Positions 1-64,000 of a stretch of DNA of 64,000 nt are shown in pieces. Position 1 is the first letter of the stretch. Every line of letters begins with the position of its first letter. Position numbers and translations under genes: made by a program. The notes below the pieces were generated by a model, which was given only the letters and a program-made list of their open reading frames with translations, made no database searches and was not told the origin of the DNA. The stretch is from Paracoccaceae bacterium (lineage in GTDB: Bacteria > Pseudomonadota > Alphaproteobacteria > Rhodobacterales > Rhodobacteraceae): the NCBI GenBank assembly GCA_018222585.1, contig JAAFAB010000003.1, forward strand, positions 437,781-501,780. The letters are read 5' to 3'.

Positions 1-1313
<1,313 letters not shown>

Positions 1314-1344
1314 TCAAGGCTCGCCGGGACAAGGCCCGACGTAC

Positions 1345-1373
1345 GAGAGGGCCCGCGAAAGCGGGCCCTCTTT
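1345..1373 (+). terminator. Rho-independent terminator after gltB
   Basis: A perfect 10-bp stem (1347-1356 with 1361-1370) closed by a GAAA tetraloop is followed by a short T run. Confidence 0.88.
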
Positions 1374-1421
1374 GCATTCGGAGTGACGATTTTCCCCGTT
1401 CAAGCGCCTGCTGCGGGAAAA

Positions 1422-1449
1422 ACTGAACTAGACTGTACAGTAGTTCAGT
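1422..1449. promoter_or_regulatory. Inverted repeat in AT-rich upstream region
   Basis: A perfect 9-bp inverted repeat (ACTGAACTA at 1422-1430, TAGTTCAGT at 1441-1449) flanks the palindrome ACTGTACAGT (1432-1441). The two dyad centres are one base apart. It lies in an unusually AT-rich 270-base stretch upstream of the secreted repeat protein at 1651. It could be a repressor operator (the overall look resembles TetR-type sites) or a leader hairpin. No further function is visible between 1374 and 1650. Confidence 0.35.
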
Positions 1450-1650
1450 GTGGATTAAACTGGTAAAATTACGTGATATCAAAATGTTATATGTTGCTAT
1501 ATGTTGGTAACAGCACTGTGAGCTCATAAATATCGTCAGAATGTGCGTCAGTGCACTTCAAACTCCGAAAGCGCCGCCCTATCTACCTCTCATCACACGA
1601 CGCCGCCCACGAAACCGACGACGTCCTCAAATCAAGAAGTGGATACGAAA

Positions 1651-1950
1651 ATGAAAACCCTCAAAGCACTTGGCGTTGCATCCCTGATCGCAGCTTCCGC
1701 AACCACCGCCGCCTTCGCAGGTGACGCGGCTGAACAGACGCCCTTCGTCTACAGCGAAGCTGCCAACGCCTCCTCCACCGAAGTGCGCGTGGATCGCGGC
1801 AGCGACGACGCCGCAAAGGCAACTCCCTTCGTCTATGGCGAAGCTGCCAACTCGGTCACCCGCGCTGACACCTCGGTTCTGAACAGCCGCTTCGTGGTCG
1901 CCAGCGACGATGATGCCGCCGCTCAGACCCCCTTCCTGTACCGGAAGTGA
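1651..1950 (+). CDS. Small secreted protein with three TPF[VL]Y repeats, unknown function
   Basis: The 99-residue protein begins with a clear Sec signal peptide (residues 1-23, ending AAFA). The mature part is ~76 residues and acidic. It carries three copies of a unit of the form DDAAxxTPFVYxEAAN (about residues 25-38, 51-66 and 86-99). The last is cut short as TPFLYRK at the C-terminus. The ATG at 1651 is preferred over the in-frame ATG at 1543 because it starts the signal peptide. The gene is monocistronic, with an AT-rich upstream region and a strong terminator downstream. I recognise no family. Periplasmic or extracellular location is inferred from the signal peptide. Confidence 0.8.
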   Translation: MKTLKALGVASLIAASATTAAFAGDAAEQTPFVYSEAANASSTEVRVDRGSDDAAKATPFVYGEAANSVTRADTSVLNSRFVVASDDDAAAQTPFLYRK

Positions 1951-2053
1951 GCTGACGGCCTTCGGGTCGGGGTGGACAGCAACCGGCCACATCCCGAGAC
2001 GCCCTAGCAAGATGCACCGACCCGCAAGACTTCGACCTCCCCTCCGGTCGAAG

Positions 2054-2096
2054 AAAGGGGCTCTTCCCTCCCCAGGGAAGGGCCCCTTGTCTGTTT
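2054..2096 (+). terminator. Rho-independent terminator after the small secreted protein
   Basis: A 15-bp stem (2055-2069 with 2074-2088, one G-U pair) has a CCCC loop and is followed by a T-rich stretch. Confidence 0.85.
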
Positions 2097-2207
2097 TCAC
2101 GCAGTTGTCACCGGGTGCGATCCGGGATCGGCTGACAAGGCCCGCCGTCACATCCCGCGACCAGGAGACGGCTTTTCCCGCGCCGCGCGGACAAGTATAG
2201 CGGTGAC

Positions 2208-2957
2208 GTGGCACGCAAGGCGACCTCCGCAAAGACCTCCCGCACGCGCGGCAAACGCAAGGCCCCCCGCAAGGGTCCGGCGCGGCCGCTGGTGCGCCGC
2301 ATCCTGCACAATCTCCTTCGCGCGATCCTCGGCGTCCTGGCCGTGGTGATCTTCGTCGTCGCCCTGCATGGGGTGCTGCGCCCCTGGCCGGGTCTCTACA
2401 TGACGCGCGAACATCTGCGCCTGGGCGAGATTCGCCGCGACTGGGTGCCGATGGAGGAGATCGCCCCGGCCATGGTCCGCTCGGTCGTGGCGGCGGAGGA
2501 TGCCAACTTCTGCCTGCACTGGGGCGTCGACATGACGGCGCTGCGCCAGGCCATCGCCTCGGGAGGAGAGCGCGGCGGCTCGACCGTCACGCAGCAGGTG
2601 GTGAAGAACGTCTATCTCTGGCACGGGCGCAGCTACGTGCGGAAGGCGCTGGAAGCCATGCTGACTCCGCTGGTCGAACTGACCTGGTCCAAGCGACGTA
2701 TCCTGGAGGTCTACCTGAACGTGGCCGAGTTCGACGAGGGTGTCTTCGGTGTCGAGGCCGCCGCGCAACACTACTTCGGCGTCCCGGCGGCAGGACTCTC
2801 GGATCTTCAGGCGGCGCGGCTGGCGTCGGTGCTGCCCTCGCCCAAGACCCGGTCCGCCAGCAAGCCGACCGAGTACCTGCAGCGTCGGTCGGCGGCAATC
2901 CGCGACGGGGCGGCCACCATCGCCGCTGACGGCCGGGCCACCTGCTTCGAGGATTGA
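2208..2957 (+). CDS. mtgA: Monofunctional peptidoglycan glycosyltransferase
   Basis: This family polymerises lipid II into glycan strands at the outer face of the inner membrane. The protein has 249 residues, typical for MtgA. It has a basic cytoplasmic N-terminus (1-30), one membrane segment (about 36-55), then a GT51 domain. The catalytic motif AAEDANFCLHWGVD contains E97. The other GT51 blocks GGSTVTQQ (about 123-130), KRRILEVYLN and EFDEGVFGVEAAA are intact. No transpeptidase domain follows. The start is GTG at 2208. The next gene, fzlA, begins 49 bases downstream, so a small cell-envelope/division unit is possible. Confidence 0.93.
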   Translation: MARKATSAKTSRTRGKRKAPRKGPARPLVRRILHNLLRAILGVLAVVIFVVALHGVLRPWPGLYMTREHLRLGEIRRDWVPMEEIAPAMVRSVVAAEDANFCLHWGVDMTALRQAIASGGERGGSTVTQQVVKNVYLWHGRSYVRKALEAMLTPLVELTWSKRRILEVYLNVAEFDEGVFGVEAAAQHYFGVPAAGLSDLQAARLASVLPSPKTRSASKPTEYLQRRSAAIRDGAATIAADGRATCFED

Positions 2958-3006
2958 ACTTCGCCTTCTGTCACGGCAAGACAGGTCGGGTAAGAGGATG
3001 TAGTCG

Positions 3007-3678
3007 ATGATTTCTGCCGAGCTTTACCACGTGCCCCTGTCCCCCTTCTGCCGCAAGGTGCGCCTGTCGCTTGCCGAGAAGAAGGTCGAGGTCAAGCTGA
3101 TCGAAGAGCGCTACTGGGAAAAGGACCCCGACTTCCTGCGCCGCAACCCGGCCGGCAAGGTGCCGGTGCTGAAGCTGGACGGTCACGCCCTGGCCGAAAG
3201 CGCGGCGATCTGCGAATACCTCGAAGAGCTCTACCCCGAGCCCTCGCTGATGCCCTCGGACCCGCTGACCCGGCACGAGGTCCGCCGCCTGGTGATGTGG
3301 TTCGATGACAAGTTCCACCACGAGGTCACCTCGAAACTGCTCTACGAGCGGGTGAACAAGAAGATCACCGGGCAGGGATTTCCCAATTCGACCAACGTGA
3401 TGGCCGGGTTGCGGGCGATCAAGTTCCACCTCGATTACCTCGGCTGGCTGCTGGATCACCGCCGCTGGCTGGCGGGGGACCGCATGACCCTGGCCGATTT
3501 CGCTGCCGCTGCGCATCTGTCATCGCTCGACTACATCTCGGATGTCGACTGGGATCGCGCGCCCGGCGTCAAGGACTGGTACGCCAAGATCAAGTCGCGC
3601 CCCGCCTTCCGCTCGATCCTGATGGACCAGGTGCCGGGCTTCCCGCCGCCGGCCCATTACGCCGACCTGGATTTCTGA
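3007..3678 (+). CDS. fzlA: GST-family FtsZ-binding protein FzlA
   Basis: The 223-residue protein has an N-terminal thioredoxin-like GST domain (motif SPFCRKVR near residue 12, NPAGKVPVL and [10 protein letters not shown]) and an all-helical C-terminal domain. Two features point to FzlA, the alphaproteobacterial protein that binds FtsZ and controls constriction, rather than to a generic glutathione transferase. These are the conserved Trp in the [10 protein letters not shown] segment (W37) and the exact C-terminal tail YADLDF, the functionally important tail of Caulobacter FzlA. Adjacency to mtgA fits a role in septal wall synthesis. A plain GST remains the alternative. Confidence 0.75.
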
Positions 3679-3743
3679 CCCGCACCGCCATTGGCACTTG
3701 CTGGGGTTTTCAGTTTCCGGGGTTTTCTGGCAGAACGGGCCGC

Positions 3744-4817
3744 ATGACGACGCCCGGCGATCCCCTTTCACCCAAGCTGAAGACACAGGCCCTGGCCGAG
3801 GGCTTCTCGGCCGTGCGCATCTGCGCGCCCGAGGCGGTGCCCGAGGTGGCCGAGCGGCTGCGCGCCTTCCTCGACGCGGGCTATCACGGCCAGATGGGCT
3901 GGCTGGCCGAGCGCAGCCACTGGCGCGGTGACCCGGCACAGCTCTGGCCCGAGGCGCGCAGCATCATCATGCTGGCAGAGAACTACGGCCCCGATCATGA
4001 CCCGCTCGACGTGCTCGGTCATCCCGACCGCGCGGGGGTCTCCGTCTATGCGCAGAACAAGGATTACCACGACGTCGTCAAGAAGCGGCTGAAGCGGCTG
4101 GCGCGCTGGCTGATCGCCGAGGCCGGGCCGCAGGCGGATGGCGAGGCGGCGCAGGTGAAGGTCTTTGTCGACACGGCGCCGGTGCCGGAAAAGGCCCTGG
4201 GACAGGCGGCGGGTCTGGGCTGGCAGGGCAAGCACACCAACCTCGTCAGTCGCGAGCTGGGCAGCTGGTTCTTCCTCGGGGCGATCTTCACCACCCTGGA
4301 GCTGCCGCGCGATGCGCCCGAGGTCGATCACTGCGGCCAGTGCCGCCGCTGCCTGGATGTCTGCCCGACCGATGCCTTCCCCGCGCCCTACCGGCTGGAT
4401 GCGCGGCGCTGCATTTCCTACCTGACGATCGAGCACAGGGGCCCGGTGCCCGAGGATCTGCGCCCCGCCCTTGGCAACCGGATCTACGGCTGCGACGACT
4501 GCCTTGCGGTCTGCCCCTGGAACAAGTTCGCCCGTCGCGCCGCCGAGGTGAAATACCACGCCCGTGACGATCTGCGGGCGCCCGCGCTGGCCGAGCTTGC
4601 GGGGCTGGACGATGCCGCTTTCCGGGCGCGGTTCTCGGGATCGCCGATCAAGCGGATCGGGCGCGACCGCTTCCTGCGCAACGTGGCCTATGCGATCGGC
4701 AATTCCGGGCGGGCCGACCTGCGCGCCGCCGTGGCGCCGCTTGTCTCGGATCCCGATCCGACCCTGTCGGACGCCGCCCGCTGGGCCCTGGCGCGCCTGC
4801 CGTCGGGCGGGTCATGA
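3744..4817 (+). CDS. queG: Epoxyqueuosine reductase
   Basis: QueG reduces epoxyqueuosine to queuosine in the anticodon of GUN tRNAs, using cobalamin and two 4Fe-4S clusters. The 357-residue length is normal. Cluster cysteines are visible as [12 protein letters not shown] (C197, C200, C203, C207) and [10 protein letters not shown] (C250, C253, C257). The family segment GWQGKHTN and the C-terminal HEAT-like tail ([18 protein letters not shown]) are also present. It stands alone between fzlA and a convergent secreted-protein gene. Confidence 0.93.
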
Positions 4818-4829
4818 ACCGGGCGCGAC

Positions 4830-4863
4830 ATGAAAAAGCACCCGGAGTTTCCCCCGGGTGCTA
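4830..4863 (-). terminator. Terminator for the minus-strand secreted repeat protein
   Basis: A perfect 9-bp stem (4837-4845 with 4854-4862) is followed, reading the minus strand, by five Ts. It lies between queG and the convergent gene and may serve both. Confidence 0.82.
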
Positions 4864-4915
4864 CAGGTCTTTCGTCATTCGTACTGCTCCGTGAGTGCTT
4901 CCTGCCCGGCGTTCG

Positions 4916-5776
4916 TCAGGCGCGGTCGTCGACGATCAGCCACAGGCTGCCGTCCGTCTTGCGGTAGAACCCGACGACGTCCGTCGGCCACCAGCCTTCC
5001 GACACCAGCCAGGACGACAGCGGACGGTTGGACGACACGCGCTGGCGCAGGTTGGAGATCCAGCCCTGGGACTGCGACAGCTTCCAGTCGAACCACTGGG
5101 TGTCGATCTCGCGGCGGCGCTCGAGCTGGGTCACGGTGACCAGGCCGAAGGCCGACGGCGGGGCGCTTGCAATCATCGCGGTGCTGCCGTTGGCAAAGGC
5201 GAAGCCGTTGTCCGTGCCGTCGCCGGTATTGCCACCGTTGCCGCCACCGTTGCCGCCGGTGCCACCCGTGCCGCCGCCACCCTGGCCGCCGGTCCCGCCA
5301 CCGGATCCGCCGGTGCCGCCACCGCCGGAGCCAGAGCCGACGCCAAGGTCAAGACCGATATCCGCGATGGATTCGCCCAGGGCATCGGCGTTCACGTCCG
5401 CATCCACCCCGGTGCCGCCATCGCCGCCAAGGTTGGCGGCCACGTCGGCATCGGCATTGACGCCGTTGCCGCCCCCGACCGTCGCATCGACATCCGCGTC
5501 GGCGTTGACGCCATTGCTGCCACCCAGCCCGGCGGTAACATCCGCATCGGCGTTGATGCCGTCATTTCCGCCCAGACCCACGTCGACATCGGCATCGGCG
5601 TTCACCCCGTCATCGCCACCCAGTCCCAGGTCGACATCGACACCCGCCTGCACGCCGCCGCCGCCTCCAAGCCCCAGGTCGACATCAAGGCCGATGTCGG
5701 CGCGGGCCGCGGCGGGGGCCATCAGGGCCATGACGGCCGCAGCCATCGTTGTCTGTTTCAGTAGTCCGGAAGTCAT
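4916..5776 (-). CDS. Secreted protein: seven 16-residue repeats, Gly-rich linker, conserved C-terminal module
   Basis: The start at 5776 is chosen because AGGAGG lies 8 bases upstream and a signal peptide (residues 1-26, ending AARA) follows directly; the in-frame ATG at 5800 lacks both. The 286-residue protein is modular. Residues 29-140 hold seven tandem 16-residue units of the type GLGGxDGVNADADVxx. Residues 146-186 are almost only Gly, Ser, Thr and Asn. Residues 190-286 look globular and end in DGSLWLIVDDRA. The last 35 residues align without gaps with the C-terminus of the next gene's product (6065-6613). Export is supported; function is unknown. The acidic Asp/Gly repeats might bind calcium, but they do not fit the RTX nonapeptide. 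Confidence 0.8.
   Translation of the reverse strand: MTSGLLKQTTMAAAVMALMAPAAARADIGLDVDLGLGGGGGVQAGVDVDLGLGGDDGVNADADVDVGLGGNDGINADADVTAGLGGSNGVNADADVDATVGGGNGVNADADVAANLGGDGGTGVDADVNADALGESIADIGLDLGVGSGSGGGGTGGSGGGTGGQGGGGTGGTGGNGGGNGGNTGDGTDNGFAFANGSTAMIASAPPSAFGLVTVTQLERRREIDTQWFDWKLSQSQGWISNLRQRVSSNRPLSSWLVSEGWWPTDVVGFYRKTDGSLWLIVDDRA
5357..5692 (-). repeat. 48-bp tandem repeat inside the secreted protein gene, seven units
   Basis: The coding sequence for residues 29-140 consists of seven consecutive 48-bp units (336 bp) encoding 16-residue repeats. Central units are closest to one another and the edge units are the most diverged. The array is in frame, so unit gain or loss would not disrupt the gene. 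Confidence 0.8.
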
Positions 5777-5990
5777 GAGCGTTTCCTCCTTCAGCTCCAC
5801 TTGGGACCGGGGCGAAGACCTCGGCCTTGCAATGAAGAAACGCGAGATACCTGCGGGAGTTGCACGTATAGCGATAGTGGGCGGGACTCTGCTACTTAAG
5901 CGGCAGTAGAACTCTGCCTTGGCGTGTGTGCTGGCGCGAAAATCAGAGTTGAATCAAATTACTATGGAGATAGGCGAAAATCCGCTCAAA

Positions 5991-6024
5991 AATGCGAAAA
6001 CCCCCGTCCTTTCGGACGAGGGTC
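5991..6024 (-). terminator. Terminator for the 6065-6613 gene
   Basis: A stem of 10 bp (6000-6009 with 6014-6023; one G-T mismatch/wobble) has a 4-base loop and is followed on the minus strand by TTTT. The rest of 5777-6064 is a short AT-rich upstream region for the 4916-5776 gene, in which I see no other element. Confidence 0.75.
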
Positions 6025-6064
6025 GCAGATTACTGCCCGTTGCGACGGGTGTGGGCGGCGGAGA

Positions 6065-6613
6065 TCAGCCGCGGTCGTCGATCACCAGGCGGGTCGATCC
6101 ATCAGCCATCGCCTGTGCGCCGATCACGTCGTCGGCAGCGTAGCCTTCGGCCTCCAGAGCGGCCGAAAGGTCGGCATCGGCGGCAATGGCGTCCTGCATC
6201 TCGGCGATGGCCGTGGCATTGGCGTCGACGGCGGCATTCAGACCTTCCTCGTCGATATCGCCGCTGGCCATCAGGTCGGTCACGGTGGTCGCGTTCAGTT
6301 CGTCACCGTCCAGCAGACTGGAGAGCATCAACCCGGCAGAGGCGCCATCTTCGTCCGCCGAGACGTCGGCGCCGGCATCGGCAGTCACCGAGCCGCCCTC
6401 GTCGGACCCGGCAACGGTCGAGTTGGACAGATCGACATTCAGACCGTCCTCGTTTGCACCGACCGACAGGCCACCGTCGGTGCTGACGGAGGTGTCACCG
6501 ACATCGACACCCAGCGAACTGCCCGCGTCGAGCGAGATATCTGCCATGGCGGCCCCGGAAATGGTGGTGGCAAGCAGGGTGGCAAGCGCGATGGAGCGGG
6601 TCTTGGTCGTCAT
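6065..6613 (-). CDS. Secreted acidic protein sharing its C-terminal module with the neighbouring gene
   Basis: The start at 6613 has a good ribosome site (GGAG about 7 bases upstream) and begins a signal peptide (residues 1-24, ending AAMA). The 182-residue product is very acidic and rich in Asp, Ala, Gly and Ser. Residues 148-182 align without a gap to residues 252-286 of the 4916-5776 product, sharing 15 of 35 positions, including LS, EG, DV, DGS and the terminal DDR. The rest of the protein lacks that neighbour's 16-residue repeats. A paralogous origin of the C-termini is likely. Function is unknown. Confidence 0.78.
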   Translation of the reverse strand: MTTKTRSIALATLLATTISGAAMADISLDAGSSLGVDVGDTSVSTDGGLSVGANEDGLNVDLSNSTVAGSDEGGSVTADAGADVSADEDGASAGLMLSSLLDGDELNATTVTDLMASGDIDEEGLNAAVDANATAIAEMQDAIAADADLSAALEAEGYAADDVIGAQAMADGSTRLVIDDRG

Positions 6614-6901
6614 GTCTGTCTCCTTTGACATCCGTTCAAATGGGTGACCGGCAGGTCGGGCCGGTTGCAGCATCAACGGAGGGGCCTGTGGGAAGTTCCG
6701 GGGGTGCGACAGAAAGCCCTTACGAGGCAAGCACTTGCCAGTCATACCCGCGTCAGGTGGCAGGCTTCTGCCCACCCTGAACAGGGGGAGGCGGCGATTT
6801 GAAACTTTTCTCCCGCTGCTCCGTGGTTAAGGCCCGCGCGGGGGCACCCCTTCCCTTTCCGCCGCGCCTGCCCACATAGTGCAGCAGAAATGGAGGAACT
6901 C

Positions 6902-7351
6902 ATGACGGAGTACCGAAAGACCGAAGAGGCCCTGGCCCGCCTGAGCCCGGAACAGTACCGGGTCACCCAGGAAAGCGGCACCGAGCGGCCCTTCACCGGC
7001 GATTTGCTGGAAAACAAGCGTGTCGGGATCTACGTTGACGTGGTCTCGGGCGAACCGCTCTTCGCCTCCTCGGCGAAATACGAAAGCGGCTGCGGCTGGC
7101 CCAGTTTCGTGAAGCCCATCGAGGCCGGGAACATCGTGAACCTGCGCGACGAAAGTCTCGGCATGGTGCGTATCGAGGTGCGTTCGAAGCACGGCGACAG
7201 CCATCTGGGCCATGTCTTCCCCGATGGTCCGACCGACCGGGGCGGGCTGCGCTATTGCATCAACTCGGCCTCACTGCGCTTCGTCCCGAAGGACGAAATG
7301 CAGGCCGAAGGCTACGGAGAATACATCGACCAGGTGGAGGATGTGGAATGA
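6902..7351 (+). CDS. msrB: Peptide methionine-(R)-sulfoxide reductase
   Basis: MsrB repairs the R-epimer of oxidised methionine in proteins. The 149-residue protein has the family blocks SGCGWPSF (resolving C64), [17 protein letters not shown] and the catalytic [12 protein letters not shown] (C119). The paired CxxC zinc motifs of zinc-type MsrB are absent. The ATG at 6902 is preferred over 6890 because AGGAG lies 5 bases upstream of it. Its stop overlaps the msrA start by four bases (ATGA), so the two are co-translated and cover both sulfoxide epimers. The ~290 bases upstream hold no feature I recognise. Confidence 0.95.
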
Positions 7352-7857
7352 GTGAACAACGTGCAGTGCTGGCCGGCGGCTGTTTCTGGGGAATGCAGGA
7401 CCTGATCCGCAAGAAGCCCGGGGTGCACAGCACCCGCGTCGGCTATACCGGCGGCGATGTCCCCAATGCGACCTATCGCGATCATGGCACCCATGCCGAG
7501 GGGATCGAGATCCTCTTCGACCCCGAGGTGATCAGCTACCGCGATCTGCTGGAATTCTTCTTCCAGATCCACAACCCGACCACCCTGAACCGGCAGGGCA
7601 ACGATATCGGCATGTCCTACCGTTCGGCGATCTACTACGTCGACGAGGCGCAGAAGCAGGTGGCGCTGGACACCATCGCCGACGTGGATGCCTCCGGCAT
7701 CTGGCCCGGCAAGGTGGTGACCGAGGTCGAACCGGTGGGCGATTTCTGGGAAGCCGAGCCCGAGCACCAGGATTACCTGGAGCGGATCCCGAACGGCTAT
7801 ACCTGCCATTTCCCCCGCCCCGACTGGGTGCTGCCGAAGCGCGCTGCCGCCGAGTGA
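7348..7857 (+). CDS. msrA: Peptide methionine-(S)-sulfoxide reductase
   Basis: MsrA reduces the S-epimer of methionine sulfoxide in proteins and free methionine. The 169-residue protein carries the catalytic GGCFWG motif (C12), the GYTGG segment, the [13 protein letters not shown] block (usual family form: GHAE) and [21 protein letters not shown]. The start is the ATG overlapping the msrB stop. The minus-strand HupE-like genes converge on it, with only four bases between the stops. Confidence 0.95.
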
Positions 7858-7861
7858 GGCG

Positions 7862-8494
7862 TCAGACCATGCCGGCCTGGCCCGAGAGGGTCAGGGCCAG
7901 CATCAGGATCAGGATCGCGGCGAGCCAGCTTGCCGCGATCCGCAGCGCCAGCGCCGGGGCCGCGTCTGGCAGGCAGTGCAGCAGGATCCGTCCGGCAAGG
8001 GCCGGGCCGAGGATCAGCAGGCAGGCTCCGACCAGTGACCCGATGATCATCGCAGGCGGCGGTGTCGCGCTGCCGCCCCGGTAGAGGCTGGCCAGCGCCA
8101 GCCCCGGCAGCAGTGCCGCGAGCGTGACAAGCGGTATCCGGGGCAGTGGCCGGCCCCACAGGGCCAGGGCGCAGGCCAGGACCAGCGCGATGGCCAGGGA
8201 AAGCGGCGCGACCTCTGCGGGCGCGACACCGGCCAGGCAGAGGCCCGCGCCCCCTCCCGCCAGCAGGGACAGCCATGGAATACGCCGCGCCGGGGCCAGC
8301 GCGAGGCCCAGCACCGGCAGGGGCAGCAGCGTGGCCGCCAAGGTCAGCGACAGCGTCAGGCCCAGCAGAAGATCATCGCCGACATGGGCCAGCCCGCTGC
8401 CCGGATGGGCCAGGGCCGGACCGGGCAGAAGCAGGATCGGCGATGCGGCAAGGGCCCTCGGCGCGCAGGCCCGGGCCCGGACCACCTGGCGCAA
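7862..8494 (-). CDS. Multi-pass membrane protein following hupE, possible HupE/UreJ relative
   Basis: The protein has about 210 residues, a putative signal/first membrane segment ending PALAHPG, and about six further hydrophobic stretches. The AHPG and AHVGDDLLLG segments after the signal resemble the AHEG/HPILGWDH region of HupE/UreJ metal permeases but are weaker, and the internal His-rich FHGHAHG motif is missing. It starts (TTG at 8494, or GTG at 8485) only four bases after the hupE-like stop, so the two are surely co-transcribed. It may be a partner or a diverged duplicate. Start and function are uncertain. Confidence 0.6.
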   Translation of the reverse strand: MRQVVRARACAPRALAASPILLLPGPALAHPGSGLAHVGDDLLLGLTLSLTLAATLLPLPVLGLALAPARRIPWLSLLAGGGAGLCLAGVAPAEVAPLSLAIALVLACALALWGRPLPRIPLVTLAALLPGLALASLYRGGSATPPPAMIIGSLVGACLLILGPALAGRILLHCLPDAAPALALRIAASWLAAILILMLALTLSGQAGMV

Positions 8495-8498
8495 GAGG

Positions 8499-9095
8499 TC
8501 AGGCGATCCCGGTCAGGAAGGCGCCCCCGGCGGCGGCGATCGCCAGACCCGCCGCGCGCACGGCCATCTGCCCGTGACGCGAGTTCCAGAGCAGGCCGAG
8601 GCCAATGCCCCCGAGGTGCAGCATCCCCGTCGCGAGGACGAAGCCCAGGCCATAGGCCAGCGGGGTCGCGGCCTGCGGCAGTTCGGTGCCATGGGCGTGG
8701 CCGTGGAAGATGGCGAAGACGCCGGTGACGACGCCGGCCAGCCAGAGCGGCGCGGGCAGGGCCAGCGCGACCATCAGCCCCAGCACGACCCCCGACAGGG
8801 CGATGCCGGTCTCGACGGCGGGCAGGGGCAGTCCCAGAATGCCTGCGGCGGCGCCGAGCGCCATGACCAGCGGGAAGACCAGCGGCAGGATCCACAGCGC
8901 CGGACGGCCCAGCACCGCGCCCCAGAGACCGACCGCCACCATGGCGACGACGTGATCCCAGCCAAGGATCGGATGGCTGAAGCCGCTGGCAAAGCCGCCC
9001 GCGATCCCCGCGCCCTCATGGGCCTGGGCAGTGCCGGCCTGAAGCATCAGGGCCGCAAGGACGAGGGACAGGGTGATCAGGGGCGTTCTGCGCAT
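8499..9095 (-). CDS. hupE: HupE/UreJ-family nickel/cobalt permease
   Basis: The 198-residue protein has a cleavable signal (residues 1-25, ending AQAHEG) and about six membrane segments. It carries the two histidine signatures of HupE/UreJ proteins: SHPILGWDHVVAM in the first third and FHGHAHGTELP in the middle. Members import Ni2+ or Co2+ for hydrogenase, urease or cobalamin enzymes. No hydrogenase or urease genes are visible here, so the served enzyme is unknown; QueG and other cobalamin users are encoded nearby. The ATG at 9095 is chosen because it starts the signal peptide; its ribosome site is weak. Confidence 0.75.
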   Translation of the reverse strand: MRRTPLITLSLVLAALMLQAGTAQAHEGAGIAGGFASGFSHPILGWDHVVAMVAVGLWGAVLGRPALWILPLVFPLVMALGAAAGILGLPLPAVETGIALSGVVLGLMVALALPAPLWLAGVVTGVFAIFHGHAHGTELPQAATPLAYGLGFVLATGMLHLGGIGLGLLWNSRHGQMAVRAAGLAIAAAGGAFLTGIA

Positions 9096-9218
9096 CGGGG
9101 GTCTCTTTCCAGGGAATTGGTGCACAGCGTGGCCTGTCCCGGCGGGCTGGTCAATCTCTGCATGACGGATCTGCAACCCCGCCTTGGCGATTGACCTGAT
9201 CTTCAGCAGGCGCGACAA

Positions 9219-9237
9219 CCCTCGGGCAATCCGAGGG
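9219..9237 (+). promoter_or_regulatory. Leader hairpin just upstream of the EamA gene
   Basis: A perfect 7-bp stem (9219-9225 with 9231-9237) ends 12 bases before the ATG at 9250 and abuts the ribosome-binding region. It could affect translation. No T run follows, so it is not a typical terminator. Confidence 0.35.
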
Positions 9238-9249
9238 AAAGGCGAGATC

Positions 9250-10170
9250 ATGCAACCGCTCAAGGGGATATCCCTGAAACTCGTCGCGGTGCTCTGCTTC
9301 ATCACCATGTCGTCGCTGGTCAAGGCCGCGTCGGGAGAGGTGCCACCGGGGCAGGCGGTTTTCTTCCGGTCCTTCTTTGCCCTGCCGGTGATCCTCGGCT
9401 GGCTGGCCCTGCGCGGAGACCTCGCGACCGGCTGGCGGGTGAAGTCGCCGCAGGCCCATGTCTGGCGCGGGCTGGTCGGCACGATGGGCATGGGCTGCGG
9501 TTTCGCCGGCCTGGCCTTCCTGCCCCTGCCCGAGGTCACCGCCCTCAGCTACGCCGCGCCGCTGCTGACGGTGATCTTCGCCGCGATGTTCCTGGCCGAA
9601 AAGGTCGGGGTCTTCCGCCTGGGGGCAGTGTTTCTCGGCATGGTCGGCGTGTTGATCGTCCTGGCCCCCCGGGTGACCGCTCTGGACGGCCAGACCGTGC
9701 AGACCACCGAGGCCATCGGCGCGATGATCGTTCTCTTCGGGGCCGTCTGCTCGGCGCTGGCGCAGGTCCATATCCGCAACATGGTCCGGGTCGAACAGAC
9801 CTCGGCCATCGTCTTCTGGTTCTCGGTCACCTCCTCGGTGCTGGCGCTCTTCACCATCCCCTTCGGCTGGGCCGTTCCCTCGGGACCGGTGGTGCTGATG
9901 CTGGTGGCGGCGGGCCTGCTGGGCGGGGTCGGGCAGATCTTCCTGACCTCCAGCTACCGCTTTGCCGATGCCTCGGTGGTGGCGCCCTTCGACTATGCCT
10001 CGATGCTCTTCGCCCTCGGGATCGGCTATTTCGTCTTTGCGGAGGCGCCGACCGGGCAGATGCTTGTGGGGGCGGCGATCATCATCGTCGCCGGGGTGAT
10101 CATCATTTTGCGCGAGCGGCATCTTGGATTGCAGCGTGAAGCGGCGCGGTCGGCCAAGACGCCGACCTGA
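9250..10170 (+). CDS. EamA/DMT-family transporter
   Basis: The 306-residue inner-membrane protein has ten predicted membrane segments arranged as two EamA halves (about residues 5-140 and 155-295). The EamA features are the FFRSFFALP segment, the AALSYAAPLLTV-like segment of the first half and the matching FDYASMLFALGIGYFVFAE of the second. Drug/metabolite transporters of this type export or import small metabolites; the substrate cannot be told from sequence. The ATG at 9250 is chosen over an upstream TTG at 9184. It is transcribed away from the hupE pair. Confidence 0.88.
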   Translation: MQPLKGISLKLVAVLCFITMSSLVKAASGEVPPGQAVFFRSFFALPVILGWLALRGDLATGWRVKSPQAHVWRGLVGTMGMGCGFAGLAFLPLPEVTALSYAAPLLTVIFAAMFLAEKVGVFRLGAVFLGMVGVLIVLAPRVTALDGQTVQTTEAIGAMIVLFGAVCSALAQVHIRNMVRVEQTSAIVFWFSVTSSVLALFTIPFGWAVPSGPVVLMLVAAGLLGGVGQIFLTSSYRFADASVVAPFDYASMLFALGIGYFVFAEAPTGQMLVGAAIIIVAGVIIILRERHLGLQREAARSAKTPT

Positions 10171-10290
10171 GACCTGCGGCGCGGGGTCAGCGGGCCCGGT
10201 CTGACCGGTGTTGCGGTGCCCCGAGGCGCAACCTGGCGGCCAGGTGAGGCACCGGTTCCTCTGTCCGGCGAAAGAGCAAATGGCTGAGCG

Positions 10291-10354
10291 GGAAGGGGGC
10301 GCTGCCCCCCTCCGCTGCGCGGAATCCCCCGGAGTACTTTCAGCCTGGTGATGA
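10291..10354 (+). repeat. Intergenic repeat, family 1, copy A
   Basis: This copy has a GGGGGCGCTGCCCCC palindrome, then CCCCCGGAGTACTTTCAGCC and TGGTGATG. The same order recurs near 13.5, 33.0 and 53.7 kb. It lies between two convergent stops. The rest of 10171-10388 shows only small GC-rich hairpins. Confidence 0.75.
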
Positions 10355-10388
10355 TACGGGGGCCGGTGCCGGTTGCGGCGCGGGGGCC

Positions 10389-11735
10389 TCAGAGATCGAA
10401 GAGCTTCGCCATGCCATATTCGGCCGCCAGCAGGGCGCGGCGGAAGCGGCCCAGCGGGAAGCGGGGCGGCGGGGCGGTGAAGGCCGCAGGGAGCGGCTCG
10501 GCAGGGGGTTCGCCGCGCGACAGTTCGGCCATGCGCACCCCGAGGTAGGAGCCCATGGCGACCCCGTTGCCGTGATAGCCGAAGGCGGCAAAGACGCCGC
10601 TGGTGCCCGGCACCGGGCCGCAGAAGGGCGTCAGGGAGGCGGTCAGGCAGACCATTCCGGACCAGTGATGCGGGGTTTCCACATGGCGCCAGGCCGGGAA
10701 GGCGGCGTCGAAGTCGGCCCGCACCCGGGCGGCGATCTTCGCCTCGACCGCGGGCGAGGAGAGCAATCCGCCGCGCTGGCCGAAGACCATGCGCCCGTCG
10801 GGCGTCAGGTGGAAATAGTGCAGCAGGCGCCGGTCCTCGTAGGCCATCTGGCGGGACCAGTAGCCCTGGGCGCGCAGCTCCTCCTCTTGCATCGGGCGGG
10901 TGGCCAGGACCGAGCTCTGCGCCGGCAGGGTGCGGCCCCTCAGCCAGGGCAGCAGCGACTCTGCGGTATAGCCATTGGTGGCGATCAGCACCCGGTCGGC
11001 GCGGATCCGGGCCTGTGGCGTGATGACCCGCAGCCCCTCGGACGTCTCCTCGATGGACAGCGCAGGGGTTTCGCCGTGCACCAGGGCGCCTGCCGCCTCG
11101 GCTGCGGCGAGCAGACCGGCGGCATATTTGCGTGGATGCAGGGCGAAGCCGATCGGCACATGCAGCCCGCCGTGCCAGGTGGGCCCGTCCAGCCCCTCGG
11201 TTGCCAGGTCGGCCGTTTCCAGCACCCGGGTCTCGACCCCGTAGTCGGCGGCGAAGGTCTCGGCCTCGTGCCGCAGGGTCTGCATGGCTTTCGGAGAATG
11301 GGCCAGGATGGTTTCCCCGGTCGAGTGGCGGTCGACCTCGATCCGCAGTTCGGTGATCAGCCGGTCGACATGGGCGACAGCGGCAGCTTCGGCCTGGCGT
11401 ACCTGGGCGGGGCCGTCAGGGCCGAAGCGGCGCAGCTGCCGGTCGCTGGCGCGCGATGAGCCGAGACAGCAGAAGCCGCCGTTGCGCCCCGAAGCCCCGA
11501 AGGCCGGGAAGCTGGCGTCGATCACCATGACCTCTTCGCCGGCGCGGGCCAGCGAGAGGGCGGCGTTCAGCCCGGTGAAGCCGGCGCCCACGACCAGCAC
11601 CGGCACCCGGGTGTCGGTGGTCAGGGCCGGGCGGGCGAGGCTGGCCTCGGGCACGTCCCCGGCCCAGAAGCAGCCCTCGATGGGCGCGCGCGTGTAGGTG
11701 TAGCCGGGGTAGATCCGGCGCTGGTCTGTCGTCAT
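10389..11735 (-). CDS. FAD-dependent amine oxidoreductase of the DAO family (PuuB-like)
   Basis: The 448-residue protein has an ADP-binding motif (VVGAGFTGLNAALSLA, about residues 48-64), the GASGRNGGF flavin-contact segment and a C-terminal GYHGNGVAMG block, all typical of DAO-type oxidases such as gamma-glutamylputrescine oxidase. It lies last in a minus-strand run behind the polyamine ABC transporter, ending nine bases after potI. A role in oxidising the imported polyamine or its derivative is therefore likely. No glutamylputrescine synthetase (PuuA) is in the window, so the exact substrate is open. Confidence 0.82.
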   Translation of the reverse strand: MTTDQRRIYPGYTYTRAPIEGCFWAGDVPEASLARPALTTDTRVPVLVVGAGFTGLNAALSLARAGEEVMVIDASFPAFGASGRNGGFCCLGSSRASDRQLRRFGPDGPAQVRQAEAAAVAHVDRLITELRIEVDRHSTGETILAHSPKAMQTLRHEAETFAADYGVETRVLETADLATEGLDGPTWHGGLHVPIGFALHPRKYAAGLLAAAEAAGALVHGETPALSIEETSEGLRVITPQARIRADRVLIATNGYTAESLLPWLRGRTLPAQSSVLATRPMQEEELRAQGYWSRQMAYEDRRLLHYFHLTPDGRMVFGQRGGLLSSPAVEAKIAARVRADFDAAFPAWRHVETPHHWSGMVCLTASLTPFCGPVPGTSGVFAAFGYHGNGVAMGSYLGVRMAELSRGEPPAEPLPAAFTAPPPRFPLGRFRRALLAAEYGMAKLFDL

Positions 11736-11744
11736 GTCCAGGCC

Positions 11745-12566
11745 TTACGTCTCGGCGCGGGCCGCGTCACGCTCTTCCTGCAGCTGCCGGGCGGTGGCGC
11801 GTTTCGAGGCCAGCGAGAAGATCACCACCCCGAAGGCGACGATGCCGATCATGATGGTCGACAGCGCGTTGATCTCGGGCGAGACGCCGAGGCGGACGGC
11901 CGAGAAGATCTTCATCGGCAGCGTGGTCGAGGAGGGGCCGGCGGCGAAGGAGGCGATCACCAGGTCGTCCAGCGACAGGGTGAAGGCCAGCAGCCAGCCC
12001 GAGATGACGGCGGGTGCGATGATCGGCAGGGTGACAAGGCGGAAGCTCTGCCAGGGGGTACAGCCGAGGTCCAGCGCCGCTTCCTCCAGCGAGATGTCGA
12101 AGGAGGTCAGCCGCGAGGAAACCACCACCGAGACGTAGCACATCGAGAAGGTCGTATGGGCCAGCACGATGGTCAGGATGCCGCGATCGAGGCCGATGCC
12201 GATGAACAGCAGCAGCAGCGACAGGCCGGTGATCACCTCGGGCATGACGAGCGGGGCGTAGATCATCCCCGAGAACAGCGTGCGGCCAAAGAACCGCCCC
12301 GTGCGCACCAGGATCCAGGCGGCCATGGTGCCCAGCACCGTGGCGATGGTCGAAGAGATCAGCCCGACCTTCAGCGTCACCAGTGCGGCGTCGAGGAAGG
12401 CCTCGTTGCGCAGCAGCTCTCCGTACCAGCGGGTCGAGAAGCCGGCCCAGACGGTGACCAGCTTCGAGGCGTTGAAGCTGTAGATCACCAGGATCAGCAT
12501 CGGCAGGTAGAGGAAGGCCAGGCCGAAGGTCAGGGAGACCAGGTTGAAACCGCTCATCCGTCTCAT
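11745..12566 (-). CDS. potI: Polyamine ABC transporter permease (PotI/PotC type)
   Basis: The 273-residue inner-membrane permease has six predicted membrane segments and the EAA coupling loop (DISLEEAALDLGCTPWQSF) that contacts the ATPase. Length, the N-terminal LTFGLAFLYLPM segment and the TTLPMKIFSAVRLGVSPEINA region match the PotC/PotI family. Its ATG overlaps the potH stop by four bases. It works as a heterodimer with PotH. Confidence 0.9.
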   Translation of the reverse strand: MRRMSGFNLVSLTFGLAFLYLPMLILVIYSFNASKLVTVWAGFSTRWYGELLRNEAFLDAALVTLKVGLISSTIATVLGTMAAWILVRTGRFFGRTLFSGMIYAPLVMPEVITGLSLLLLFIGIGLDRGILTIVLAHTTFSMCYVSVVVSSRLTSFDISLEEAALDLGCTPWQSFRLVTLPIIAPAVISGWLLAFTLSLDDLVIASFAAGPSSTTLPMKIFSAVRLGVSPEINALSTIMIGIVAFGVVIFSLASKRATARQLQEERDAARAET

Positions 12567-13453
12567 TTGCCGGCCTCCCGGTTCTTCTGCTCGTTGCGCT
12601 GGAACAGCACGATGGGGATGATCAGGATCAGCAGCAGCACCACCGCCACGGCCGAGGCCACGGGCCAGTCACGGTTGTTGAAGAACTCTTCCCAGAGCAC
12701 CTTGCCGATCATCAGCGTGCCCGAGCCGCCAAGCAGCGAGGGGATGACGAACTCGCCAAGCGCGGGGATGAAGACCAGGAAGCAGCCGGCGATGATGCCG
12801 GGCCTCGACAGCGGAATGGTCACCAGCCAGAAGGCCGAGGCGCGCGAACAGCCCAGGTCCTCGGCCGCCTCGATCAGCGAGACATCCAGCTTTTCCAGCG
12901 TGGCGTAGATCGGCAGGATCATGAAGGGCAGGTAGGTGTAGACGATGCCGATGTAGACCGCGATCTCGGTGTTCATGATGGTCAGCGGCTCGCTGATCAG
13001 CCCGGTCCACAGCAGGAACGTGTTGAGGATGCCGTTCTGGCTGAGGATGCCCATCCAAGAATAGACCCGGATCAGGAAGGAGGTCCAGAAGGGCAGGATC
13101 ACCAGCATCATCAGCGTCGGGCGCCACTCGGGCTGGGCAGAGGCCATGGCATAGGCGACCGGGTAGCCGATTAGCAAGGTCAGCACGGTCGAGATCAGCG
13201 CGATGCGCAGCGAAGACAGGTAGGCCCGCCAGTAGAGGTCGTCGCTGGCCAGGAAGGTGAAGTTCTCGAAATCGAGCTGCTGGAAGAAGTCCTTCACCCC
13301 GGCCCAGCCGGCGGCGAAGTCGAGTTGCGGCAGGTAGGGCGGCCGGGCCAAGGCCACGTCGGAAAGGGAGATCTTCACCACGATCAGGAAGGGCACCAGG
13401 AACAGGGCCAGCAGCCAGGCGTAGGGGACGAGGATCAGGATCAGGCGGCGCAT
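12563..13453 (-). CDS. potH: Polyamine ABC transporter permease (PotH/PotB type)
   Basis: The 296-residue permease has six membrane segments; the EAA loop reads SLIEAAEDLGCSRASAF, and the family segments PFWTSFLIRVYSWMGIL and GEFVIPSLLGGS are intact. It pairs with PotI. It is separated from the upstream ATPase gene by 304 bases filled with an inverted pair of intergenic repeats, an unusual gap inside an otherwise tight operon that could change the relative amounts of permease and ATPase. Confidence 0.9.
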   Translation of the reverse strand: MRRLILILVPYAWLLALFLVPFLIVVKISLSDVALARPPYLPQLDFAAGWAGVKDFFQQLDFENFTFLASDDLYWRAYLSSLRIALISTVLTLLIGYPVAYAMASAQPEWRPTLMMLVILPFWTSFLIRVYSWMGILSQNGILNTFLLWTGLISEPLTIMNTEIAVYIGIVYTYLPFMILPIYATLEKLDVSLIEAAEDLGCSRASAFWLVTIPLSRPGIIAGCFLVFIPALGEFVIPSLLGGSGTLMIGKVLWEEFFNNRDWPVASAVAVVLLLILIIPIVLFQRNEQKNREAGK

Positions 13454-13481
13454 GGGGTGCCTCCGCTGGTGCTACTGGCGA

Positions 13482-13554
13482 GGGGGGCAGGGGGGCGCCG
13501 CCCCCCGTCTCCGTGCCGGAGACTCCCCCCGGAGGTATTTTCAGCCTGGTGATG
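13482..13554 (+). repeat. Intergenic repeat, family 1, copy B
   Basis: This copy has the GC-rich palindrome (GGGGGGCGCCGCCCCCC), a short CTCCGTGCCGGAG hairpin, then CCCGGAGGTATTTTCAGCC and TGGTGATG. It forms an inverted pair with 13651-13714 about 97 bases away. Together they fill most of the 304-base gap between potH and potG. Confidence 0.8.
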
Positions 13555-13650
13555 GAACAGGTCGTGCCCCGTTGGCGGCCTCCTTTCGCGGTGAGAGCGT
13601 GCAAACGCTTCGGGCAAAACGAGGCCGCTTTTCCGGGCCTTGTCCCGCCT

Positions 13651-13714
13651 CATCACCAGGCTGGAAATACCTCCGGGGGAGTCGGGCCTGCCCGACCGGG
13701 GGCAGAGCCCCCGC
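13651..13714 (-). repeat. Intergenic repeat, family 1, copy B' (inverted)
   Basis: Reading the minus strand this copy gives GGGGGCTCTGCCCCC, CCCCCGGAGGTATTTCCAGCC and TGGTGATG, the mirror of copy B. In the pot mRNA the two copies could pair into a long hairpin between the potG and potH coding regions. Confidence 0.8.
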
Positions 13715-13757
13715 CGACCGGCGTGCCGGTCGTCTGCGTGGGAAAGGGCGCGCATCC

Positions 13758-14879
13758 TCACCGTTCCAGCACCACGGCGGCGGTATCGGACCACGAGAGC
13801 CAGACCTTGTCCTCCCAGGTGAAGTTGCGGCGCGAGATGCGGCGGGTGTTGGTAGACTGGGCCTTGATCATCTCGCCCGTCGGCAGCTTGACGTGGTAGG
13901 TCGAGATATTGCCCAGGTAGCCGATGTCGATGATCTCTCCATGGACCTTGTTCGAGGTCTCGGGTTCCTCGGCAGAGATGGTGATCTTCTCGGGGCGGAT
14001 GGCCAGGTAGCAGGTCTGGTCCTTCTGCAGCAGCGCGGTCGAGGTGGCGACGAGGGGCGAGGCGCCCTCGGCCCAGCTGACCAGCACCTTGTCGCCGGAC
14101 TGGCTGGCCGTGCCCTTTATGATGTTCACGTCGCCGATGAAGTCGGCCACGTAGACGGAATTGGGGTATTCGTAGATCCGGTCCGGGGTCGAGACCTGCA
14201 CCAGCTGGCCCTCGTCCATCACCGCCACGCGGGAGGCGACGGTCATCGCCTCTTCCTGGTCGTGGGTGACGATGACGAAGGTGGTGCCCGTCTTCTCCTG
14301 GATGTCCATCAGTTCGAACTGGGTTTCCTCGCGCAGCTTCTTGTCCAGCGCGCCGAGCGGTTCGTCGAGCAGCAGCAGTTTCGGCGCCTTGGCGAGGCTG
14401 CGCGCCAGGGCAACACGCTGGCGCTGGCCACCGGACAGCTGGTGCGGCTTGCGGCGGGCGAATTTCTCCAGCCGGGTCAGGCGCATCATGTCGCCGACGC
14501 GGGTTTCGATCTCGGATTTCTCGCGGCCCTCGCGGCGCAGGCCGAAGGCGATGTTGTCCCAGACCGACAGATGCGGAAACAGCGCGTAGCTCTGGAACAT
14601 CATGTTCACCGGGCGCTTGTTCGGCGGCACGGCCGCGATGTCCTCTCCACCCAGCAGGATCTTGCCGGAGGTAGGCGTCTCGAAGCCCGCCAGCATCCGC
14701 ATCAGCGTGGTCTTGCCGCAGCCCGAGGGGCCGAGCAGGGCGAAGAACTCGCGGGTGTAGATATCGAGGTCGATGTTGTGGATCGCCGTGAACTCACCGA
14801 ATTTCTTGGTGACGTTCTGGAAGCGGATCAGCGGCTTTTCCTCGGGATCTTCCCAGGGGGCGAAGACGGTCTGGGGCAT
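13758..14879 (-). CDS. potG: Polyamine ABC transporter ATP-binding protein
   Basis: The 373-residue ATPase contains Walker A (GPSGCGKTT), Q-loop, signature LSGGQRQRVALARS, Walker B (LLLLDEPLGALD) and the switch His (VTHDQEEAM), followed by a C-terminal TOBE regulatory domain (about residues 250-373). Length and the N-terminal segment before Walker A match PotA/PotG. It lies between the binding-protein gene and the permease pair, giving the order potF-potG-potH-potI as in the putrescine system. PotA (spermidine-preferring) is the alternative naming. Confidence 0.92.
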   Translation of the reverse strand: MPQTVFAPWEDPEEKPLIRFQNVTKKFGEFTAIHNIDLDIYTREFFALLGPSGCGKTTLMRMLAGFETPTSGKILLGGEDIAAVPPNKRPVNMMFQSYALFPHLSVWDNIAFGLRREGREKSEIETRVGDMMRLTRLEKFARRKPHQLSGGQRQRVALARSLAKAPKLLLLDEPLGALDKKLREETQFELMDIQEKTGTTFVIVTHDQEEAMTVASRVAVMDEGQLVQVSTPDRIYEYPNSVYVADFIGDVNIIKGTASQSGDKVLVSWAEGASPLVATSTALLQKDQTCYLAIRPEKITISAEEPETSNKVHGEIIDIGYLGNISTYHVKLPTGEMIKAQSTNTRRISRRNFTWEDKVWLSWSDTAAVVLER

Positions 14880-14953
14880 ACGCGGGCCGGGCTCCTAGAC
14901 ATGGATGATCCCGCGCCATGGGGCCATGGCACGGGAAGGACGGCGGGACGGGA

Positions 14954-16042
14954 TCAGAGACCCGACTTCACCTCGGTCCAGAGCTTTGTCAGCTTGCGCT
15001 GCGAACGCAGGTCGAAGGGCGTGACGGTGTAGAGGTTTTCCAGCGTCGCCTCGTCGGGGTAGATGGCAGCATCGCCGATCACGTCCTCGTTGAGGAACTC
15101 CTGCGAGGCCTTGTTGCCGTTGGCGTAGTAGACGTAGTTCGACGCCGCCGCCATGTTCTGCGCATCCATGATGAAGTTCAGGAACTTGTGCGCCCCGTCG
15201 GGGTTCGGCGCGTCGACCGGAATCGCCATCTGGTCGAACCACATCAGCGCGCCCTCGGTGGGGATGTAGTATTCCAGCTCGACGCCGTTGTCGGCCTCGG
15301 CGGCGCGGTCGCGGGCGATCAGCACGTCCCCGGACCAGCCGAGCGCCAGGCAGATGTCGCCGTTGGCCAGGGCGTTGATGTATTCCGAGCTGTGGTACTT
15401 CTGGATGTAGGGACGCACGGCGGTCAGCACTTCCTGCGCCTTGGCCAGGGCCTCGTCGGACTTGTCGTCGGGATCCTCCCAGCCGGCATAGGTCAGCGCG
15501 GCGGGCACGGTCTCGGTCGGGGCATCCAGCATCATGATGCCGCAATCGGCCAGCTTCTCGGCGTTGGCCGGATCGAAGATCAGCGACAGCGAGTTCAGCG
15601 GCGCATCCTCGCCGAGGATCTCCTGCACCTTGGCGACGTTCACCCCGAGGCCGGTGGTGCCCCACATGTAGTTGATCGCGTACTCATGACCGGGGTCGTA
15701 GACCTCGGTCCGCTTCTCGATCACGTCCCACATGTTGTCCAGGTTCGGCAGCTTGGAGGTGTCGAGCGGCTGGAAGGCGCCGGCCATGATCTGACGTTGC
15801 AGGAAGGTGCCCGTGGGCACCACGACATCATAGCCCGAGCCGCCGGCCAGCATCTTGGTTTCCAGCAGTTCGTTGCTGTCGAAGACGTCGTAGACCAGGT
15901 CGATGCCGGTCTCTTCCTCGAACTTCGTCAGCAGTTCCTCGTCGATGTAGTCGGACCAGTTGTAGACATGGACCTCTTCGGCCTGGGCCATGGCGGCGCC
16001 GAGGGCGAGGGTCGCGGCGGTGAGGCCGGTGATGGTCTTCAT
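14954..16042 (-). CDS. potF: Periplasmic polyamine-binding protein
   Basis: The 362-residue protein has a signal peptide (1-21, ending AQA) and the hallmark start of the mature PotD/PotF family, VHVYNWSDYIDEELL. YDVFDSNELLETKML, YMWGTTGLGVNV and WSGDVLIARDRA segments are also typical. It captures putrescine or spermidine for the PotGHI membrane complex. The ATG at 16042, which starts the signal peptide and has a GGGAG site, is chosen over 16153. It is first in the operon and divergent from the GntR regulator, with a TTTGATCAAA palindrome 48 bases upstream of its ATG. Confidence 0.93.
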   Translation of the reverse strand: MKTITGLTAATLALGAAMAQAEEVHVYNWSDYIDEELLTKFEEETGIDLVYDVFDSNELLETKMLAGGSGYDVVVPTGTFLQRQIMAGAFQPLDTSKLPNLDNMWDVIEKRTEVYDPGHEYAINYMWGTTGLGVNVAKVQEILGEDAPLNSLSLIFDPANAEKLADCGIMMLDAPTETVPAALTYAGWEDPDDKSDEALAKAQEVLTAVRPYIQKYHSSEYINALANGDICLALGWSGDVLIARDRAAEADNGVELEYYIPTEGALMWFDQMAIPVDAPNPDGAHKFLNFIMDAQNMAAASNYVYYANGNKASQEFLNEDVIGDAAIYPDEATLENLYTVTPFDLRSQRKLTKLWTEVKSGL

Positions 16043-16089
16043 GAGTGTAACTCCCTTTGATGGCGGGGTCTGCCGCCCCTTGGTCCCGA

Positions 16090-16099
16090 TTTGATCAAA
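16090..16099. promoter_or_regulatory. Candidate operator TTTGATCAAA upstream of potF
   Basis: A perfect 10-bp palindrome in the potF/gntR divergent region; its centre is 52.5 bases from the A of the potF ATG. The related TTTGATCATA at 16921-16930 has its centre exactly 52.5 bases from the aminotransferase ATG. On the potF strand TTGTTA, 18 bases, TTTGAT could be the promoter, placing the palindrome over the -10 region. Confidence 0.5.
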
Positions 16100-16185
16100 A
16101 TGCCGGCGCACTGGCAATAACAAGATGTTTTCACGGGCCGGTATGCCGTGCAAGATGGAGCGGACGAGCGGAGAGTACAGTCGAG

Positions 16186-16890
16186 GTGAGTAAATTGCAG
16201 GCAGCAGGGGGCGAGGCCGAGGGGATCGAGCCGCAGAAGCCGGGATCGGATCGCCAGGGGGCAGGCTTGCCGGCGCATGAGGTGGTTTACCGCACGCTGC
16301 GGGCCCGTGTGCTTTATGGCCAGTTCGAGCCGGGGCAGGCGGTGACGATCCAGGGGCTCGTGGCGGAACTTGGCGCCGGCATGACCCCGGTGCGCGAGGC
16401 CTTGCGCCGCCTGATGGCCGAGGGCGCGCTGGAATTTCGTGGCAACCGGCGCATTTCGGTGCCGCTTCTGGGTCGGTCCGAGATCGAGCAGCTGCAGACC
16501 GCCCGGCGCGCGCTGGAGCCGGAGCTGGCGCGGCGGGCCTGTACCCGCATCGCCCCGGCCGAAATCGAGGTGCTGGAACATATCGACCTGGCCCTGGACG
16601 AGGCGATCCGGCGCGGCAACGTGCATGATTACCTGGTGGAAAATCACCGTTTCCATGCGCATCTGAATGCCTGCGCCGAGGCGCCGATCCTGGCGGATCT
16701 GGTCGAGGGGCTGTGGCTGCGCTTCGGGCCCTCGCTGCGCGTCGTCTGCGGCTCCTTCGGGACCCGCAACCTGCCGGACCTGCACAAGGATCTCATCTCT
16801 GCCCTGAAATCGGGCGATTGCCATGCGGCGGCGCGGGCGATGCAGGGCGATCTGGAGCAGGGCATGGAGATGATCCTGCGCGCGCTGTGA
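16186..16890 (+). CDS. GntR-family (FCD-type) transcriptional regulator of the polyamine cluster
   Basis: The 234-residue protein has an N-terminal winged helix (about residues 25-95; PAHEVVYRTLRARVLYGQF, MTPVREALRRL, GALEFRGNRRISV) and a C-terminal helical FCD ligand domain (about 105-230; ALEPELARRAC, DLALDEAIRRGN, ENHRFHAHLNACAE). The start is taken as GTG at 16186, about 12 bases after GGAGAG, rather than the long N-terminal extension possible from 16057. It is divergent from potF and precedes the aminotransferase on the same strand, so it probably senses a polyamine or a degradation product and controls both flanks. Confidence 0.85.
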   Translation: MSKLQAAGGEAEGIEPQKPGSDRQGAGLPAHEVVYRTLRARVLYGQFEPGQAVTIQGLVAELGAGMTPVREALRRLMAEGALEFRGNRRISVPLLGRSEIEQLQTARRALEPELARRACTRIAPAEIEVLEHIDLALDEAIRRGNVHDYLVENHRFHAHLNACAEAPILADLVEGLWLRFGPSLRVVCGSFGTRNLPDLHKDLISALKSGDCHAAARAMQGDLEQGMEMILRAL

Positions 16891-16920
16891 CGCCGTTGCG
16901 ATTCGATTGACTCCGTCTGA

Positions 16921-16930
16921 TTTGATCATA
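16921..16930. promoter_or_regulatory. Candidate operator TTTGATCATA upstream of the aminotransferase
   Basis: It matches the potF-proximal palindrome at nine of ten bases and sits at the same distance from its gene's start. It lies between TTGACT (16907) and TATTCT, a possible sigma-70-like promoter with a 16-base spacer. Confidence 0.45.
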
Positions 16931-16977
16931 TTCTGGATTCAAGCGCCCGAAACGGGCGAATGTCCGAGGATTCCGCA

Positions 16978-18372
16978 ATGAACAAGATCACCAATCACCT
17001 GCCGACGGCAGAGCTTCAGGCGCTGGACGCGGCGCATCATGTGCATCCCTTCAGCACCCAGACCGAACTGGCCGAGCGTGGCGTGCGCGTCATCACCTCG
17101 GCCCGGGGCTGCTGGCTGACCGACAGCGAGGGCGAGCAGATCCTCGACGCCATGGCCGGCCTGTGGTGCGTGAACATCGGCTATGGCCGGGACGAGCTGG
17201 CCCAGGTGGCCGCCGACCAGATGCGCGAGCTGCCCTATTACAACACCTTCTTCATGACGACCCATACCCCGGTCATCGCCCTGTCGAAAAAGCTGGCAGA
17301 GCTGGCGCCGGGCGATCTGAACCACGTCATGTTCTCCTCCTCGGGGTCCGAGGCGAATGACACCAACCTGCGGATCGTGCGCACCTACTGGGCCGAAAAG
17401 GGCAAGCCCGAGAAGCAGGTGATCATCTCGCGCTGGAACGCCTATCACGGCTCTTCCGTCGGCTCGGGCTCGCTGGGGGGGATGAAGGGCATCCACTCGC
17501 AGGGGGGGCTGCCGATCCCCGGCATCCACCACATCGACCAGCCCGACTGGTGGTCCGAGGGCGGCGACATGTCCCCCGAGGACTTCGGCCTGGAACGCGC
17601 GCAGCAGCTGGAAAAGGCGATCCTCGAGATCGGCGAGGACAAGGTGGCCGCCTTCATCGCCGAGCCGATCCAGGGCGCCGGTGGCGTCATCGTGCCGCCC
17701 GCGACCTACTGGCCCGAGATCCAGCGCATCTGCGACAAGTACGAGATCCTGCTGATCGCCGACGAGGTGATCTGCGGCTTCGGGCGCACCGGCGCCTGGT
17801 TCGGCTCGGAGACCGTGGGCATCCGTCCCGACATCATGACCATCGCCAAGGGCCTCAGCTCGGGCTACCAGCCGATCGGCGGCTCGATCCTGTCCGACGA
17901 GGTCGCCGCGGTGATCGGCGCGACCGAGTTCAACCACGGCTACACCTATTCCGGCCACCCGGTCGCTGCCGCCGTGGCGCTGGAGAACCTGCGCATCCTC
18001 GAAGAGGACGGCATCGTGGCCGAGTTCGGCGCCCGCACCGCGCCCTACCTGAAGGAAAAGTTCGAAAGCCTCGCCGATCACCCGATGGTGGGCGAAGCGA
18101 AGATCGTCGGCGGCATGGGCTCCATCGCGCTGACGCCGGACAAGGCCAGCCGCGCGACGTTTGCCGCGCCTGCGGGGACCATCGGCTACATGGTGCGGGA
18201 ACGATGCTTCGCCAACAACCTGGTGATGCGCCACGTCGGCGACCGGATGATCATCTCGCCGCCGCTGGTCATCACGCATGAGGAAATCGACACCCTGATC
18301 GCCCGTGCACGTCTCAGCCTTGACGAGGCCTACGAGAAGGTGAAGGCGGAAGGGTTGTTTAGCAAATCCTAA
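16978..18372 (+). CDS. spuC: Class III aminotransferase, SpuC-like putrescine--pyruvate aminotransferase
   Basis: The 464-residue PLP enzyme is extremely close by eye to SpuC-type enzymes: ILDAMAGLWCVNIGYGRDEL, SSGSEANDTNLRIVR, the EPIQGAGGVIVPP block, IADEVICGFGRTG and the PLP-lysine segment IAKGLSSGYQPIGG. Such enzymes transfer the amino group of putrescine (or another omega-amine) to pyruvate, giving 4-aminobutanal and alanine. The ATG at 16978, nine bases after GAGG, is preferred over 16960. It lies next to the polyamine transporter and its GntR regulator. An omega-amino acid or taurine substrate is the alternative. Confidence 0.83.
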   Translation: MNKITNHLPTAELQALDAAHHVHPFSTQTELAERGVRVITSARGCWLTDSEGEQILDAMAGLWCVNIGYGRDELAQVAADQMRELPYYNTFFMTTHTPVIALSKKLAELAPGDLNHVMFSSSGSEANDTNLRIVRTYWAEKGKPEKQVIISRWNAYHGSSVGSGSLGGMKGIHSQGGLPIPGIHHIDQPDWWSEGGDMSPEDFGLERAQQLEKAILEIGEDKVAAFIAEPIQGAGGVIVPPATYWPEIQRICDKYEILLIADEVICGFGRTGAWFGSETVGIRPDIMTIAKGLSSGYQPIGGSILSDEVAAVIGATEFNHGYTYSGHPVAAAVALENLRILEEDGIVAEFGARTAPYLKEKFESLADHPMVGEAKIVGGMGSIALTPDKASRATFAAPAGTIGYMVRERCFANNLVMRHVGDRMIISPPLVITHEEIDTLIARARLSLDEAYEKVKAEGLFSKS

Positions 18373-18389
18373 ATTTCGGGATCCGGGTG

Positions 18390-18418
18390 CCGGACGCCTG
18401 CCGCGGCAGGGCGTCCGG
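18390..18418 (+). terminator. GC-rich hairpin after the aminotransferase, possible terminator
   Basis: CCGGACGCC...GGCGTCCGG arms enclose TGCCGCGGCAGG 17 bases after the stop. There is no good T run, so termination is only inferred from position. Confidence 0.4.
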
Positions 18419-18460
18419 GCTTGGTGCTATCTGGCAGCGCCTGCCTGACCATGCGGGCGC

Positions 18461-18607
18461 TTAGTCATCTTTTAGGTCTTCGTGCTGATTTTTATTGCTT
18501 TTCTCTTCGAGGTCAGCGGGTTTTTTCGACGTGCGCGGCTGCCGGGCTGCTTCGAAAACCTTGCTGAGACTGAGACCGCCCCCAGACGGTGACTCGTTCG
18601 CAGACAT
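18461..18607 (-). CDS. Possible small basic/acidic hydrophilic protein, 48 residues
   Basis: The frame opens with ATG at 18607 preceded by GAGG at a good distance (8 bases) and runs to TAA. The product starts MSANESPSGGGLSLSKVF and ends in a highly charged Lys/Asp/Glu tail (KSNKNQHEDLKDD), with no membrane segment. The region is AT-richer than its surroundings. It is divergent from the XRE/dCTP-deaminase-like gene, with 235 bases between them, and might be a partner. A longer frame (18472-18684) on the same strand in another phase looks less protein-like. Evidence is limited to start signal and composition. Confidence 0.4.
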   Translation of the reverse strand: MSANESPSGGGLSLSKVFEAARQPRTSKKPADLEEKSNKNQHEDLKDD

Positions 18608-18842
18608 CTTTCTACCTCGTTTTCTGGTGTGACCTTTCTTATGGTTAGCGCCACCATGTTGCCCTGCGCGTCAAGTTCTGGCAAGAAATAATAGTATTTG
18701 CTTGTCGTTTTGTGTAAAACTGCAATGAGCGGCGTCTGTAGTGGGTGTTCAGCCCGCTATCTGCGTCCAAGAATTCCACAAATGGAACATAGATATACAG
18801 TATAGTAATACTGATATACGATTTGCGAAACTGGAGGCGGCC

Positions 18843-19748
18843 ATGAGCGTGTTTGGAGATGTACTGAAGGAAGTGGTCAAGCGGCGGGGGCTGACGCAAC
18901 GCGAACTGGCGATGAAGCTGGGCAAGACCGCGGGCTATATCTCTCATCTGACCACGGGGCGGCAGAAGACCGTCGACCTCGAGCTGTCGTCGCAACTGGC
19001 CAATGCCCTGGATACCGGCACGACCTTCTGGAGCGATCTGTTCCATGATGAAGAGACCAACCGCGCCCGGTCGGTGGACAGCTACCTGTCCGAACTGGAC
19101 CTGCGCCAGACCGTCGACGTGCCGCCGGGGATCCTGGTGGATTTCCAGATCGAGACGATGATCCAGGCCGCGCGGGACAGCGAATTCCTGTCGCGCAGCG
19201 CCTCGCCCGGGGAAGAGCACCTGTGGATCGACAATTTCGATGCCGAGCGGCTGCAGGCCAGTTCCTATGACCTGATCATCGGCGGAGTCTGGCGCGACAA
19301 GTCGGCCATGGACCGGGCCAAGTTCCTCTCCGAGCGTGATCTGTTCACCGTGCGCGCGCATTCCTACGAACTGGCCTTCACCCTCGAAACCATCTGTATG
19401 CCCGCCTTCATGCACGCCCGGGTCTCGCAGTCGGCCTCCTTCGCGCGCAGCGGGCTGATCGTGTCGCACGGGCCGATCGTCGATCCCTGCTTCGAGGGCG
19501 TTTTGACCGTGGCGGTGCACAACTACGGTGACGAGGATATCTCTATCCCGGTCGGCGATCCCTTCCTGACGCTGGTCTTCGAACGGCTGACCGCGATGCC
19601 GCAGAAGGCCCGCGAACTGCGGCCGGATCCCAGCCAGAACCGCCCCGTGGACGCCGAGGAACGCCGGCTGAGCACCGAGAACAGGCTGCTGCGCGAGAAG
19701 CTGGCGGCGATGGAGGCCAGGATCGCCGCCGCGACGCGCGACCCGTAA
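18843..19748 (+). CDS. XRE-family HTH regulator fused to a dCTP deaminase/dUTPase-like domain
   Basis: The 301-residue protein has three parts. Residues 8-65 are an XRE helix-turn-helix of HigA/VapI flavour (LTQRELAMKLGKTAGYISHL, then FWSDLF). Residues about 120-252 follow the dCTP deaminase fold: LQASSYDLIIGG, FTVRAHSYELAFTLETICMP, SASFARSGLIV, IVDPCFEGVLTVAV, then a C-terminal VGDPFLTLVFERL. Residues 270-297 are a heptad-like coiled coil. Aligned by eye to E. coli Dcd, S111 becomes A198, R115 is kept (R202), and the catalytic E138 is A224, so deamination is unlikely and nucleotide sensing is the natural inference. The start follows GGAGG. It is monocistronic and divergent from a small ORF. 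Confidence 0.8.
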   Translation: MSVFGDVLKEVVKRRGLTQRELAMKLGKTAGYISHLTTGRQKTVDLELSSQLANALDTGTTFWSDLFHDEETNRARSVDSYLSELDLRQTVDVPPGILVDFQIETMIQAARDSEFLSRSASPGEEHLWIDNFDAERLQASSYDLIIGGVWRDKSAMDRAKFLSERDLFTVRAHSYELAFTLETICMPAFMHARVSQSASFARSGLIVSHGPIVDPCFEGVLTVAVHNYGDEDISIPVGDPFLTLVFERLTAMPQKARELRPDPSQNRPVDAEERRLSTENRLLREKLAAMEARIAAATRDP

Positions 19749-19891
19749 GGCCGGGCGGCGCCTGACACGGGAACGGGCAGGGCCGGCGACCAAGTGCGCG
19801 CGTGATCCGCTGATGTCCGGGTTCCGGCTGCGGCTGCGGAACCCCCTCCGGTCTCGGGCGTTTTACCTCGCAGCCGCGCAGGGAGTCCGCC

Positions 19892-20827
19892 GTGACCGAT
19901 CTTTCCGAGGACCCGGACCCCCGGCACCTCGCCCCCGAAACCGACGCCTCCGACGCCTCCGATGTCGAGGAGCTGGAGCCGCATCTGCCCTCCACCGCCG
20001 CCGCGGTGCACGAGGTCATCCGACGCGCCGGCGAGAAGGAGATGGACCGGGATGCCATGGCCCTGCTGTGGTCGGCCATCGCGGGCGGCATCACCATGGC
20101 GACCTCCTTCATGGCGCGGGGGCTGCTGCACGCGCATCTGCCCGATACGGAGGTGGGTTTCCTCTTCGAGGCCATGGGCTACACGATCGGGTTCATCTTC
20201 GTGATCTGCGCCGGTCAGCAGCTGTTTACCGAGAACACGGTGACGCCCGTGCTGCCGCTGATGTCCGATCCGCGACTGGCGAAGCTGTGGCGTGTCCTGC
20301 GGCTGTGGGGGATCGTGCTGGCAGGCAATACCATCGGCGGTGCGCTCGCGGCGGCGGTCTTCGCCTGGATGCCGCTGTTCGATACCGATACCTCGGAAAG
20401 CTTCGCGCAGATCGGGCTGCACCTGATCGGCAAGCCGGCGGGAGAGATGTTTGCCGGGGGGATCGTCTCGGGCTGGCTGATCGCGACGCTGGTCTGGGCC
20501 ATGGCGGCGGCGCCGCAGGCCCGGTTGCCGTTGATCTTCCTCGCCACCTGGATCATCTCCCTGGGCGATTTCCCGCACGTTGTCGCGGGCACGGTCGAGG
20601 TGCTCTACCTCGTCTTTCTCGGCAACGAGGGGCTTTGGGCGGTGGTGGTCGAATTCTGGCTGCCGACCCTGGCCGGCAACGTCATCGGCGGCACGCTGAT
20701 CTTCGCCCTGGTCGCCCATGCCCAGGTGCGCGCCGATGTCGAGGCGCGGATGCCCGGGGTCGATGGTGGCGACGAGGACGGCAAGGGGGCCCCGCATGAC
20801 GGAGCCCCTTCCAAACGCGAGAGCTGA
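19892..20827 (+). CDS. Formate/nitrite transporter family (FNT, YfdC-like) protein
   Basis: The 311-residue protein has an acidic, Asp/Glu-rich cytoplasmic N-terminus (about 1-50) followed by six membrane segments of the FNT channel fold. The recognisable family segments are the FTENTVTPVLPLM stretch, GNTIGGALAAAVF and the later GNVIGGTLIFAL. A hydrophilic tail of ~30 residues follows. The long N-terminus and GEMFAGGIVSGWLI segment resemble YfdC-type members rather than FocA or NirC. Substrate is unknown, probably a small monovalent anion. The start is GTG at 19892 after GGGAG. It ends four bases from the convergent ilvE stop. Confidence 0.82.
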   Translation: MTDLSEDPDPRHLAPETDASDASDVEELEPHLPSTAAAVHEVIRRAGEKEMDRDAMALLWSAIAGGITMATSFMARGLLHAHLPDTEVGFLFEAMGYTIGFIFVICAGQQLFTENTVTPVLPLMSDPRLAKLWRVLRLWGIVLAGNTIGGALAAAVFAWMPLFDTDTSESFAQIGLHLIGKPAGEMFAGGIVSGWLIATLVWAMAAAPQARLPLIFLATWIISLGDFPHVVAGTVEVLYLVFLGNEGLWAVVVEFWLPTLAGNVIGGTLIFALVAHAQVRADVEARMPGVDGGDEDGKGAPHDGAPSKRES

Positions 20828-20831
20828 GAGC

Positions 20832-21698
20832 TCAGCTGCGGACCAGCTTCTCGTAGGTCTCGACCATGTCCTTGGCCATGGCGCCCACTTCGAAGGTGTA
20901 ATCGCCGATCTGCCCGACCGGGGTGACCTCGGCGGCAGTGCCGGTCAGCCAGCACTGTTCGAAGCCTTCCAGCTCGGAGGGCTCGATATGCCGCTCGATC
21001 ACGTTGATGCCCTTCTCCTTCAGCAGGCCGATGACCGTGCGGCGGGTGATGCCGTTCAGGAAGCAATCGGCCAGCGGGGTATGCACTTCGCCATTCTTGA
21101 CGAAGAAGATGTTGGCGCCGGTCGCCTCGGCCACGTAGCCGCGGTAGTCCATGAACAGCGCGTCCGAGCAGCCCTTGGCCTCGGCGGCGTGCTTGGACAT
21201 GGTGCAGATCATGTAGAGACCGGCGGCCTTGGCGTGCACGGGGATGGTCTCGGGCGAAGGCCGCTTCCACTTGGCGATGTCGAGCTTGGCGCCCTTCATC
21301 TTGGCGTCGCCGTAGTAGTTGCCCCACTCCCAGCCCGCGACGGCCAGGCGGACCGGGTTGCGCCGTGCGCTGACGCCCATGTCCTCGCCGGCACCGCGCC
21401 AGGCGACGGCCCGCACATAGGCGTCGGTCCAGCCGTTCGCTTCCAGCATGGCATACTTGGCGGCCTCGATCTCTTCCACCGAATAGGGGATCTCGAAGTC
21501 CAGCATCTCGGCCGACTTCCTCAGCCGTTCGGAATGCTCCACCCCCTTGAAGATCTTGCCGTTGTAGCAGCGTTCGCCCTCGAAGACGGAGGAGGCATAA
21601 TGCATCGCATGGGTCAGGAGGTGTACGTTCGCATCGCGCCACTCCACCAGCTTGCCATCCATCCAGATCTTGCCGTCGCGGTCGTCATATGCAGACAT
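20832..21698 (-). CDS. ilvE: Branched-chain amino acid aminotransferase
   Basis: IlvE performs the last step of leucine, isoleucine and valine synthesis (and the first of their breakdown) with PLP. The 288-residue protein shows the fold-type IV pattern: LTHAMHYASSVFEGERCYNG, the PLP-lysine segment MSKHAAEAKGCSDAL, EATGANIFFVKNG and GITRRTVIGLL. The ATG at 21698, six bases after AGGAGG, is chosen over an adjacent GTG. Its AT-rich upstream region is shared with the divergent petP. Confidence 0.92.
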   Translation of the reverse strand: MSAYDDRDGKIWMDGKLVEWRDANVHLLTHAMHYASSVFEGERCYNGKIFKGVEHSERLRKSAEMLDFEIPYSVEEIEAAKYAMLEANGWTDAYVRAVAWRGAGEDMGVSARRNPVRLAVAGWEWGNYYGDAKMKGAKLDIAKWKRPSPETIPVHAKAAGLYMICTMSKHAAEAKGCSDALFMDYRGYVAEATGANIFFVKNGEVHTPLADCFLNGITRRTVIGLLKEKGINVIERHIEPSELEGFEQCWLTGTAAEVTPVGQIGDYTFEVGAMAKDMVETYEKLVRS

Positions 21699-21903
21699 CA
21701 CGCACCTCCTGACATCAAAAAGTTTTCACATGTTGCGCTGAAACACTCCAGTGCGGACATAATATTTCGTTTCAGCATGTGCTAGGTAACTTTTGATTCC
21801 TGTAATGTCAACAAGCCTGACTTATTTTTCCACAGGTGGGCGGAAGGCTTGGCTAAGTCGGGCGAACCGCCTATCGTCACGCTGCTACTCTAGAGGAGAT
21901 CTC

Positions 21904-22401
21904 ATGTCGGAAGCCCAGGTCGGTGACTCGCTACTTTTCCTGACGGATGAACAGCTTCGCCAGGGGATCGAGGCGATGTTCTTCGCCTATCGCGGCTTCA
22001 CCGCCGCGCCGGACCTGATCCTGGACGGCACCGGCTACGGGCGGGCGCATCACCGCGCGTTGCACTTCATCGCCCGGGCGCCGGGGATGAACGTGAACCG
22101 CCTGCTGATGATTCTCGGGGTCACCAAGCAAAGCCTGAACCGGGTGCTGCGGACGCTGATCGCCGATGGACTGGTGGAAAGCCGGGTCGGTCGGGCAGAC
22201 AAGCGTGAACGCCACCTCTATCTCACCGAAGAGGGCGCGGCGCTGGAACAGCGGCTGTCCGATGCGCAGCGCAAATGGATGCGCGACGCCTACCGCAAGG
22301 CCGGCCCCGACGCCGTCGCCGGGTTCCGCCAGGTGCTCGAGGCCCTGATGGATGCCGAGATCCGCAAGTCCCACGCCGCCCTGCGCGAGGGCACGCCGTG
22401 A
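21904..22401 (+). CDS. petP: MarR-family regulator PetP
   Basis: The 165-residue winged-helix protein carries MarR features: HRALHFIARAPGMNVNRLLMIL, TKQSLNRVLRTLI as recognition helix, and DKRERHLYLTEEGAALEQRL as the wing. It starts at ATG 21904 after AGGAG and overlaps the petR start by four bases. The MarR-plus-OmpR-type pair without a histidine kinase is the petP-petR arrangement described in Rhodobacter, where PetR is required for growth and the pair lies beside the cytochrome bc1 genes. Here the bc1 genes are not in the window. Confidence 0.85.
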   Translation: MSEAQVGDSLLFLTDEQLRQGIEAMFFAYRGFTAAPDLILDGTGYGRAHHRALHFIARAPGMNVNRLLMILGVTKQSLNRVLRTLIADGLVESRVGRADKRERHLYLTEEGAALEQRLSDAQRKWMRDAYRKAGPDAVAGFRQVLEALMDAEIRKSHAALREGTP

Positions 22402-23111
22402 GCGACCCGGATCCGCATCTGCTGATCGTCGATGATGACGAGCGGATCCGCGATCTGCTGGCCCGGTTTCTCAAGCGCCAGGGTTTCCTGGTCTCGACCG
22501 CGCGCGACGCGGCCCATGCAAGGCGTCTGCTGGCGGGGCTGGAATTCGACCTGATCGTGCTGGACGTGATGATGCCGGGCGAGGACGGGATCACCCTGAC
22601 CGAACGCCTGCGCGGAGAGATCCGCACGCCGATCCTGCTGCTGACCGCCCGGGGCGAGACGGAAGACCGTATTCGCGGGCTGGAGGCCGGGGCCGATGAC
22701 TACCTGGTGAAGCCCTTCGAACCGCGCGAGCTGTCGCTGCGGATCAACGCCATCCTGCGCCGTGTCCCCGACATGCCCGCTGCCCGTAACCTGCCCAAGG
22801 TGCTGCACCTTGGCGCGGTGCGCTACGATATCGACCGCGGAGAGCTGTGGTCGGGCGACACCCCCGTCCGCCTGACTGCCACCGAGGTGCAGCTGATGCG
22901 GGTCTTCTCGGCCCATCCCGGCGAACCCCTGTCGCGTCAGCAACTGGTCGAGGAGCTGGGGCGCGGTGCCAGCGGCGACCAGCCCGGCGCGCAGGAGCGC
23001 GCGGTCGATGTGCAGATCACCCGGCTGCGGCGCAAGATCGAGGCCGACCCGAAACAGCCCCGTTACCTTCAGACGATCCGGGGCGCGGGCTACATGCTGT
23101 CGCCGGATTGA
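22398..23111 (+). CDS. petR: OmpR/PhoB-type response regulator PetR
   Basis: The 237-residue protein has a receiver domain (about 1-115: acidic patch DDD at 12-14, phospho-acceptor D56 in LDVMMPGEDG, switch Thr in LLLTA, K105 in VKPFEP) and a C-terminal winged helix (about 135-235, with RAVDVQITRLRRKIE and IRGAGYML). It starts at a GTG whose GTGA overlaps the petP stop, so translation is coupled. No sensor kinase gene is nearby; PetP is the conserved partner instead. Confidence 0.87.
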   Translation: MSDPDPHLLIVDDDERIRDLLARFLKRQGFLVSTARDAAHARRLLAGLEFDLIVLDVMMPGEDGITLTERLRGEIRTPILLLTARGETEDRIRGLEAGADDYLVKPFEPRELSLRINAILRRVPDMPAARNLPKVLHLGAVRYDIDRGELWSGDTPVRLTATEVQLMRVFSAHPGEPLSRQQLVEELGRGASGDQPGAQERAVDVQITRLRRKIEADPKQPRYLQTIRGAGYMLSPD

Positions 23112-23217
23112 TGCGCGCGCCCCGGATTGACAGGGGCCGGTCTTCACCTGTCATCTTGCCGCAAACATGCCGGCCGGAGGGGACCTCCGCCGCGCTGACG
23201 CCCGACAGGAAGGCCCC

Positions 23218-24144
23218 ATGACCACCGCACTCTTTACCCACCCCGATTGCCTGAGCCACGTCACCCCTGAGGGCCACCCCGAACAGGTCGCGCGGCTGTC
23301 CCGCGTGCTCTCTGCCCTTGAAGGCAAGGCGCTGGACCGTCACGAGGCGCCCCTGGCCGAGGAGGCCGACCTGCTGCTCTGCCATCCGCAGGGCTACATC
23401 GACCGGGTACGCGGGGCCGAGCCCGCCGAGGGGCAGGTGCAGATGGATCCCGATACCTGGATGTCGCCCGGTTCGTACCGCGCCGCGCTGCGTTCGGCCG
23501 GCGGGGCGATTGCCGCCGTGGACGCGGTGCTGGACGGGCGCGCCGACAATGCCTTCGTCGCCACCCGCCCGCCGGGGCACCACGCCGAGACCGAAAGCCC
23601 CATGGGCTTCTGCCTGTTCGGCAATGTCGCCCTCGCCGCCAAACACGCGCTTGAGCGGCGCGGCCTGTCGCGCGTGGCGATCTTCGATCCCGATGTGCAC
23701 CACGGCAATGGTACGCAGGACCTCGTGCAATCCGATCCGCGCATCTTGTTCATCTCGACCCACCAGCAACCGCTTTACCCCGGCACCGGCAACCGGGACG
23801 AGTTCGGGCCGCATGACACCATCCGCAACATTCCCCTCTCGGCCGGGACGGATGGCGAGACCTACCGGATGATCGTCACCCAGCAGGTGCTGCCGAAGAT
23901 CCGCAGCTTCGCGCCCGAGCTGATCCTGCTGTCCTCGGGTTTCGACGCGCATCGGGACGACCCGCTGGCCTCGGTCGCGCTGGAGACGCAGGATTTCCGC
24001 TGGCTGACCGATCAGGTCGGGGCGCTGGCGGGCGAGGTCTGCGGCGGGCGCCTCGTCTCCTGTCTCGAAGGGGGCTACAACCTGGATGCCCTTGCCGAGG
24101 CGGCGGCGGTGCATGTCGACGGGTTGATCGCCGCTGCGGCCTAG
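23218..24144 (+). CDS. Histone deacetylase-family amidohydrolase
   Basis: The 308-residue zinc hydrolase has the class II HDAC signature: HPEQVARL near the N-terminus, TRPPGHHAE, GFCLFGNVA, the metal-binding FDPDVHHGNGTQ, SSGFDAHRDDPL and the EGGYNLDAL segment. Bacterial members remove acetyl groups from acetylpolyamines or other small amides. A polyamine link is tempting given the cluster at 10-18 kb, but it is not adjacent to it. The ATG at 23218 follows AGGAAGG. It ends four bases from the convergent kinase-like gene. Confidence 0.88.
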   Translation: MTTALFTHPDCLSHVTPEGHPEQVARLSRVLSALEGKALDRHEAPLAEEADLLLCHPQGYIDRVRGAEPAEGQVQMDPDTWMSPGSYRAALRSAGGAIAAVDAVLDGRADNAFVATRPPGHHAETESPMGFCLFGNVALAAKHALERRGLSRVAIFDPDVHHGNGTQDLVQSDPRILFISTHQQPLYPGTGNRDEFGPHDTIRNIPLSAGTDGETYRMIVTQQVLPKIRSFAPELILLSSGFDAHRDDPLASVALETQDFRWLTDQVGALAGEVCGGRLVSCLEGGYNLDALAEAAAVHVDGLIAAAA

Positions 24145-24147
24145 GCC

Positions 24148-25107
24148 CTAGTCGCGCAGCAGGTCGCGCATGTCCTCGAACAGCGCCTCGGTCATCTCCT
24201 GCGCCAGGCGGATGCGGCGGCCAGGCATCTTCGGATGCTCGACCCGCGACAGGACCTCGTGGCAGATGAAGAACGGCAGGTCGGTGGCAAGCTCCTGATC
24301 CGTCAGGGAGAGGGCGCTGGCGAAATCGGCCAGCCCGCCCGCATCCACGCCGAAGCGCCGCCGCCCCGAGGGCCACATGTCGCGCCGCGCCGCATGGACG
24401 AGAAACCGCGCGATGTCGCGGCACAGCGGCGCCCGGGTCGAGGCACCAAGGTCGATGCCCCAGGTCACCCCCGCGCCGTCGCGCATCAGGTTGCCGGGGT
24501 GGAAATCGCCATGGCCGAGGGCGGTGCGCCAGCTCTGTTGCCCGCGCATCTGTCGCGACAGGGCGTGGAACTTCTGCGCCACCCGGGTCTCGACCGCCTT
24601 CAGCCTGTCATGCGGCTGCTGCGCCAGCCCCTCGTCGGCCCATTTGCGCCAGGGGCCCCGGTTCACTGGGCTGTCTTCCAGCGTCGGCGCGGCATGGGCG
24701 GCGAGCCAGCCCGGGCCGGTCGCCTGCATCGCCGGGCGCGCCTCTGCCTCGGCCTGCCAGAGCGCCTGCAACAGCGGCACCCCCTCGATCCGCGCGACCA
24801 CGGCGACGCGGCCTCCGGCCAGCAGCGCCAGCGGGACGGGCACGCGATAGGCCCCCGTCGCCATGTAGCCATGCACCCGGGTCTGTTCCGCATGGGCGCC
24901 GGCGAAATCCTCCTGCCCGGCGATGTCGAGGTGAAAGACCGCCTCCGCCCCCTGCCACTCTCCGGCGAAGACCGCGCGCCGGCCCGGAACCAGCCGCAGG
25001 ATTTCGGCCACCTCTGTGCCCCGGGGCAACAGCGCGGCCAGCCGCGCGGCGGCGGCCTCGGCCTCTTCCGGGTGCCTTTCGGCGGCGTTTTCCAGCAGCG
25101 CGTTCAT
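24148..25107 (-). CDS. APH/choline-kinase-fold small-molecule phosphotransferase
   Basis: The 319-residue protein has the kinase-fold catalytic loop TALGHGDFHPGNLMRDG (HGDFHPGN) and the metal-binding TWGIDLGAS about twenty residues later. The N-terminal lobe carries VPGRRAVFAGEW, a weak nucleotide-binding region. Such proteins phosphorylate aminoglycosides, sugars or amino alcohols; the substrate is unknown. The start at 25107 is taken as the ATG after GCGCC, since the upstream in-frame ATG at 25143 overlaps the promoter of xseB. It runs against the HDAC-like gene and divergently from xseB. Confidence 0.78.
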   Translation of the reverse strand: MNALLENAAERHPEEAEAAAARLAALLPRGTEVAEILRLVPGRRAVFAGEWQGAEAVFHLDIAGQEDFAGAHAEQTRVHGYMATGAYRVPVPLALLAGGRVAVVARIEGVPLLQALWQAEAEARPAMQATGPGWLAAHAAPTLEDSPVNRGPWRKWADEGLAQQPHDRLKAVETRVAQKFHALSRQMRGQQSWRTALGHGDFHPGNLMRDGAGVTWGIDLGASTRAPLCRDIARFLVHAARRDMWPSGRRRFGVDAGGLADFASALSLTDQELATDLPFFICHEVLSRVEHPKMPGRRIRLAQEMTEALFEDMRDLLRD

Positions 25108-25225
25108 GGCGCCATGTTGCGCCCCTCTGCCGTCGAAGGTCAACGCGCCAGAAGCTCAATTGAACCACCCCGCGCGCGCGGCTATGGTGCCGCCAAACGC
25201 CCCTATCCGCCGCAAGGAGCCCAAG

Positions 25226-25468
25226 ATGTCCGATACCCCGATCCCGGAAATGTCCTTCGAAGCCGCCATGAAGGAGCTGGAGGGTGTCGTCGGCCAGCTT
25301 GAACGCGGCGACGTCGAGCTGGACGCCTCGATCAAGCTCTACGAGCGTGGCGCCGAACTGAAGAAGCATTGCGAGAAGAAGCTGGCCGAGGCCGAGGAAA
25401 AGGTCGCCGCGATCACCCTGGATGGCGAGGGCAACCCCGCCGGGCTGAAGCCGGTCGAGGGGCTCTGA
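25226..25468 (+). CDS. xseB: Exodeoxyribonuclease VII small subunit
   Basis: The 80-residue protein has the XseB pattern: MSFEAAMKELEGVVGQLERGDVELD, then EGALKLYERG-like IKLYERGAELKKHCEKKLAEAEEKV. It is a helical hairpin that binds XseA to form ExoVII, which degrades single-stranded DNA. The large-subunit gene is not here, as usual in this group. It is followed after two bases by ispA and then dxs, the standard alphaproteobacterial xseB-ispA-dxs order. The ATG at 25226 has AAGGAG upstream. Confidence 0.94.
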   Translation: MSDTPIPEMSFEAAMKELEGVVGQLERGDVELDASIKLYERGAELKKHCEKKLAEAEEKVAAITLDGEGNPAGLKPVEGL

Positions 25469-25470
25469 TC

Positions 25471-26331
25471 TTGTTCCAGCAGGCGCTGGCCGGGGCGGCA
25501 GGGGCCGTCACCGCGCATCTCGACAGGGTGCTGGCCGATCACGAGGGCGAGCTGGGCGCCGCCATGCGCTACGCCTGTTCCGGCGGCAAGCGGCTGCGTG
25601 CCTTCCTGGTGCTGGAAAGCGCCCGGCTGCATGGCGTGGCCGAGGCCCCCGCGCTGGATGCCGCCGCCGCCATCGAGGCGATGCACGCCTATTCCCTCGT
25701 CCATGACGACATGCCCTGCATGGATGACGACGACCTGCGGCGGGGCCTGCCCACCGTTCACGTCAAGTGGGACGAGGCCATGGCCGTGCTGACCGGCGAC
25801 GCCCTTCAGGCCGTGGCCTTCGAACTGGTCGCGGGCCTCGATCTGCCTGCCGAGCGTCGCCTGGCGCTGGTGCAGGGGCTGGCGCGCGCCGCAGGCGGGC
25901 GCGGCATGGTGCTGGGGCAGGTGCTGGACATCGCCGCCGAAAGCGCCGCGACCCCGCTGACGCTGGACCAGATCACACGCCTTCAGGCGCTGAAGACCGG
26001 CGCGCTGTTCGACTGGTCCGCCACGGCGGGTGCGGTGATGGCCGGGGCGGACCCTGCGCCGCTGTCGACCTATGCCACCGCCTTCGGCCTGGCCTTCCAG
26101 ATCGCCGATGACATCCTGGATGTCGAAGGGGACGAGGCCGAGACCGGCAAGCGGGTCGGCAAGGACGCCGCCGCCGGCAAGGCCACATTCGTTTCCCTGA
26201 TGGGGCTGGAACCCGCGCGGACCGAGGCGGGGCGTCTTGTCTCCTTGGCCTGCGACGCCCTTGCCCCATATGGTGACGCAGCAGAGAACTTGCGGCAAGC
26301 GGCCCGCTTCGTTATCTCGCGCCAAAGCTGA
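25471..26331 (+). CDS. ispA: Polyprenyl (farnesyl/geranyl) diphosphate synthase
   Basis: IspA condenses DMAPP/GPP with IPP to farnesyl diphosphate. The 286-residue protein has the two aspartate-rich motifs: LVHDDMPCMDDDDLRRG (first) and FQIADDILDVEGD (second). GGKRLRAFLV and TGKRVGKDAAAGKATF also match. The start is TTG at 25471, two bases after the xseB stop and preceded by GAGGGG; no ATG exists before conserved sequence, so the non-ATG start is well supported. It is cotranscribed with xseB and dxs, both of which suit an isoprenoid operon. Confidence 0.92.
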   Translation: MFQQALAGAAGAVTAHLDRVLADHEGELGAAMRYACSGGKRLRAFLVLESARLHGVAEAPALDAAAAIEAMHAYSLVHDDMPCMDDDDLRRGLPTVHVKWDEAMAVLTGDALQAVAFELVAGLDLPAERRLALVQGLARAAGGRGMVLGQVLDIAAESAATPLTLDQITRLQALKTGALFDWSATAGAVMAGADPAPLSTYATAFGLAFQIADDILDVEGDEAETGKRVGKDAAAGKATFVSLMGLEPARTEAGRLVSLACDALAPYGDAAENLRQAARFVISRQS

Positions 26332-26370
26332 TCGCCCGGATCCGCCCCAAGCCCGCGAAGAGCCAGAGCC

Positions 26371-28296
26371 ATGACCTCCAGACCCGAGACCCCGCTGCTT
26401 GACCGTGTCGTGACCCCCGCGGACATGAAGGGTCTGTCGGACGCCGAGCTGAAACGCCTTGCGAACGAGCTGCGTGCCGAGACGATCTCGGCGGTGTCCG
26501 AGACCGGCGGCCACCTGGGCGCGGGCCTCGGCGTGATCGAGCTGACGGTGGCGCTGCACGCGATCTTCGAGGCGCCGCGCGACAAGATCATCTGGGATGT
26601 CAGCCACCAGAGCTATCCGCACAAGATCCTGACCGGGCGCCGCGACCGCATCCGCACCCTGCGCCAGAAGGGCGGGCTGTCGGGCTTCACCAAGCGCAGT
26701 GAAAGCCCTTACGATCCCTTCGGCGCGGCGCATAGTTCCACCTCGATTTCCGCCGCCCTCGGCTTTGCCGTGGCGCGCGACCTCGGCGGGCAGCTGCCCG
26801 AGGGGCTGGGCGATGCGATTGCGGTGATCGGCGACGGCGCGATGAGCGCCGGCATGGCCTTCGAGGCGATGAACAACGCCGGCCACCTCGGCAAGCGGAT
26901 GATCGTCATCCTGAACGACAACGAGATGTCCATCGCGCCGCCCGTCGGTGCCCTGTCGACCTATCTGTCCAAGCTCTATGCAGGCGATCCCTTCCACAGC
27001 TTCAAGGAGGCCGCCAAGGGCGCGGTGTCCCTGCTGCCGCCGCCCTTCCAGGAAGGCGCCAAGCGCGCAAAGGAGATGCTGAAGGGCATCGCCGTCGGCG
27101 GCACGCTGTTCGAGGAACTGGGCTTCAGCTACCTTGGCCCGCTGGATGGGCACGACATGGGTCAGCTGCTGCCGGTGCTGCGCACCGTCAAGGCGCGCGC
27201 CACGGGGCCGGTGCTGATCCATGTGGTGACGAAGAAGGGCAAGGGCTATGCCCCCGCCGAGACCGCCAGCGACAAGGGTCATGCCACGGCCAAGTTCGAC
27301 GTGCCCTCGGGCAAGCAGAAGAAGGCGCCGTCGAACGCGCCGTCCTATACCTCGGTCTTCGGCGAGGAACTGGTGCGCCTCGCGGCCGAGGACAGCCGCA
27401 TCTGCGCCGTCACCGCCGCCATGCCCGACGGGACGGGCCTGCAGCTGATGGATCAGCGCTTTCCCTCACGCTGCTTCGACGTGGGCATCGCCGAGCAGCA
27501 TGGCGTGACCTTCGCCGCCGGTCTGGCGGCAGGCGGGATGCGGCCCTTCTGCGCGATCTATTCCACCTTCCTGCAACGCGGCTACGACCAGGTGGTGCAT
27601 GACGTGGCGATCCAGCGCCTTCCCGTGCGCTTCGCCATCGACCGCGCCGGTCTGGTCGGTGCGGATGGCGCCACCCACGCCGGCAGCTTCGACGTGGCCT
27701 TCATGGCCAACCTGCCCGGCATGGTCGTCATGGCCGCCGCCGACGAGGCCGAGCTGAAGCACATGGTCGCCACCGCCGCCGCCCATGACGAGGGTCCCAT
27801 CGCCTTCCGCTATCCGCGCGGCGAAGGCGTCGGTGTCGAGATGCCCGAAAAGGGCGAGGTGCTGGAAATCGGCAAGGGCCGGATGATCCGCGAGGGCGGC
27901 CGCGTCGCCCTGTTGTCCTTCGGCGCCCGCCTGAAGGAGGTGCTTGATGCCGCCGAGACGCTTTCGGCGCGCGGCATCACCCCCACCGTCGCCGACGCCC
28001 GTTTCGCCAAGCCGCTGGACCGCGAGATGATCCTGAAGCTGGCCGCCGACCACGAGGCGCTGATCACCATCGAGGAAGGCGCCATCGGCGGCTTCGGCAG
28101 CCATGTGGCGCAGCTTCTGGCCGACGAGGGCGTCTTCGACAAGGGCCTGAAATTCCGCTCGATGGTGCTGCCGGACATCTTCATCGACCAGTCCAGCCCG
28201 GCGGACATGTACGCCGCCGCCGGCATGAACGCCGAGGACATCGAAGCCAAGGTGCTGGACGTGCTGGGCGTGGAGCGGCTAGGGAAGAGGGCCTGA
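26371..28296 (+). CDS. dxs: 1-deoxy-D-xylulose-5-phosphate synthase
   Basis: Dxs uses thiamine diphosphate to join pyruvate and glyceraldehyde-3-phosphate, the entry step of the MEP isoprenoid pathway. The 641-residue length is normal. Visible are [21 protein letters not shown], the TPP-binding [27 protein letters not shown], the [15 protein letters not shown] block of the transketolase-like second domain and the C-terminal domain with [12 protein letters not shown]. It lies 39 bases after ispA. Confidence 0.96.
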
Positions 28297-28319
28297 CGCC
28301 GGATCGCATCGGAGATCTC

Positions 28320-29252
28320 ATGCCCGTTCCAGACTATCAGACCCTGATGAGGCCGGTGCTGGAGGCACTCTCCGACGGGCAGGCGCATCGCGTCCGGGAT
28401 ATTCTGCCGTCCCTCATTGACCTTTATGATCTGACGCCGGAAGAGGTCGAGGAGCTGCTTCCAAGCGGAACACAGACCGTTCTGGCGAACCGGGCGCATT
28501 GGGCACGAACTTATCTGTCAAAGGCCGGTCTGGTCCGATCTCCGAAGCGAGGTTTCCACGAGATCACGGAGCGAGGTCAGGAGCTTCTCAAGTCGCACTC
28601 TGGCCCGATCAGCAACGCGACACTTGCTCAGTACGACACGTTCGAGGAATGGCGGTTGCCTGACAAGGACAGTGCCGGTTCGGTTGAGGTGAGCGCCAAG
28701 CCGGACGTGCCGATGGCAACAACAACCCTTCCTCCGGAAGAAGCGTTGGAAGCCGCAGCGGCAGAGCTTTACGCGGCACTGGAGGGGGATCTGCTTGAAG
28801 CTGTCCTTGCCATGGACCCCACCCGCTTCGAACAGCTCATCATCGACCTGCTGCTGGCCATGGGTTACGGCGACGGCAAGCGGCAGATGGCGGAACGGCT
28901 GGGCAAGTCGAACGACGGCGGAATCGACGGGGTGGTCAACGAGGATCCTCTCGGGCTGGACGCGGTCTATATCCAAGCCAAGCGGTACGATCCGAAGAAC
29001 ACCGTGGGCAGCGGCGCGATCCGCGAGTTCATCGGCAGCCTGATCGGCGTCAGTGCGACCAAGGGCGTTTTCGTCACGACCTCCGGCTTCTCGCGTGAGG
29101 CGACGGCTTTCCTCGACCGCGTCCAGCAACGGGTTGTCCTGATCGACGGGCGCAGGCTGGCCGAGCTGATGATCCGCTACGGGGTCGGCGTGCGCTCTCG
29201 GCAGACCTATGTCGTGAAGGGCGTGGACGAGGACTATTTCGGCAACGCCTGA
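28320..29252 (+). CDS. mrr: Mrr-family type IV restriction endonuclease
   Basis: The 310-residue protein has an N-terminal winged-helix Mrr_N domain (about 1-95: YQTLMRPVLEAL, TYLSKAGLVRSPKRGFHEITERG) and a C-terminal PD-(D/E)xK nuclease domain (about 165-285). The domain keeps FEQLIIDLLLAMGY, GGIDGVV (catalytic Asp) and IQAKRY (the Q-x-K of Mrr). VGSGAIREFIGSLIG and KGVFVTTSGFS follow. Mrr enzymes cut DNA carrying methylated bases. No methylase is beside it, as expected for type IV. Codon use (more A/T-ending codons) differs from dxs upstream, suggesting acquisition. The start is 23 bases after dxs. Confidence 0.9.
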   Translation: MPVPDYQTLMRPVLEALSDGQAHRVRDILPSLIDLYDLTPEEVEELLPSGTQTVLANRAHWARTYLSKAGLVRSPKRGFHEITERGQELLKSHSGPISNATLAQYDTFEEWRLPDKDSAGSVEVSAKPDVPMATTTLPPEEALEAAAAELYAALEGDLLEAVLAMDPTRFEQLIIDLLLAMGYGDGKRQMAERLGKSNDGGIDGVVNEDPLGLDAVYIQAKRYDPKNTVGSGAIREFIGSLIGVSATKGVFVTTSGFSREATAFLDRVQQRVVLIDGRRLAELMIRYGVGVRSRQTYVVKGVDEDYFGNA

Positions 29253-29888
29253 TCAGCCCGCGCCGCCGGTCAGCAGCCAGATCACCAGCCCGCTGGACAG
29301 CGCCACCTGGCTGTAGCCAAGCAGGGTGAACAGCCCGTCGCGGGTCAGCAGGCCGATGGCGAAGAGCGAGATCGCCGTGGCGAAGATCGAGGTGACCATG
29401 GGCAGCAGCTCCAGCGCGGGGATCACCAGGCAGATCGCCAGGATCACCAGCAGCGTCACCAGGTTGGCAGGCCGCGAGACCAGCGCCGTCAGCCGCGTAT
29501 GGGTGCGCCGGTCGATCCAGCCGCAGGGCTTGCGCAGCCAGGAAATCGCCTTCTTCAGCTTGCTCTCCGCGACCTCTCGGCGCTGCAGGATCTGCGGCAG
29601 CCAGACATGTTCGCGCCCCAGCAGTTTCTGCACCGTGATCAGGCCGATGAAGGTCGCGCCGATGGTCGGCAGGCCGAAGATCCCCGACAGCGGCGACACC
29701 AGGATCAGCGCCGGCACCAGGATGATCGGGGCGAAGGCGCGGGTGCCGACCTCGTCCACCACGTCGCCGATCGAGACCCGGCCGTCATGGGCCGCGTTCT
29801 CCAGCTTGTCGAGGATATCCCCGAGGCTGCGCAGGCGCTCGTCGCCGTCGGGGGTCGTGTCTGTCATGATCGGGGCCGCCTGTTCCAT
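29253..29888 (-). CDS. exoD: ExoD-family membrane protein
   Basis: The 211-residue protein has a soluble N-terminal third (SLGDILDKLENAAHDGRVSIGDVVDEVGTR) that is diagnostic of ExoD, followed by about five membrane segments. The name comes from a Rhizobium exopolysaccharide locus; the biochemical activity is unknown. Its stop abuts that of mrr. The start at 29888 is chosen, but the ATG at 29867 (MTDTTPDG) is equally plausible because neither has a good ribosome site. Confidence 0.82.
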   Translation of the reverse strand: MEQAAPIMTDTTPDGDERLRSLGDILDKLENAAHDGRVSIGDVVDEVGTRAFAPIILVPALILVSPLSGIFGLPTIGATFIGLITVQKLLGREHVWLPQILQRREVAESKLKKAISWLRKPCGWIDRRTHTRLTALVSRPANLVTLLVILAICLVIPALELLPMVTSIFATAISLFAIGLLTRDGLFTLLGYSQVALSSGLVIWLLTGGAG

Positions 29889-29918
29889 GAGGGCGCAACG
29901 CGCCGGGGCGTCGGAAGT

Positions 29919-30785
29919 TCACGGGCGGCCATCACTTTCGGCCTCCAGAAGCGCCTTCAACCCGCTGCGGTAGTCGGGGTAGCGCAGGCGCACGCCCAGC
30001 TCCTCCTTGATGCGGTCGTTCCGCACCCGCTTGCTCTCGGCGTAGAAGCTGCGCGCCATCGGGGTCATCTCGGCGGTCGCGAAATCCTCCTCGGGGGGCA
30101 GGGGCTTGCCGAGCAGGTCGCAGGCATGGGCGATGACATCCTGCGGCGGGGCCGGGTCGTCGTCGCAGAGGTTGTAGACCGCGCCGGGCCGGGGCCGCGC
30201 GATCGAGGCGGCGAGCACCTGGGCGATATCCTCGACATGGATGCGCGAGAAGACCTGTCCGGGCTTGATGATCCGCCGCGCGGTGCCCTTGCGGACCTTG
30301 GCGAAGGGGCCGCGCCCGGGGCCGTAGATGCCCGCAAGTCGGAAGATGTGCAGCGGCAGCCCGGGGATCGCCCGCCACTCGGCCTCGGCGGCGACGCGCC
30401 ACCTGCCGCGCCGGGTCGAGGGGGTGAGGGCGGTGTCCTCACCGACCCAGCCCCCCGCGTGATCGCCGTAGACGCCTGTGGTCGACAGGTAGCCAACCCA
30501 TTGGAACCGCCCGGCATTATCCGCGATCCGGTCACGCCAGAGCCGCAGCGCCGGGTCGCCCTCGGCATCCGGCCCGGCAGAGATCAGCAGGTGGCTGGCG
30601 CGGTCGATCAGCGGGCCAAGGTCCTCTCCGGGCATCAGGTGGGGGGTGACGCCGGTCGCGGCCAGCGCGGCGGTCTTCCCGGGCGTGCGCGTGGTGCCGT
30701 GGATCGGCCAGCCTTCGGCCAGCAGCAGCGGGGTCAGCGCGCGCGCCGAATAGCCGTGACCGAAGGAGAGGAGAAGCGTGCTCAT
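29919..30785 (-). CDS. NAD(P)-binding SDR/epimerase-like protein (YeeZ-like)
   Basis: The 288-residue protein opens with a Rossmann segment (LLLSFGHGYSARALTPLL) whose glycine motif is less regular than in typical epimerases. It has a SDR-like YLSTTGVYGDH block and a HVEDIAQVLAAS region with an atypical-SDR pattern. RLAGIYGPGRGP fits extended-SDR/YeeZ proteins. Substrate is unknown. The ATG at 30785 is chosen because upstream frame sequence is low complexity. It is divergent from amn with ~138 bases between starts. Confidence 0.8.
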   Translation of the reverse strand: MSTLLLSFGHGYSARALTPLLLAEGWPIHGTTRTPGKTAALAATGVTPHLMPGEDLGPLIDRASHLLISAGPDAEGDPALRLWRDRIADNAGRFQWVGYLSTTGVYGDHAGGWVGEDTALTPSTRRGRWRVAAEAEWRAIPGLPLHIFRLAGIYGPGRGPFAKVRKGTARRIIKPGQVFSRIHVEDIAQVLAASIARPRPGAVYNLCDDDPAPPQDVIAHACDLLGKPLPPEEDFATAEMTPMARSFYAESKRVRNDRIKEELGVRLRYPDYRSGLKALLEAESDGRP

Positions 30786-30923
30786 GCCACCAGAGATGCG
30801 CCTCCACGACAGGTCTGGCAAGGGGGGCGCAAGATGACATCTCGACGACGTCTGACGCGCCATGGCGCCTTGGGCTTGCACAGGCGGAAGTTGCAGACCA
30901 GAAAGGGCGTAAAGGAGTTATCC

Positions 30924-32390
30924 ATGACGGACCAGATCCTGAGCCCCGAGACCGGCCCGGCCACCCGTTTCACCAGCGCCGACGCCGCCGTCGACCGGCT
31001 GGCAGAGCTTTACGACCAGGCGGCGGACTTCCTGCGCGATCACTTCCTGAAGGCCATGGCCGAGGGGCGCCCCGCGGGCCGGATCCGCGCCTTCTACCCC
31101 GAGGTGCGCCTGACCACGCAGAGCTTCGCGCAGATCGACTCGCGCCTGTCCTTCGGCCATGTCTCGATGCCGGGGGTCTATGCCGCGACGATCACCCGGC
31201 CCGACCTGTTCCGCAACTACCTGCTGCAGCAGATCGGCCAACTGATCGAGAACTACGGCACCCATGTCGAGGTCGGCCCCTCGGATACCCCGATGCCGGT
31301 GCATTTCGCCGTCGCCAACGCCGGCATCACCGTCCCGCAGGAGGGCGTGGCCAGCTTCATCCTGCGCGATGTCTTCGACGTGCCGGACCTGACCACCACA
31401 AACGACGACATCGTCAATGGCGTGTTCCAGCCCGGCCCGGATGGCGCCGGTCCGCTGGCGCCCTTCACCGCGCAGCGGGTCGATTACTCGCTCGCGCGGC
31501 TGTCGCATTACACCGCGACCGATGCCGAGCATTTCCAGAACCACGTTCTGTTCACCAACTACCAGTTCTACGTCAGCGAGTTCGAAGCCTATGCGCGGCG
31601 CATGTTGGCGGATCCCGAAAGCGGCTACACCTCCTTCGTCTCGACCGGCAATGTCGAGATCACCGGCCCCCTGGACGATATCCCGGCGACCACCAAGATG
31701 CCGCAGATGCCCAGCTATCACCTGAAGCGCCCCGGTGGCGGTGGCATCACGCTGGTCAACATCGGCGTGGGGCCCTCCAACGCCAAGACGGCCACCGACC
31801 ATATCGCCGTGCTGCGCCCCCATGCCTGGATCATGGTCGGCCACTGCGCCGGGCTGCGCAATTCGCAGAACCTCGGGGATTTCGTCCTGGCCCATGCATA
31901 CCTGCGCGAGGACAAGGTGCTGGACGACGACCTGCCGGTCTGGGTGCCGATCCCGGCCCTGGCCGAGATCCAGGTGGCGCTGGAAGAGGCGGTCGAGAAG
32001 GAAACCCAGCTGGAAGGCTACGACCTGAAGCGGATCATGCGCACCGGCACCGTGGCAACGCTGGACAACCGCAACTGGGAGCTGCGCGACCAGCGCGGCC
32101 CGGTGCAGCGCCTGTCCCAGTCCCGTGCCGTGGCCCTGGACATGGAGAGCGCCACCATCGCCGCCAACGGTTTCCGCTTCCGGGTGCCCTATGGCACGCT
32201 GCTCTGCATCTCGGACAAGCCGCTGCACGGCGAGCTGAAGCTGCCCGGCATGGCGACCGATTTCTATCGCACCCAGGTCAGCCGGCACCTGATGATCGGC
32301 ATCCGCGCGATGGAATCCCTGCGCGACATGCCGCTGGAACGGATGCACAGCCGGAAATTGCGCAGCTTCGACGAGACCGCCTTCCTCTAG
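30924..32390 (+). CDS. amn: AMP nucleosidase
   Basis: Amn splits AMP into adenine and ribose-5-phosphate in the cytoplasm. The 488-residue length equals the E. coli type. Features include an N-terminal Amn-specific domain (1-170), then a nucleoside-phosphorylase-fold domain with GGGGITLVNIGVGPSNAKT, MVGHCAGLR, the SQSRAVALDMESATIAANG active-site stretch and LLCISDKPLHGE. The ATG is six bases after AAGGAG. Confidence 0.94.
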   Translation: MTDQILSPETGPATRFTSADAAVDRLAELYDQAADFLRDHFLKAMAEGRPAGRIRAFYPEVRLTTQSFAQIDSRLSFGHVSMPGVYAATITRPDLFRNYLLQQIGQLIENYGTHVEVGPSDTPMPVHFAVANAGITVPQEGVASFILRDVFDVPDLTTTNDDIVNGVFQPGPDGAGPLAPFTAQRVDYSLARLSHYTATDAEHFQNHVLFTNYQFYVSEFEAYARRMLADPESGYTSFVSTGNVEITGPLDDIPATTKMPQMPSYHLKRPGGGGITLVNIGVGPSNAKTATDHIAVLRPHAWIMVGHCAGLRNSQNLGDFVLAHAYLREDKVLDDDLPVWVPIPALAEIQVALEEAVEKETQLEGYDLKRIMRTGTVATLDNRNWELRDQRGPVQRLSQSRAVALDMESATIAANGFRFRVPYGTLLCISDKPLHGELKLPGMATDFYRTQVSRHLMIGIRAMESLRDMPLERMHSRKLRSFDETAFL

Positions 32391-32532
32391 TTGAAATTGA
32401 CCGGATGGTCGGAAGGTCACGCGGGGTCAGAAAAGGCAAGAAAACTTACTCTATTGATTGTGCCTTTCCGCTACATCCGGTTATATGCGGCGCACGAGGC
32501 CCAAGACATCGGGCAGCAAAAGGAGACCTTGA

Positions 32533-32820
32533 ATGGCAAAGCCGATGACGAAGACCCAGCTCGTGGCCGCACTGGCCGAGGAAATGGGCGAAGACAAGAA
32601 GACCGCCTCCGCCGCGCTGGATGCCGTGGTGGCTGTCATTACCAAGGAAGTGTCCGAAGGTGGCGCCGTGACCCTGCCGGGCGTCGGCAAGATCTATTGC
32701 CGTGAGCGCCCCGAGCGCATGGTCCGCAACCCGGCCACGGGTCAGCAGATCAAGAAGGAAGCCGACAAGGTCGTGAAAATGACCATCGCGAAGGCGCTGA
32801 AAGACAGCGTCAACGCCTGA
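32533..32820 (+). CDS. HU-family DNA-binding protein
   Basis: The 95-residue basic protein has the HU/IHF pattern: TKTQLVAALAEEMGEDKKTASAALDAV at the N-terminus, then VTLPGVGKIYCRERPERMVRNPATGQQIKK forming the beta-arms around the conserved RNPATG. It bends DNA and organises the nucleoid. It has an AGGAGA site and its own upstream AT-rich region (32391-32532), and it ends with a strong terminator, so it is monocistronic. HU rather than IHF is likely because of the AxxxG and N-terminal sequence. Confidence 0.94.
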   Translation: MAKPMTKTQLVAALAEEMGEDKKTASAALDAVVAVITKEVSEGGAVTLPGVGKIYCRERPERMVRNPATGQQIKKEADKVVKMTIAKALKDSVNA

Positions 32821-32856
32821 TCGGCACCGCATCCGGCCCGGCCGGAGCGGAAAGAC

Positions 32857-32889
32857 AAGGCTGCCCTCGGGCAGCCTTTTTCTTTTTTT
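32857..32889 (+). terminator. Rho-independent terminator after the HU gene
   Basis: A 9-bp stem (32857-32865 with 32870-32878) is followed by a long T-rich tract to 32889, among the strongest terminators in the window. Confidence 0.92.
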
Positions 32890-32954
32890 ATCAATGTGTT
32901 GGGGCTTCTGCGTCGGGTGCCGCTACCGGGCTCTGGCCGAGGGCGAGACGTAGA

Positions 32955-33026
32955 GGGGGGCGGGGGGCTCTGCCCCCCGGTCTCTTCTGCGAAGAGACTC
33001 CCCCCGTAGTATTTTCAGCCGCCGAA
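32955..33026 (+). repeat. Intergenic repeat, family 1, copy C
   Basis: This copy has a GGGGGGCTCTGCCCCCC palindrome, a GTCTCTTC/GAAGAGAC hairpin, then CCCCCGTAGTATTTTCAGCC. It fills the gap between the HU terminator and the convergent membrane-fusion gene. Confidence 0.75.
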
Positions 33027-33076
33027 TGGGATGGGCGGGGCCCCGGGGGAGAGGCAGAGGCCCCTTTGCGCCGCGT

Positions 33077-34120
33077 TCAGCCTGCGGCGGGGCGGGGGAT
33101 GCGCACCACCACCGAGAGGCCGGGGACGAGCCTTGCAGCGTCGGGCTGGTTGGCGTCGATCGAGATCCTGACCGGCAGGCGCTGCGCGACCTTGGTGAAG
33201 TTTCCGGTGGCGTTGGAGGCCGCGAGTACCGAGAATTCGGACCCGGTGGCGGGGGAGAGCCGTTCCAGGTGCCCGGTGAACTCCTCGTGCCCGAGGGCGT
33301 CGACGGTGAAGCTGACCGGCTGGCCCGGCAGCAATCCGCCGACTTCCGTCTCGCGCAGGTTGGCGATGACCCAGGTCTCGGGCGTCACTTCCGACATCAG
33401 GGTGCTGCCTGCGGTGACGTATTGGCCGGGGCGTAGCGAGACCTGGCCAAGGGTGCCGTCCTCGGGGGCGCGGATCACCGTGTTCTCCAGGTCGATGCGC
33501 GCCAGTGCCAGCGCCGCCTCGGCCGAGGCCACCTGCGCCTGAAGGGCACTGGTCTGCACCTCGGCGGACTTCACGCCTTCCTGCGCCACGGCGACGGCGC
33601 TTGCCGCCTGGTCGACCGCCGCCCGGGCCTGGCGCAGCGAGAGGTCGGCCTGGTCATAGGCGCTGGCCGAGACGACCTCGTGCTCTTTCAGCCGGGCGTA
33701 GCGGTCCCAGCTGCTTTGCGCCGTGGCCCGCTGGGCTTCCGCCGACGCCAGGGCCGCCTGCCGGGCGCTGACGGTCGCCTCGGCCGAGCGGATCGACTGG
33801 GCGTTGCCTTCGAGGCTGGCGCGGGCGCCGTCCAGCGCCGCTTCGGCCTGGGCCACAGCCTCGGTCAGCTTGCGGTCGTCGAGGCGCACCAGCACATCGC
33901 CGGCAGAGACCCGCTGGAAGTCCTGCACCGCCACCTCGGTGACATGGCCCGAGAGCTGCGGCGCGATGGCGGTGACCCGTCCGCGCACATAGGCGTTTTC
34001 GGTCCGGGTGACATGGCTGTCGAAGGGCGGCAGCTGCCAGGCATAGAGGGTGAAGCCCAGACCGGCGCAGCCGAGGGCGAGGATGACGAGGGCGTGTTTC
34101 GATTTCTGCAGGATGGACAT
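33077..34120 (-). CDS. Efflux membrane-fusion protein (EmrA/HlyD family)
   Basis: The 347-residue protein has one N-terminal membrane anchor (about 10-28), a biotinyl-lipoyl half (VRGRVTAIAPQLSGHVTEVAVQDFQRVSAGDVL), a long alpha-hairpin rich in Ala/Gln heptads (about 85-205), and a second lipoyl half starting NTVIRAPEDGTLGQV with RPGQYV. A beta-barrel domain follows (LRETEVGGLLPGQPVSFTVD). It bridges the inner-membrane pump to an outer-membrane channel. It ends the marR-emrB-emrA operon, nine bases after the MFS gene. Confidence 0.88.
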   Translation of the reverse strand: MSILQKSKHALVILALGCAGLGFTLYAWQLPPFDSHVTRTENAYVRGRVTAIAPQLSGHVTEVAVQDFQRVSAGDVLVRLDDRKLTEAVAQAEAALDGARASLEGNAQSIRSAEATVSARQAALASAEAQRATAQSSWDRYARLKEHEVVSASAYDQADLSLRQARAAVDQAASAVAVAQEGVKSAEVQTSALQAQVASAEAALALARIDLENTVIRAPEDGTLGQVSLRPGQYVTAGSTLMSEVTPETWVIANLRETEVGGLLPGQPVSFTVDALGHEEFTGHLERLSPATGSEFSVLAASNATGNFTKVAQRLPVRISIDANQPDAARLVPGLSVVVRIPRPAAG

Positions 34121-34129
34121 GGGAAGACC

Positions 34130-35755
34130 TCAGGCTTGGGCAGGCGCGGTGGGGGCGCCCCTGGCGGGGCCGACAGCCAGCCAGGCCAGGTGGAGAAGGA
34201 GAAGAACGAGGGAGACCGCGGCAATCGCCGCGAGCAGGAGGAAGGCGTCGTTATAGGCCAGCACCGTGGCCTGGGAGGACAGATCGGAGCCCAGAAGCTG
34301 CACCGCGCCGGCCTGCATCGCCACCGGGTCGGTGCTCAGCGGGGCGACCTGTCGCGCCAGCCCGGCGATCAGGCCGGAGACGGTGGGGTCCGAGGTGAGG
34401 AGCTGCTCCTGCAGGACCGCGCCGTGATGGGCGGCGCGCAGCCGGATGAAGCTGCGGAACAGCCCCGAGCCGATGACCCCGCCGAGGCTTTGGGTCGAGA
34501 GGAAGACGATGACGAAGCTCAGCAGGTACTGCGGCCCCTTCTGAAGCGCCAGCATCAGCCCGACGGTCATCGCGGAGGGCAGGAAGATGGCACCGGCGAA
34601 GGCGATCATGCCCTGGCTGAGGTACATCTGTGCCGGCCGGGTCAGCACGGTCGAACGGCTGTCCATCAGGGCGCCGAGCAGGATCAGCAGCAGTGCCAGC
34701 GCGTGAATTGCCGGCACCCGCTTCGGCGTGATGGCAAGGGCACAGGCCAGGCCCCCGGCGATACTGGCGGCGGTGATCACCGTGAACAGGCCCTGCATCT
34801 GCCAGGGCCCCATGCCGAGCGCCTGGAAAAGGCCGGGGGCGCCGGCGCTCTGCTCGGACAGGATGATGCGGAACAGCAGCAGCACCGCCGTCAGGTGCAG
34901 GATCTGCGGCGAGGCCAGCCAGCGGATGTCGAGCAGTGGCACCTTGCGGCCCAGCTCGATCACCCCGGCCAGGGTCAGCACTGCCAGCGCGGCCGCCAGC
35001 ACCGCGCCCAGCCAGGGGGTCTCGGCCCACCAGTCCACCGTTCCCCAGGTGAAGACGATGGTGATCCCGGCAAACCCTGCCGCGATCAGCACGTAGGACA
35101 GAAGATCCATCCCCGTGATCACTTTCTGGCGCGGCTGGTGCGTCAGCGGCAGGTAGAGGATGAAGGGCAGGGCCAGCAGGATCAGCCCGAGGTTGAAGAG
35201 CTTCAGGGCCTGCCAGCCGCCGAGTTCCCACAGCGGCGGAGAGATCACCCGCGCCAGGCTGGTGCCCAGCATGATCAGCGTCAGCGCACCGCAGAGCCCG
35301 ACCGAGAGCTTCAGCTTCGCCGGCAGGGTCTCCAGCAGGTAGAGGAAGGCCAGGCTGGCCAGCGGCGCGGCGGCGATGCCCGAGATCAGCTCGACCGCAA
35401 TGGCGGAATGCAGGTCGGAGATGAAGAAACCCAGAAGGCTGGCCACCACGTAGGCGAAGATGCCGACCTCGGCGAAGCGGCGCAGGCCGTATTGGGTGCG
35501 GATCTTGATCAGCAGAAGCGGCAGCGAGGCCCGCGGTGCCATGTAGGCGACGGTCAGCCAGATCGCCTGGGTCTGGGTCGCGCCGATCTCTCCGGCGATG
35601 TTCTGGCTGTTGGCCAGCAGGAAGCCCTGTCCCAGCGACTGACTGGTGGCGATCAGCGCCCCGGCCAGCAGGAAGGTGGCAATGCGCAGCGGCGGTTGCG
35701 CAACCTCTGCGCCCGGGGTGGCGGCTGGCATGGGGCTGGCGGGCTGTTCAGCCAT
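34130..35755 (-). CDS. MFS multidrug efflux permease (EmrB/DHA2 type)
   Basis: The 541-residue protein has the ~14 membrane segments of DHA2 proton-drug antiporters. Recognisable blocks are ANSQNIAGEIGATQTQAIWLTVAYM near the N-terminus, GIAAAPLASLAFLYLLE and a C-terminal LLLAAIAAVSLVLLLL tail segment. Substrate is unknown. It overlaps the marR stop by eight bases and is followed by the membrane-fusion gene, a classic regulated efflux operon. Confidence 0.87.
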   Translation of the reverse strand: MAEQPASPMPAATPGAEVAQPPLRIATFLLAGALIATSQSLGQGFLLANSQNIAGEIGATQTQAIWLTVAYMAPRASLPLLLIKIRTQYGLRRFAEVGIFAYVVASLLGFFISDLHSAIAVELISGIAAAPLASLAFLYLLETLPAKLKLSVGLCGALTLIMLGTSLARVISPPLWELGGWQALKLFNLGLILLALPFILYLPLTHQPRQKVITGMDLLSYVLIAAGFAGITIVFTWGTVDWWAETPWLGAVLAAALAVLTLAGVIELGRKVPLLDIRWLASPQILHLTAVLLLFRIILSEQSAGAPGLFQALGMGPWQMQGLFTVITAASIAGGLACALAITPKRVPAIHALALLLILLGALMDSRSTVLTRPAQMYLSQGMIAFAGAIFLPSAMTVGLMLALQKGPQYLLSFVIVFLSTQSLGGVIGSGLFRSFIRLRAAHHGAVLQEQLLTSDPTVSGLIAGLARQVAPLSTDPVAMQAGAVQLLGSDLSSQATVLAYNDAFLLLAAIAAVSLVLLLLHLAWLAVGPARGAPTAPAQA

Positions 35756-36215
35756 CGCTCCGCTCCGTGGTCCCGGAGAGGTGGCGCAGGTTGGCGAAGA
35801 TCTTCTTGAGCGTGGCTTCCGCGGCGTCCAGCTCCTCGGTCGGGATGCCGGCCACCAGCGCGCTGCGCAGCCCGAAGGAGAATTCGGCCAGCTTGTCAGC
35901 CTCGGTGCGGGCGCTGTCGGTCAGCCAGATGCGCCGGATGCGCTTGTCTTCTTCGTCCGGGCGGCGCTCGACGAAGCCGTCACGCACCAGCCCGTCGAGG
36001 GTGCGGTTCATGGTCGGCGTTTCGATCATCAGCCGGTCGGCCAGTTCGGTCTGGCTCAGGCCCTCCTGGGTGCGGATCACCAGCAGCGCCTCCATCCGAG
36101 CGAAGGTCAGGCCCTGGTCGCTGGCCCGCGCATCACAGCACTTGCGCAGCGCCCGGCCGAGGCGGGCATTGGTCACGATGATCGAGTGCGGGGCCTCGGG
36201 CATGGTCGGTTCCAA
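35748..36215 (-). CDS. MarR-family repressor of the efflux operon
   Basis: The 155-residue protein has the MarR winged helix: RMEALLVIRTQEGLSQTELADRLMIETPTMNRTLDGLV then DGFVERRPDEEDKRIRRIWLTDSART. It is first in the minus-strand operon and probably represses it, with ligand release by an exported toxic compound. Two TTAGC-type repeats lie just upstream of its start. Confidence 0.88.
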   Translation of the reverse strand: MEPTMPEAPHSIIVTNARLGRALRKCCDARASDQGLTFARMEALLVIRTQEGLSQTELADRLMIETPTMNRTLDGLVRDGFVERRPDEEDKRIRRIWLTDSARTEADKLAEFSFGLRSALVAGIPTEELDAAEATLKKIFANLRHLSGTTERSDG

Positions 36216-36220
36216 TCTGA

Positions 36221-36247
36221 TTAGCAGGCTAATTGTTAGCGACCTAA
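36221..36247. promoter_or_regulatory. Tandem operator-like repeats upstream of the MarR operon
   Basis: TTAGCAGGCTAA (36221-36232, a perfect TTAGC/GCTAA inverted repeat) is followed three bases later by TTAGCGACCTAA (36236-36247, a near copy), a 15-bp centre-to-centre spacing. They start six bases before the MarR ATG and likely form the autoregulatory operator. The rest of 36248-36468 shows no clear element. Confidence 0.55.
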
Positions 36248-36468
36248 TTAATTACATGCTCTGATCATGCAAGTAGTTTGGCAGGTGCCTTCGGGAGGAG
36301 TTGAGCGCGGGATTCTCATCAGTCCATTGAATTATCTGAACTTTTCCGTATCCATCCGCGCCCGCATAGCTGCCCTACATCCTGCGCATGGCAGCCTCCC
36401 GCGCCGGGGGCTTCCTTCCGGGCGGCATTCTGACGTATCCCGGGGCAAAGCGTCGACAGGAGAGCCAG

Positions 36469-37368
36469 ATGGATGTGCGAGCGATAGTCATGGGGGTGCT
36501 CTTCGTGCTGATGTGGTCCAGCGCCTTCACCTCGGCGCGCATCATCGTCGAGCACGCGCCGCCGCTGCTGTCGCTCTCGGCGCGGTTCCTGATTTCCGGC
36601 GTGATCGCCATGGGGCTGGCCTGGGCGCTTGGCCAGAAGCTGCGCCTGACGCGGGGCCAGTGGAAGGCGACGCTGATTTTCGGGGTCTGCCAGAATGCGC
36701 TCTACCTTGGCCTGTTCTTCGTGGCGATGCAGTGGATCGAAGCCTCTCTGGCCTCGATCATCGCCTCGACCATGCCGCTGATGGTGGGCCTCTTCGGCTG
36801 GCTGGTGCTGGGCGAGAAGCTGCGCCCGCTGGCCATCGGAGGGCTGATCCTGGGCGTCATCGGCGCCGGGCTGATCATGGGCACGCGGCTGTCGGGCGGC
36901 GCCGACCTGCTGGGCGTGGCGATCTGCGTGCTGGGCACGGCGGCACTGTCCGTCGCGACGCTTTCGGCGCGGGGCGCTTCGTCAGGGGGCAACGTGCTGA
37001 TGGTCGTCGGGCTGCAGATGCTGGTCGGGGCGGTCTGCCTCGGCGTGGTCTCGCCCTTCGTCGAGACCTGGCAGGTCTCGGTCGATCTCTCGCTGATCCT
37101 GGCCTTCAGCTACACGGTGCTGATCCCCGGCGTGGCGGCCACCTTCCTGTGGTTCGTCCTGGTCGGGCGCATCGGCGCGGTCAAGGCGGCGACATTCCAC
37201 TTCCTCAACCCCTTCTTCGGCGTGCTGGTCGCCGCCGTGGTGCTGGGCGAAAAGGTCGGCCCGCTGGACATGGTCGGCGTCGCCATCGTTGCCGCCGGGA
37301 TCCTCGCCGTGCAATTGTCCAAGCAGCCCGCCGTGGTCGCGGCGCCACTGAAAACCGCCGGAGAATGA
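36469..37368 (+). CDS. EamA/DMT-family transporter
   Basis: The 299-residue inner-membrane protein has ten predicted membrane segments in two EamA repeats, e.g. VLFVLMWSSAFTSARIIVEH at the start, GLFFVAMQWIEASLASIIAS, and FHFLNPFFGVLVAAVVLGEK in the second half. Substrate is unknown; amino acid or metabolite export is common for such proteins. The ATG at 36469 (AGGAG upstream) is chosen over 36388. A cupin gene starts one base after its stop. Confidence 0.88.
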   Translation: MDVRAIVMGVLFVLMWSSAFTSARIIVEHAPPLLSLSARFLISGVIAMGLAWALGQKLRLTRGQWKATLIFGVCQNALYLGLFFVAMQWIEASLASIIASTMPLMVGLFGWLVLGEKLRPLAIGGLILGVIGAGLIMGTRLSGGADLLGVAICVLGTAALSVATLSARGASSGGNVLMVVGLQMLVGAVCLGVVSPFVETWQVSVDLSLILAFSYTVLIPGVAATFLWFVLVGRIGAVKAATFHFLNPFFGVLVAAVVLGEKVGPLDMVGVAIVAAGILAVQLSKQPAVVAAPLKTAGE

Positions 37369-37369
37369 C

Positions 37370-37723
37370 ATGAACGATGCCGTCAACCTTGCCGACAAGC
37401 TGGCCCTCTTCGAGGAACACTGGTCGCCGCGTGGCGTGGCCAGCTTCAATGGCCATGACGTGATGGTGGTGAAGGTGCTGGGCGAATTCACCTGGCATTC
37501 CCATGCGGACACCGACGATTTCTTCCTGGTCCTGAAGGGAGAGATCGAGATCCGGATGCGCGACCGCACCGTCCCCCTGCGCGCCGGAGAGATGTTCGTG
37601 ATCCCGAAGGGCGTCGAACATTGCCCCTATGCCCGCGAAGAGGCGCATCTGCTGCTGATCGAACCCGCGGGCACGCCCAACACCGGCAACCCCGAAACGG
37701 CGGCGGCACGGCAGAGCGTCTGA
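37370..37723 (+). CDS. Single-domain cupin protein
   Basis: The 117-residue protein is a small cupin with the metal-binding motif: FTWHSHADTDDFFLVLKGE (two His and a Glu) and, later, MFVIPKGVEHCPYA (third His). Such cupins bind a metal and can be enzymes or sensors; no more specific role is visible. It is almost overlapping the EamA gene, so they are co-transcribed and may handle the same compound. Confidence 0.85.
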   Translation: MNDAVNLADKLALFEEHWSPRGVASFNGHDVMVVKVLGEFTWHSHADTDDFFLVLKGEIEIRMRDRTVPLRAGEMFVIPKGVEHCPYAREEAHLLLIEPAGTPNTGNPETAAARQSV

Positions 37724-37794
37724 AACATTCGCGCCCGGATTCTCACGCAGAGTTCGGATGACAGTGAGGGGCCCGGGGCGGCAGATTGTTGCCC

Positions 37795-38508
37795 ATGGAG
37801 ATCCTTTTCGCATATCTCGCGGGCCTGCTGACGCTGATCAACCCCTGCGTCCTGCCGGTGCTGCCCATCGTGCTGGGCTCGGCGCTGCAGGCCAGTCCGC
37901 GCGGCCCTCTGGCCCTTGCGGCGGGGATGAGCCTGTCTTTCGTCAGCCTCGGCCTGCTGGTGTCTGGCTTCGGCTATGCCCTTGGCCTGACAGAGGACAT
38001 CGTCGCGCAGGCTGGCGCGGCGCTGATGATCCTCTTCGGCGCCGTGCTGCTGGTGCCGCGCTTCAGTCATGCCTTTGCCAGCGCCACCGGGGGCATCGCC
38101 TCGGGCGCCGATGCGCGGATCGGGCGGATCGAGGCGACAGGCGCGCGGGGGCAGTTCCTGGGCGGGCTGCTTCTGGGCGCGGTCTGGAGCCCCTGCGTCG
38201 GTCCTACCCTCGGCGGGGCGATCTCGCTGGCCGCCTCGGGGGAAAGCCTGCTGCGGGCCGGGGTGATCATGCTGGGTTTTGCCGCCGGTGTTTCGACCCT
38301 GATCCTGGGATTGGGGTATGGCGCACGCGGGCTGCTGACCCGTCATCGCGGCACGATGCAGCGTTTCGCCCATGTGGCGCGGCCGCTTCTGGGCGCGCTT
38401 TTCATCGCCGTCGGGCTGGCCATCCTGTTCCGACTGCACCATCTGGCCGAGGCATGGGCGCTGCGCGTGCTGCCCGCCTGGCTTCTTGATCTGTCCGTTG
38501 CCATCTGA
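37795..38508 (+). CDS. CcdA/DsbD-type transmembrane thiol-redox protein
   Basis: The 237-residue protein has about six membrane segments and the redox-active cysteine pair of the CcdA/DsbD membrane domain: NPCVLPVLP (C18) and WSPCVGPTLG (C134). These proteins move electrons from cytoplasmic thioredoxin to periplasmic partners, for cytochrome c maturation or disulfide isomerisation. The next gene, 12 bases on, is an exported thioredoxin-fold protein, its likely partner. The ATG at 37795 is preferred over the upstream TTG. Confidence 0.88.
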   Translation: MEILFAYLAGLLTLINPCVLPVLPIVLGSALQASPRGPLALAAGMSLSFVSLGLLVSGFGYALGLTEDIVAQAGAALMILFGAVLLVPRFSHAFASATGGIASGADARIGRIEATGARGQFLGGLLLGAVWSPCVGPTLGGAISLAASGESLLRAGVIMLGFAAGVSTLILGLGYGARGLLTRHRGTMQRFAHVARPLLGALFIAVGLAILFRLHHLAEAWALRVLPAWLLDLSVAI

Positions 38509-38520
38509 GGGATGTTATCC

Positions 38521-38934
38521 ATGAATCGTCGTCATTTCATCGCCACCGGCGCCGCCCTGTCGCTGCTGCCCTTGCCTGTCCTCGCCAAGCCGCTGGACTA
38601 CGCGCCCGGTCTGCTGGACGAACGCCTGAACGCCGGGGAGACGCTGTTCCTCGACTTCAAGGCCAGCTGGTGCACCACCTGCGCCGCGCAGGAGCGGGTG
38701 CTGGACAAGCTGAAGGCCGAGACCCCGGCCTATGAACGGGAAATCACCTTCATCAACGTCGACTGGGATCTCTATGGCCGGTCGCAGATGGCGGCGCGGA
38801 TGCGGATCCCGCGCCGTTCGACCCTGGTGGTGTTGAAGGGCGACGAGGAGCTGGGGCGGCTGGTGGCCGATACCCGCGAGGCGAAGATCCGCGAACTGAT
38901 GGACACCGCGCTGGCCGCCGCGACTGCCGCCTGA
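38521..38934 (+). CDS. Tat-type exported thioredoxin-fold protein
   Basis: The 137-residue protein starts with a twin-arginine-like leader (NRRHFIATG, then a hydrophobic stretch and LAKP cleavage zone), unlike usual Sec-exported thioredoxins. The mature part has the thioredoxin segment FLDFKASWCTTCAAQE (C51, C54) and IPRRSTLVVLKGDEELGR. It resembles the C-terminal domain of DsbD. Together with the CcdA-like gene it forms a split DsbD. The ATG at 38521 is chosen because it starts the leader. Confidence 0.87.
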   Translation: MNRRHFIATGAALSLLPLPVLAKPLDYAPGLLDERLNAGETLFLDFKASWCTTCAAQERVLDKLKAETPAYEREITFINVDWDLYGRSQMAARMRIPRRSTLVVLKGDEELGRLVADTREAKIRELMDTALAAATAA

Positions 38935-38972
38935 ACGGCCAGGCGGCCTGGCAGGGTCACCCCTGCGGTCGG

Positions 38973-39332
38973 TCAGTGCGAGGCGCTGGCCTGGACGCTC
39001 GCCGGCCGGCCCGGGGGCGCGGCGGGCGTCTCGCCCATGGGCGCGGCCCGCAGGCGTGGCAGCGGATCCACCAGCAGCGCCTGTGTGCTGCGGGCGATGC
39101 CACTTGCCGGCATCGGTGGCGCCCCGAACCAGCCCGAGCTGAGGCCGACCAGCCCCGCCATCAGCGCCACGGCGGCCAGGCCCATGCCCAGGGGTCGATC
39201 GCCTTCCGGCGTCAGCCCCGACATCAGCGCCGGGCGTGGTGGTCCCGGAGGGCGCCGATCCGCCACGCGCGGCTGCGCGCGTCCGGCCCCGCGGCGCGGG
39301 GGCAACCCGCCCCATTCCGTCGAATGCTCCAT
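38973..39332 (-). CDS. Hypothetical protein with one membrane segment
   Basis: The 119-residue protein starts at ATG 39332, eight bases after GAGAGGA. The first 45 residues are Pro/Arg-rich and basic. Residues about 48-70 (GMGLAAVALMAGLVGLSSGWFG) form one membrane segment, and a Pro/Ala-rich tail follows. With a basic N-terminus it should have N-in topology with the tail in the periplasm. It resembles anti-sigma-like or envelope spacer proteins in shape only. I recognise no family. Confidence 0.55.
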   Translation of the reverse strand: MEHSTEWGGLPPRRGAGRAQPRVADRRPPGPPRPALMSGLTPEGDRPLGMGLAAVALMAGLVGLSSGWFGAPPMPASGIARSTQALLVDPLPRLRAAPMGETPAAPPGRPASVQASASH

Positions 39333-39494
39333 GGCCGTCCTCTCCCATTGCGGCGGGCTCTGCCCGCTTCTGCGCAACCGGGCCGCCCGGCCCGGCGCTT
39401 CGCGAACCGAGTCCCGCCTCGGCCCTGTTCCGGGAATGCTGGAAGGATAGTCTTAACATAAGGCAAACGCCTGAGCGGTCGCCGGGCGGCGGGC

Positions 39495-40442
39495 TCAGAC
39501 CAGCAGCGCCAGGAAGACGGTCAGGGTCAGGAAGGCCAGCGCCGTCGAGATGGTGACGGTCAGCGCCGCCGCGCCCTCGTGCCCCGATCCCTGGGCGATG
39601 ATCGGGAAGATGCCGAAGACCGGCATGGCGGTCGACAGGATCAGCGCCGGGTAGAGATTGCCCGGCGGCAGCGGCAGCGCCAGGGCCGTGGCCAGCAGCA
39701 GCAGCCCGGTCGCCACTGCCGGGTGCAGCAGCAGCTTGCAGCCGGCGATGAAGCCCGCCAGCCCCAGGTTGCCCTTCATCGGCAGCCCGAAAAGCGAGCC
39801 TCCGATGTAGAACAGCGCCACCGGCGAGGCGGCGCGGGCCAGCAGGTCGAGGATACGCTCGGCCGCTTCCGGGATCGGCAGGGCGAAGACCGAAAAGCCG
39901 GTGCCGAGGAGAATGGCGATGATGAAGGGGCGTTTCAGCACCGAAAGGGCAACCCCTCCGGCCCGGCGCAGCGGAGAAATCCCGTCTTCCCCGGTCTTCA
40001 GCGCGGCGATCATGGTCAGCCCGACCGGGTTCAGCAGGAAGTTCTCGACCAGCAGGTTCATCGCCAGGATGGCCGGGGCCTCGTTCGGGAACACCATCTG
40101 CATGATCGGGAAGGACAGGAAGGCCGAGTTCGGCGTGGCCGCGCCCATGACCCCGATGGCGCGCCGTCCGGGACCGACACCGCGCAGGCGCAGCAGGGTC
40201 CAGGTGATCAGCTGGGTGCAGATCGCGGTGACCACCAGCAGGGCGACGAAAGCGGGATCGACCAGCGAGGAAAAGCTGCGCGTTGCCGTGGCGTGGAACA
40301 GCAGCGCGGGCAGGGCGACCAGCAGGACGAACTTGCCCAGCACCCCCATGTCGCGCGCGTCGAAGACCTTCAGCCCGCACAGGGCATAGCCCAGGGCGAT
40401 CAGGCCGAAGATCGGGAAGGTAATGGTGAGGATGGCCAGCAT
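39495..40442 (-). CDS. AEC (auxin efflux carrier) family transporter
   Basis: The 315-residue protein has ten predicted membrane segments and the AEC pattern: FPIFGLIALGYAL at the N-terminus, the FLVLVALPALLFHAT-like second segment, then GAATPNSAFLSFPIMQMVF. Bacterial members carry dicarboxylates such as malate or malonate. Its ATG abuts the aroC stop, so it is translated from the aroC transcript. Confidence 0.85.
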   Translation of the reverse strand: MLAILTITFPIFGLIALGYALCGLKVFDARDMGVLGKFVLLVALPALLFHATATRSFSSLVDPAFVALLVVTAICTQLITWTLLRLRGVGPGRRAIGVMGAATPNSAFLSFPIMQMVFPNEAPAILAMNLLVENFLLNPVGLTMIAALKTGEDGISPLRRAGGVALSVLKRPFIIAILLGTGFSVFALPIPEAAERILDLLARAASPVALFYIGGSLFGLPMKGNLGLAGFIAGCKLLLHPAVATGLLLLATALALPLPPGNLYPALILSTAMPVFGIFPIIAQGSGHEGAAALTVTISTALAFLTLTVFLALLV

Positions 40443-41594
40443 CTAGGGCAGCGTGCTTTCGCCCTGTCCTTCCGGGGTGCCGTCCTCCTGCGGGCCGATC
40501 CGCCCGCCCGCGTCACCGATCTGGCCACGGTGCAGCAGCAGGTGATCGAGGATCACGCAGGCCATCATCGCCTCGCCCACGGGCACGGCCCGGATGCCGA
40601 CACAGGGGTCATGACGCCCCTTGGTGACGATTTCGGTCGCCTCGCCGGCCTTGGTGATCGTCTGGCGCGGCCGCAGGATCGAGCTGGTGGGCTTCACCGC
40701 GAAGCGCACCACGATCTCCTGCCCGGTCGAGATCCCGCCCAGGATGCCGCCGGCGTGGTTCGAGGAATAGACCGGCTGGCCATCGTTGCCGAGGAAGATC
40801 TCGTCGGCGTTCTCTTCGCCGGTAAGGGTCGCGGCGGCCATGCCTTCGCCGATCTCGACGCCCTTGACGGCATTGATCGACATCATCGCGGCGGCCAGGT
40901 CGGTATCCAGCTTGCCGTAGATCGGCGCGCCGAGGCCGGCGGGGACGCCGCGCGCCACCACCTCGACCACGGCGCCGACGGAGTTGCCGCTGCGGCGCAG
41001 CCCGTCGAGGTAGTCGGCCCAGGTCCCGGCGGCACCCGCATCGGGGCACCAGAAGGGGTTCTGGTCGATCTGGGCCTCGTCGAAGGCGGCGCGGTCGATG
41101 CCATGCGGGCCGACCTGGGTCATGTAGCCCCGGATCTGCACCCTGGGCGCCAGCCGGCCGAGCACCGCGCGGGCCAGGCCCCCGGCGGCCACCCGCGCCG
41201 CCGTCTCGCGCGCCGAGGAGCGCCCGCCGCCGCGATAGTCCCGGATGCCGTACTTCTGGAAATAGGTGATGTCCGCATGGCCAGGGCGGAATTTTTCGGC
41301 GATCTCGCCGTAGTCCTTGGACCGCTGGTCGGTGTTGCGGATCATCAGCTGCACCGGGGTGCCGGTGGTGCGCCCTTCGAAGGTGCCCGAGAGGATCTCG
41401 ACCTCGTCCGCCTCGCGGCGCTGCGTGGTGAACTTGTTCTGACCGGGCTTGCGCTGATCCAGCCAGAACTGCAGCAGCTCGGGATCGACCGCGATGCCCG
41501 GCGGCACACCGTCGACCGTCGCGCCAAGGGCGGGGCCGTGGCTTTCGCCCCAGGTGGTGACACGGAAGAGATGACCGAAGGTATTGAGAGACAT
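40443..41594 (-). CDS. aroC: Chorismate synthase
   Basis: AroC makes chorismate from EPSP with reduced FMN, the last step of the shikimate pathway. The 383-residue protein contains the signatures [40 protein letters not shown] and [14 protein letters not shown], with the full active-site Arg/His set. The ATG at 41594 starts the conserved [12 protein letters not shown]. Confidence 0.95.
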
Positions 41595-41663
41595 GGGCGG
41601 CTCCGGGGAAACTTGCCTCCCGGTTACCCGATCAGGGCCGGGCGCGCAATTGCGGGCGGACCG

Positions 41664-42017
41664 GTGCCGGATCTGCCAGCATCGGCTCGACGGGAGGGAG
41701 GGAGGGCACCGGATTTTCCCCGCTACGCCCATTTCGCGGTGGCGCTCTGGCGCCGGTTGCTGCCTGTCGCCCGGCACGGCCATGGCACCGCGCTGCTTCT
41801 GCCCGGGCGGCTGGAGGAGGTCGCGCGGATCAATCGCAACGCGAAGGGCTGGTGCGCCCGGCTCAGGGGCCGGCGGACAGAGCACCTTGTCCCGGCGCTG
41901 GTGCTGCAGACGTACATCGAGGTGACCGGCGGACTGGCCACTGCCGGATCGACCGGCGGCTGGTCTTCCCAGCGAGCTGATCCGCGCCGCCTTGAAACCC
42001 GTCCCGCGCCGCTCTAG
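41664..42017 (+). CDS. Possible short hypothetical protein between aroC and the TPP riboswitch
   Basis: A GTG-initiated frame of 117 residues reads like protein from about [14 protein letters not shown] onward ([45 protein letters not shown]) and has strongly GC-rich third codon positions. It has no clear ribosome site and no recognised family. Its stop lies ten bases before the riboswitch. It may be a real small gene, the end of an eroded gene, or chance. The stretch 41595-41663 has no other feature. Confidence 0.3.
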
Positions 42018-42027
42018 GGTCTGCCTT

Positions 42028-42108
42028 ACCTCGGGGTGCCTTAGGGCTGAGATGCGTCATGCGAACCCGTTGAACCTGATCCGGTTAATACCGGCGGAGG
42101 GATGGTCA
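42028..42108 (+). ncRNA. TPP riboswitch (THI element)
   Basis: The thiamine-pyrophosphate aptamer is unmistakable: GGGCTGAGAT in the first sensor helix region, then the highly conserved core GAACCTGATCCGGTTAATACC and GGCGGAGGGATGG closing the P1/P4 side. It sits 65 bases upstream of thiB and should shut off the thiamine uptake operon when TPP is plentiful. The expression platform (42109-42173) is short; sequestration of the ribosome site (AGAGGAGGA at 42161-42169) is the likeliest mode because no terminator hairpin with a T run is visible. Confidence 0.95.
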
Positions 42109-42173
42109 GACAGCAAGGGTGCACCCGGCGCTGTCCCTGAACGTACTCCGCCCGTCGCAGAGAGGAGGATGCC

Positions 42174-43151
42174 GTGAAGCATCTCGCACTTGCCACGGGT
42201 TGTCTTCTTGCCACGCAGGCCGTGGCAGAGACGCCTGTTCTGAACGTCTACACCTATGAATCCTTCACCTCGGAATGGGGCCCCGGTCCGCAGATCGAGG
42301 CCGGTTTCGAAGCGGAATGCGGCTGCGATGTCGTCTTCACCGGCGTCGGTGACGGCGCCGCGCTGCTGTCGCGCGTCCGGCTGGAGGGCGCGCGCTCCGA
42401 GGCCGACGTGGTCGTCGGGCTGGACACTTCGTTGATGGCCTCCGCCAAGGCGACGGGGCTGTTCGCGCCGACCTCGGCCAGTGCCGACTACGACCTGCCG
42501 ATCGACTGGACGGACGAGACCTTCGTGCCCTTCGACTGGGGCTATTTCGCCTTCGTCGCCAATGTTGGCGAAGACCACCCGACCAGCTTCGAGGCGCTGG
42601 CCGCCTCGGACACCAGCATCGTGATCCAGGATCCGCGCAGCTCGACCCCCGGGCTGGGGCTGCTGCTCTGGGTCAAGGCGGCCTATGGCGCGCGCGCGGA
42701 AGAGATCTGGCAGGGGCTGGCGGACAATATCGTCACCGTCACCCCCGGCTGGTCCGAGGCCTATGGCCTGTTCCTGGACGGCGAGGCGGACATGGTTCTC
42801 AGCTACACCACCTCGCCAGCCTACCACATCATCGCCGAGGGCGACGACAGCAAGGAGGCCGTGCCCTTCGACGAGGGCCATTACATGCAGGTCGAAATCG
42901 CCGGGCGGCTGGCCGGCTCGGACCAGCCCGAGCTGGCGGAGGCCTTCCTGCAGTACCTGCTGGGCGCCGAGGCGCAGGGCGTGCTGCCGGAAACCAACTG
43001 GATGTACCCCGCCGTGTTGCCCGAAGGCGGACTGGCCGAGGGCTTCACCCAGGTGGTGACACCGGACAAGGCGCTGCTGATGGCGCCCGAAGAGGCCCTG
43101 TCGCAACGCGACGGCGCCCTGGCCGAATGGCAGAACGCGCTGGCCCGATAG
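42174..43151 (+). CDS. thiB: Thiamine ABC transporter periplasmic binding protein
   Basis: The 325-residue protein begins with a signal peptide (1-18, ending AVAE) and has the ThiB/TbpA pattern: LNVYTYESFTSEWGPGP, a hallmark of the family, then LLWVKAAYGARAEEIW and SYTTSPAYHI. It binds thiamine or TPP in the periplasm. The start is GTG at 42174, directly after AGAGGAGG. It overlaps thiP by 25 bases. Confidence 0.94.
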   Translation: MKHLALATGCLLATQAVAETPVLNVYTYESFTSEWGPGPQIEAGFEAECGCDVVFTGVGDGAALLSRVRLEGARSEADVVVGLDTSLMASAKATGLFAPTSASADYDLPIDWTDETFVPFDWGYFAFVANVGEDHPTSFEALAASDTSIVIQDPRSSTPGLGLLLWVKAAYGARAEEIWQGLADNIVTVTPGWSEAYGLFLDGEADMVLSYTTSPAYHIIAEGDDSKEAVPFDEGHYMQVEIAGRLAGSDQPELAEAFLQYLLGAEAQGVLPETNWMYPAVLPEGGLAEGFTQVVTPDKALLMAPEEALSQRDGALAEWQNALAR

Positions 43152-44665
43152 GCCGCGCGGCCGGTGGCGCGGGGGGGCTTGCCGTCCTCGCGCTGCTGGT
43201 GCTGCCGCTGGCCGTGATCTTCCTGCAGGCGGGCGAGGGGCGACTGCCCGGCCCGGCCGAATATGCCGCGCTGCGTTTCACGCTGTGGCAGGCCGTGCTC
43301 TCGGCGGTGCTTTCCGTGCTGGCGGCGTTGCCGGTGGCCCGCGCGCTGGCACGGCGCCGCTTCCCGGGCCGGCGGCTGTTCGTCACCCTGACCGGGGCGC
43401 CCTTCCTGCTGCCCGTCGCCGTCGCGGTGCTGGGCCTGCTGGCGGTCTTCGGCGCGCGCGGCTGGGTCAATGACCTGCTGGGCGCGCTCGGCCTCGGGTC
43501 GATCCGCATCTACGGGCTGCACGGGGTCGTGCTGGCCCATGTCTTCTTCAACATGCCGCTGGCCACCCGGATGCTGCTGCAGGGCTGGCGCGCCATTCCG
43601 GCAGAGCGATTCCGTCTGGCGGCCACGCTGGACCTGCCGCCCGTCCAGGTGTTCCGCCTGCTGGAATGGCCGATGCTGCGCCAGGTGGTGCCGGGCGCCC
43701 TGGCGGCGATCTTCGCCATCTGCCTCAGCAGCTTCTCGGTGGCGCTGATCCTCGGCGGCGGGCCGCGCGCCACCACGCTTGAGCTGGCGATCTACCAGGC
43801 CTTCCTCTTCGACTTCGACCTCGGTCGCGCGGCCCTGCTGGCGCTGATGCAGTCGGGCGTCGTGGTGCTGGCGGCGCTGATCTCGCTGCGGCTGGCGCGG
43901 ATGGACGGCTCGGGCACCGGGCTGGGGCGCGAGATGCTGCGCTGGGATGCGCCCGGCGGCTGGCGGCGCGGGCTGGACGCCGCCTGGTTGCTGCTGGCCG
44001 GGCTGTTCCTGACGCTGCCGCTGCTGGCGCTGGTGCTGGACGGGCTCGGCGGGCTGGCGGACCTGCCGGCGCGGATCTGGCCCGCCATCGGCAATTCGCT
44101 GGGGGTCAGCCTCGGCTGCGCCCTCAGCACCGTGGGGCTGTCGCTGGCGCTTTCGGCGCCCATGGCGCGCTGGTCCGAGGGGCTGGGGCTGCTGCCGCTG
44201 GCCCTGTCGCCGCTGGTGCTGGGCACGGGCTATTTCCTGATCCTCAACCCGGTGATCGCGCCCGCGCGGCTGGCGCTGCCGGTGACGCTGGTGGTCAACA
44301 CGTTGATGGCACTGCCGTTCTGCCTGCGCCTGATCGCCCCCGCCTGGGCCCGGGCCGAGGCGGATCACGGACGGCTGGCCTCGTCGCTGGGCCTCACCGG
44401 ACCGGCCCGCCTACGCTGGCTGCTGCTGCCCCGGATGCGCGGCGCCATCGGCTTTGGCGCGGGGATCGCGGCGGCGCTCTCGATGGGCGACCTCGGTGTG
44501 ATCACCCTCTTCGGCTCGCCCGAGCGCGAGACCCTGCCGCTGCTGATGTACCGCCTGCTGGGGGCCTATCGCACCGATGCGGCCTCGGGGGCGGCGCTGG
44601 TGCTGCTGGTGCTCTCCTTCACCGTCTTCTGGATCTTCGACCGGCTGGGAGGCCGCGATGCTTGA
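43127..44665 (+). CDS. thiP: Thiamine ABC transporter permease
   Basis: The 512-residue protein is a double permease: two halves of about six membrane segments each, each with an EAA-type coupling loop (GWRAIPAERFRLAATLDLP and ASSLGLTGPARLRWLLLP). This fused arrangement is characteristic of ThiP. The start overlaps thiB by 25 bases in another frame, and its end overlaps thiQ by eight, so the three subunits are translationally coupled. Confidence 0.93.
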   Translation: MAERAGPIGRAAGGAGGLAVLALLVLPLAVIFLQAGEGRLPGPAEYAALRFTLWQAVLSAVLSVLAALPVARALARRRFPGRRLFVTLTGAPFLLPVAVAVLGLLAVFGARGWVNDLLGALGLGSIRIYGLHGVVLAHVFFNMPLATRMLLQGWRAIPAERFRLAATLDLPPVQVFRLLEWPMLRQVVPGALAAIFAICLSSFSVALILGGGPRATTLELAIYQAFLFDFDLGRAALLALMQSGVVVLAALISLRLARMDGSGTGLGREMLRWDAPGGWRRGLDAAWLLLAGLFLTLPLLALVLDGLGGLADLPARIWPAIGNSLGVSLGCALSTVGLSLALSAPMARWSEGLGLLPLALSPLVLGTGYFLILNPVIAPARLALPVTLVVNTLMALPFCLRLIAPAWARAEADHGRLASSLGLTGPARLRWLLLPRMRGAIGFGAGIAAALSMGDLGVITLFGSPERETLPLLMYRLLGAYRTDAASGAALVLLVLSFTVFWIFDRLGGRDA

Positions 44666-45368
44666 GCTTGTGAACCTGACGCTGGAACAGGGCGACTTCC
44701 GGCTGGAGGCCGACTTTTCGCTGGCCGAGGGCGCCTCGGCGGCGCTGATCGGCCCGTCCGGCGCGGGCAAGTCGACGCTGCTGGCCGGGATCGCGGGCTT
44801 TCTGCCGCCCCGGGGCGGCCGGGTGCAGTGGCGCGGCGAGGACCTGACCGGGCTGGCACCGGGCAAGCGCCCCGTGGCGATGCTGTTCCAGGACGGCAAC
44901 CTGTTTCCGCATCTCGACATCAGCCGCAACGTCGCGCTCGGCATCTCGCCGCGCGGGCGGCTGAGCGCGGCGGACCAGGCCCGCGTCGCCCGGGCGCTGG
45001 AGCGGGTCGGGCTGGCAGGCTTCGGCACCCGCACTCCGGCAGAGCTGTCCGGCGGCCAGCAGAGCCGCGCGGCGCTGGCGCGGATCCTCGTGCAGGACCG
45101 CCCGCTGATGCTGCTGGACGAACCCTTCGCCGCCCTCGGCCCCGCCCTGCGCGCCGAGATGCTGCGCCTTGTCGCCGAGCTGCGTGCCGAAACCGGCGCC
45201 ACCCTGCTGATGGTCACCCATGATCCCCGCGACGCCGAACGCATCGCCGAGCAGATCGTGCTGGTGGCCGAGGGCCGCGCCGCGCCGCCCGCGCCGATGC
45301 GCGCCTTGCTGGACGATCCGCCGCCCGCATTGCGCGCCTATCTGGGCAGCGATGGTGACTTCGATTGA
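44658..45368 (+). CDS. thiQ: Thiamine ABC transporter ATP-binding protein
   Basis: The 236-residue ATPase has Walker A (GPSGAGKST), Q-loop (MLFQDGNLFPHL), signature (LSGGQQSRAALARI), Walker B (LMLLDEPFAALG) and the switch His (VTHDPRDAERIA). It is short and has no C-terminal regulatory domain, as in ThiQ. It completes the thiBPQ importer controlled by the TPP riboswitch. Confidence 0.94.
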   Translation: MLELVNLTLEQGDFRLEADFSLAEGASAALIGPSGAGKSTLLAGIAGFLPPRGGRVQWRGEDLTGLAPGKRPVAMLFQDGNLFPHLDISRNVALGISPRGRLSAADQARVARALERVGLAGFGTRTPAELSGGQQSRAALARILVQDRPLMLLDEPFAALGPALRAEMLRLVAELRAETGATLLMVTHDPRDAERIAEQIVLVAEGRAAPPAPMRALLDDPPPALRAYLGSDGDFD

Positions 45369-45400
45369 CCCCGCCCCGTACCGCGCCCTATCAAGACCGC

Positions 45401-46072
45401 ATGAGCTGGATCGGACAGGAACATGGCGAGGCCCGCTGCTGGGGTCCCGACGGCGTCACCCGCGACCGTGACTGCGCCCCCGAGGCGCGGATGATCGTCG
45501 GGGCGCCCAATGTGCCCGCCGACAGCCTGCCGGGCAACCTGCTGCCCGCGCAGCTGGCCCGTGCACCCGACGGCCTTCACCTGCCGCCGCTGGAGGATCT
45601 GCCCGCCCCGCAACGCCTGCGCCTGCTGGGCTTCCAGACCCTCAACCCCGACTGGGACGGCCTTGCGGTGATGCCCTGCGACAGCCGCACCTACTGGGCC
45701 ACCCTCTCGGCCGGAGAGCTGATCCACCTGCGGATCTCGGCCACCCCCGGGCTTGCCCGCGCGCTCGGCGCCGCCGAGGAGGTGCCGCAGGGGCTGGACG
45801 AGGCCATGGCCCGTGCCGAGGCGCTGCCCTTCGAGCTGGCCCGCGCCGGCAACAGGGCCGAGGTGCTGGGCCTTCTGCTGGGCGCCGAGATGGCGGGCTC
45901 GAAAAGCCTCTGGCTGGGGCAGCAGGCGGTGCTGATCGGGCAGGGCGCCATGGCGCGCGCCTATCTCTCGGCGTTGCAGGGCCTCTACGTGCCGGTGACC
46001 GAGACCTCGGAAGACGCCGTGCTGCGCGAAGGCTTCCGGGCGCTGGCGAAGAAGTTCGTCGCCCCGGTCTAG
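45401..46072 (+). CDS. Short, divergent DgoK-like (2-dehydro-3-deoxygalactonokinase family) protein
   Basis: The 223-residue protein resembles the C-terminal two thirds of DgoK-family sugar-acid kinases: FDGVLCLPG-like WDGLAVMPCD, ATLSAGELIHLRISATPG and GLLLGAEMAGSKSLWLGQQAVLIG. The N-terminal ATPase-like half is greatly shortened (the usual DWGTT start is missing) and the usual PGTHTKW reads PCDSRTYW. Kinase activity is doubtful. It starts 33 bases after thiQ and may belong to the thiamine operon. The DgoK assignment is by eye and moderate. Confidence 0.5.
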   Translation: MSWIGQEHGEARCWGPDGVTRDRDCAPEARMIVGAPNVPADSLPGNLLPAQLARAPDGLHLPPLEDLPAPQRLRLLGFQTLNPDWDGLAVMPCDSRTYWATLSAGELIHLRISATPGLARALGAAEEVPQGLDEAMARAEALPFELARAGNRAEVLGLLLGAEMAGSKSLWLGQQAVLIGQGAMARAYLSALQGLYVPVTETSEDAVLREGFRALAKKFVAPV

Positions 46073-46188
46073 GGCGCTTCCCCCAGATTTTTTGACCCTT
46101 TGGTCGGCTTTCCGCCGGGCCTGCCCTGCTGGCGGCTTGCGTGACAGGGGGCGGCATGGGATTGTCGCGGCAAGTTCAGGAGAGCGCC

Positions 46189-47187
46189 ATGCAGACCGAG
46201 ACCGCCGCCACGGCCCAGCTTCCCCAGACCATCGCCGAGCCCCATGAGCCCCGCAATCCGGGCATGGAGCTGGACATGGACTGGGTCATGACCGCCCGCG
46301 CCAACCGTTCCGCCATCGAGCGCCGCGCCGCGACGCTGCCGGGGCGGCGCTCGGTCAAGAAGGACTACCAGGCGGCCTGGCTGGCCCGCGCGATTTCCTG
46401 CATCGACCTGACGACGCTGGCCGGTGACGATACCGAGGGCCGCGTCCGGCGTCTTTGCGCCAAGGCCCGCCAGCCGGTGCGCGCCGACCTGCTGGAAGCG
46501 CTTGGCCTGCCCGGTCTGACCACCGGTGCGGTCTGCGTCTATCACGACATGGTGGAAACCGCCGTCGGCGCGCTGAAGGGCTCGGGCATTCCCGTGGCGG
46601 CTGTCTCCACCGGCTTCCCGGCGGGTCTGTCGCCCTTTCCCCTGCGCCTGGCCGAGATCGGCGAAAGCGTGAAGGCCGGGGCCGAGGAGATCGACATCGT
46701 GATCACCCGCCGCCACGTGCTGCAAGGCAACTGGCAGGCGCTTTACGATGAGATGAGGGCCTTCCGCGCCGCCTGTGGCGAGGCCCACGTGAAGGCGATC
46801 CTGGCGACCGGAGAGCTGGGGACGCTGCAGAACGTGGCGAAAGCCTCGCTGGTCTGCATGATGGCGGGGGCGGATTTCATCAAGACCTCGACCGGGAAAG
46901 AAAGCGTCAATGCCACGCTGCCGGTGTCGCTGGTGATGATCCGCGCCATCCGCGACTACCACCAGCGCACCGGGGTCCGCGTCGGCTACAAGCCTGCGGG
47001 CGGGATCTCCAAGGCGAAGGATGCGCTGGTCTACCTGAGCCTGATCAAGGAAGAGCTGGGCGACCGCTGGCTGCGCCCTGACCTCTTCCGCTTCGGCGCC
47101 TCCTCGCTTCTGGGGGACATCGAGCGGCAGCTGGAACACCATGTGACCGGCGCCTATTCGGCGTCCTGGCGCCATGCGGCGGGGTAG
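46189..47187 (+). CDS. deoC: Deoxyribose-phosphate aldolase
   Basis: DeoC splits 2-deoxyribose-5-phosphate into glyceraldehyde-3-phosphate and acetaldehyde. The 332-residue protein (with a ~60-residue N-terminal extension as in long-type DeoC) contains CIDLTTLAGDD, the nucleophile segment GADFIKTSTGK and the second lysine in GYKPAGGISKAKD. The ATG at 46189 has AGGAG upstream; 46141 is an alternative. It precedes the ALDH16-type gene, which would oxidise the acetaldehyde. Confidence 0.93.
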   Translation: MQTETAATAQLPQTIAEPHEPRNPGMELDMDWVMTARANRSAIERRAATLPGRRSVKKDYQAAWLARAISCIDLTTLAGDDTEGRVRRLCAKARQPVRADLLEALGLPGLTTGAVCVYHDMVETAVGALKGSGIPVAAVSTGFPAGLSPFPLRLAEIGESVKAGAEEIDIVITRRHVLQGNWQALYDEMRAFRAACGEAHVKAILATGELGTLQNVAKASLVCMMAGADFIKTSTGKESVNATLPVSLVMIRAIRDYHQRTGVRVGYKPAGGISKAKDALVYLSLIKEELGDRWLRPDLFRFGASSLLGDIERQLEHHVTGAYSASWRHAAG

Positions 47188-47192
47188 CAAGA

Positions 47193-47216
47193 TGAGTATT
47201 TTTAGCCTGGTGATGA
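47193..47216 (+). repeat. Intergenic repeat, family 1, short copy D
   Basis: Only the GAGTATTTTTAGCC and TGGTGATG parts are present, without the GC-rich palindrome. It lies between deoC and the ALDH gene. Confidence 0.6.
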
Positions 47217-47235
47217 ACTTGGGTGGGGCAAAACG

Positions 47236-49560
47236 ATGAGCGTCAAGGATATCTACGAGAGCATGGAGTATGGCCCCGCCCCCGAGGCCGCCGGAGACGC
47301 CCTGGCCTGGGTCGTCGATCAGGGCAGCCGGTTCGGGCATTTCATCGACGGCGCTTTCACCAGGCCGGGTGAGACCTTCGAGACCACCAGCCCCGCCTCG
47401 GGCGAGGTGCTGGCCGAGATCTCTCAGGCCAGTTCCGCCGATATCGACGCCGCCGTCGCGGCGGCGCGGGCGGCGCAGGGCAAGTGGGAGAAGCTGGGCG
47501 GCAAGGGCCGGGCGCGGTATCTCTATGCGCTGGCGCGGCTGGTTCAGAAGCACTCCCGCCTGTTCGCGGTGCTGGAAACGCTGGACTCCGGCAAGCCGAT
47601 CCGCGAGGCGCGCGATATCGACGTGCCGCTGGTGGCGCGGCATTTCTACTATCACGCCGGCATGGCCCAGCTGATGGAGGCCGAGCTGCCGGGCCGCGCC
47701 GCCATCGGGGTCTGCGGCCAGGTGATCCCCTGGAACTTCCCGCTGCTGATGCTGGCCTGGAAGGTCGCGCCTGCGCTGGCCATGGGCAATACCGTGGTGC
47801 TGAAGCCTGCCGAGTGGACCTCGCTGACCGCGCTGCTGTTCGCCGATATCTGCCGTCAGGCCGGGCTGCCTGCGGGCGTGGTGAACATCGTCACCGGCGA
47901 TGGTGCCGTTGGCGCGGAGCTGGTCGCCCATGAGGGGATCGACAAGGTGGCCTTCACCGGCTCGACCGAAGTGGGCCGCAAGATCCGCGCCGCGACGGCG
48001 GGTCAGGGCAAGGCCCTGACGCTGGAGCTGGGCGGCAAGTCGCCCTTCGTGGTCTTCGAGGATGCCGATCTGGATTCGGCGGTCGAGGGTCTGGTCGATG
48101 CGATCTGGTTCAACGGCGGGCAGGTCTGCTGCGCAGGCTCCCGCCTGCTGGTGCAGGAGGGGGTGGCGGAGCGTTTCCACGCCAAGCTGAAGGCGCGAAT
48201 GAAGTCCCTGCGCGTCGGCGATCCGCTGGACAAGTGCATCGACGTGGGCGCCATCGTCCACCCCGAGCAGCTGGCGCGGATCAAGGCGCTGGTCGCAGAG
48301 ACCGATGGCGAGGTCTTCCAGACCGCCGCGCCCGAGGGCTGCTTTTACCCCCCGACCCTGATCGAGGGGCTGCACACCGCCGACAAGCTGATGCAGGAAG
48401 AAATCTTCGGCCCGGTTCTGGTGTCCTCGACCTTCCGCACCCCTGCCGAGGCGGTGCAGCTGGCGAACAACACCCGTTACGGGCTGGCGGCGAGCGTCTG
48501 GAGCGAGAACATCAACGTCGCGCTCGACGTGGCGCCGAAGCTGGTGGCCGGGGTCGTCTGGATCAACGGCACCAACATGTTCGACGCCGCCGCCGGGTTC
48601 GGTGGCGTGCGCGAAAGCGGCTTTGGCCGGGAAGGTGGCTGGGAGGGGCTTCAGGCCTATACCAGGCCCGCGGCCAAGGCGAAGGCGCTGAAGCTGAAGG
48701 CGCCCGAGGTCGGCGCGCCGGAGCTGCCCGAAGGGCTGGACCGCACCGCCAAGCTTTATGTCGGCGGCAAGCAGGCGCGGCCCGATGGTGGCTATACCCG
48801 CACCGTCTGGGGCAAGTCCGGCAAGGCCATCGGCCAGGTCGGCATCGCCAACCGCAAGGACCTGCGCAACGCGGTCGAGGCGGCGCGCGGGGCCGCTGGC
48901 TGGTCCGGTGCCACGGCGCATAACCGGGCGCAGGTGATCTACTACATCGCCGAGAACCTTGAAGCGCGGGCCGGGGAATTCGCCGCCCGCATCGACGCGG
49001 TCACCGGCAAGGGTGGCAAGGCAGAGGTCGAGGCGGCGGTCAGCCGGTTGTTCAGCTACGCCGCCTGGGCCGACAAGTTCGGCGGCGATCTGCGGCAGGT
49101 GCCGATGCGCGGCATGGCCATGGCCGTGCGGGAACCCGTCGGTGTGATCGGCGCGCTCTGCCCCGAGGAGGCGCCCCTGCTGGGCCTGATCTCGGTCATG
49201 GCGCCGGCGATTGCCATGGGCAACCGGGTGGTGCTGGTGCCGGGGCAGGCGGGGGCGCTCTCGGCCACCGACCTCTACCAGGTGCTGGATACCTCGGATC
49301 TGCCGGGTGGGGTGGTCAACATCCTGACCGGCGACCCCGCCGAGCTGGCCCCGGTGATGGCCAAGCACCTGGATATCGACGCGGTCTGGAGCTTCTCTGC
49401 CGCCGACATCAGCGAAGTGATCGAGCGCGAGAGCGCCGGCAATCTCAAGCGCACCTGGGTCAACAACGGCCTGGGGCGTGACTGGGAGCAGGCCGAGGGC
49501 CGTGAGTTCCTGGAGCAGGCGACCGAGGTCAAGACCGTCTGGGTGCCCTATGGCGCCTGA
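47236..49560 (+). CDS. ALDH16-type double-domain aldehyde dehydrogenase
   Basis: The 774-residue protein contains a complete aldehyde dehydrogenase domain (about 1-480) with PWNFPLLMLAWK, the general-base segment LTLELGGKSP (E264) and the nucleophile in NGGQVCCAGSR (C298). It is followed by a second, partial domain (about 500-774) that keeps the NAD-domain look (GVIGALCPEEAPLL, GGVVNILTGDP) but lacks a catalytic Cys. This is the ALDH16 architecture known from bacteria such as Loktanella. It lies 48 bases after deoC, so the likely substrate is acetaldehyde or another aldehyde of nucleoside breakdown. Confidence 0.88.
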   Translation: MSVKDIYESMEYGPAPEAAGDALAWVVDQGSRFGHFIDGAFTRPGETFETTSPASGEVLAEISQASSADIDAAVAAARAAQGKWEKLGGKGRARYLYALARLVQKHSRLFAVLETLDSGKPIREARDIDVPLVARHFYYHAGMAQLMEAELPGRAAIGVCGQVIPWNFPLLMLAWKVAPALAMGNTVVLKPAEWTSLTALLFADICRQAGLPAGVVNIVTGDGAVGAELVAHEGIDKVAFTGSTEVGRKIRAATAGQGKALTLELGGKSPFVVFEDADLDSAVEGLVDAIWFNGGQVCCAGSRLLVQEGVAERFHAKLKARMKSLRVGDPLDKCIDVGAIVHPEQLARIKALVAETDGEVFQTAAPEGCFYPPTLIEGLHTADKLMQEEIFGPVLVSSTFRTPAEAVQLANNTRYGLAASVWSENINVALDVAPKLVAGVVWINGTNMFDAAAGFGGVRESGFGREGGWEGLQAYTRPAAKAKALKLKAPEVGAPELPEGLDRTAKLYVGGKQARPDGGYTRTVWGKSGKAIGQVGIANRKDLRNAVEAARGAAGWSGATAHNRAQVIYYIAENLEARAGEFAARIDAVTGKGGKAEVEAAVSRLFSYAAWADKFGGDLRQVPMRGMAMAVREPVGVIGALCPEEAPLLGLISVMAPAIAMGNRVVLVPGQAGALSATDLYQVLDTSDLPGGVVNILTGDPAELAPVMAKHLDIDAVWSFSAADISEVIERESAGNLKRTWVNNGLGRDWEQAEGREFLEQATEVKTVWVPYGA

Positions 49561-49575
49561 TACGGGGCCTGAGTT

Positions 49576-50067
49576 TCAGAGCTTCTTGAAATAGCGCGCG
49601 AGGGGCCAGGGCTGAAAGCCCCGGCCCTCGTAGGCCTTTCGCGCCGGGGTGTGGCCGCTGTCGAGCAGGGTTTCGACCATGACCATGGCGAAGCCCCCGG
49701 CGCGCAGCTTGGTCTCGGCGAACTCCATCAGCGCGGTGCCGATGCCCTGCCGTTGATGGTCGGGATCGACGGCCAGCAGGTGGATCTCTCCCATCCGGTC
49801 CTCGGGGTGCAGGCGCAGGCAGAGCACCCCTGCGGGCCGGTCGCCGTCAAAGGCCAGCCAGCAGGCTTCGGGGGCGAGGTCCAGCAGCTCGGCGATATCG
49901 CTGGCCTGTCGCGCCTGCCAGCCCTCGGGATAGAAGCTGTCATAAACGAAGCCCGGCACCTCGGCGCGGGTGACGGGCATGATATCGTCCCAGGCGCGGC
50001 GGACCAGGTCCAGCACGGCGGCGCGCTGTGCCGGATCATAGGGCCGGATGCCGTCGGAGGGCGTCAC
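49576..50067 (-). CDS. GNAT-family N-acetyltransferase
   Basis: The 163-residue protein has the GNAT acetyl-CoA motif: LLAVDPDHQRQGIGTALMEFAE (Q/RxxGxG/A) and ends with NxGF-like ARKAYEGRGFQPW. The acceptor substrate is unknown. It overlaps the upstream aldose-epimerase-like gene by four bases (ATGA), so they are coupled. Confidence 0.83.
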   Translation of the reverse strand: MTPSDGIRPYDPAQRAAVLDLVRRAWDDIMPVTRAEVPGFVYDSFYPEGWQARQASDIAELLDLAPEACWLAFDGDRPAGVLCLRLHPEDRMGEIHLLAVDPDHQRQGIGTALMEFAETKLRAGGFAMVMVETLLDSGHTPARKAYEGRGFQPWPLARYFKKL

Positions 50068-50936
50068 AGGACGCTGACCGACCAGGCGAAATGCGCCACC
50101 TCTCCGGGGGCGAGGATGATCGACAGCGGGCGTTCCGCGATTTCGGGGCCGGCGCCTTGCCGGGCGGCGACGCCGTGCCAGGGCTCGACGCAGATGAAGG
50201 GCGCGCCGGGCTTTGTCCAGATGCCGAGGGCGGGCAGGTTGTCGAAGCGGAATTTCAGCCGGGGGGCCTTGGTGCCGGGGGCCTCGTAGGTCAGCGCCTC
50301 GCCGGTGCCCTCCAGGAAGACCAGCGCGTCCTTGGCAAACAGCTCGGGCTGCATCACCAGCCGCCCCTTGTCGAAGGGCGAGGGCAGGGTCTGCGGCGCC
50401 AGCAGCGCCTCGTCGTCGATGGCATGGCGGACCGGCTCGGCACCATTGGCCAGGGTGATCACATGCTCTGCCCCCTCGGCGCCGGGCAGGGGCCAGTTGA
50501 AGGCGGGGTGAAAGCCCAGGCCGAAGGGCATCGGCTGGCTGTCCATGTTGCGCACCGAGGCCGAAGCGGCCAGCGTGGCGCCCGACAGCGCATGGCTCAG
50601 CGTCAGTTCAAAGGCGCGGGGATAGACGGCGCGGGTCTCATCGCTGTCGCGCAACACATGGGTGCAGGCGCTTTCGGTCCGGCTTTCCAGCCGCCAGGGC
50701 AGCTTGCGGGCGAAACCGTGCTGGGGCATCGGCGCCTCGTGGCTGCCGACCGAGACCCGGTCGCCCGGCGCGCGGCCGACGATGGGGAACAGCAGCGGCG
50801 AGCGGCCCGACCAATGCGCCGGGTCGCCATGCCACAGAAGCTCTCCGCGGCCATGGGTCAGGCTTTGCAATTCCGCCCCCAGGTCCGAGATCCGGGCCGA
50901 GAGCTGATCGTTGGAAATCGTGATGTCCGAGGTCAT
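50064..50936 (-). CDS. Aldose 1-epimerase-family (galactose mutarotase-like) protein
   Basis: The 290-residue beta-sandwich protein carries RSPLLFPIVGR, the catalytic-site LGFHPAFNWPL and CVEPWHGV, placing it in the YeaD-like/GalM superfamily. Typical members interconvert anomers of hexoses or hexose phosphates; the true substrate is unclear. The ATG at 50936 (GGGAGAGG upstream) is chosen over 51002. Confidence 0.82.
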   Translation of the reverse strand: MTSDITISNDQLSARISDLGAELQSLTHGRGELLWHGDPAHWSGRSPLLFPIVGRAPGDRVSVGSHEAPMPQHGFARKLPWRLESRTESACTHVLRDSDETRAVYPRAFELTLSHALSGATLAASASVRNMDSQPMPFGLGFHPAFNWPLPGAEGAEHVITLANGAEPVRHAIDDEALLAPQTLPSPFDKGRLVMQPELFAKDALVFLEGTGEALTYEAPGTKAPRLKFRFDNLPALGIWTKPGAPFICVEPWHGVAARQGAGPEIAERPLSIILAPGEVAHFAWSVSVL

Positions 50937-51048
50937 GACCTCTCCCTGCAATGCTTGGGTGCGCTTGCAGAGAGGGATAGGGCGCGGGAGGCTGTCCGGC
51001 AATGGCCCCGGCGGGAAGACGCCGCCGGGGTCGATAATTTCACATGGA

Positions 51049-51372
51049 TTACATCTCGATCGGCACGATCGGGGTCACCTCGACCTCGCCGCCGCCCGCG
51101 ATCATCGGGTTGCCCTCGGCCAGGGCGCAGGCCTCTTCGATGCTTTCGCATTCGACGATGGAATAGCCCATGATCGGCAGCGCATTGCCGCCTTCCCGGG
51201 CGCCCCTGGCGTCCACCGTCCAGCTCTTGCCGACGGGGTTGCCGGGGTCGACCATCTTCGGGCCGACCTTTTCCATCCAGGCGCCCCAGGCGGCCATGGC
51301 CTTTTCGCCCTCTTCCGGGGTCGAAGGCACCTGGCTGGTTTCGGCCTTGTAGATATAGAGATACTTGGTCAT
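51049..51372 (-). CDS. YCII/DGPF-domain protein
   Basis: The 107-residue protein resembles YCII-related proteins (KYLYIYKAETSQVPSTPEE, GYSIVECESIEEACALAEGNPMI, EVTPIVPIEM), a ferredoxin-like fold. In alphaproteobacteria it often accompanies ArsR plus AHSA1 genes. Its start overlaps the AHSA1 stop by four bases. Function is unknown; some relatives bind small ligands. It is the last gene of a three-gene operon. Confidence 0.82.
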   Translation of the reverse strand: MTKYLYIYKAETSQVPSTPEEGEKAMAAWGAWMEKVGPKMVDPGNPVGKSWTVDARGAREGGNALPIMGYSIVECESIEEACALAEGNPMIAGGGEVEVTPIVPIEM

Positions 51373-51851
51373 TTCGCGGTCTCCGTTTGCGGTCCGAGGA
51401 TGAAGTAATCGAGGCTGCGCAGGGTCGAGAGCCAGCCGCGGCTGTGGCTCTGCGCCGAGTCGAGGTCGGGCAGGGCGACATGGGTCAGGGTCAGCCGGGC
51501 GCCGCTTGCGGTTTCTTCGACGGTGAAGGTGACGTGGCTTTCGGCGCCGCGCTTGCCGTCCGGCCCGTGCCAGCCCCAGGTGAAGGCGACACGGCCTTTG
51601 CCGTCGGTGGGCGGGCTGACCGAGGTCACCTCGCCCGACAGCACGAAGGGGTCGCCGCTTTCCTTGCCGATCATGGTGCAGGACCAGGGGCCGTTGCGGC
51701 TGAAGTCGGGGCTGTCGTCGCCGATGTAGAGGCCCTCGGGGCCGAACCACTGGATCAGCTGGCGCGGTTCGGTGACGGCGCGCCAGAGGCGGGTCAGCGT
51801 CACCGGATAGTCGCGGATCAGCTCCAGTTCATGTGTTTCGCTGTCCTTCAT
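51369..51851 (-). CDS. SRPBCC (AHSA1-like) domain protein
   Basis: The 160-residue protein has the START-like/AHSA1 pattern: LELIRDYPVTLTRLWRAVTEPRQLIQWFGPEG near the start, then VTFTVEETASGARLTLTH and a closing long helix (DSAQSHSRGWLSTLRSLDYFI). It forms a hydrophobic-cavity fold that binds a lipophilic ligand, with unknown partner. It overlaps arsR by four bases. Confidence 0.88.
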   Translation of the reverse strand: MKDSETHELELIRDYPVTLTRLWRAVTEPRQLIQWFGPEGLYIGDDSPDFSRNGPWSCTMIGKESGDPFVLSGEVTSVSPPTDGKGRVAFTWGWHGPDGKRGAESHVTFTVEETASGARLTLTHVALPDLDSAQSHSRGWLSTLRSLDYFILGPQTETAK

Positions 51852-52177
51852 TCGTCCTCCTCCGGGTCGAGCGCCAGAAGGGTGTCGAGCCTGTGCAGGC
51901 TGCCCTCCCAGAAGGCGCGGCGGTCGAGGGTCCAGCCGTGGATGCGGGCCAGGGCCTCGGGGTTGGCGCTGTAGTAGCGGTGCGTGCCCGCGACGCGCTG
52001 GCGGATCAGCCCGGCGTTGCGCAGCACTTTCAGGTGGCGCGAGATCGCGGGGGCCGAGATATCGGCCTCGTCCGAGAGCGTCCCGGCGGGCAGCTCGCCG
52101 CGCTGGATGAGTTTTTCCAGAAGCGAGAGACGGGTGGCATCGGCGAGGGCGGCGAAGGTGGCGGGCAGGTCGGTCAT
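51848..52177 (-). CDS. ArsR-family regulator
   Basis: The 109-residue winged-helix protein has LADATRLSLLEKLIQRGELPAGTL, ISAPAISRHLKVLRNAGLI and RQRVAGTHRYYSANPEALAR. It lacks the metal-binding cysteine motif ELCVCDL, so metal sensing is unlikely. It is first in the arsR-AHSA1-YCII operon and presumably autoregulates. The promoter should lie in 52178-52230, which is AT-rich. Confidence 0.88.
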   Translation of the reverse strand: MTDLPATFAALADATRLSLLEKLIQRGELPAGTLSDEADISAPAISRHLKVLRNAGLIRQRVAGTHRYYSANPEALARIHGWTLDRRAFWEGSLHRLDTLLALDPEEDE

Positions 52178-52639
52178 GAGGAGAGGGTGGGGGGATTCCT
52201 TATTTCGCGCAAGTGTTAATTAGTGTATCTTGGAAATATCGGGTTGGTGGGATGGCGCCCATCCTACGCATTCAGGGACCCCTGGCGTGGGCTGCAAGCC
52301 CGGGTCGCGCCCGCCAGGGCTCTGCCCGCTCGGACGTCGAAACCTCCAATGGAGGTTGCGACGCGACGCGGAGCGGACCGAGCCCCCCGGGAAGGCGCAT
52401 TGGCGATGTCGAAGATCAAAGCCGCGACGTTGGGGCTGTGGGGTGGACGGACTAGCCAAAGCTTCCGTTGCGCCCGCTCAGGGTCGGGCGCGGCCCTCAG
52501 CTCTGCATAGGCCGCCGGGGCATGTATCGCCCCACAGTGCGGACGGAGACATTTGCGTAGGGTGGGAGATATCCCACCATCCGGCGGCGAAAGGTGGATT
52601 GGCATCCACCCTACGGCCTTTGCCGCCGTGCAGCCCCGG
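52178..52639. other. Gene-poor, hairpin-rich intergenic region
   Basis: I find no convincing gene in these 462 bases. They hold two strong hairpins in sequence: 52280-52319, in which CCCTGGCG pairs with CGCCAGGG, nested around GGGCT/AGCCC; and 52335-52363, in which CGTCG-A-AACCTCC pairs with GGAGGTT-G-CGACG. A GTAGGGTGG-type palindrome follows at 52553-52612. A 34-residue frame (52405-52509) and a longer frame on each strand have unprotein-like composition. Candidate interpretation: a composite repeat element or a structured RNA. Confidence 0.5.
52553..52616 (+). repeat. Intergenic repeat, family 2, copy near serB
   Basis: The outer arms GTAGGGTGG and CCACCCTAC enclose two smaller hairpins (GGTGGGA...TCCCACC and GGTGGATT...AATCCACC-like). 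The same GTAGGGTGG core recurs at 55058-55095, and in part at 52244-52268. Confidence 0.65.
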
Positions 52640-53518
52640 TCAGACCGGGGCGAAGTCTTCCCTGGCATAGCCTTGCAGGTAGAGCAGCGCCGTCAGATCC
52701 CCGAAGTTCACCCGCAGCGAACATTGCGCCGCCACCGAGGGCTTGGCGTGCAGCGCCACGCCCGCCCCGGCGCGGGTCAGCATCCCAAGGTCATTGGCCC
52801 CGTCGCCGACCGCCAGCACATCAGCCTCGGAAATGCCGAGCCGCACGGTGATCTCCTCCAGCGCCTGCACCTTGGCCTCGCGACCGAGGATCGGGCGACC
52901 GACCTCGCCGGAAAGCGTATCGCCCTCGGTCAGCAGCGTGTTGGCGCGGTTCTCGTCGAAGCCCAGCCTGGCGGCCACTTTCGCGGTGAACATGGTGAAG
53001 CCGCCCGAGACAAGCGCGCAATAGGCGCCGTCCGCCTTCATCGTGGCCAGCAGCTCGGGGCCGCCGGGCATCAGGGTGATACGGGTCTCCAGCACCTTGT
53101 CGATGACCGAGACCGGCAGGCCCTTCAGCAGCCCGACGCGTTCCGTCAGGGCGCCGTCGAAGTCGAGCTCTCCGTTCATCGCGCGGGCGGTGATGTCCTT
53201 GACGCGCTCGCCCACTCCGGCCTCTTCGGCCAGCTCGTCGATGCATTCCTGCTGGATCATGGTCGAATCCATGTCCGCCAGCAGCATCTTCTTCCGGCGC
53301 CCCTCGGAGGGTTGCAGGCAGAGGTCGATGCCCTGCTTCTGCAGATCGGACCAGACGGTTTCGAAATTGTCGGGACGGGTGGGCAGGGTGAACTCGCCTG
53401 CCTCGCCGGGCGCCAGCATTCGCGCGTCCTTGCCGCCCCAGGCGTTGCGCAGGGTCATCAACATCTCGGGTTCGAGGGCCGGATGGGACGGGGCGGTGAT
53501 CAGGGTGGCGGTGAACAT
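52640..53518 (-). CDS. serB: Phosphoserine phosphatase
   Basis: SerB hydrolyses phosphoserine to serine, the last step of the phosphorylated pathway. The 292-residue protein has an N-terminal ACT-like region (1-75) and a HAD phosphatase with the nucleophile motif LLADMDSTMIQQEC, CALVSGGFTMF and DVLAVGDGANDLGML. It is divergent from serC across 370 bases, so all three serine genes lie together. The ATG at 53518 is chosen as the first Met of conserved sequence. Confidence 0.94.
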   Translation of the reverse strand: MFTATLITAPSHPALEPEMLMTLRNAWGGKDARMLAPGEAGEFTLPTRPDNFETVWSDLQKQGIDLCLQPSEGRRKKMLLADMDSTMIQQECIDELAEEAGVGERVKDITARAMNGELDFDGALTERVGLLKGLPVSVIDKVLETRITLMPGGPELLATMKADGAYCALVSGGFTMFTAKVAARLGFDENRANTLLTEGDTLSGEVGRPILGREAKVQALEEITVRLGISEADVLAVGDGANDLGMLTRAGAGVALHAKPSVAAQCSLRVNFGDLTALLYLQGYAREDFAPV

Positions 53519-53610
53519 GCGGGGCTCCTTCGGTTGAGCGCCTTTAAGCATGGGGCGGAGCGTCTTGGAAGGGTGGTTGGCCCCGTGGCGGGGGGGCGGC
53601 AGATGGAAAG

Positions 53611-53724
53611 GGGGGAGGGGGCGCTGCCCCCGTCGCCGGAGGGCGACAGGTGGGAAGGGAAGGGGGCGCTGCCCCCGTCGCCGGGGGCGACTCCCCCGGA
53701 GTATTTTCGGCCGTCGAATGGAAG
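53611..53724 (+). repeat. Intergenic repeat, family 1, copy E (double)
   Basis: Two tandem GGGGGCGCTGCCCCCGTCGCCG palindromes (the palindrome segment is about 22 bases long, at 53615-53640 and 53660-53682) precede CTCCCCCGGAGTATTTTCGG and CCGTCGAATGG. It lies in the serB/serC divergent region, before the serC promoter zone. Confidence 0.75.
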
Positions 53725-53840
53725 CAGGTTTCCGATAGGCGTCACAGCCCGCGCAGATTTTTGTGGATGCGACCCCTGCCGGTGCATTTGCGACATTTCC
53801 CGGCTTGCGGGGGCGGGATTCGCTGCATATACGCAGCGGC

Positions 53841-53891
53841 GGGACACCCTTCCCCAACGAAGGGCGATTATCTGGAAGGATACCAGAAATG
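53841..53891 (+). ncRNA. serC leader RNA candidate
   Basis: The 48 bases before the serC ATG form two neat hairpins. The first is CCCTTC (53847-53852) with GAAGGG (53859-53864). The second is TCTGG (53871-53875) with CCAGA (53883-53887), whose 7-base loop AAGGATA contains the serC Shine-Dalgarno sequence. Position and layout fit the serC RNA motif described in Alphaproteobacteria. Control by opening or closing the second hairpin is inferred. Confidence 0.6.
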
Positions 53892-55031
53892 GCTATCGAA
53901 GCTCCGGCCGCGCGGCCGGTCAACCCGCGTTTCTCTTCTGGCCCCTGTGCCAAGATTCCCCAGTTCCAGCTTGACCTGCTTGCCGATGCCGCCCTTGGCC
54001 GCTCGCACCGTGCCGCCGTCGGCAAGGAAAAGCTGAAAGCCGCGATCGAGACCACGCGCGAGATCCTCGGCGTGCCCGCCGACTACAGGATCGGCATCGT
54101 TCCGGCGTCGGACACCGGCGCCGTCGAGATGGCCATGTGGTCGATGCTGGGCGCCCGTCCCGCCACCATGGTGGCCTGGGAAAGCTTCGGCGCCGGCTGG
54201 GTCACCGACGTGGTCAAGCAGCTGAAGATCGAGGCCGAGGTCAAGACCGCCGACTACGGCGACATCGTCGACCTGGCCACCGTGGACTTCGACACCGATG
54301 TCGTCTTCACCTGGAACGGCACCACCTCGGGTGTGCGCGTGCCGAATGGCGATGCGATCCCTGCCGACCGTGCCGGCCTGACCATCTGCGACGCCACCTC
54401 TGCCGCCTTCGCCCAGGACCTGCCCTGGGACAAGCTGGATGTGGTGACCTTCTCCTGGCAGAAGGTGATGGGCGGTGAAGCGGCGCACGGGATGCTGATC
54501 CTCAGCCCCCGCGCCGTCGAGCGGCTGGAAAGCTACACCCCCGCCTGGCCGCTGCCGAAGATCTTCCGCCTGACCAAGGGCGGCAAGCTGATCGACGGCA
54601 TCTTCAAGGGCGAGACCATCAACACCCCGTCGATGCTGGCGGTCGAGGATTACCTGGTCGCGCTGGACTGGGCCAAGTCCGTCGGGGGCCTGAAGGGCCT
54701 GATGGGCCGCGCCGATGCCAATGCCAAGGTGATCTGGGACTTCTGCGAGACCCGCGACTGGATCACCAACCTGGCCAATGACCCGGCGACGCGCTCCAAC
54801 ACCTCGGTCTGCCTGAAGTTCACCGACGCGCGCATCAAGGACGGTGCCAGTTTCGCCAAGGCCGTTGCCAAGCGGCTGGAAGCCGAAGGCGTGGCGCTGG
54901 ACATCGGTGCCTACCGCGACGCCCCCGCCGGTCTGCGGATCTGGTGTGGTGCCACGGTCGAGACCGCCGATGTCGAGGCCCTGATGCCCTGGCTGGAATA
55001 CGCCTTCGAGGCCGAGATCGCCGCGCAGTAA
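53889..55031 (+). CDS. serC: Phosphoserine aminotransferase
   Basis: SerC converts 3-phosphohydroxypyruvate and glutamate to phosphoserine with PLP. The 380-residue protein is of the alphaproteobacterial type: [33 protein letters not shown], the PLP-lysine segment [15 protein letters not shown] and [10 protein letters not shown]. The ATG at 53889 lies six bases after AAGGA, which sits in a hairpin loop. It is followed after 142 bases by serA. Confidence 0.94.
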
Positions 55032-55057
55032 GCGCTGCCAGAGGTGGGACATCTCCG

Positions 55058-55095
55058 ACCCTACGCGAAGGCCGTAGGGTGGGTGCCAACCCACC
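55058..55095 (+). repeat. Intergenic repeat, family 2, copy between serC and serA
   Basis: Two consecutive hairpins share bases: ACCCTACG (55058-55065) with CGTAGGGT (55073-55080), and GGTGGGT (55078-55084) with ACCCACC (55089-55095). They cannot form together, so a switch is possible but unproven. Confidence 0.6.
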
Positions 55096-55173
55096 TTCCC
55101 CCGGATACCCCGAGGGCGCGGAGTTCCCCGCGCCCCGCCACCTAAAATCCCGACTTTCGAAGGAGCGCCCAAG

Positions 55174-56766
55174 ATGGCCCCCAAAGTTCTGATTTCCGAC
55201 AAGCTTTCCGCCGCCGCCGTGCAGATCTTCAAGGATCGCGGCATCGAGGTCGACTTCCAGCCCGACCTTGGCAAGGACAAGGACAAACTGGCCGAGGTGA
55301 TCGGCAATTACGATGGTCTGGCGATCCGCTCGGCCACCAAGGTCACCGAGAAGATCCTGGCCAATGCCACCAACCTGAAGGTGATCGGCCGCGCCGGGAT
55401 CGGCACCGACAACATCGACAAGGAAGCGGCCAGCAAGAAGGGCGTGATCGTCATGAACACGCCCTTCGGCAACATGATCACCACGGCCGAGCACGCCATC
55501 GCCATGATGTTCGCCGTGGCCCGCCAGATCCCCGAGGCCAGCGCCTCTACCCACGCCGGCAAGTGGGAGAAGTCGAAGTTCATGGGCGTCGAGCTGACCG
55601 GCAAGACCCTGGGCGTCATCGGCGCCGGCAACATCGGCGGCATTGTCTGCAACCGTGCGCTTGGCCTGAAGATGAAGGTCGTCGCCTACGATCCCTTCCT
55701 GGGCGAGGAAAAGGCCAGGAAGATGGGCGTCGAGAAGGTCGAGCTGGACGAGCTGCTGAGCCGCGCCGACTTCATCACCCTGCATGTGCCCTATACCGAG
55801 CAGACCGCCAACATCCTCTCGGCCGAGAACCTGGCCAAGACCAAGAAGGGCGTCCGCATCATCAACTGTGCCCGTGGCGGCCTGGTCGATGAGGCCGCGC
55901 TGGCCGATCTGCTGAAGTCCGGTCACGTGGCTGGCGCCGCCTTCGACGTCTTCGCCGAAGAGCCCGCCACCGAGAACCCGCTGTTCAACCTGCCCAACGT
56001 GGTCTGCACCCCGCACCTGGGCGCCGCCACCACCGAAGCGCAGGAAAACGTCGCCCTGCAGGTGGCCGAGCAGATGTCGAACTACCTGCTGGACGGTGCC
56101 GTCGAGAACGCGCTGAACATGCCCTCGATGACCGCCGAGGAAGCCAAGATCATGGGCCCCTGGGTCCAGCTGGCTGGCCATATCGGCAACTTCATCGGCC
56201 AGCTTACTGACGAACCGATCTCTGCGATCAACATCCTCTATGATGGCGTGGCCTCCGAGATGAACCTGGCGGCACTGAACTGCTCGGTGATCGCCGGTAT
56301 CCTGAAGAAGGCCAACCCGGACGTGAACCTGGTTTCCGCCCCCGTGGTGGCGAAGGAGCGCGGCGTGCAGATCTCGACCACCAGCCAGGCCAAGGGCGGC
56401 ACCTTCGACGGCTACATCAAGGTGACCATCGTCACGCCCGAGCGTGAACGCTCCTGCGCGGGCACCGTGTTCAGCGATGGCAAGCCGCGTTTCATCCAGA
56501 TCAAGGGCATCAACATCGACGCCGAGGTGGGCGAGCACATGCTTTACACCACCAACGAGGACGTGCCGGGTGTCATCGGCACCCTGGGCATGACCCTGGG
56601 CCAGAACGGTCAGAACATCGCCAACTTCACCCTTGGCCGCACCAAGACGGGCCAGAGCGCCATCGCGCTGCTGTACCTCGACGAGAAGGCCAAGCCGGAA
56701 GTCATCAAGGCGCTGCGTGACACCGGCCTGTTCCAGCAGATCCGTCCGCTGGAATTCGCACTCTGA
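55174..56766 (+). CDS. serA: D-3-phosphoglycerate dehydrogenase
   Basis: SerA oxidises 3-phosphoglycerate to 3-phosphohydroxypyruvate with NAD, the first step of serine synthesis. The 530-residue protein is the long type: substrate domain, NAD-binding GVIGAGNIGGIVCNRAL, the active-site TPHLGAATTEAQENV with its His, an intervening allosteric substrate-binding domain (about 320-450) and a C-terminal ACT domain (PGVIGTLGMTLGQNGQNIANF) that often senses serine. It lies downstream of serC. Confidence 0.95.
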   Translation: MAPKVLISDKLSAAAVQIFKDRGIEVDFQPDLGKDKDKLAEVIGNYDGLAIRSATKVTEKILANATNLKVIGRAGIGTDNIDKEAASKKGVIVMNTPFGNMITTAEHAIAMMFAVARQIPEASASTHAGKWEKSKFMGVELTGKTLGVIGAGNIGGIVCNRALGLKMKVVAYDPFLGEEKARKMGVEKVELDELLSRADFITLHVPYTEQTANILSAENLAKTKKGVRIINCARGGLVDEAALADLLKSGHVAGAAFDVFAEEPATENPLFNLPNVVCTPHLGAATTEAQENVALQVAEQMSNYLLDGAVENALNMPSMTAEEAKIMGPWVQLAGHIGNFIGQLTDEPISAINILYDGVASEMNLAALNCSVIAGILKKANPDVNLVSAPVVAKERGVQISTTSQAKGGTFDGYIKVTIVTPERERSCAGTVFSDGKPRFIQIKGINIDAEVGEHMLYTTNEDVPGVIGTLGMTLGQNGQNIANFTLGRTKTGQSAIALLYLDEKAKPEVIKALRDTGLFQQIRPLEFAL

Positions 56767-56787
56767 CTCGGCGCGGATCCGATTTGC

Positions 56788-56816
56788 AGAGGGCCGTCCT
56801 TCGGGGCGGCCCTTTT
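56788..56816 (+). terminator. Rho-independent terminator after serA
   Basis: A 10-bp stem (56790-56799 with 56804-56813, one G-U pair) has a TTCG tetraloop and is followed by TTTT. Confidence 0.9.
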
Positions 56817-56864
56817 GCGTCGGTCCTCTTGATCTCTCCGACGAATCGTAACATATAAAGTTAC

Positions 56865-57308
56865 ATGAAGCGCGACAGCAGACTCTCCTCGGTCCTCCAT
56901 GCCCTGCTACACATGGCAGAGCATGACGGACGCATGACCTCGGACGCCCTGGCGCAATGCCTGGGCACCAACCCGGTCGTGGTGCGCCGCACCATGGGCC
57001 TTCTGCGCAGGCAGGGGCTGGTGGACAGCGACCGCGGGCCCTCGGGCGGGTGGCGGATCACGGCGGACCTGGACAAGGTCACCCTGCGCCAACTGCACGA
57101 GGCCCTGGGCGAACCGGCCTTCTTTGCCATCGGCCACCGGCAGGAGGCGCCGGAATGCCTGGTGGAACAGGCGGTCAACGCCGCCCTGGATGATGCCTTC
57201 GACGAGGCCGAGGCCCTGCTGCTGAAGCGCTTTGCCCATGTCACCCTGGCCGACCTGGCGAAGGATTTCGCCCGGCGGCACAGGGAGAGGAAAGCCGCAA
57301 AGGACTGA
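56865..57308 (+). CDS. Rrf2-family transcriptional regulator
   Basis: The 147-residue protein has the Rrf2 winged helix: RLSSVLHALLHMAEHDGRMTSDALAQCLGTNPVVVRRTMGLL, then RGPSGGWRITADLDKVTLRQLHEAL. The three closely spaced cysteines that bind Fe-S in IscR/NsrR are missing; only isolated cysteines remain (AQCLG and PECLV). It therefore more likely senses by thiol chemistry, as YwnA-like members do. It starts three bases before the FAD oxidoreductase gene and probably controls it. Confidence 0.88.
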   Translation: MKRDSRLSSVLHALLHMAEHDGRMTSDALAQCLGTNPVVVRRTMGLLRRQGLVDSDRGPSGGWRITADLDKVTLRQLHEALGEPAFFAIGHRQEAPECLVEQAVNAALDDAFDEAEALLLKRFAHVTLADLAKDFARRHRERKAAKD

Positions 57309-57311
57309 CAA

Positions 57312-58202
57312 ATGACCCATGACGTGATCGTCATCGGGGGCAGCTACGCCGGAATGGCAGCCGCCCTGCAACTTCTGCGTGCCCGCCGTTCGGTGCTGGT
57401 GATCGACGCGGGCCAGCGCCGCAACCGCTTTGCCGAGGCCTCGCACGGGTTCCTCGGGCAGGACGGGGTCGATCCGGGCAAGATCGCCGCCGAGGCCCGC
57501 GCCCAGCTTGAGCGCTACCAGACCCTGACCTGGATCGAGGGCGAGGCGGTTGCCGCCGGTGGCAGCCGCGATGCCTTCGAGGTGCTGACCGCCGACGGCA
57601 TCCGCCACCACGGGCGCCGGCTGCTCTTTGCCACGGGGGTCAAGGATGCGCTGCCGCCGGTCGAGGGCCTGACCGACCGCTGGGGAAAACACGCCTTCCA
57701 CTGCCCCTACTGCCATGGCTACGAGCTGGAGATGGGCGCCCTTGGCGTGATCGCCACCGGGCCGAATTCGCTCCATCAGGCGTTGATGCTGCCGGAATGG
57801 GGGCAGGTCACGCTGCTGACCAACGGGGCGCTGGAGCCGAACGCTGATGAGCGCGCGGCGCTTCAGGCCAAGGGCGTGGCGCTGGAAGAAACGCCGATTG
57901 CCCGGCTGACCGGTGGCGCCGAGGCAGAGCTGGCCGATGGCCGGGTGCTCTCCTTTGCCGGGTTCTTCGTCGCCACGACGACCAGCCCCGCGACGCCGCT
58001 GGCCGAGGAGATGGGCTGCAGCCTGCAGGAGACCCAGATGGGCACCCAGGTGCAGACTTCAGAGATGAAGGAGACCAACCTGCCCGGCGTCTACGCCTGC
58101 GGAGATGCGGCACGGATGCCGCATTCCGTATCACTGGCGGTGGCCGACGGGGCCTGGGCCGGGGCGACGATCCACCGCTCGCTGCTCTTCCCCGACCTGT
58201 GA
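57312..58202 (+). CDS. FAD-dependent thiol oxidoreductase (GliT/TrxB-like, CxxC)
   Basis: The 296-residue flavoprotein has the N-terminal FAD motif VIVIGGSYAGMAAALQL, LLFATGVKDALPPVEG, the redox pair HCPYCHGYE (C131, C134) and the C-terminal FAD motif GVYACGDAARMPHSV. Length and the CPYCHGYE form match the small TrxR-like oxidoreductases that include dithiol oxidases such as GliT, rather than thioredoxin reductase with CATC. Its second nucleotide-binding site lacks the regular GGGxSA, so NADPH use is questionable. The partner is the upstream Rrf2 regulator. Confidence 0.85.
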   Translation: MTHDVIVIGGSYAGMAAALQLLRARRSVLVIDAGQRRNRFAEASHGFLGQDGVDPGKIAAEARAQLERYQTLTWIEGEAVAAGGSRDAFEVLTADGIRHHGRRLLFATGVKDALPPVEGLTDRWGKHAFHCPYCHGYELEMGALGVIATGPNSLHQALMLPEWGQVTLLTNGALEPNADERAALQAKGVALEETPIARLTGGAEAELADGRVLSFAGFFVATTTSPATPLAEEMGCSLQETQMGTQVQTSEMKETNLPGVYACGDAARMPHSVSLAVADGAWAGATIHRSLLFPDL

Positions 58203-58214
58203 GGGCCGCCGGGG

Positions 58215-58583
58215 TCAGGCGCGGCCGCGGAACAGCACCGTGTAGGTGAAGACCAGCATCGACAGGATGGTCAGCACCGAGCCGAGCTTGGCCAGGGTCT
58301 CCCCGGTCTGGTTCAGCGCCTGGACGATGCCGGGCACGATGACGACGATCCCGGCCACGGCCAGGCCGAGGTGGATCCTCGGCAGGATCCCCTCGGCGGC
58401 GCGGGGGACCAGATGGTAGAAGGTGACGAAGATCGCCAGCGACACCCAGCCCAGCAGGTTCAGGTGGGCATGGGCGGGGGACATCAGGTGGTTGCCACTG
58501 GCCGACATCTGGATGCCCCAGGCCATGCCCGCCAGCCCGCTGATCGCGGCGGCAGCATAGAAATAGAAGGAAATTCCCCTCAA
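58215..58583 (-). CDS. Small four-helix membrane protein, cbb3-subunit-I-like
   Basis: The 122-residue protein has four membrane segments. The stretch HLMSPAHAHLNLLGWVSLAIFVTFYH recalls the haem-ligand helix of cytochrome oxidase subunit I (NorB/CcoN side). It lacks the other haem ligands of a complete oxidase, so it is probably a small relative rather than a respiratory enzyme. It converges with the FAD oxidoreductase gene. I cannot assign a function. Confidence 0.7.
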   Translation of the reverse strand: MRGISFYFYAAAAISGLAGMAWGIQMSASGNHLMSPAHAHLNLLGWVSLAIFVTFYHLVPRAAEGILPRIHLGLAVAGIVVIVPGIVQALNQTGETLAKLGSVLTILSMLVFTYTVLFRGRA

Positions 58584-58761
58584 CTGTCACTCTCCCTGGA
58601 TAGGGGGCTCTGCCCCGTCTCTTGGTCGCGGATCCCGGGCAACTGCCGGAAACCCGAAGTCCAGTATACACCGTTCCGGGCCCCATGACGGGAATTCGGC
58701 GGGGGCTCTGGCCATTCCCGCCGCGCCATGATCCAACAGGGCCGAGCGGAAAGGAAAGCCC

Positions 58762-59523
58762 ATGACCCTCTATGCCATCGGTGACATTCACGGACAGATC
58801 GGGATGCTGGACGAGGCGCTGGCGAAGATCGACGCCGATGGCGGCGACACCGGGCCCGGCGGCGCGGACGAGGTGATCTTTCTCGGCGATCTGGTCGACC
58901 GTGGGCCCGCCGCGCGGCAGGTGCTGGAGCGGCTGATCGCGGGTCGGGCCGAGGGACGGCGCTGGACGGTGATCCGGGGCAATCACGACACCATGTTCCT
59001 GCGCTTCCTGCGCAACGGAGAGCTGCACGACGCCGCCATCAAGTCGGGCAATCCCTGGACACATCACCTGCTGGGCGGCTGTGCCACGCTGGAAAGCTAC
59101 GGCATCGCCACCGGCATGGACCGCGCCCCCGAAGAGCTGTTCGCCGAGGCGCAGCACAAGGTCCCCGCCGAGCACCGCGCCTTTCTCGAAAGCCTGCCGC
59201 TCTGGCAGCAGCGCGAGGGGCTGTTGTTCGTCCATGCGGGCATCCGCCCGGGCATCGCGCTGGAGGAGCAGGCCGAACAGGACCTGATCTGGATCCGCGA
59301 GGATTTCTACGCCGAGGACGGTCCGCATCCCTGGCTGGTGGTGCATGGCCATACCATCGTCCCCGCGCCGACCCACTTCGGCAACCGCATCGACATCGAC
59401 ACCGGGGCGGGCGCCAACCCGGCGCCGCGCTACCTCAGCTGTGTCGCCTTCGAGGGCACCGAGGCCTTCGTGTTGAGTGACAGGGGCCGCCAGCCGCTGC
59501 TGCCAAGTCCCGCGACGGCGTAA
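58762..59523 (+). CDS. PPP-type metallophosphatase
   Basis: The 253-residue protein contains the metallophosphoesterase motifs GDIHG, GDLVDRG and IRGNHD, and later HAGIRPG and VVHGHT. This places it in the PPP-like bacterial serine/threonine phosphatases or diadenosine tetraphosphatases. The substrate cannot be told. It starts 24 bases after GGAAAGG and is monocistronic. The 178-base gap to the previous gene has a family-1-like GGGGGCTCTGCCCC palindrome at 58602-58616. Confidence 0.87.
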   Translation: MTLYAIGDIHGQIGMLDEALAKIDADGGDTGPGGADEVIFLGDLVDRGPAARQVLERLIAGRAEGRRWTVIRGNHDTMFLRFLRNGELHDAAIKSGNPWTHHLLGGCATLESYGIATGMDRAPEELFAEAQHKVPAEHRAFLESLPLWQQREGLLFVHAGIRPGIALEEQAEQDLIWIREDFYAEDGPHPWLVVHGHTIVPAPTHFGNRIDIDTGAGANPAPRYLSCVAFEGTEAFVLSDRGRQPLLPSPATA

Positions 59524-59592
59524 CGAAACGTCACTGTCGCGGGCGCCGCGGCGGGTGATACTCTCCGCCCGAACTGTATTCGGGAGGATCTC

Positions 59593-60771
59593 ATGGACGA
59601 TATCGTCATTCTGGGCGGCGCACGCACCGCCATCGGCACCTTCGGCGGCAGCCTGGCGGAGGTGCCGCCGATCGAGCTGGGCACGACCGTGGCCAAGGCC
59701 GCGCTGGAGCGCGCCGGCGTCGAGGGCAGCCAGATCGGCCATGTGGTCTTTGGCCATGTCATCAACACCGAACCGCGCGACATGTACCTCTCGCGCGTTG
59801 CCGCCATGCAGGCCGGTATCCCCGACACGACGCCGGCGATGAACGTCAACCGCCTCTGCGGTTCGGGCGCACAGGCCATCGTCTCGGCGGTGCAGTCGCT
59901 GATGCTGGGGGATGCGGACTTTGCCCTGGCCGGCGGCGCCGAGAGCATGTCGCGGTCACCCTATATCGTGCCCGGCCAACGCTGGGGCGCCAAGATGGGC
60001 GATATCAAGACGCTGGACATGATGCTGGGGGCGCTGAACTGCCCCTTCGGCACCGGCCACATGGGCATCACCGCCGAGAATGTCGCCGCCGAGACCACGA
60101 TCTCGCGCGCCGACCAGGACGCCTTCGCGCTGGAAAGCCAGCGCCGTGCCGGTGCGGCCATCGAGGCCGGGCATTTCGCCAGCCAGATCGTGCCGGTCAC
60201 GGTGAAGGTGAAGCGCCAGGAGGTCGAATTCGCCACCGATGAGCACCCCAAGCCCACGACCACCGCCGAGGCGCTGGCGGGGCTGCGCCCGGCCTTCCGC
60301 AAGGACGGCACGGTAACGGCTGGCAATGCCTCGGGGCTGAATGACGGGGCGGCGGCGCTGGTGCTGGCCCGCGCCTCGGTCGCCGAGGCACAGGGCCTCA
60401 CTCCCAAGGCGCGCGTCCTGGGCTACGCCCACGCCGGGGTGCGCCCGGAGGTGATGGGGATCGGCCCGATCCCGGCGGTGCGGACGCTGCTGGAAAAGAC
60501 CGGCCTCAGCGCCTCGGACTTCGACGTCATCGAATCCAACGAGGCCTTCGCCGCCCAGGCCATCGCGGTGAACCGCGCCCTCGGCCTCGACACCGCGAAG
60601 GTGAACCCGAACGGCGGTGCCATCGCGCTTGGCCACCCGGTCGGCGCCACCGGCGCGATCATCACCGTCAAGGCGCTCTATGAACTGGAACGTATCGGCG
60701 GCAAGCGCGCCCTGATCACCATGTGCATCGGCGGCGGCCAGGGCATCGCCCTGGCGATCGAGCGGATCTGA
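59593..60771 (+). CDS. Acetyl-CoA C-acyltransferase (thiolase)
   Basis: The 392-residue thiolase has the acyl-accepting cysteine in [13 protein letters not shown] (C89), the GHPVGATGA His motif and the second catalytic Cys in CIGGGQGIA. It condenses two acetyl-CoA to acetoacetyl-CoA or cleaves longer ketoacyl-CoA; PHB synthesis (PhaA/BktB) or degradation are both possible. No phaB or other PHA gene is here. It is followed by a repeat and a terminator. Confidence 0.9.
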
Positions 60772-60795
60772 CAGAACGGGGCGCCACGTCCCTCC

Positions 60796-60822
60796 CCATT
60801 CGATGGCTGAAAATACTCTCGC
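60796..60822 (-). repeat. Intergenic repeat, family 1, copy F
   Basis: Reading the minus strand this copy gives GGCGAGAGTATTTTCAGCC and ATCGAATGGG, without the GC-rich palindrome. It lies just before the bidirectional terminator at 60831. Confidence 0.6.
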
Positions 60823-60830
60823 CGAAGGCA

Positions 60831-60857
60831 AAGGCGCGCCCGCGAGGGGCGCGCCTT
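60831..60857. terminator. Bidirectional terminator between thiolase and permease
   Basis: A 10-bp stem (60831-60840 with 60848-60857) lies between convergent genes and is A/T-flanked on both sides (a short T-rich run follows on the plus strand). Confidence 0.75.
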
Positions 60858-60881
60858 ATCTCTTTCGTGCGACCGCGCTGA

Positions 60882-62282
60882 TCAGGCGACGTCGACTTCG
60901 CCCGGGGCACCCTCTTCCGCCAGTTCCTCGGCGGTCTCCTGCGGCAGCACGAGGTTCAGGATGATCGACAGCGCCGCTGCGGGCAGCAGGCCCGAGGTCA
61001 TCAGGATCTGCAGCGTGCGCGGGAGGTGCTGCAGCGCCGTCGGCTCAAGCTGCAGCCCGAAGCCGACCGAGAGCGACACGGCGAGGATGATCATGTTGCG
61101 CCGGTTCCAGGCGACCTCGGACAGCATGTTGATGCCCGAGGCGGCGACCATGCCGAACATGACGATCACGCCACCGCCCAGCACGTTGATCGGCACCGTG
61201 TTGATCACCGCGCCGACCTTGGGCACCAGCCCGCAGACGATCAGGAAGACCGCGCCGATGGTCACCACGTGGCGGCTCATCACGCCGGTCATGGCGATCA
61301 GCCCGACGTTCTGGCTGAACGAAGTGTTGGGCAGCCCGCCGAAGACACCGGCGATCGCGGTGCCCAGACCGTCGGCGAAGGTCGCGCCCTCGATCTCCTT
61401 GTCGGTGGCCTCGCGCCCCGCGCCGCCCTTGGTGATGCCCGAAGTGTCACCCACCGTCTCGATGGCCGAGATCACCGCCATGAAGCACATGCCGACAATG
61501 ATCGCCGGATCGAAGCTGAACCCCCACTTGAAGGGCGAGGGCAGGTCGAAGAGCGCCGCCCGCCCGACATTGCCGAAGCTGACCTGACCCATGGCGGCGG
61601 CCACGAGATAGCCCGCCAGGATGCCGATCAGCACCGAGGCAACCGACAGCAGCCCGGTGGTGAAGAACGACAGCGCCAGCGCCACGACGATCACCACCAG
61701 CGCCGGGAACCACATGGCGAGGGTGCCGAACTCGGGCTTGCCGACCAGCGGCACGCCCCCGGCGGCATATTGGATGCCGGTCTTCAGCAGTGCCAGGCCG
61801 ATCATCAGCACGATCAGGCCGGTCACCAGCGGCGGCAGGGCAAAGCGGATGCGGCCAATGAAGAAGCCGAGGCAGAAGTGGAAGATGCCGCCGATCACCA
61901 CGCCGGTCATCAGCCCCGACATGCCGTCGACGCCGAGGCCCGCCACCGCCGGGATCATCACCGGCAGGAAGGCGAAGGAGGTGCCCTGCACGATCGGCAG
62001 CCGTGCCCCGACGGGGCCCATGCCGATGGCCTGGAACAGCGTGGCGACCCCGGCGAAGAGCATCGCCATCTGGATCATGTAGGTCATGTCCGGGAAGCCG
62101 AGCGCCCCCTGGTCGGATCCGAAGCCGAAGCCCGCCGCCCCGGCGATGATGATCGAGGGGGTGACGTTCGAGGCGAACATCGCCAGCACGTGCTGGATCC
62201 CCAGAGGCACCGCATTGGCGAGCGGCGGCATGTAGTTCGGGTCCCGCAGCTGTTCTGCGGTGCCCAGAGATGTGTCGGTCAT
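60882..62282 (-). CDS. NCS2-family purine (xanthine/uric acid) permease
   Basis: The 466-residue protein has the ~14 membrane segments of NCS2 nucleobase:cation symporters. The signature GLGTAIAGVFGGLPNTSFSQNVGLIAMTGVMSR carries the QNVG motif of the xanthine/urate branch, and AVISAIETVGDTSGITKGG has the substrate Glu. Being beside allA, allE and uraD, a uric-acid or xanthine importer is most likely. The ATG at 62282 is chosen over 62318 (GGGGA upstream). Confidence 0.9.
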   Translation of the reverse strand: MTDTSLGTAEQLRDPNYMPPLANAVPLGIQHVLAMFASNVTPSIIIAGAAGFGFGSDQGALGFPDMTYMIQMAMLFAGVATLFQAIGMGPVGARLPIVQGTSFAFLPVMIPAVAGLGVDGMSGLMTGVVIGGIFHFCLGFFIGRIRFALPPLVTGLIVLMIGLALLKTGIQYAAGGVPLVGKPEFGTLAMWFPALVVIVVALALSFFTTGLLSVASVLIGILAGYLVAAAMGQVSFGNVGRAALFDLPSPFKWGFSFDPAIIVGMCFMAVISAIETVGDTSGITKGGAGREATDKEIEGATFADGLGTAIAGVFGGLPNTSFSQNVGLIAMTGVMSRHVVTIGAVFLIVCGLVPKVGAVINTVPINVLGGGVIVMFGMVAASGINMLSEVAWNRRNMIILAVSLSVGFGLQLEPTALQHLPRTLQILMTSGLLPAAALSIILNLVLPQETAEELAEEGAPGEVDVA

Positions 62283-62354
62283 TGTACCGTCCCCTGTCGT
62301 TTCCTGGAAAACTGTCAATTGCTGGAAAAGGCCCCTCTTGGCGGGGGCTCGTTT

Positions 62355-62849
62355 TCAGATGATGACAGTAAATTGACGATCCAGGAAATGTTCTTCGAGG
62401 TTCGGCGTGTCGCCGATACGGTCGATGACGGCGAAAAGGCCCGGCTCTGCCAGCGGGGTAAGCACGCCGTGCCAGGTGCCGCGGTGGAAATTCACCCCCT
62501 GGCCGGGCTGCGGCAGGAAGGCCAGGGGCGCGCCGGGCACGCCGCCTGCGTCCGGCGCCACGATCACCAGCCAGGCGGCTTCGGACATCGGGATGAAGGC
62601 CTGAGAGCCCTCGGGATGCCGCTCCAGCAGGTCGCAGACATAGGGCAGGGCGCGCGGCTGCGCGTTGAACAGGGAAATCCCGGCGCGCCCGCCGGGACCG
62701 AAATCAAGCTGCGCGCGGTCGTGGAAACGCTCGCACATGCCGGCGTTGATCAGCTTGTCGTAATCGCCGCGCAGCTCCAGCACGTCGCCGAAGGGGGCGA
62801 AGGCCCCGGCGGTCAGGGGAACCGCGCGGATCGTCGGCCCGTCGTTCAC
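62355..62849 (-). CDS. allA: Ureidoglycolate lyase
   Basis: AllA splits ureidoglycolate into glyoxylate and urea. The 164-residue protein matches the family: AGAFAPFGDVLELRG at the start, LDFGPGGRAGISLFNAQPRALPYVCDLLERHPEGSQAFIP and NFHRGTWHGVLTPL. The start is GTG at 62849, whose GTGA overlaps the allE stop, and GGAG lies eight bases upstream. It is coupled to allE, which produces its substrate. Confidence 0.9.
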   Translation of the reverse strand: MNDGPTIRAVPLTAGAFAPFGDVLELRGDYDKLINAGMCERFHDRAQLDFGPGGRAGISLFNAQPRALPYVCDLLERHPEGSQAFIPMSEAAWLVIVAPDAGGVPGAPLAFLPQPGQGVNFHRGTWHGVLTPLAEPGLFAVIDRIGDTPNLEEHFLDRQFTVII

Positions 62850-63664
62850 AGGGTCAGCTCCGGCAGGCGGTTCACGTCCTTGTAGAGCAGGTAGCGGAAG
62901 GGCTCGTCGCCGATCTGCTCGCAGGCCTGCGGACAGAAGGCGCGCAGCCACATGAAGTCGCCCGGCCCCACGTCGACCCAGTCGGTGTTCAACAGGTAGC
63001 GGGCGCGGCCCTGAAGGACGTAGAGGCCGTGCTCCATGATATGGGTCTCGGCGAAGGGGATGCGGCCGCCGGGCAGGAAGGTGACGATGTTGACATGCAT
63101 GTCATGGCGCAGGTCGTCCGGTTCGACGAAACGGGTGGTGGCCCATTTGTCGGTATTGGACATGACGCGCGGCGCTTCCGCATCGTCGTGGTTCACGAAG
63201 CTCTCCGGTGCGGCGACGCCCTCGGCGGGCTGATAGCGCTTGCGGACCCAGTGGAAGCTGGTCGTGGCCTCGGTGCCATTGGCCAGCTGCCAGTCGGCGC
63301 CGGGGGCAAGGAAGGCATAGCCGCCGGCGGTCAGGTGATGGTCCTGCCCGTCCAGCGTCAGGGTCAGCGTGCCGTCGGTGACAAAGATCACCCCCTCGGC
63401 GCCCGGGTCGGTCTCGGGGCGGACGGTGCCGCCGCCGGGGGCCAGTTCGACGATCATCTGGCAGAAGGTCTCGGCGAAGCCCGACAGCGGGCGGGCCAGG
63501 ATCCAGGCGCGGGCGCCGGTCCAGCCGGGCAGGGCCGAGGTGACGATATCGGTCATGCAGGCGGCGGGGATCACCGCATAGGCGGTGGTGAAGCGCGCCG
63601 GGTCGTAATGCTTTTCATGCTGGGCGGGCAACCCGCCGCGCGGAGTGTAGTAGCTGCGTGTCAC
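62846..63664 (-). CDS. allE: (S)-ureidoglycine aminohydrolase
   Basis: AllE hydrolyses ureidoglycine to ureidoglycolate and ammonia. The 272-residue bicupin has RGGLPAQHEKH and TDGTLTLTLDG in the first cupin, and the metal site of the second cupin in HDMHVNIVTFLPGGRIPFAETHIMEHGLYVLQG. Its presence means the allantoate route goes through ureidoglycine (AllC-type) rather than by direct allantoicase. The start overlaps the uraD stop by four bases. Confidence 0.92.
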   Translation of the reverse strand: MTRSYYTPRGGLPAQHEKHYDPARFTTAYAVIPAACMTDIVTSALPGWTGARAWILARPLSGFAETFCQMIVELAPGGGTVRPETDPGAEGVIFVTDGTLTLTLDGQDHHLTAGGYAFLAPGADWQLANGTEATTSFHWVRKRYQPAEGVAAPESFVNHDDAEAPRVMSNTDKWATTRFVEPDDLRHDMHVNIVTFLPGGRIPFAETHIMEHGLYVLQGRARYLLNTDWVDVGPGDFMWLRAFCPQACEQIGDEPFRYLLYKDVNRLPELTL

Positions 63665-64000
63665 GCAAGAAGATCCTTCACACGGTGGTAGGCGATCCGC
63701 TCGACCTGGCGGCAGGCTTCGGCCAGCTCGGTCTCGCGGTCATGGGCCAGGCGGTCTTTCATCGCCGCCATGATCGAGGCCTTGGTATGATCCTTCACGC
63801 AGACGATGAAGGGGAAGCCGAAGGTTTCCGTGTACCGCGTGTTGCCCTCTTCGAAGAAGGCGCGTTCCTCGTCGGTCAGGGCGTCCAGCCCGGCGCTGGC
63901 CTGTTCGGCGGTGCTTTCGGCGGTCAGGCGCCTGGCGGCGGCCAGCTTGCCGGCGAGGTCGGGGTGGGCCTGCAGCACGCCCAGCCGTTCCTCGGGCGAG
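63661..64000 (-). CDS. uraD: OHCU decarboxylase, C-terminal part (5' truncated by window)
   Basis: The frame is open to the right edge; about 112 C-terminal residues are visible. Conserved UraD segments are LQAHPDLAGKL, SAGLDALTDEERAFFEEGNTRYTETFGFPFIVCVKDHTKASI and a C-terminal EACRQVERIAYHRVKDLL. UraD decarboxylates OHCU to (S)-allantoin, downstream of urate oxidase and HIU hydrolase. It heads a uraD-allE-allA run; upstream genes lie outside the window. Confidence 0.92.
   Translation of the reverse strand, partial: SPEERLGVLQAHPDLAGKLAAARRLTAESTAEQASAGLDALTDEERAFFEEGNTRYTETFGFPFIVCVKDHTKASIMAAMKDRLAHDRETELAEACRQVERIAYHRVKDLLA

Follow-up and report, generated by a model that had tools for sequence, protein, structure and literature searches.

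We identified, in the 64,000-nucleotide stretch of Paracoccaceae DNA analyzed here (the window), a gene whose 301-residue product, P0001, joins an N-terminal XRE helix-turn-helix (HTH) to a domain of the dCTP deaminase (Dcd)/dUTPase fold in which alanine stands in place of the catalytic glutamate. The sequence gives this domain order, the loss of the glutamate in three such fusions, the retention of the motif of a loop that serves Dcd as an allosteric switch, separate Dcd and dUTPase genes in the same genome, and the location of the gene in a small islet. On this basis we propose, with a probability of about 0.45, that P0001 is a one-component local regulator, in which a dead enzyme coupled to an HTH senses nucleotides, and that it acts on its own gene and on a divergent 48-amino-acid open reading frame (ORF). 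Features are listed in Table 1.

TABLE 1 Features of the fusion gene and its surroundings (window coordinates)
Feature	Position	Strand	Basis
Islet: small ORF and fusion gene, between aminotransferase and transporter genes	18373..19881	.	In 4 relatives of the genus, flanking genes are separated by about 120-160 bp
Divergent small ORF (sORF1), 48 aa, ATG preceded by GAGG; possible partner or target	18461..18607	-	ORF list
Candidate operator CAGTAT-N4-ATACTG, 30-45 bases before ATG	18798..18813	.	Perfect palindrome
XRE-Dcd fusion protein P0001, 301 aa	18843..19748	+	ORF translation
HTH_3 / XRE DNA-binding domain, residues 8-61	18864..19025	+	Pfam HTH_3, E 2.5e-9, 37.5 bits (cut-off 23)
Dcd/dUTPase-fold domain, residues 125-249	19215..19589	+	Pfam DCD, E 8.3e-12, 45.9 bits (cut-off 27); PDB Dcd chains; profile-profile comparison
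A198 (E. coli S111), S199 (S112), R202 (R115)	19434..19448	+	Alignments; E. coli chain
GLIVSHGP, residues 204-211, aligned with the base-binding/allosteric loop of Dcd; three fusions agree at 7 of 8 positions	19452..19475	+	Alignments
D214 (E. coli D128); Ala in relative P0002	19482..19484	+	Alignments
A224 replacing catalytic E138	19512..19514	+	Alignments; E. coli chain
C-terminal charged helix, probable coiled coil, residues about 268-297	19644..19733	+	By eye, translation; absent in P0003

An XRE head joined to a Dcd-like domain

The ATG of P0001 is preceded by GGAGG; an alternative in-frame GTG lies upstream at 18741, and the alignment of a relative, P0002, begins from the ATG. Both domains pass their Pfam cut-offs, which bears out the original prediction of an XRE HTH fused to a Dcd-like domain, and no single family model matched to P0001 covers both parts. 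The Pfam family matched in the second domain is named "dCTP deaminase-like" (PF22769), and the Pfam dUTPase model also exceeds its cut-off over residues 168 to 251 (28 bits versus 22). The more specific NCBIfam models are not reached: P0001 scores 66.7 bits against the 92.8-bit cut-off of the dCTP deaminase equivalog TIGR02274, two relatives score 42.5 and 37.8 bits, and the dUTPase model TIGR00576 gives P0001 20.6 bits against a cut-off of 102.55.

Profile-profile comparison (hhalign) matched the three fusions to 28 canonical Dcd sequences at 98.9% and to 3 dUTPases at 94.4%; the values for P0001 alone were 97.8% and 68.8%, respectively. For these comparisons the canonical Dcd profile was built without L053 and L086 and the noncatalytic profiles without L005, L032, L048, L113, and L115. 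By sequence profile, the Dcd-like domain of P0001 spans the whole Dcd fold. The best solved relative of P0001 is 9ln0, named dCTP deaminase (E value of 3.8e-9 with one sequence and 1.9e-28 with a three-row profile). This chain and the other nearest solved relatives, 9ln3 and 8y1w, which carry the same name, have methionine at the position of E. coli Glu138 in our alignments, so the name of 9ln0 does not settle its activity; a search of the open-licence PMC literature for the 9ln0 code found no paper on it.

Two relatives share the HTH and Dcd architecture: P0002 (locus L003; 289 aa), which is 37 to 38% identical to P0001 over 257 positions, and P0003 (locus L074; 264 aa), which is 25% identical. 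The HTH of P0003 scores 47 bits with the HTH_3 model, above the cut-off of 23, and that of P0002 scores 18.9 bits, below it. Proteins matching both domains were found in 1 of 22 genomes of the window's own genus, in at least 2 of 394 genomes drawn from the family (its own and G289), and in at least 3 of 390 drawn from the order (these two and G618); among the matches listed, its own genome was the only one in the class (385 genomes) and phylum (388 genomes, limit 1e-8) draws. The draws (G000 to G1399) overlap one another, and the family, order, class, and phylum counts come from the best 5 or 6 first-look candidates per genome, a depth at which distant fusions may be missed. G289 is the single genome sampled from its genus, and in the genus of G618 the match is confined to G618 itself (1 of 33 genomes).

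Mobile elements gave little. P0001 matched 8 of 50,697 phage records, all in single domains, and 5 of 72,556 plasmid records at an E value of 1e-3 (64 at 0.1); P0002 matched 4 plasmid records, and P0003 matched none of the plasmid records and none of the 50,697 phage records. We rejected an origin from phages or plasmids by direct match, since no phage or plasmid match covers 80% of P0001. Scans of genome contigs and a first viral scan found no relative of the fusion. A viral scan with the three-fusion alignment gave HTH-only matches, and one with the Dcd-domain alignment gave a single canonical viral Dcd (L085), which was used as a reference. Matches of P0001, P0002, and P0003 to PADLOC models are confined to residues 3 to 105, the HTH part, with none beyond it. 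Among the matches listed in a search of open-licence PMC papers, no title or abstract start was on an XRE-Dcd fusion or on the Dcd-like membrane proteins described below; PMC4108317 and PMC12487901, in the portions available, contain the searched terms yet have different subjects.

These searches bear on one alternative to direct nucleotide sensing, in which the dead Dcd domain would assemble into mixed trimers with host or phage Dcd or dUTPase subunits (or be bound by a phage protein), thereby changing DNA binding. The logic would be that of staphylococcal Stl, which is switched by a phage dUTPase (PMC4231751, in the part of that article available), and homology of the domain to both Dcd and dUTPase in the profile-profile comparisons is compatible with mixed assembly. 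In the same account, a dUTPase-superfamily protein is coupled to a repressor, as in P0001, but the Stl system consists of two interacting proteins, whereas P0001 has the superfamily domain built in. Against mixed trimers, the Dcd-domain matches of P0001 in phages and plasmids are only 26 to 34% identical, and the few single-domain phage matches provide no phage link. We regard this alternative as distinctly improbable.

The catalytic glutamate is lost and the switch-loop motif is kept

Using the numbering of the E. coli chain 1xs1, Arg110, Ser111, Ser112, Arg115, Asp128, and Glu138 correspond to S197, A198, S199, R202, D214, and A224 of P0001; alignment and chain numbering thus confirm an earlier by-eye assignment of E138, S111, and R115 to A224, A198, and R202. 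The replacement of the glutamate is identical to that in the chain common to 1xs4, 1xs6, and 2j4q, which has VLAFYN in place of the wild-type VLEFYN (Glu138 to Ala); we take these entries to be complexes with dCTP, dUTP, and dTTP. Across P0001, P0002, and P0003, the residues are A, G, and S at the Glu138 position, A, I, and S at Ser111, R, S, and T at Arg115, and D, A, and D at Asp128. The deaminase glutamate is therefore absent in all three fusions, and P0001 retains only the arginine of the Ser111/Arg115 pair. Because Arg115 and Ser111 are each kept in only one of the three and Asp128 in two, Dcd-like triphosphate binding may have been lost.

The original prediction proposed checking whether A224 is invariant among homologues. 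The alanine itself varies, and what is shared is the absence of glutamate, which neither homologue restores; a regulator without the deaminase glutamate is borne out. The overall reading is upheld in part: the fusion of an XRE head to a Glu-less Dcd-like domain, homologues that also lack the residue, and an ordinary Dcd and dUTPase in the host all stand, and A224 invariance does not.

The C terminus also departs from both enzyme families. The P0001 translation has no visible counterpart of the C-terminal RPYN...KYxxQQG stretch of Dcd and, by eye, no glycine-rich, P-loop-like tail of the dUTPase type. Within the superfamily, this glycine-rich motif occurs in dUTPases only, and its removal lowers dUTPase turnover about 720-fold (PMC4827122, in the part available). 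The host genome encodes a separate, ordinary tandem Dcd (368 aa) and a dUTPase. A role for P0001 as the cell's own deaminase or dUTPase was rejected on its sub-cut-off scores, its missing glutamate, and these normal genes elsewhere in the genome.

It is very improbable that P0001 is still an enzyme of some kind, such as a dUTPase-like hydrolase with a DNA-binding tether. P0001 does retain the R-S-G-L sequence and the motif 3 aspartate typical of dUTPases, and it passes the Pfam dUTPase cut-off (PF00692). These features and its superfamily are what it shares with trimeric dUTPases; against activity, it lacks their P-loop-like tail, falls far under the TIGR00576 cut-off, has a relative (P0002) with alanine in place of the motif 3 aspartate, and comes from a genome with normal dUTPase and Dcd genes. 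Set beside Dcd (TIGR02274, PF22769; E. coli 1xs1), P0001 has the whole-domain fold by profile, the motif 1 aspartate (SxD), D128, R115, and the G-rich hairpin, but it has neither E138 nor S111, lacks the RPYN...KYxxQQG stretch, is fused to an HTH, and scores below the family cut-off.

The best-conserved stretch among the three fusions is the motif GL[IF]VSHGP. Of 23 invariant positions in the Dcd domain (residues 125 to 249), 7 fall within residues 204 to 211, a clustering matched by 46 of 20,000 random placements; this statistic comes from three sequences, one of them only 25% identical, and the G-L and P-x-x-x-G elements are general to the fold. The motif aligns with the E. coli Dcd segment from G117 to the HVTA peptide, one residue shorter and with uncertain gap placement. 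In Dcd, an alanine of this loop forms a bond with the base, and thymine binding sends the HVTA peptide into the central channel, with a switch of all three subunits; the loop shifts between active and inactive trimer states upon dTTP binding (PMC4827122, in the part available).

That the fusions differ at the chemistry residues and agree at the switch loop is suggestive, and nucleotide sensing gains indirect support because conservation peaks on the base-binding/allosteric loop. The main competing explanation for this domain is that it serves only as an oligomerization scaffold in a conventional XRE autorepressor with no ligand to sense, or with one unrelated to nucleotides. The trimeric Dcd fold is ready-made for oligomerization, Arg115, Ser111, and Asp128 are not conserved among the fusions, and no nucleotide genes were matched nearby (see below), all of which a scaffold would accommodate; it accounts less well for conservation that is focused on the base-binding loop and not spread across the fold. 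We consider a scaffold unlikely and prefer sensing mainly because the fusions vary at the chemistry but agree at the switch.

In the sensing model that we favor, the Dcd-derived domain would have lost deaminase activity and retained the pyrimidine-nucleotide pocket loop, which in Dcd flips cooperatively in the trimer with dTTP as opposed to dCTP or dUTP. Ligand occupancy of the dead trimer would rearrange the N-terminal XRE heads, and the rearranged heads would switch binding to the AT-rich region at 18608-18842, which would control both the regulator's own gene and the divergent 48-aa ORF. Nucleotide binding, trimer formation, allosteric coupling, the operator, the target, the sign of regulation, and the biological role are all predictions of this model, and the role would perhaps be a response to an abnormal pyrimidine deoxynucleoside triphosphate pool. 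P0001 resembles XRE/Cro-CI one-component repressors in its N-terminal HTH_3 domain and its divergent intergenic region with an AT-rich dyad, and it differs from them in having a Dcd-derived domain as its C-terminal partner. We class the XRE-Dcd fusion as a new form of one-component regulator and not as a dCTP deaminase, and we regard the sensing interpretation as plausible. To our knowledge, direct sensing of deoxynucleotide pools has been described for few bacterial regulators.

A sporadic islet with a small ORF and a candidate operator

The fusion gene is a sporadic 1.5-kb islet. Its flanking genes, named aminotransferase and transporter from our reading of their translations, are separated in the window by 1.5 kb in which the fusion gene and its divergent small ORF lie. 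Twenty other genomes of the genus carry the aminotransferase gene, and in four of them this gap is 127 (L094), 158 (L096), 158 (L097), or about 120 bp (L099). The synteny is not universal, since in the 15 remaining genomes the transporter does not lie within 1.5 kb after the aminotransferase. The fusion gene has a GC content of 64.5% and the segment at 18373-18842 one of 52.6%, compared with 67.5% for the window. In the genus relative closest by aminotransferase identity (L093, 97%), the site (L093:1-1266) is taken up by another long ORF, with hydrophobic segments near its N terminus, that runs to the contig end; given this ORF, the site may be an insertion hotspot.

The 48-aa product of sORF1 is hydrophilic, and among the 21 genus loci compared (1.3 to 1.5 kb past the aminotransferase gene) the ORF was found in its own genome only. 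P0002 also has a divergent ORF, of about 52 aa, with GGGGAG upstream. Beside P0003, a codirectional 40-aa ORF (L074:9581-9703, minus strand) overlaps the start of the fusion gene; its product has a basic N terminus and one hydrophobic helix, with a mean hydropathy of 2.08. It is plausible, from the arrangement of the genes, that the divergent small ORF is a target of the regulator.

These small ORFs invite a different explanation, that of a toxin-antitoxin or abortive-infection style module in which the small ORF encodes a harmful peptide restrained by the XRE-Dcd protein. Each of the three fusions is adjoined by such an ORF (48, 52, and 40 aa) with a purine-rich ribosome-binding site, and a sporadically distributed islet would suit a module of this kind. 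Several observations argue against it: the three small proteins are unlike one another by eye, the orientation at P0003 differs, neither of the two small ORFs searched (those beside P0001 and P0002) gave a plasmid match, and the sORF1 product is hydrophilic. Further ORFs of at least 30 aa occur in the same regions, so such small ORFs arise by chance. We consider a module of this kind improbable.

The palindrome CAGTAT-N4-ATACTG upstream of the fusion gene is a candidate operator, although palindromes as good arise in 111 of 500 shuffles of the 100 upstream bases and in 205 of 500 shuffles of the 235-base region, so it is not significant. It is flanked by GATATAC direct repeats, 21 apart, a somewhat unusual arrangement (32 of 500 shuffles as good). 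The 5.15-Mb genome has no second copy at up to one mismatch, which says little in itself, because a control with the palindrome read backward finds three places; the window has one further site with two mismatches (2 matches versus 0.28 expected). A genome-wide regulon through the palindrome was rejected, with one site only in the genome, and control would therefore be local if the palindrome is the operator. P0001 and P0002 have a 13-mer, TTGTCGTTTTGTG, in common in their upstream regions (as good in 4 of 500 shuffles; of four comparisons, the other three were not unusual). We did not build on it, as it falls within the P0002 small ORF but not within the one beside P0001. A direct repeat, TCGTTTT[CG]TG, occurs at window positions 18617-18626 and 18705-18714, and its second copy falls within this 13-mer.

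Searches around the three fusions (the window, L073, and L074; 64, 19, and 18.5 kb) gave no match to the nucleotide-metabolism genes found near the membrane-anchored relatives described below. By eye, an RNase HII-like gene and then a DNA methyltransferase-like gene lie downstream of P0002, and P0003 is flanked by a monooxygenase-like gene and a leuB-like gene.

Glu-less Dcd-like proteins beyond the fusions

To place the fusions among their relatives, we compared 61 distinct Dcd/dUTPase-fold ORFs (75 HMM hits minus 14 duplicates). The glutamate is present in 30 of these, with Ser111 in 29 of the 30 and Arg115 in all 30. It is absent in 31: 3 dUTPases, the 3 fusions, and 25 Dcd-like proteins. 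These proportions are not a census, because the set was gathered with P0001-like queries. A hydrophobic 19-residue window (mean Kyte-Doolittle value of at least 1.6) is present in 20 of the 25 Glu-less Dcd-like proteins, compared with 1 of the 30 Glu-bearing proteins and none of the fusions or dUTPases. All 20 segments are C-terminal to the Dcd domain, and the other five Glu-less proteins score 0.99 to 1.59. Five extra plasmid proteins outside the count of 61 (L118 to L122) have A, A, S, S, and S at the glutamate position and hydropathy values of 1.64 to 2.89. In a phylogenetic tree, the 30 Glu-bearing rows split from the rest (support, 95/89), and the three fusions cluster at 83/88, with long branches flagged, among or beside the Glu-less membrane-type proteins. 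The latter (L002, L009, L034, L116, and others) share with the fusions the fold and the loss of E138, mostly with S111 and R115 as well, but they carry a C-terminal hydrophobic helix where the fusions carry an N-terminal HTH.

We searched the neighborhoods of 20 of the 21 genome-derived Glu-less loci (all but L044 in G976) and of nine plasmid regions, 4.5 to 16.2 kb in length, with genes first seen on the plasmid regions as queries. Relatives of uracil-DNA glycosylase (L123, L127, L128, and L135), of NTP pyrophosphohydrolase (L123, L127, L135, and L138), and of ImmA (L123, L127, L135, and L138) were each found in 4 of the 20 genome regions, a short hypothetical partner in 6 (L128, L129, L130, L132, L134, and L142), and adenylosuccinate synthetase in 3 (L124, L131 [weak], and L141); in 7 regions (L125, L126, L133, L136, L137, L139, and L140) the queries matched the Dcd itself only or nothing. 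Plasmid annotation gives ImmA/IrrE in 5 of the 9 regions (L116, L118, L119, L120, and L121) and uracil-DNA glycosylase in 3 (L118, L120, and L121). Around the fusions these queries matched nothing apart from the window's own Dcd domain, whereas several of the membrane-anchored proteins adjoin such genes.

A recurring cluster at L123, L127, L135, L116, and L118 to L121 combines an XRE HTH, an ImmA/IrrE peptidase, mostly a C1 peptidase, uracil-DNA glycosylase, and NTP pyrophosphohydrolase; some of these clusters add a thymidylate synthase, nucleotide kinase, or DNA base hypermodification gene. At L113, L114, L124, and L141, Glu-less membrane-type proteins of about 310 to 390 aa have adenylosuccinate synthetase genes nearby. 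The recurring cluster looks like a nucleotide- or modified-base-centered conflict system, and a PADLOC scan of six Glu-less membrane-type proteins matched no family. A dC-to-dU nucleotide theme is also found in the AvcID phage defense system; in the portion of PMC10511110 available, the AvcID toxin deaminates enzymatically, whereas the PADLOC matches of P0001 lie in its N-terminal HTH only.

Some of the membrane-helix relatives cluster with genes for uracil-DNA glycosylase, MazG-like pyrophosphohydrolase, thymidylate synthase, adenylosuccinate synthetase, and ImmA/XRE regulators. A broader and more doubtful idea, which we offer tentatively, is that Dcd has been converted into a catalytically dead, trimeric sensor of pyrimidine nucleotides, with the allosteric loop kept and the chemistry lost, to which different outputs are attached: a DNA-binding head in P0001 and a membrane helix in a widespread set of relatives. 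Such sensors would watch for abnormal dUTP/dTTP or modified-base pools, for example during phage infection. On the nine plasmid records, the Glu-less proteins are annotated as "hypothetical protein" in six cases and "deoxycytidine triphosphate deaminase" in three; the Glu-less membrane proteins would need reannotation as probable nondeaminases, and this wider set may be a more interesting lead than the fusion itself. If our reading of P0001 is correct, this regulator derived from a deaminase-dead Dcd would parallel in nature the E138A mutant made in the laboratory; it might serve as a biosensor for dTTP, dUTP, or dCTP and would be a clear example of an enzyme feedback switch put to new use in transcription.
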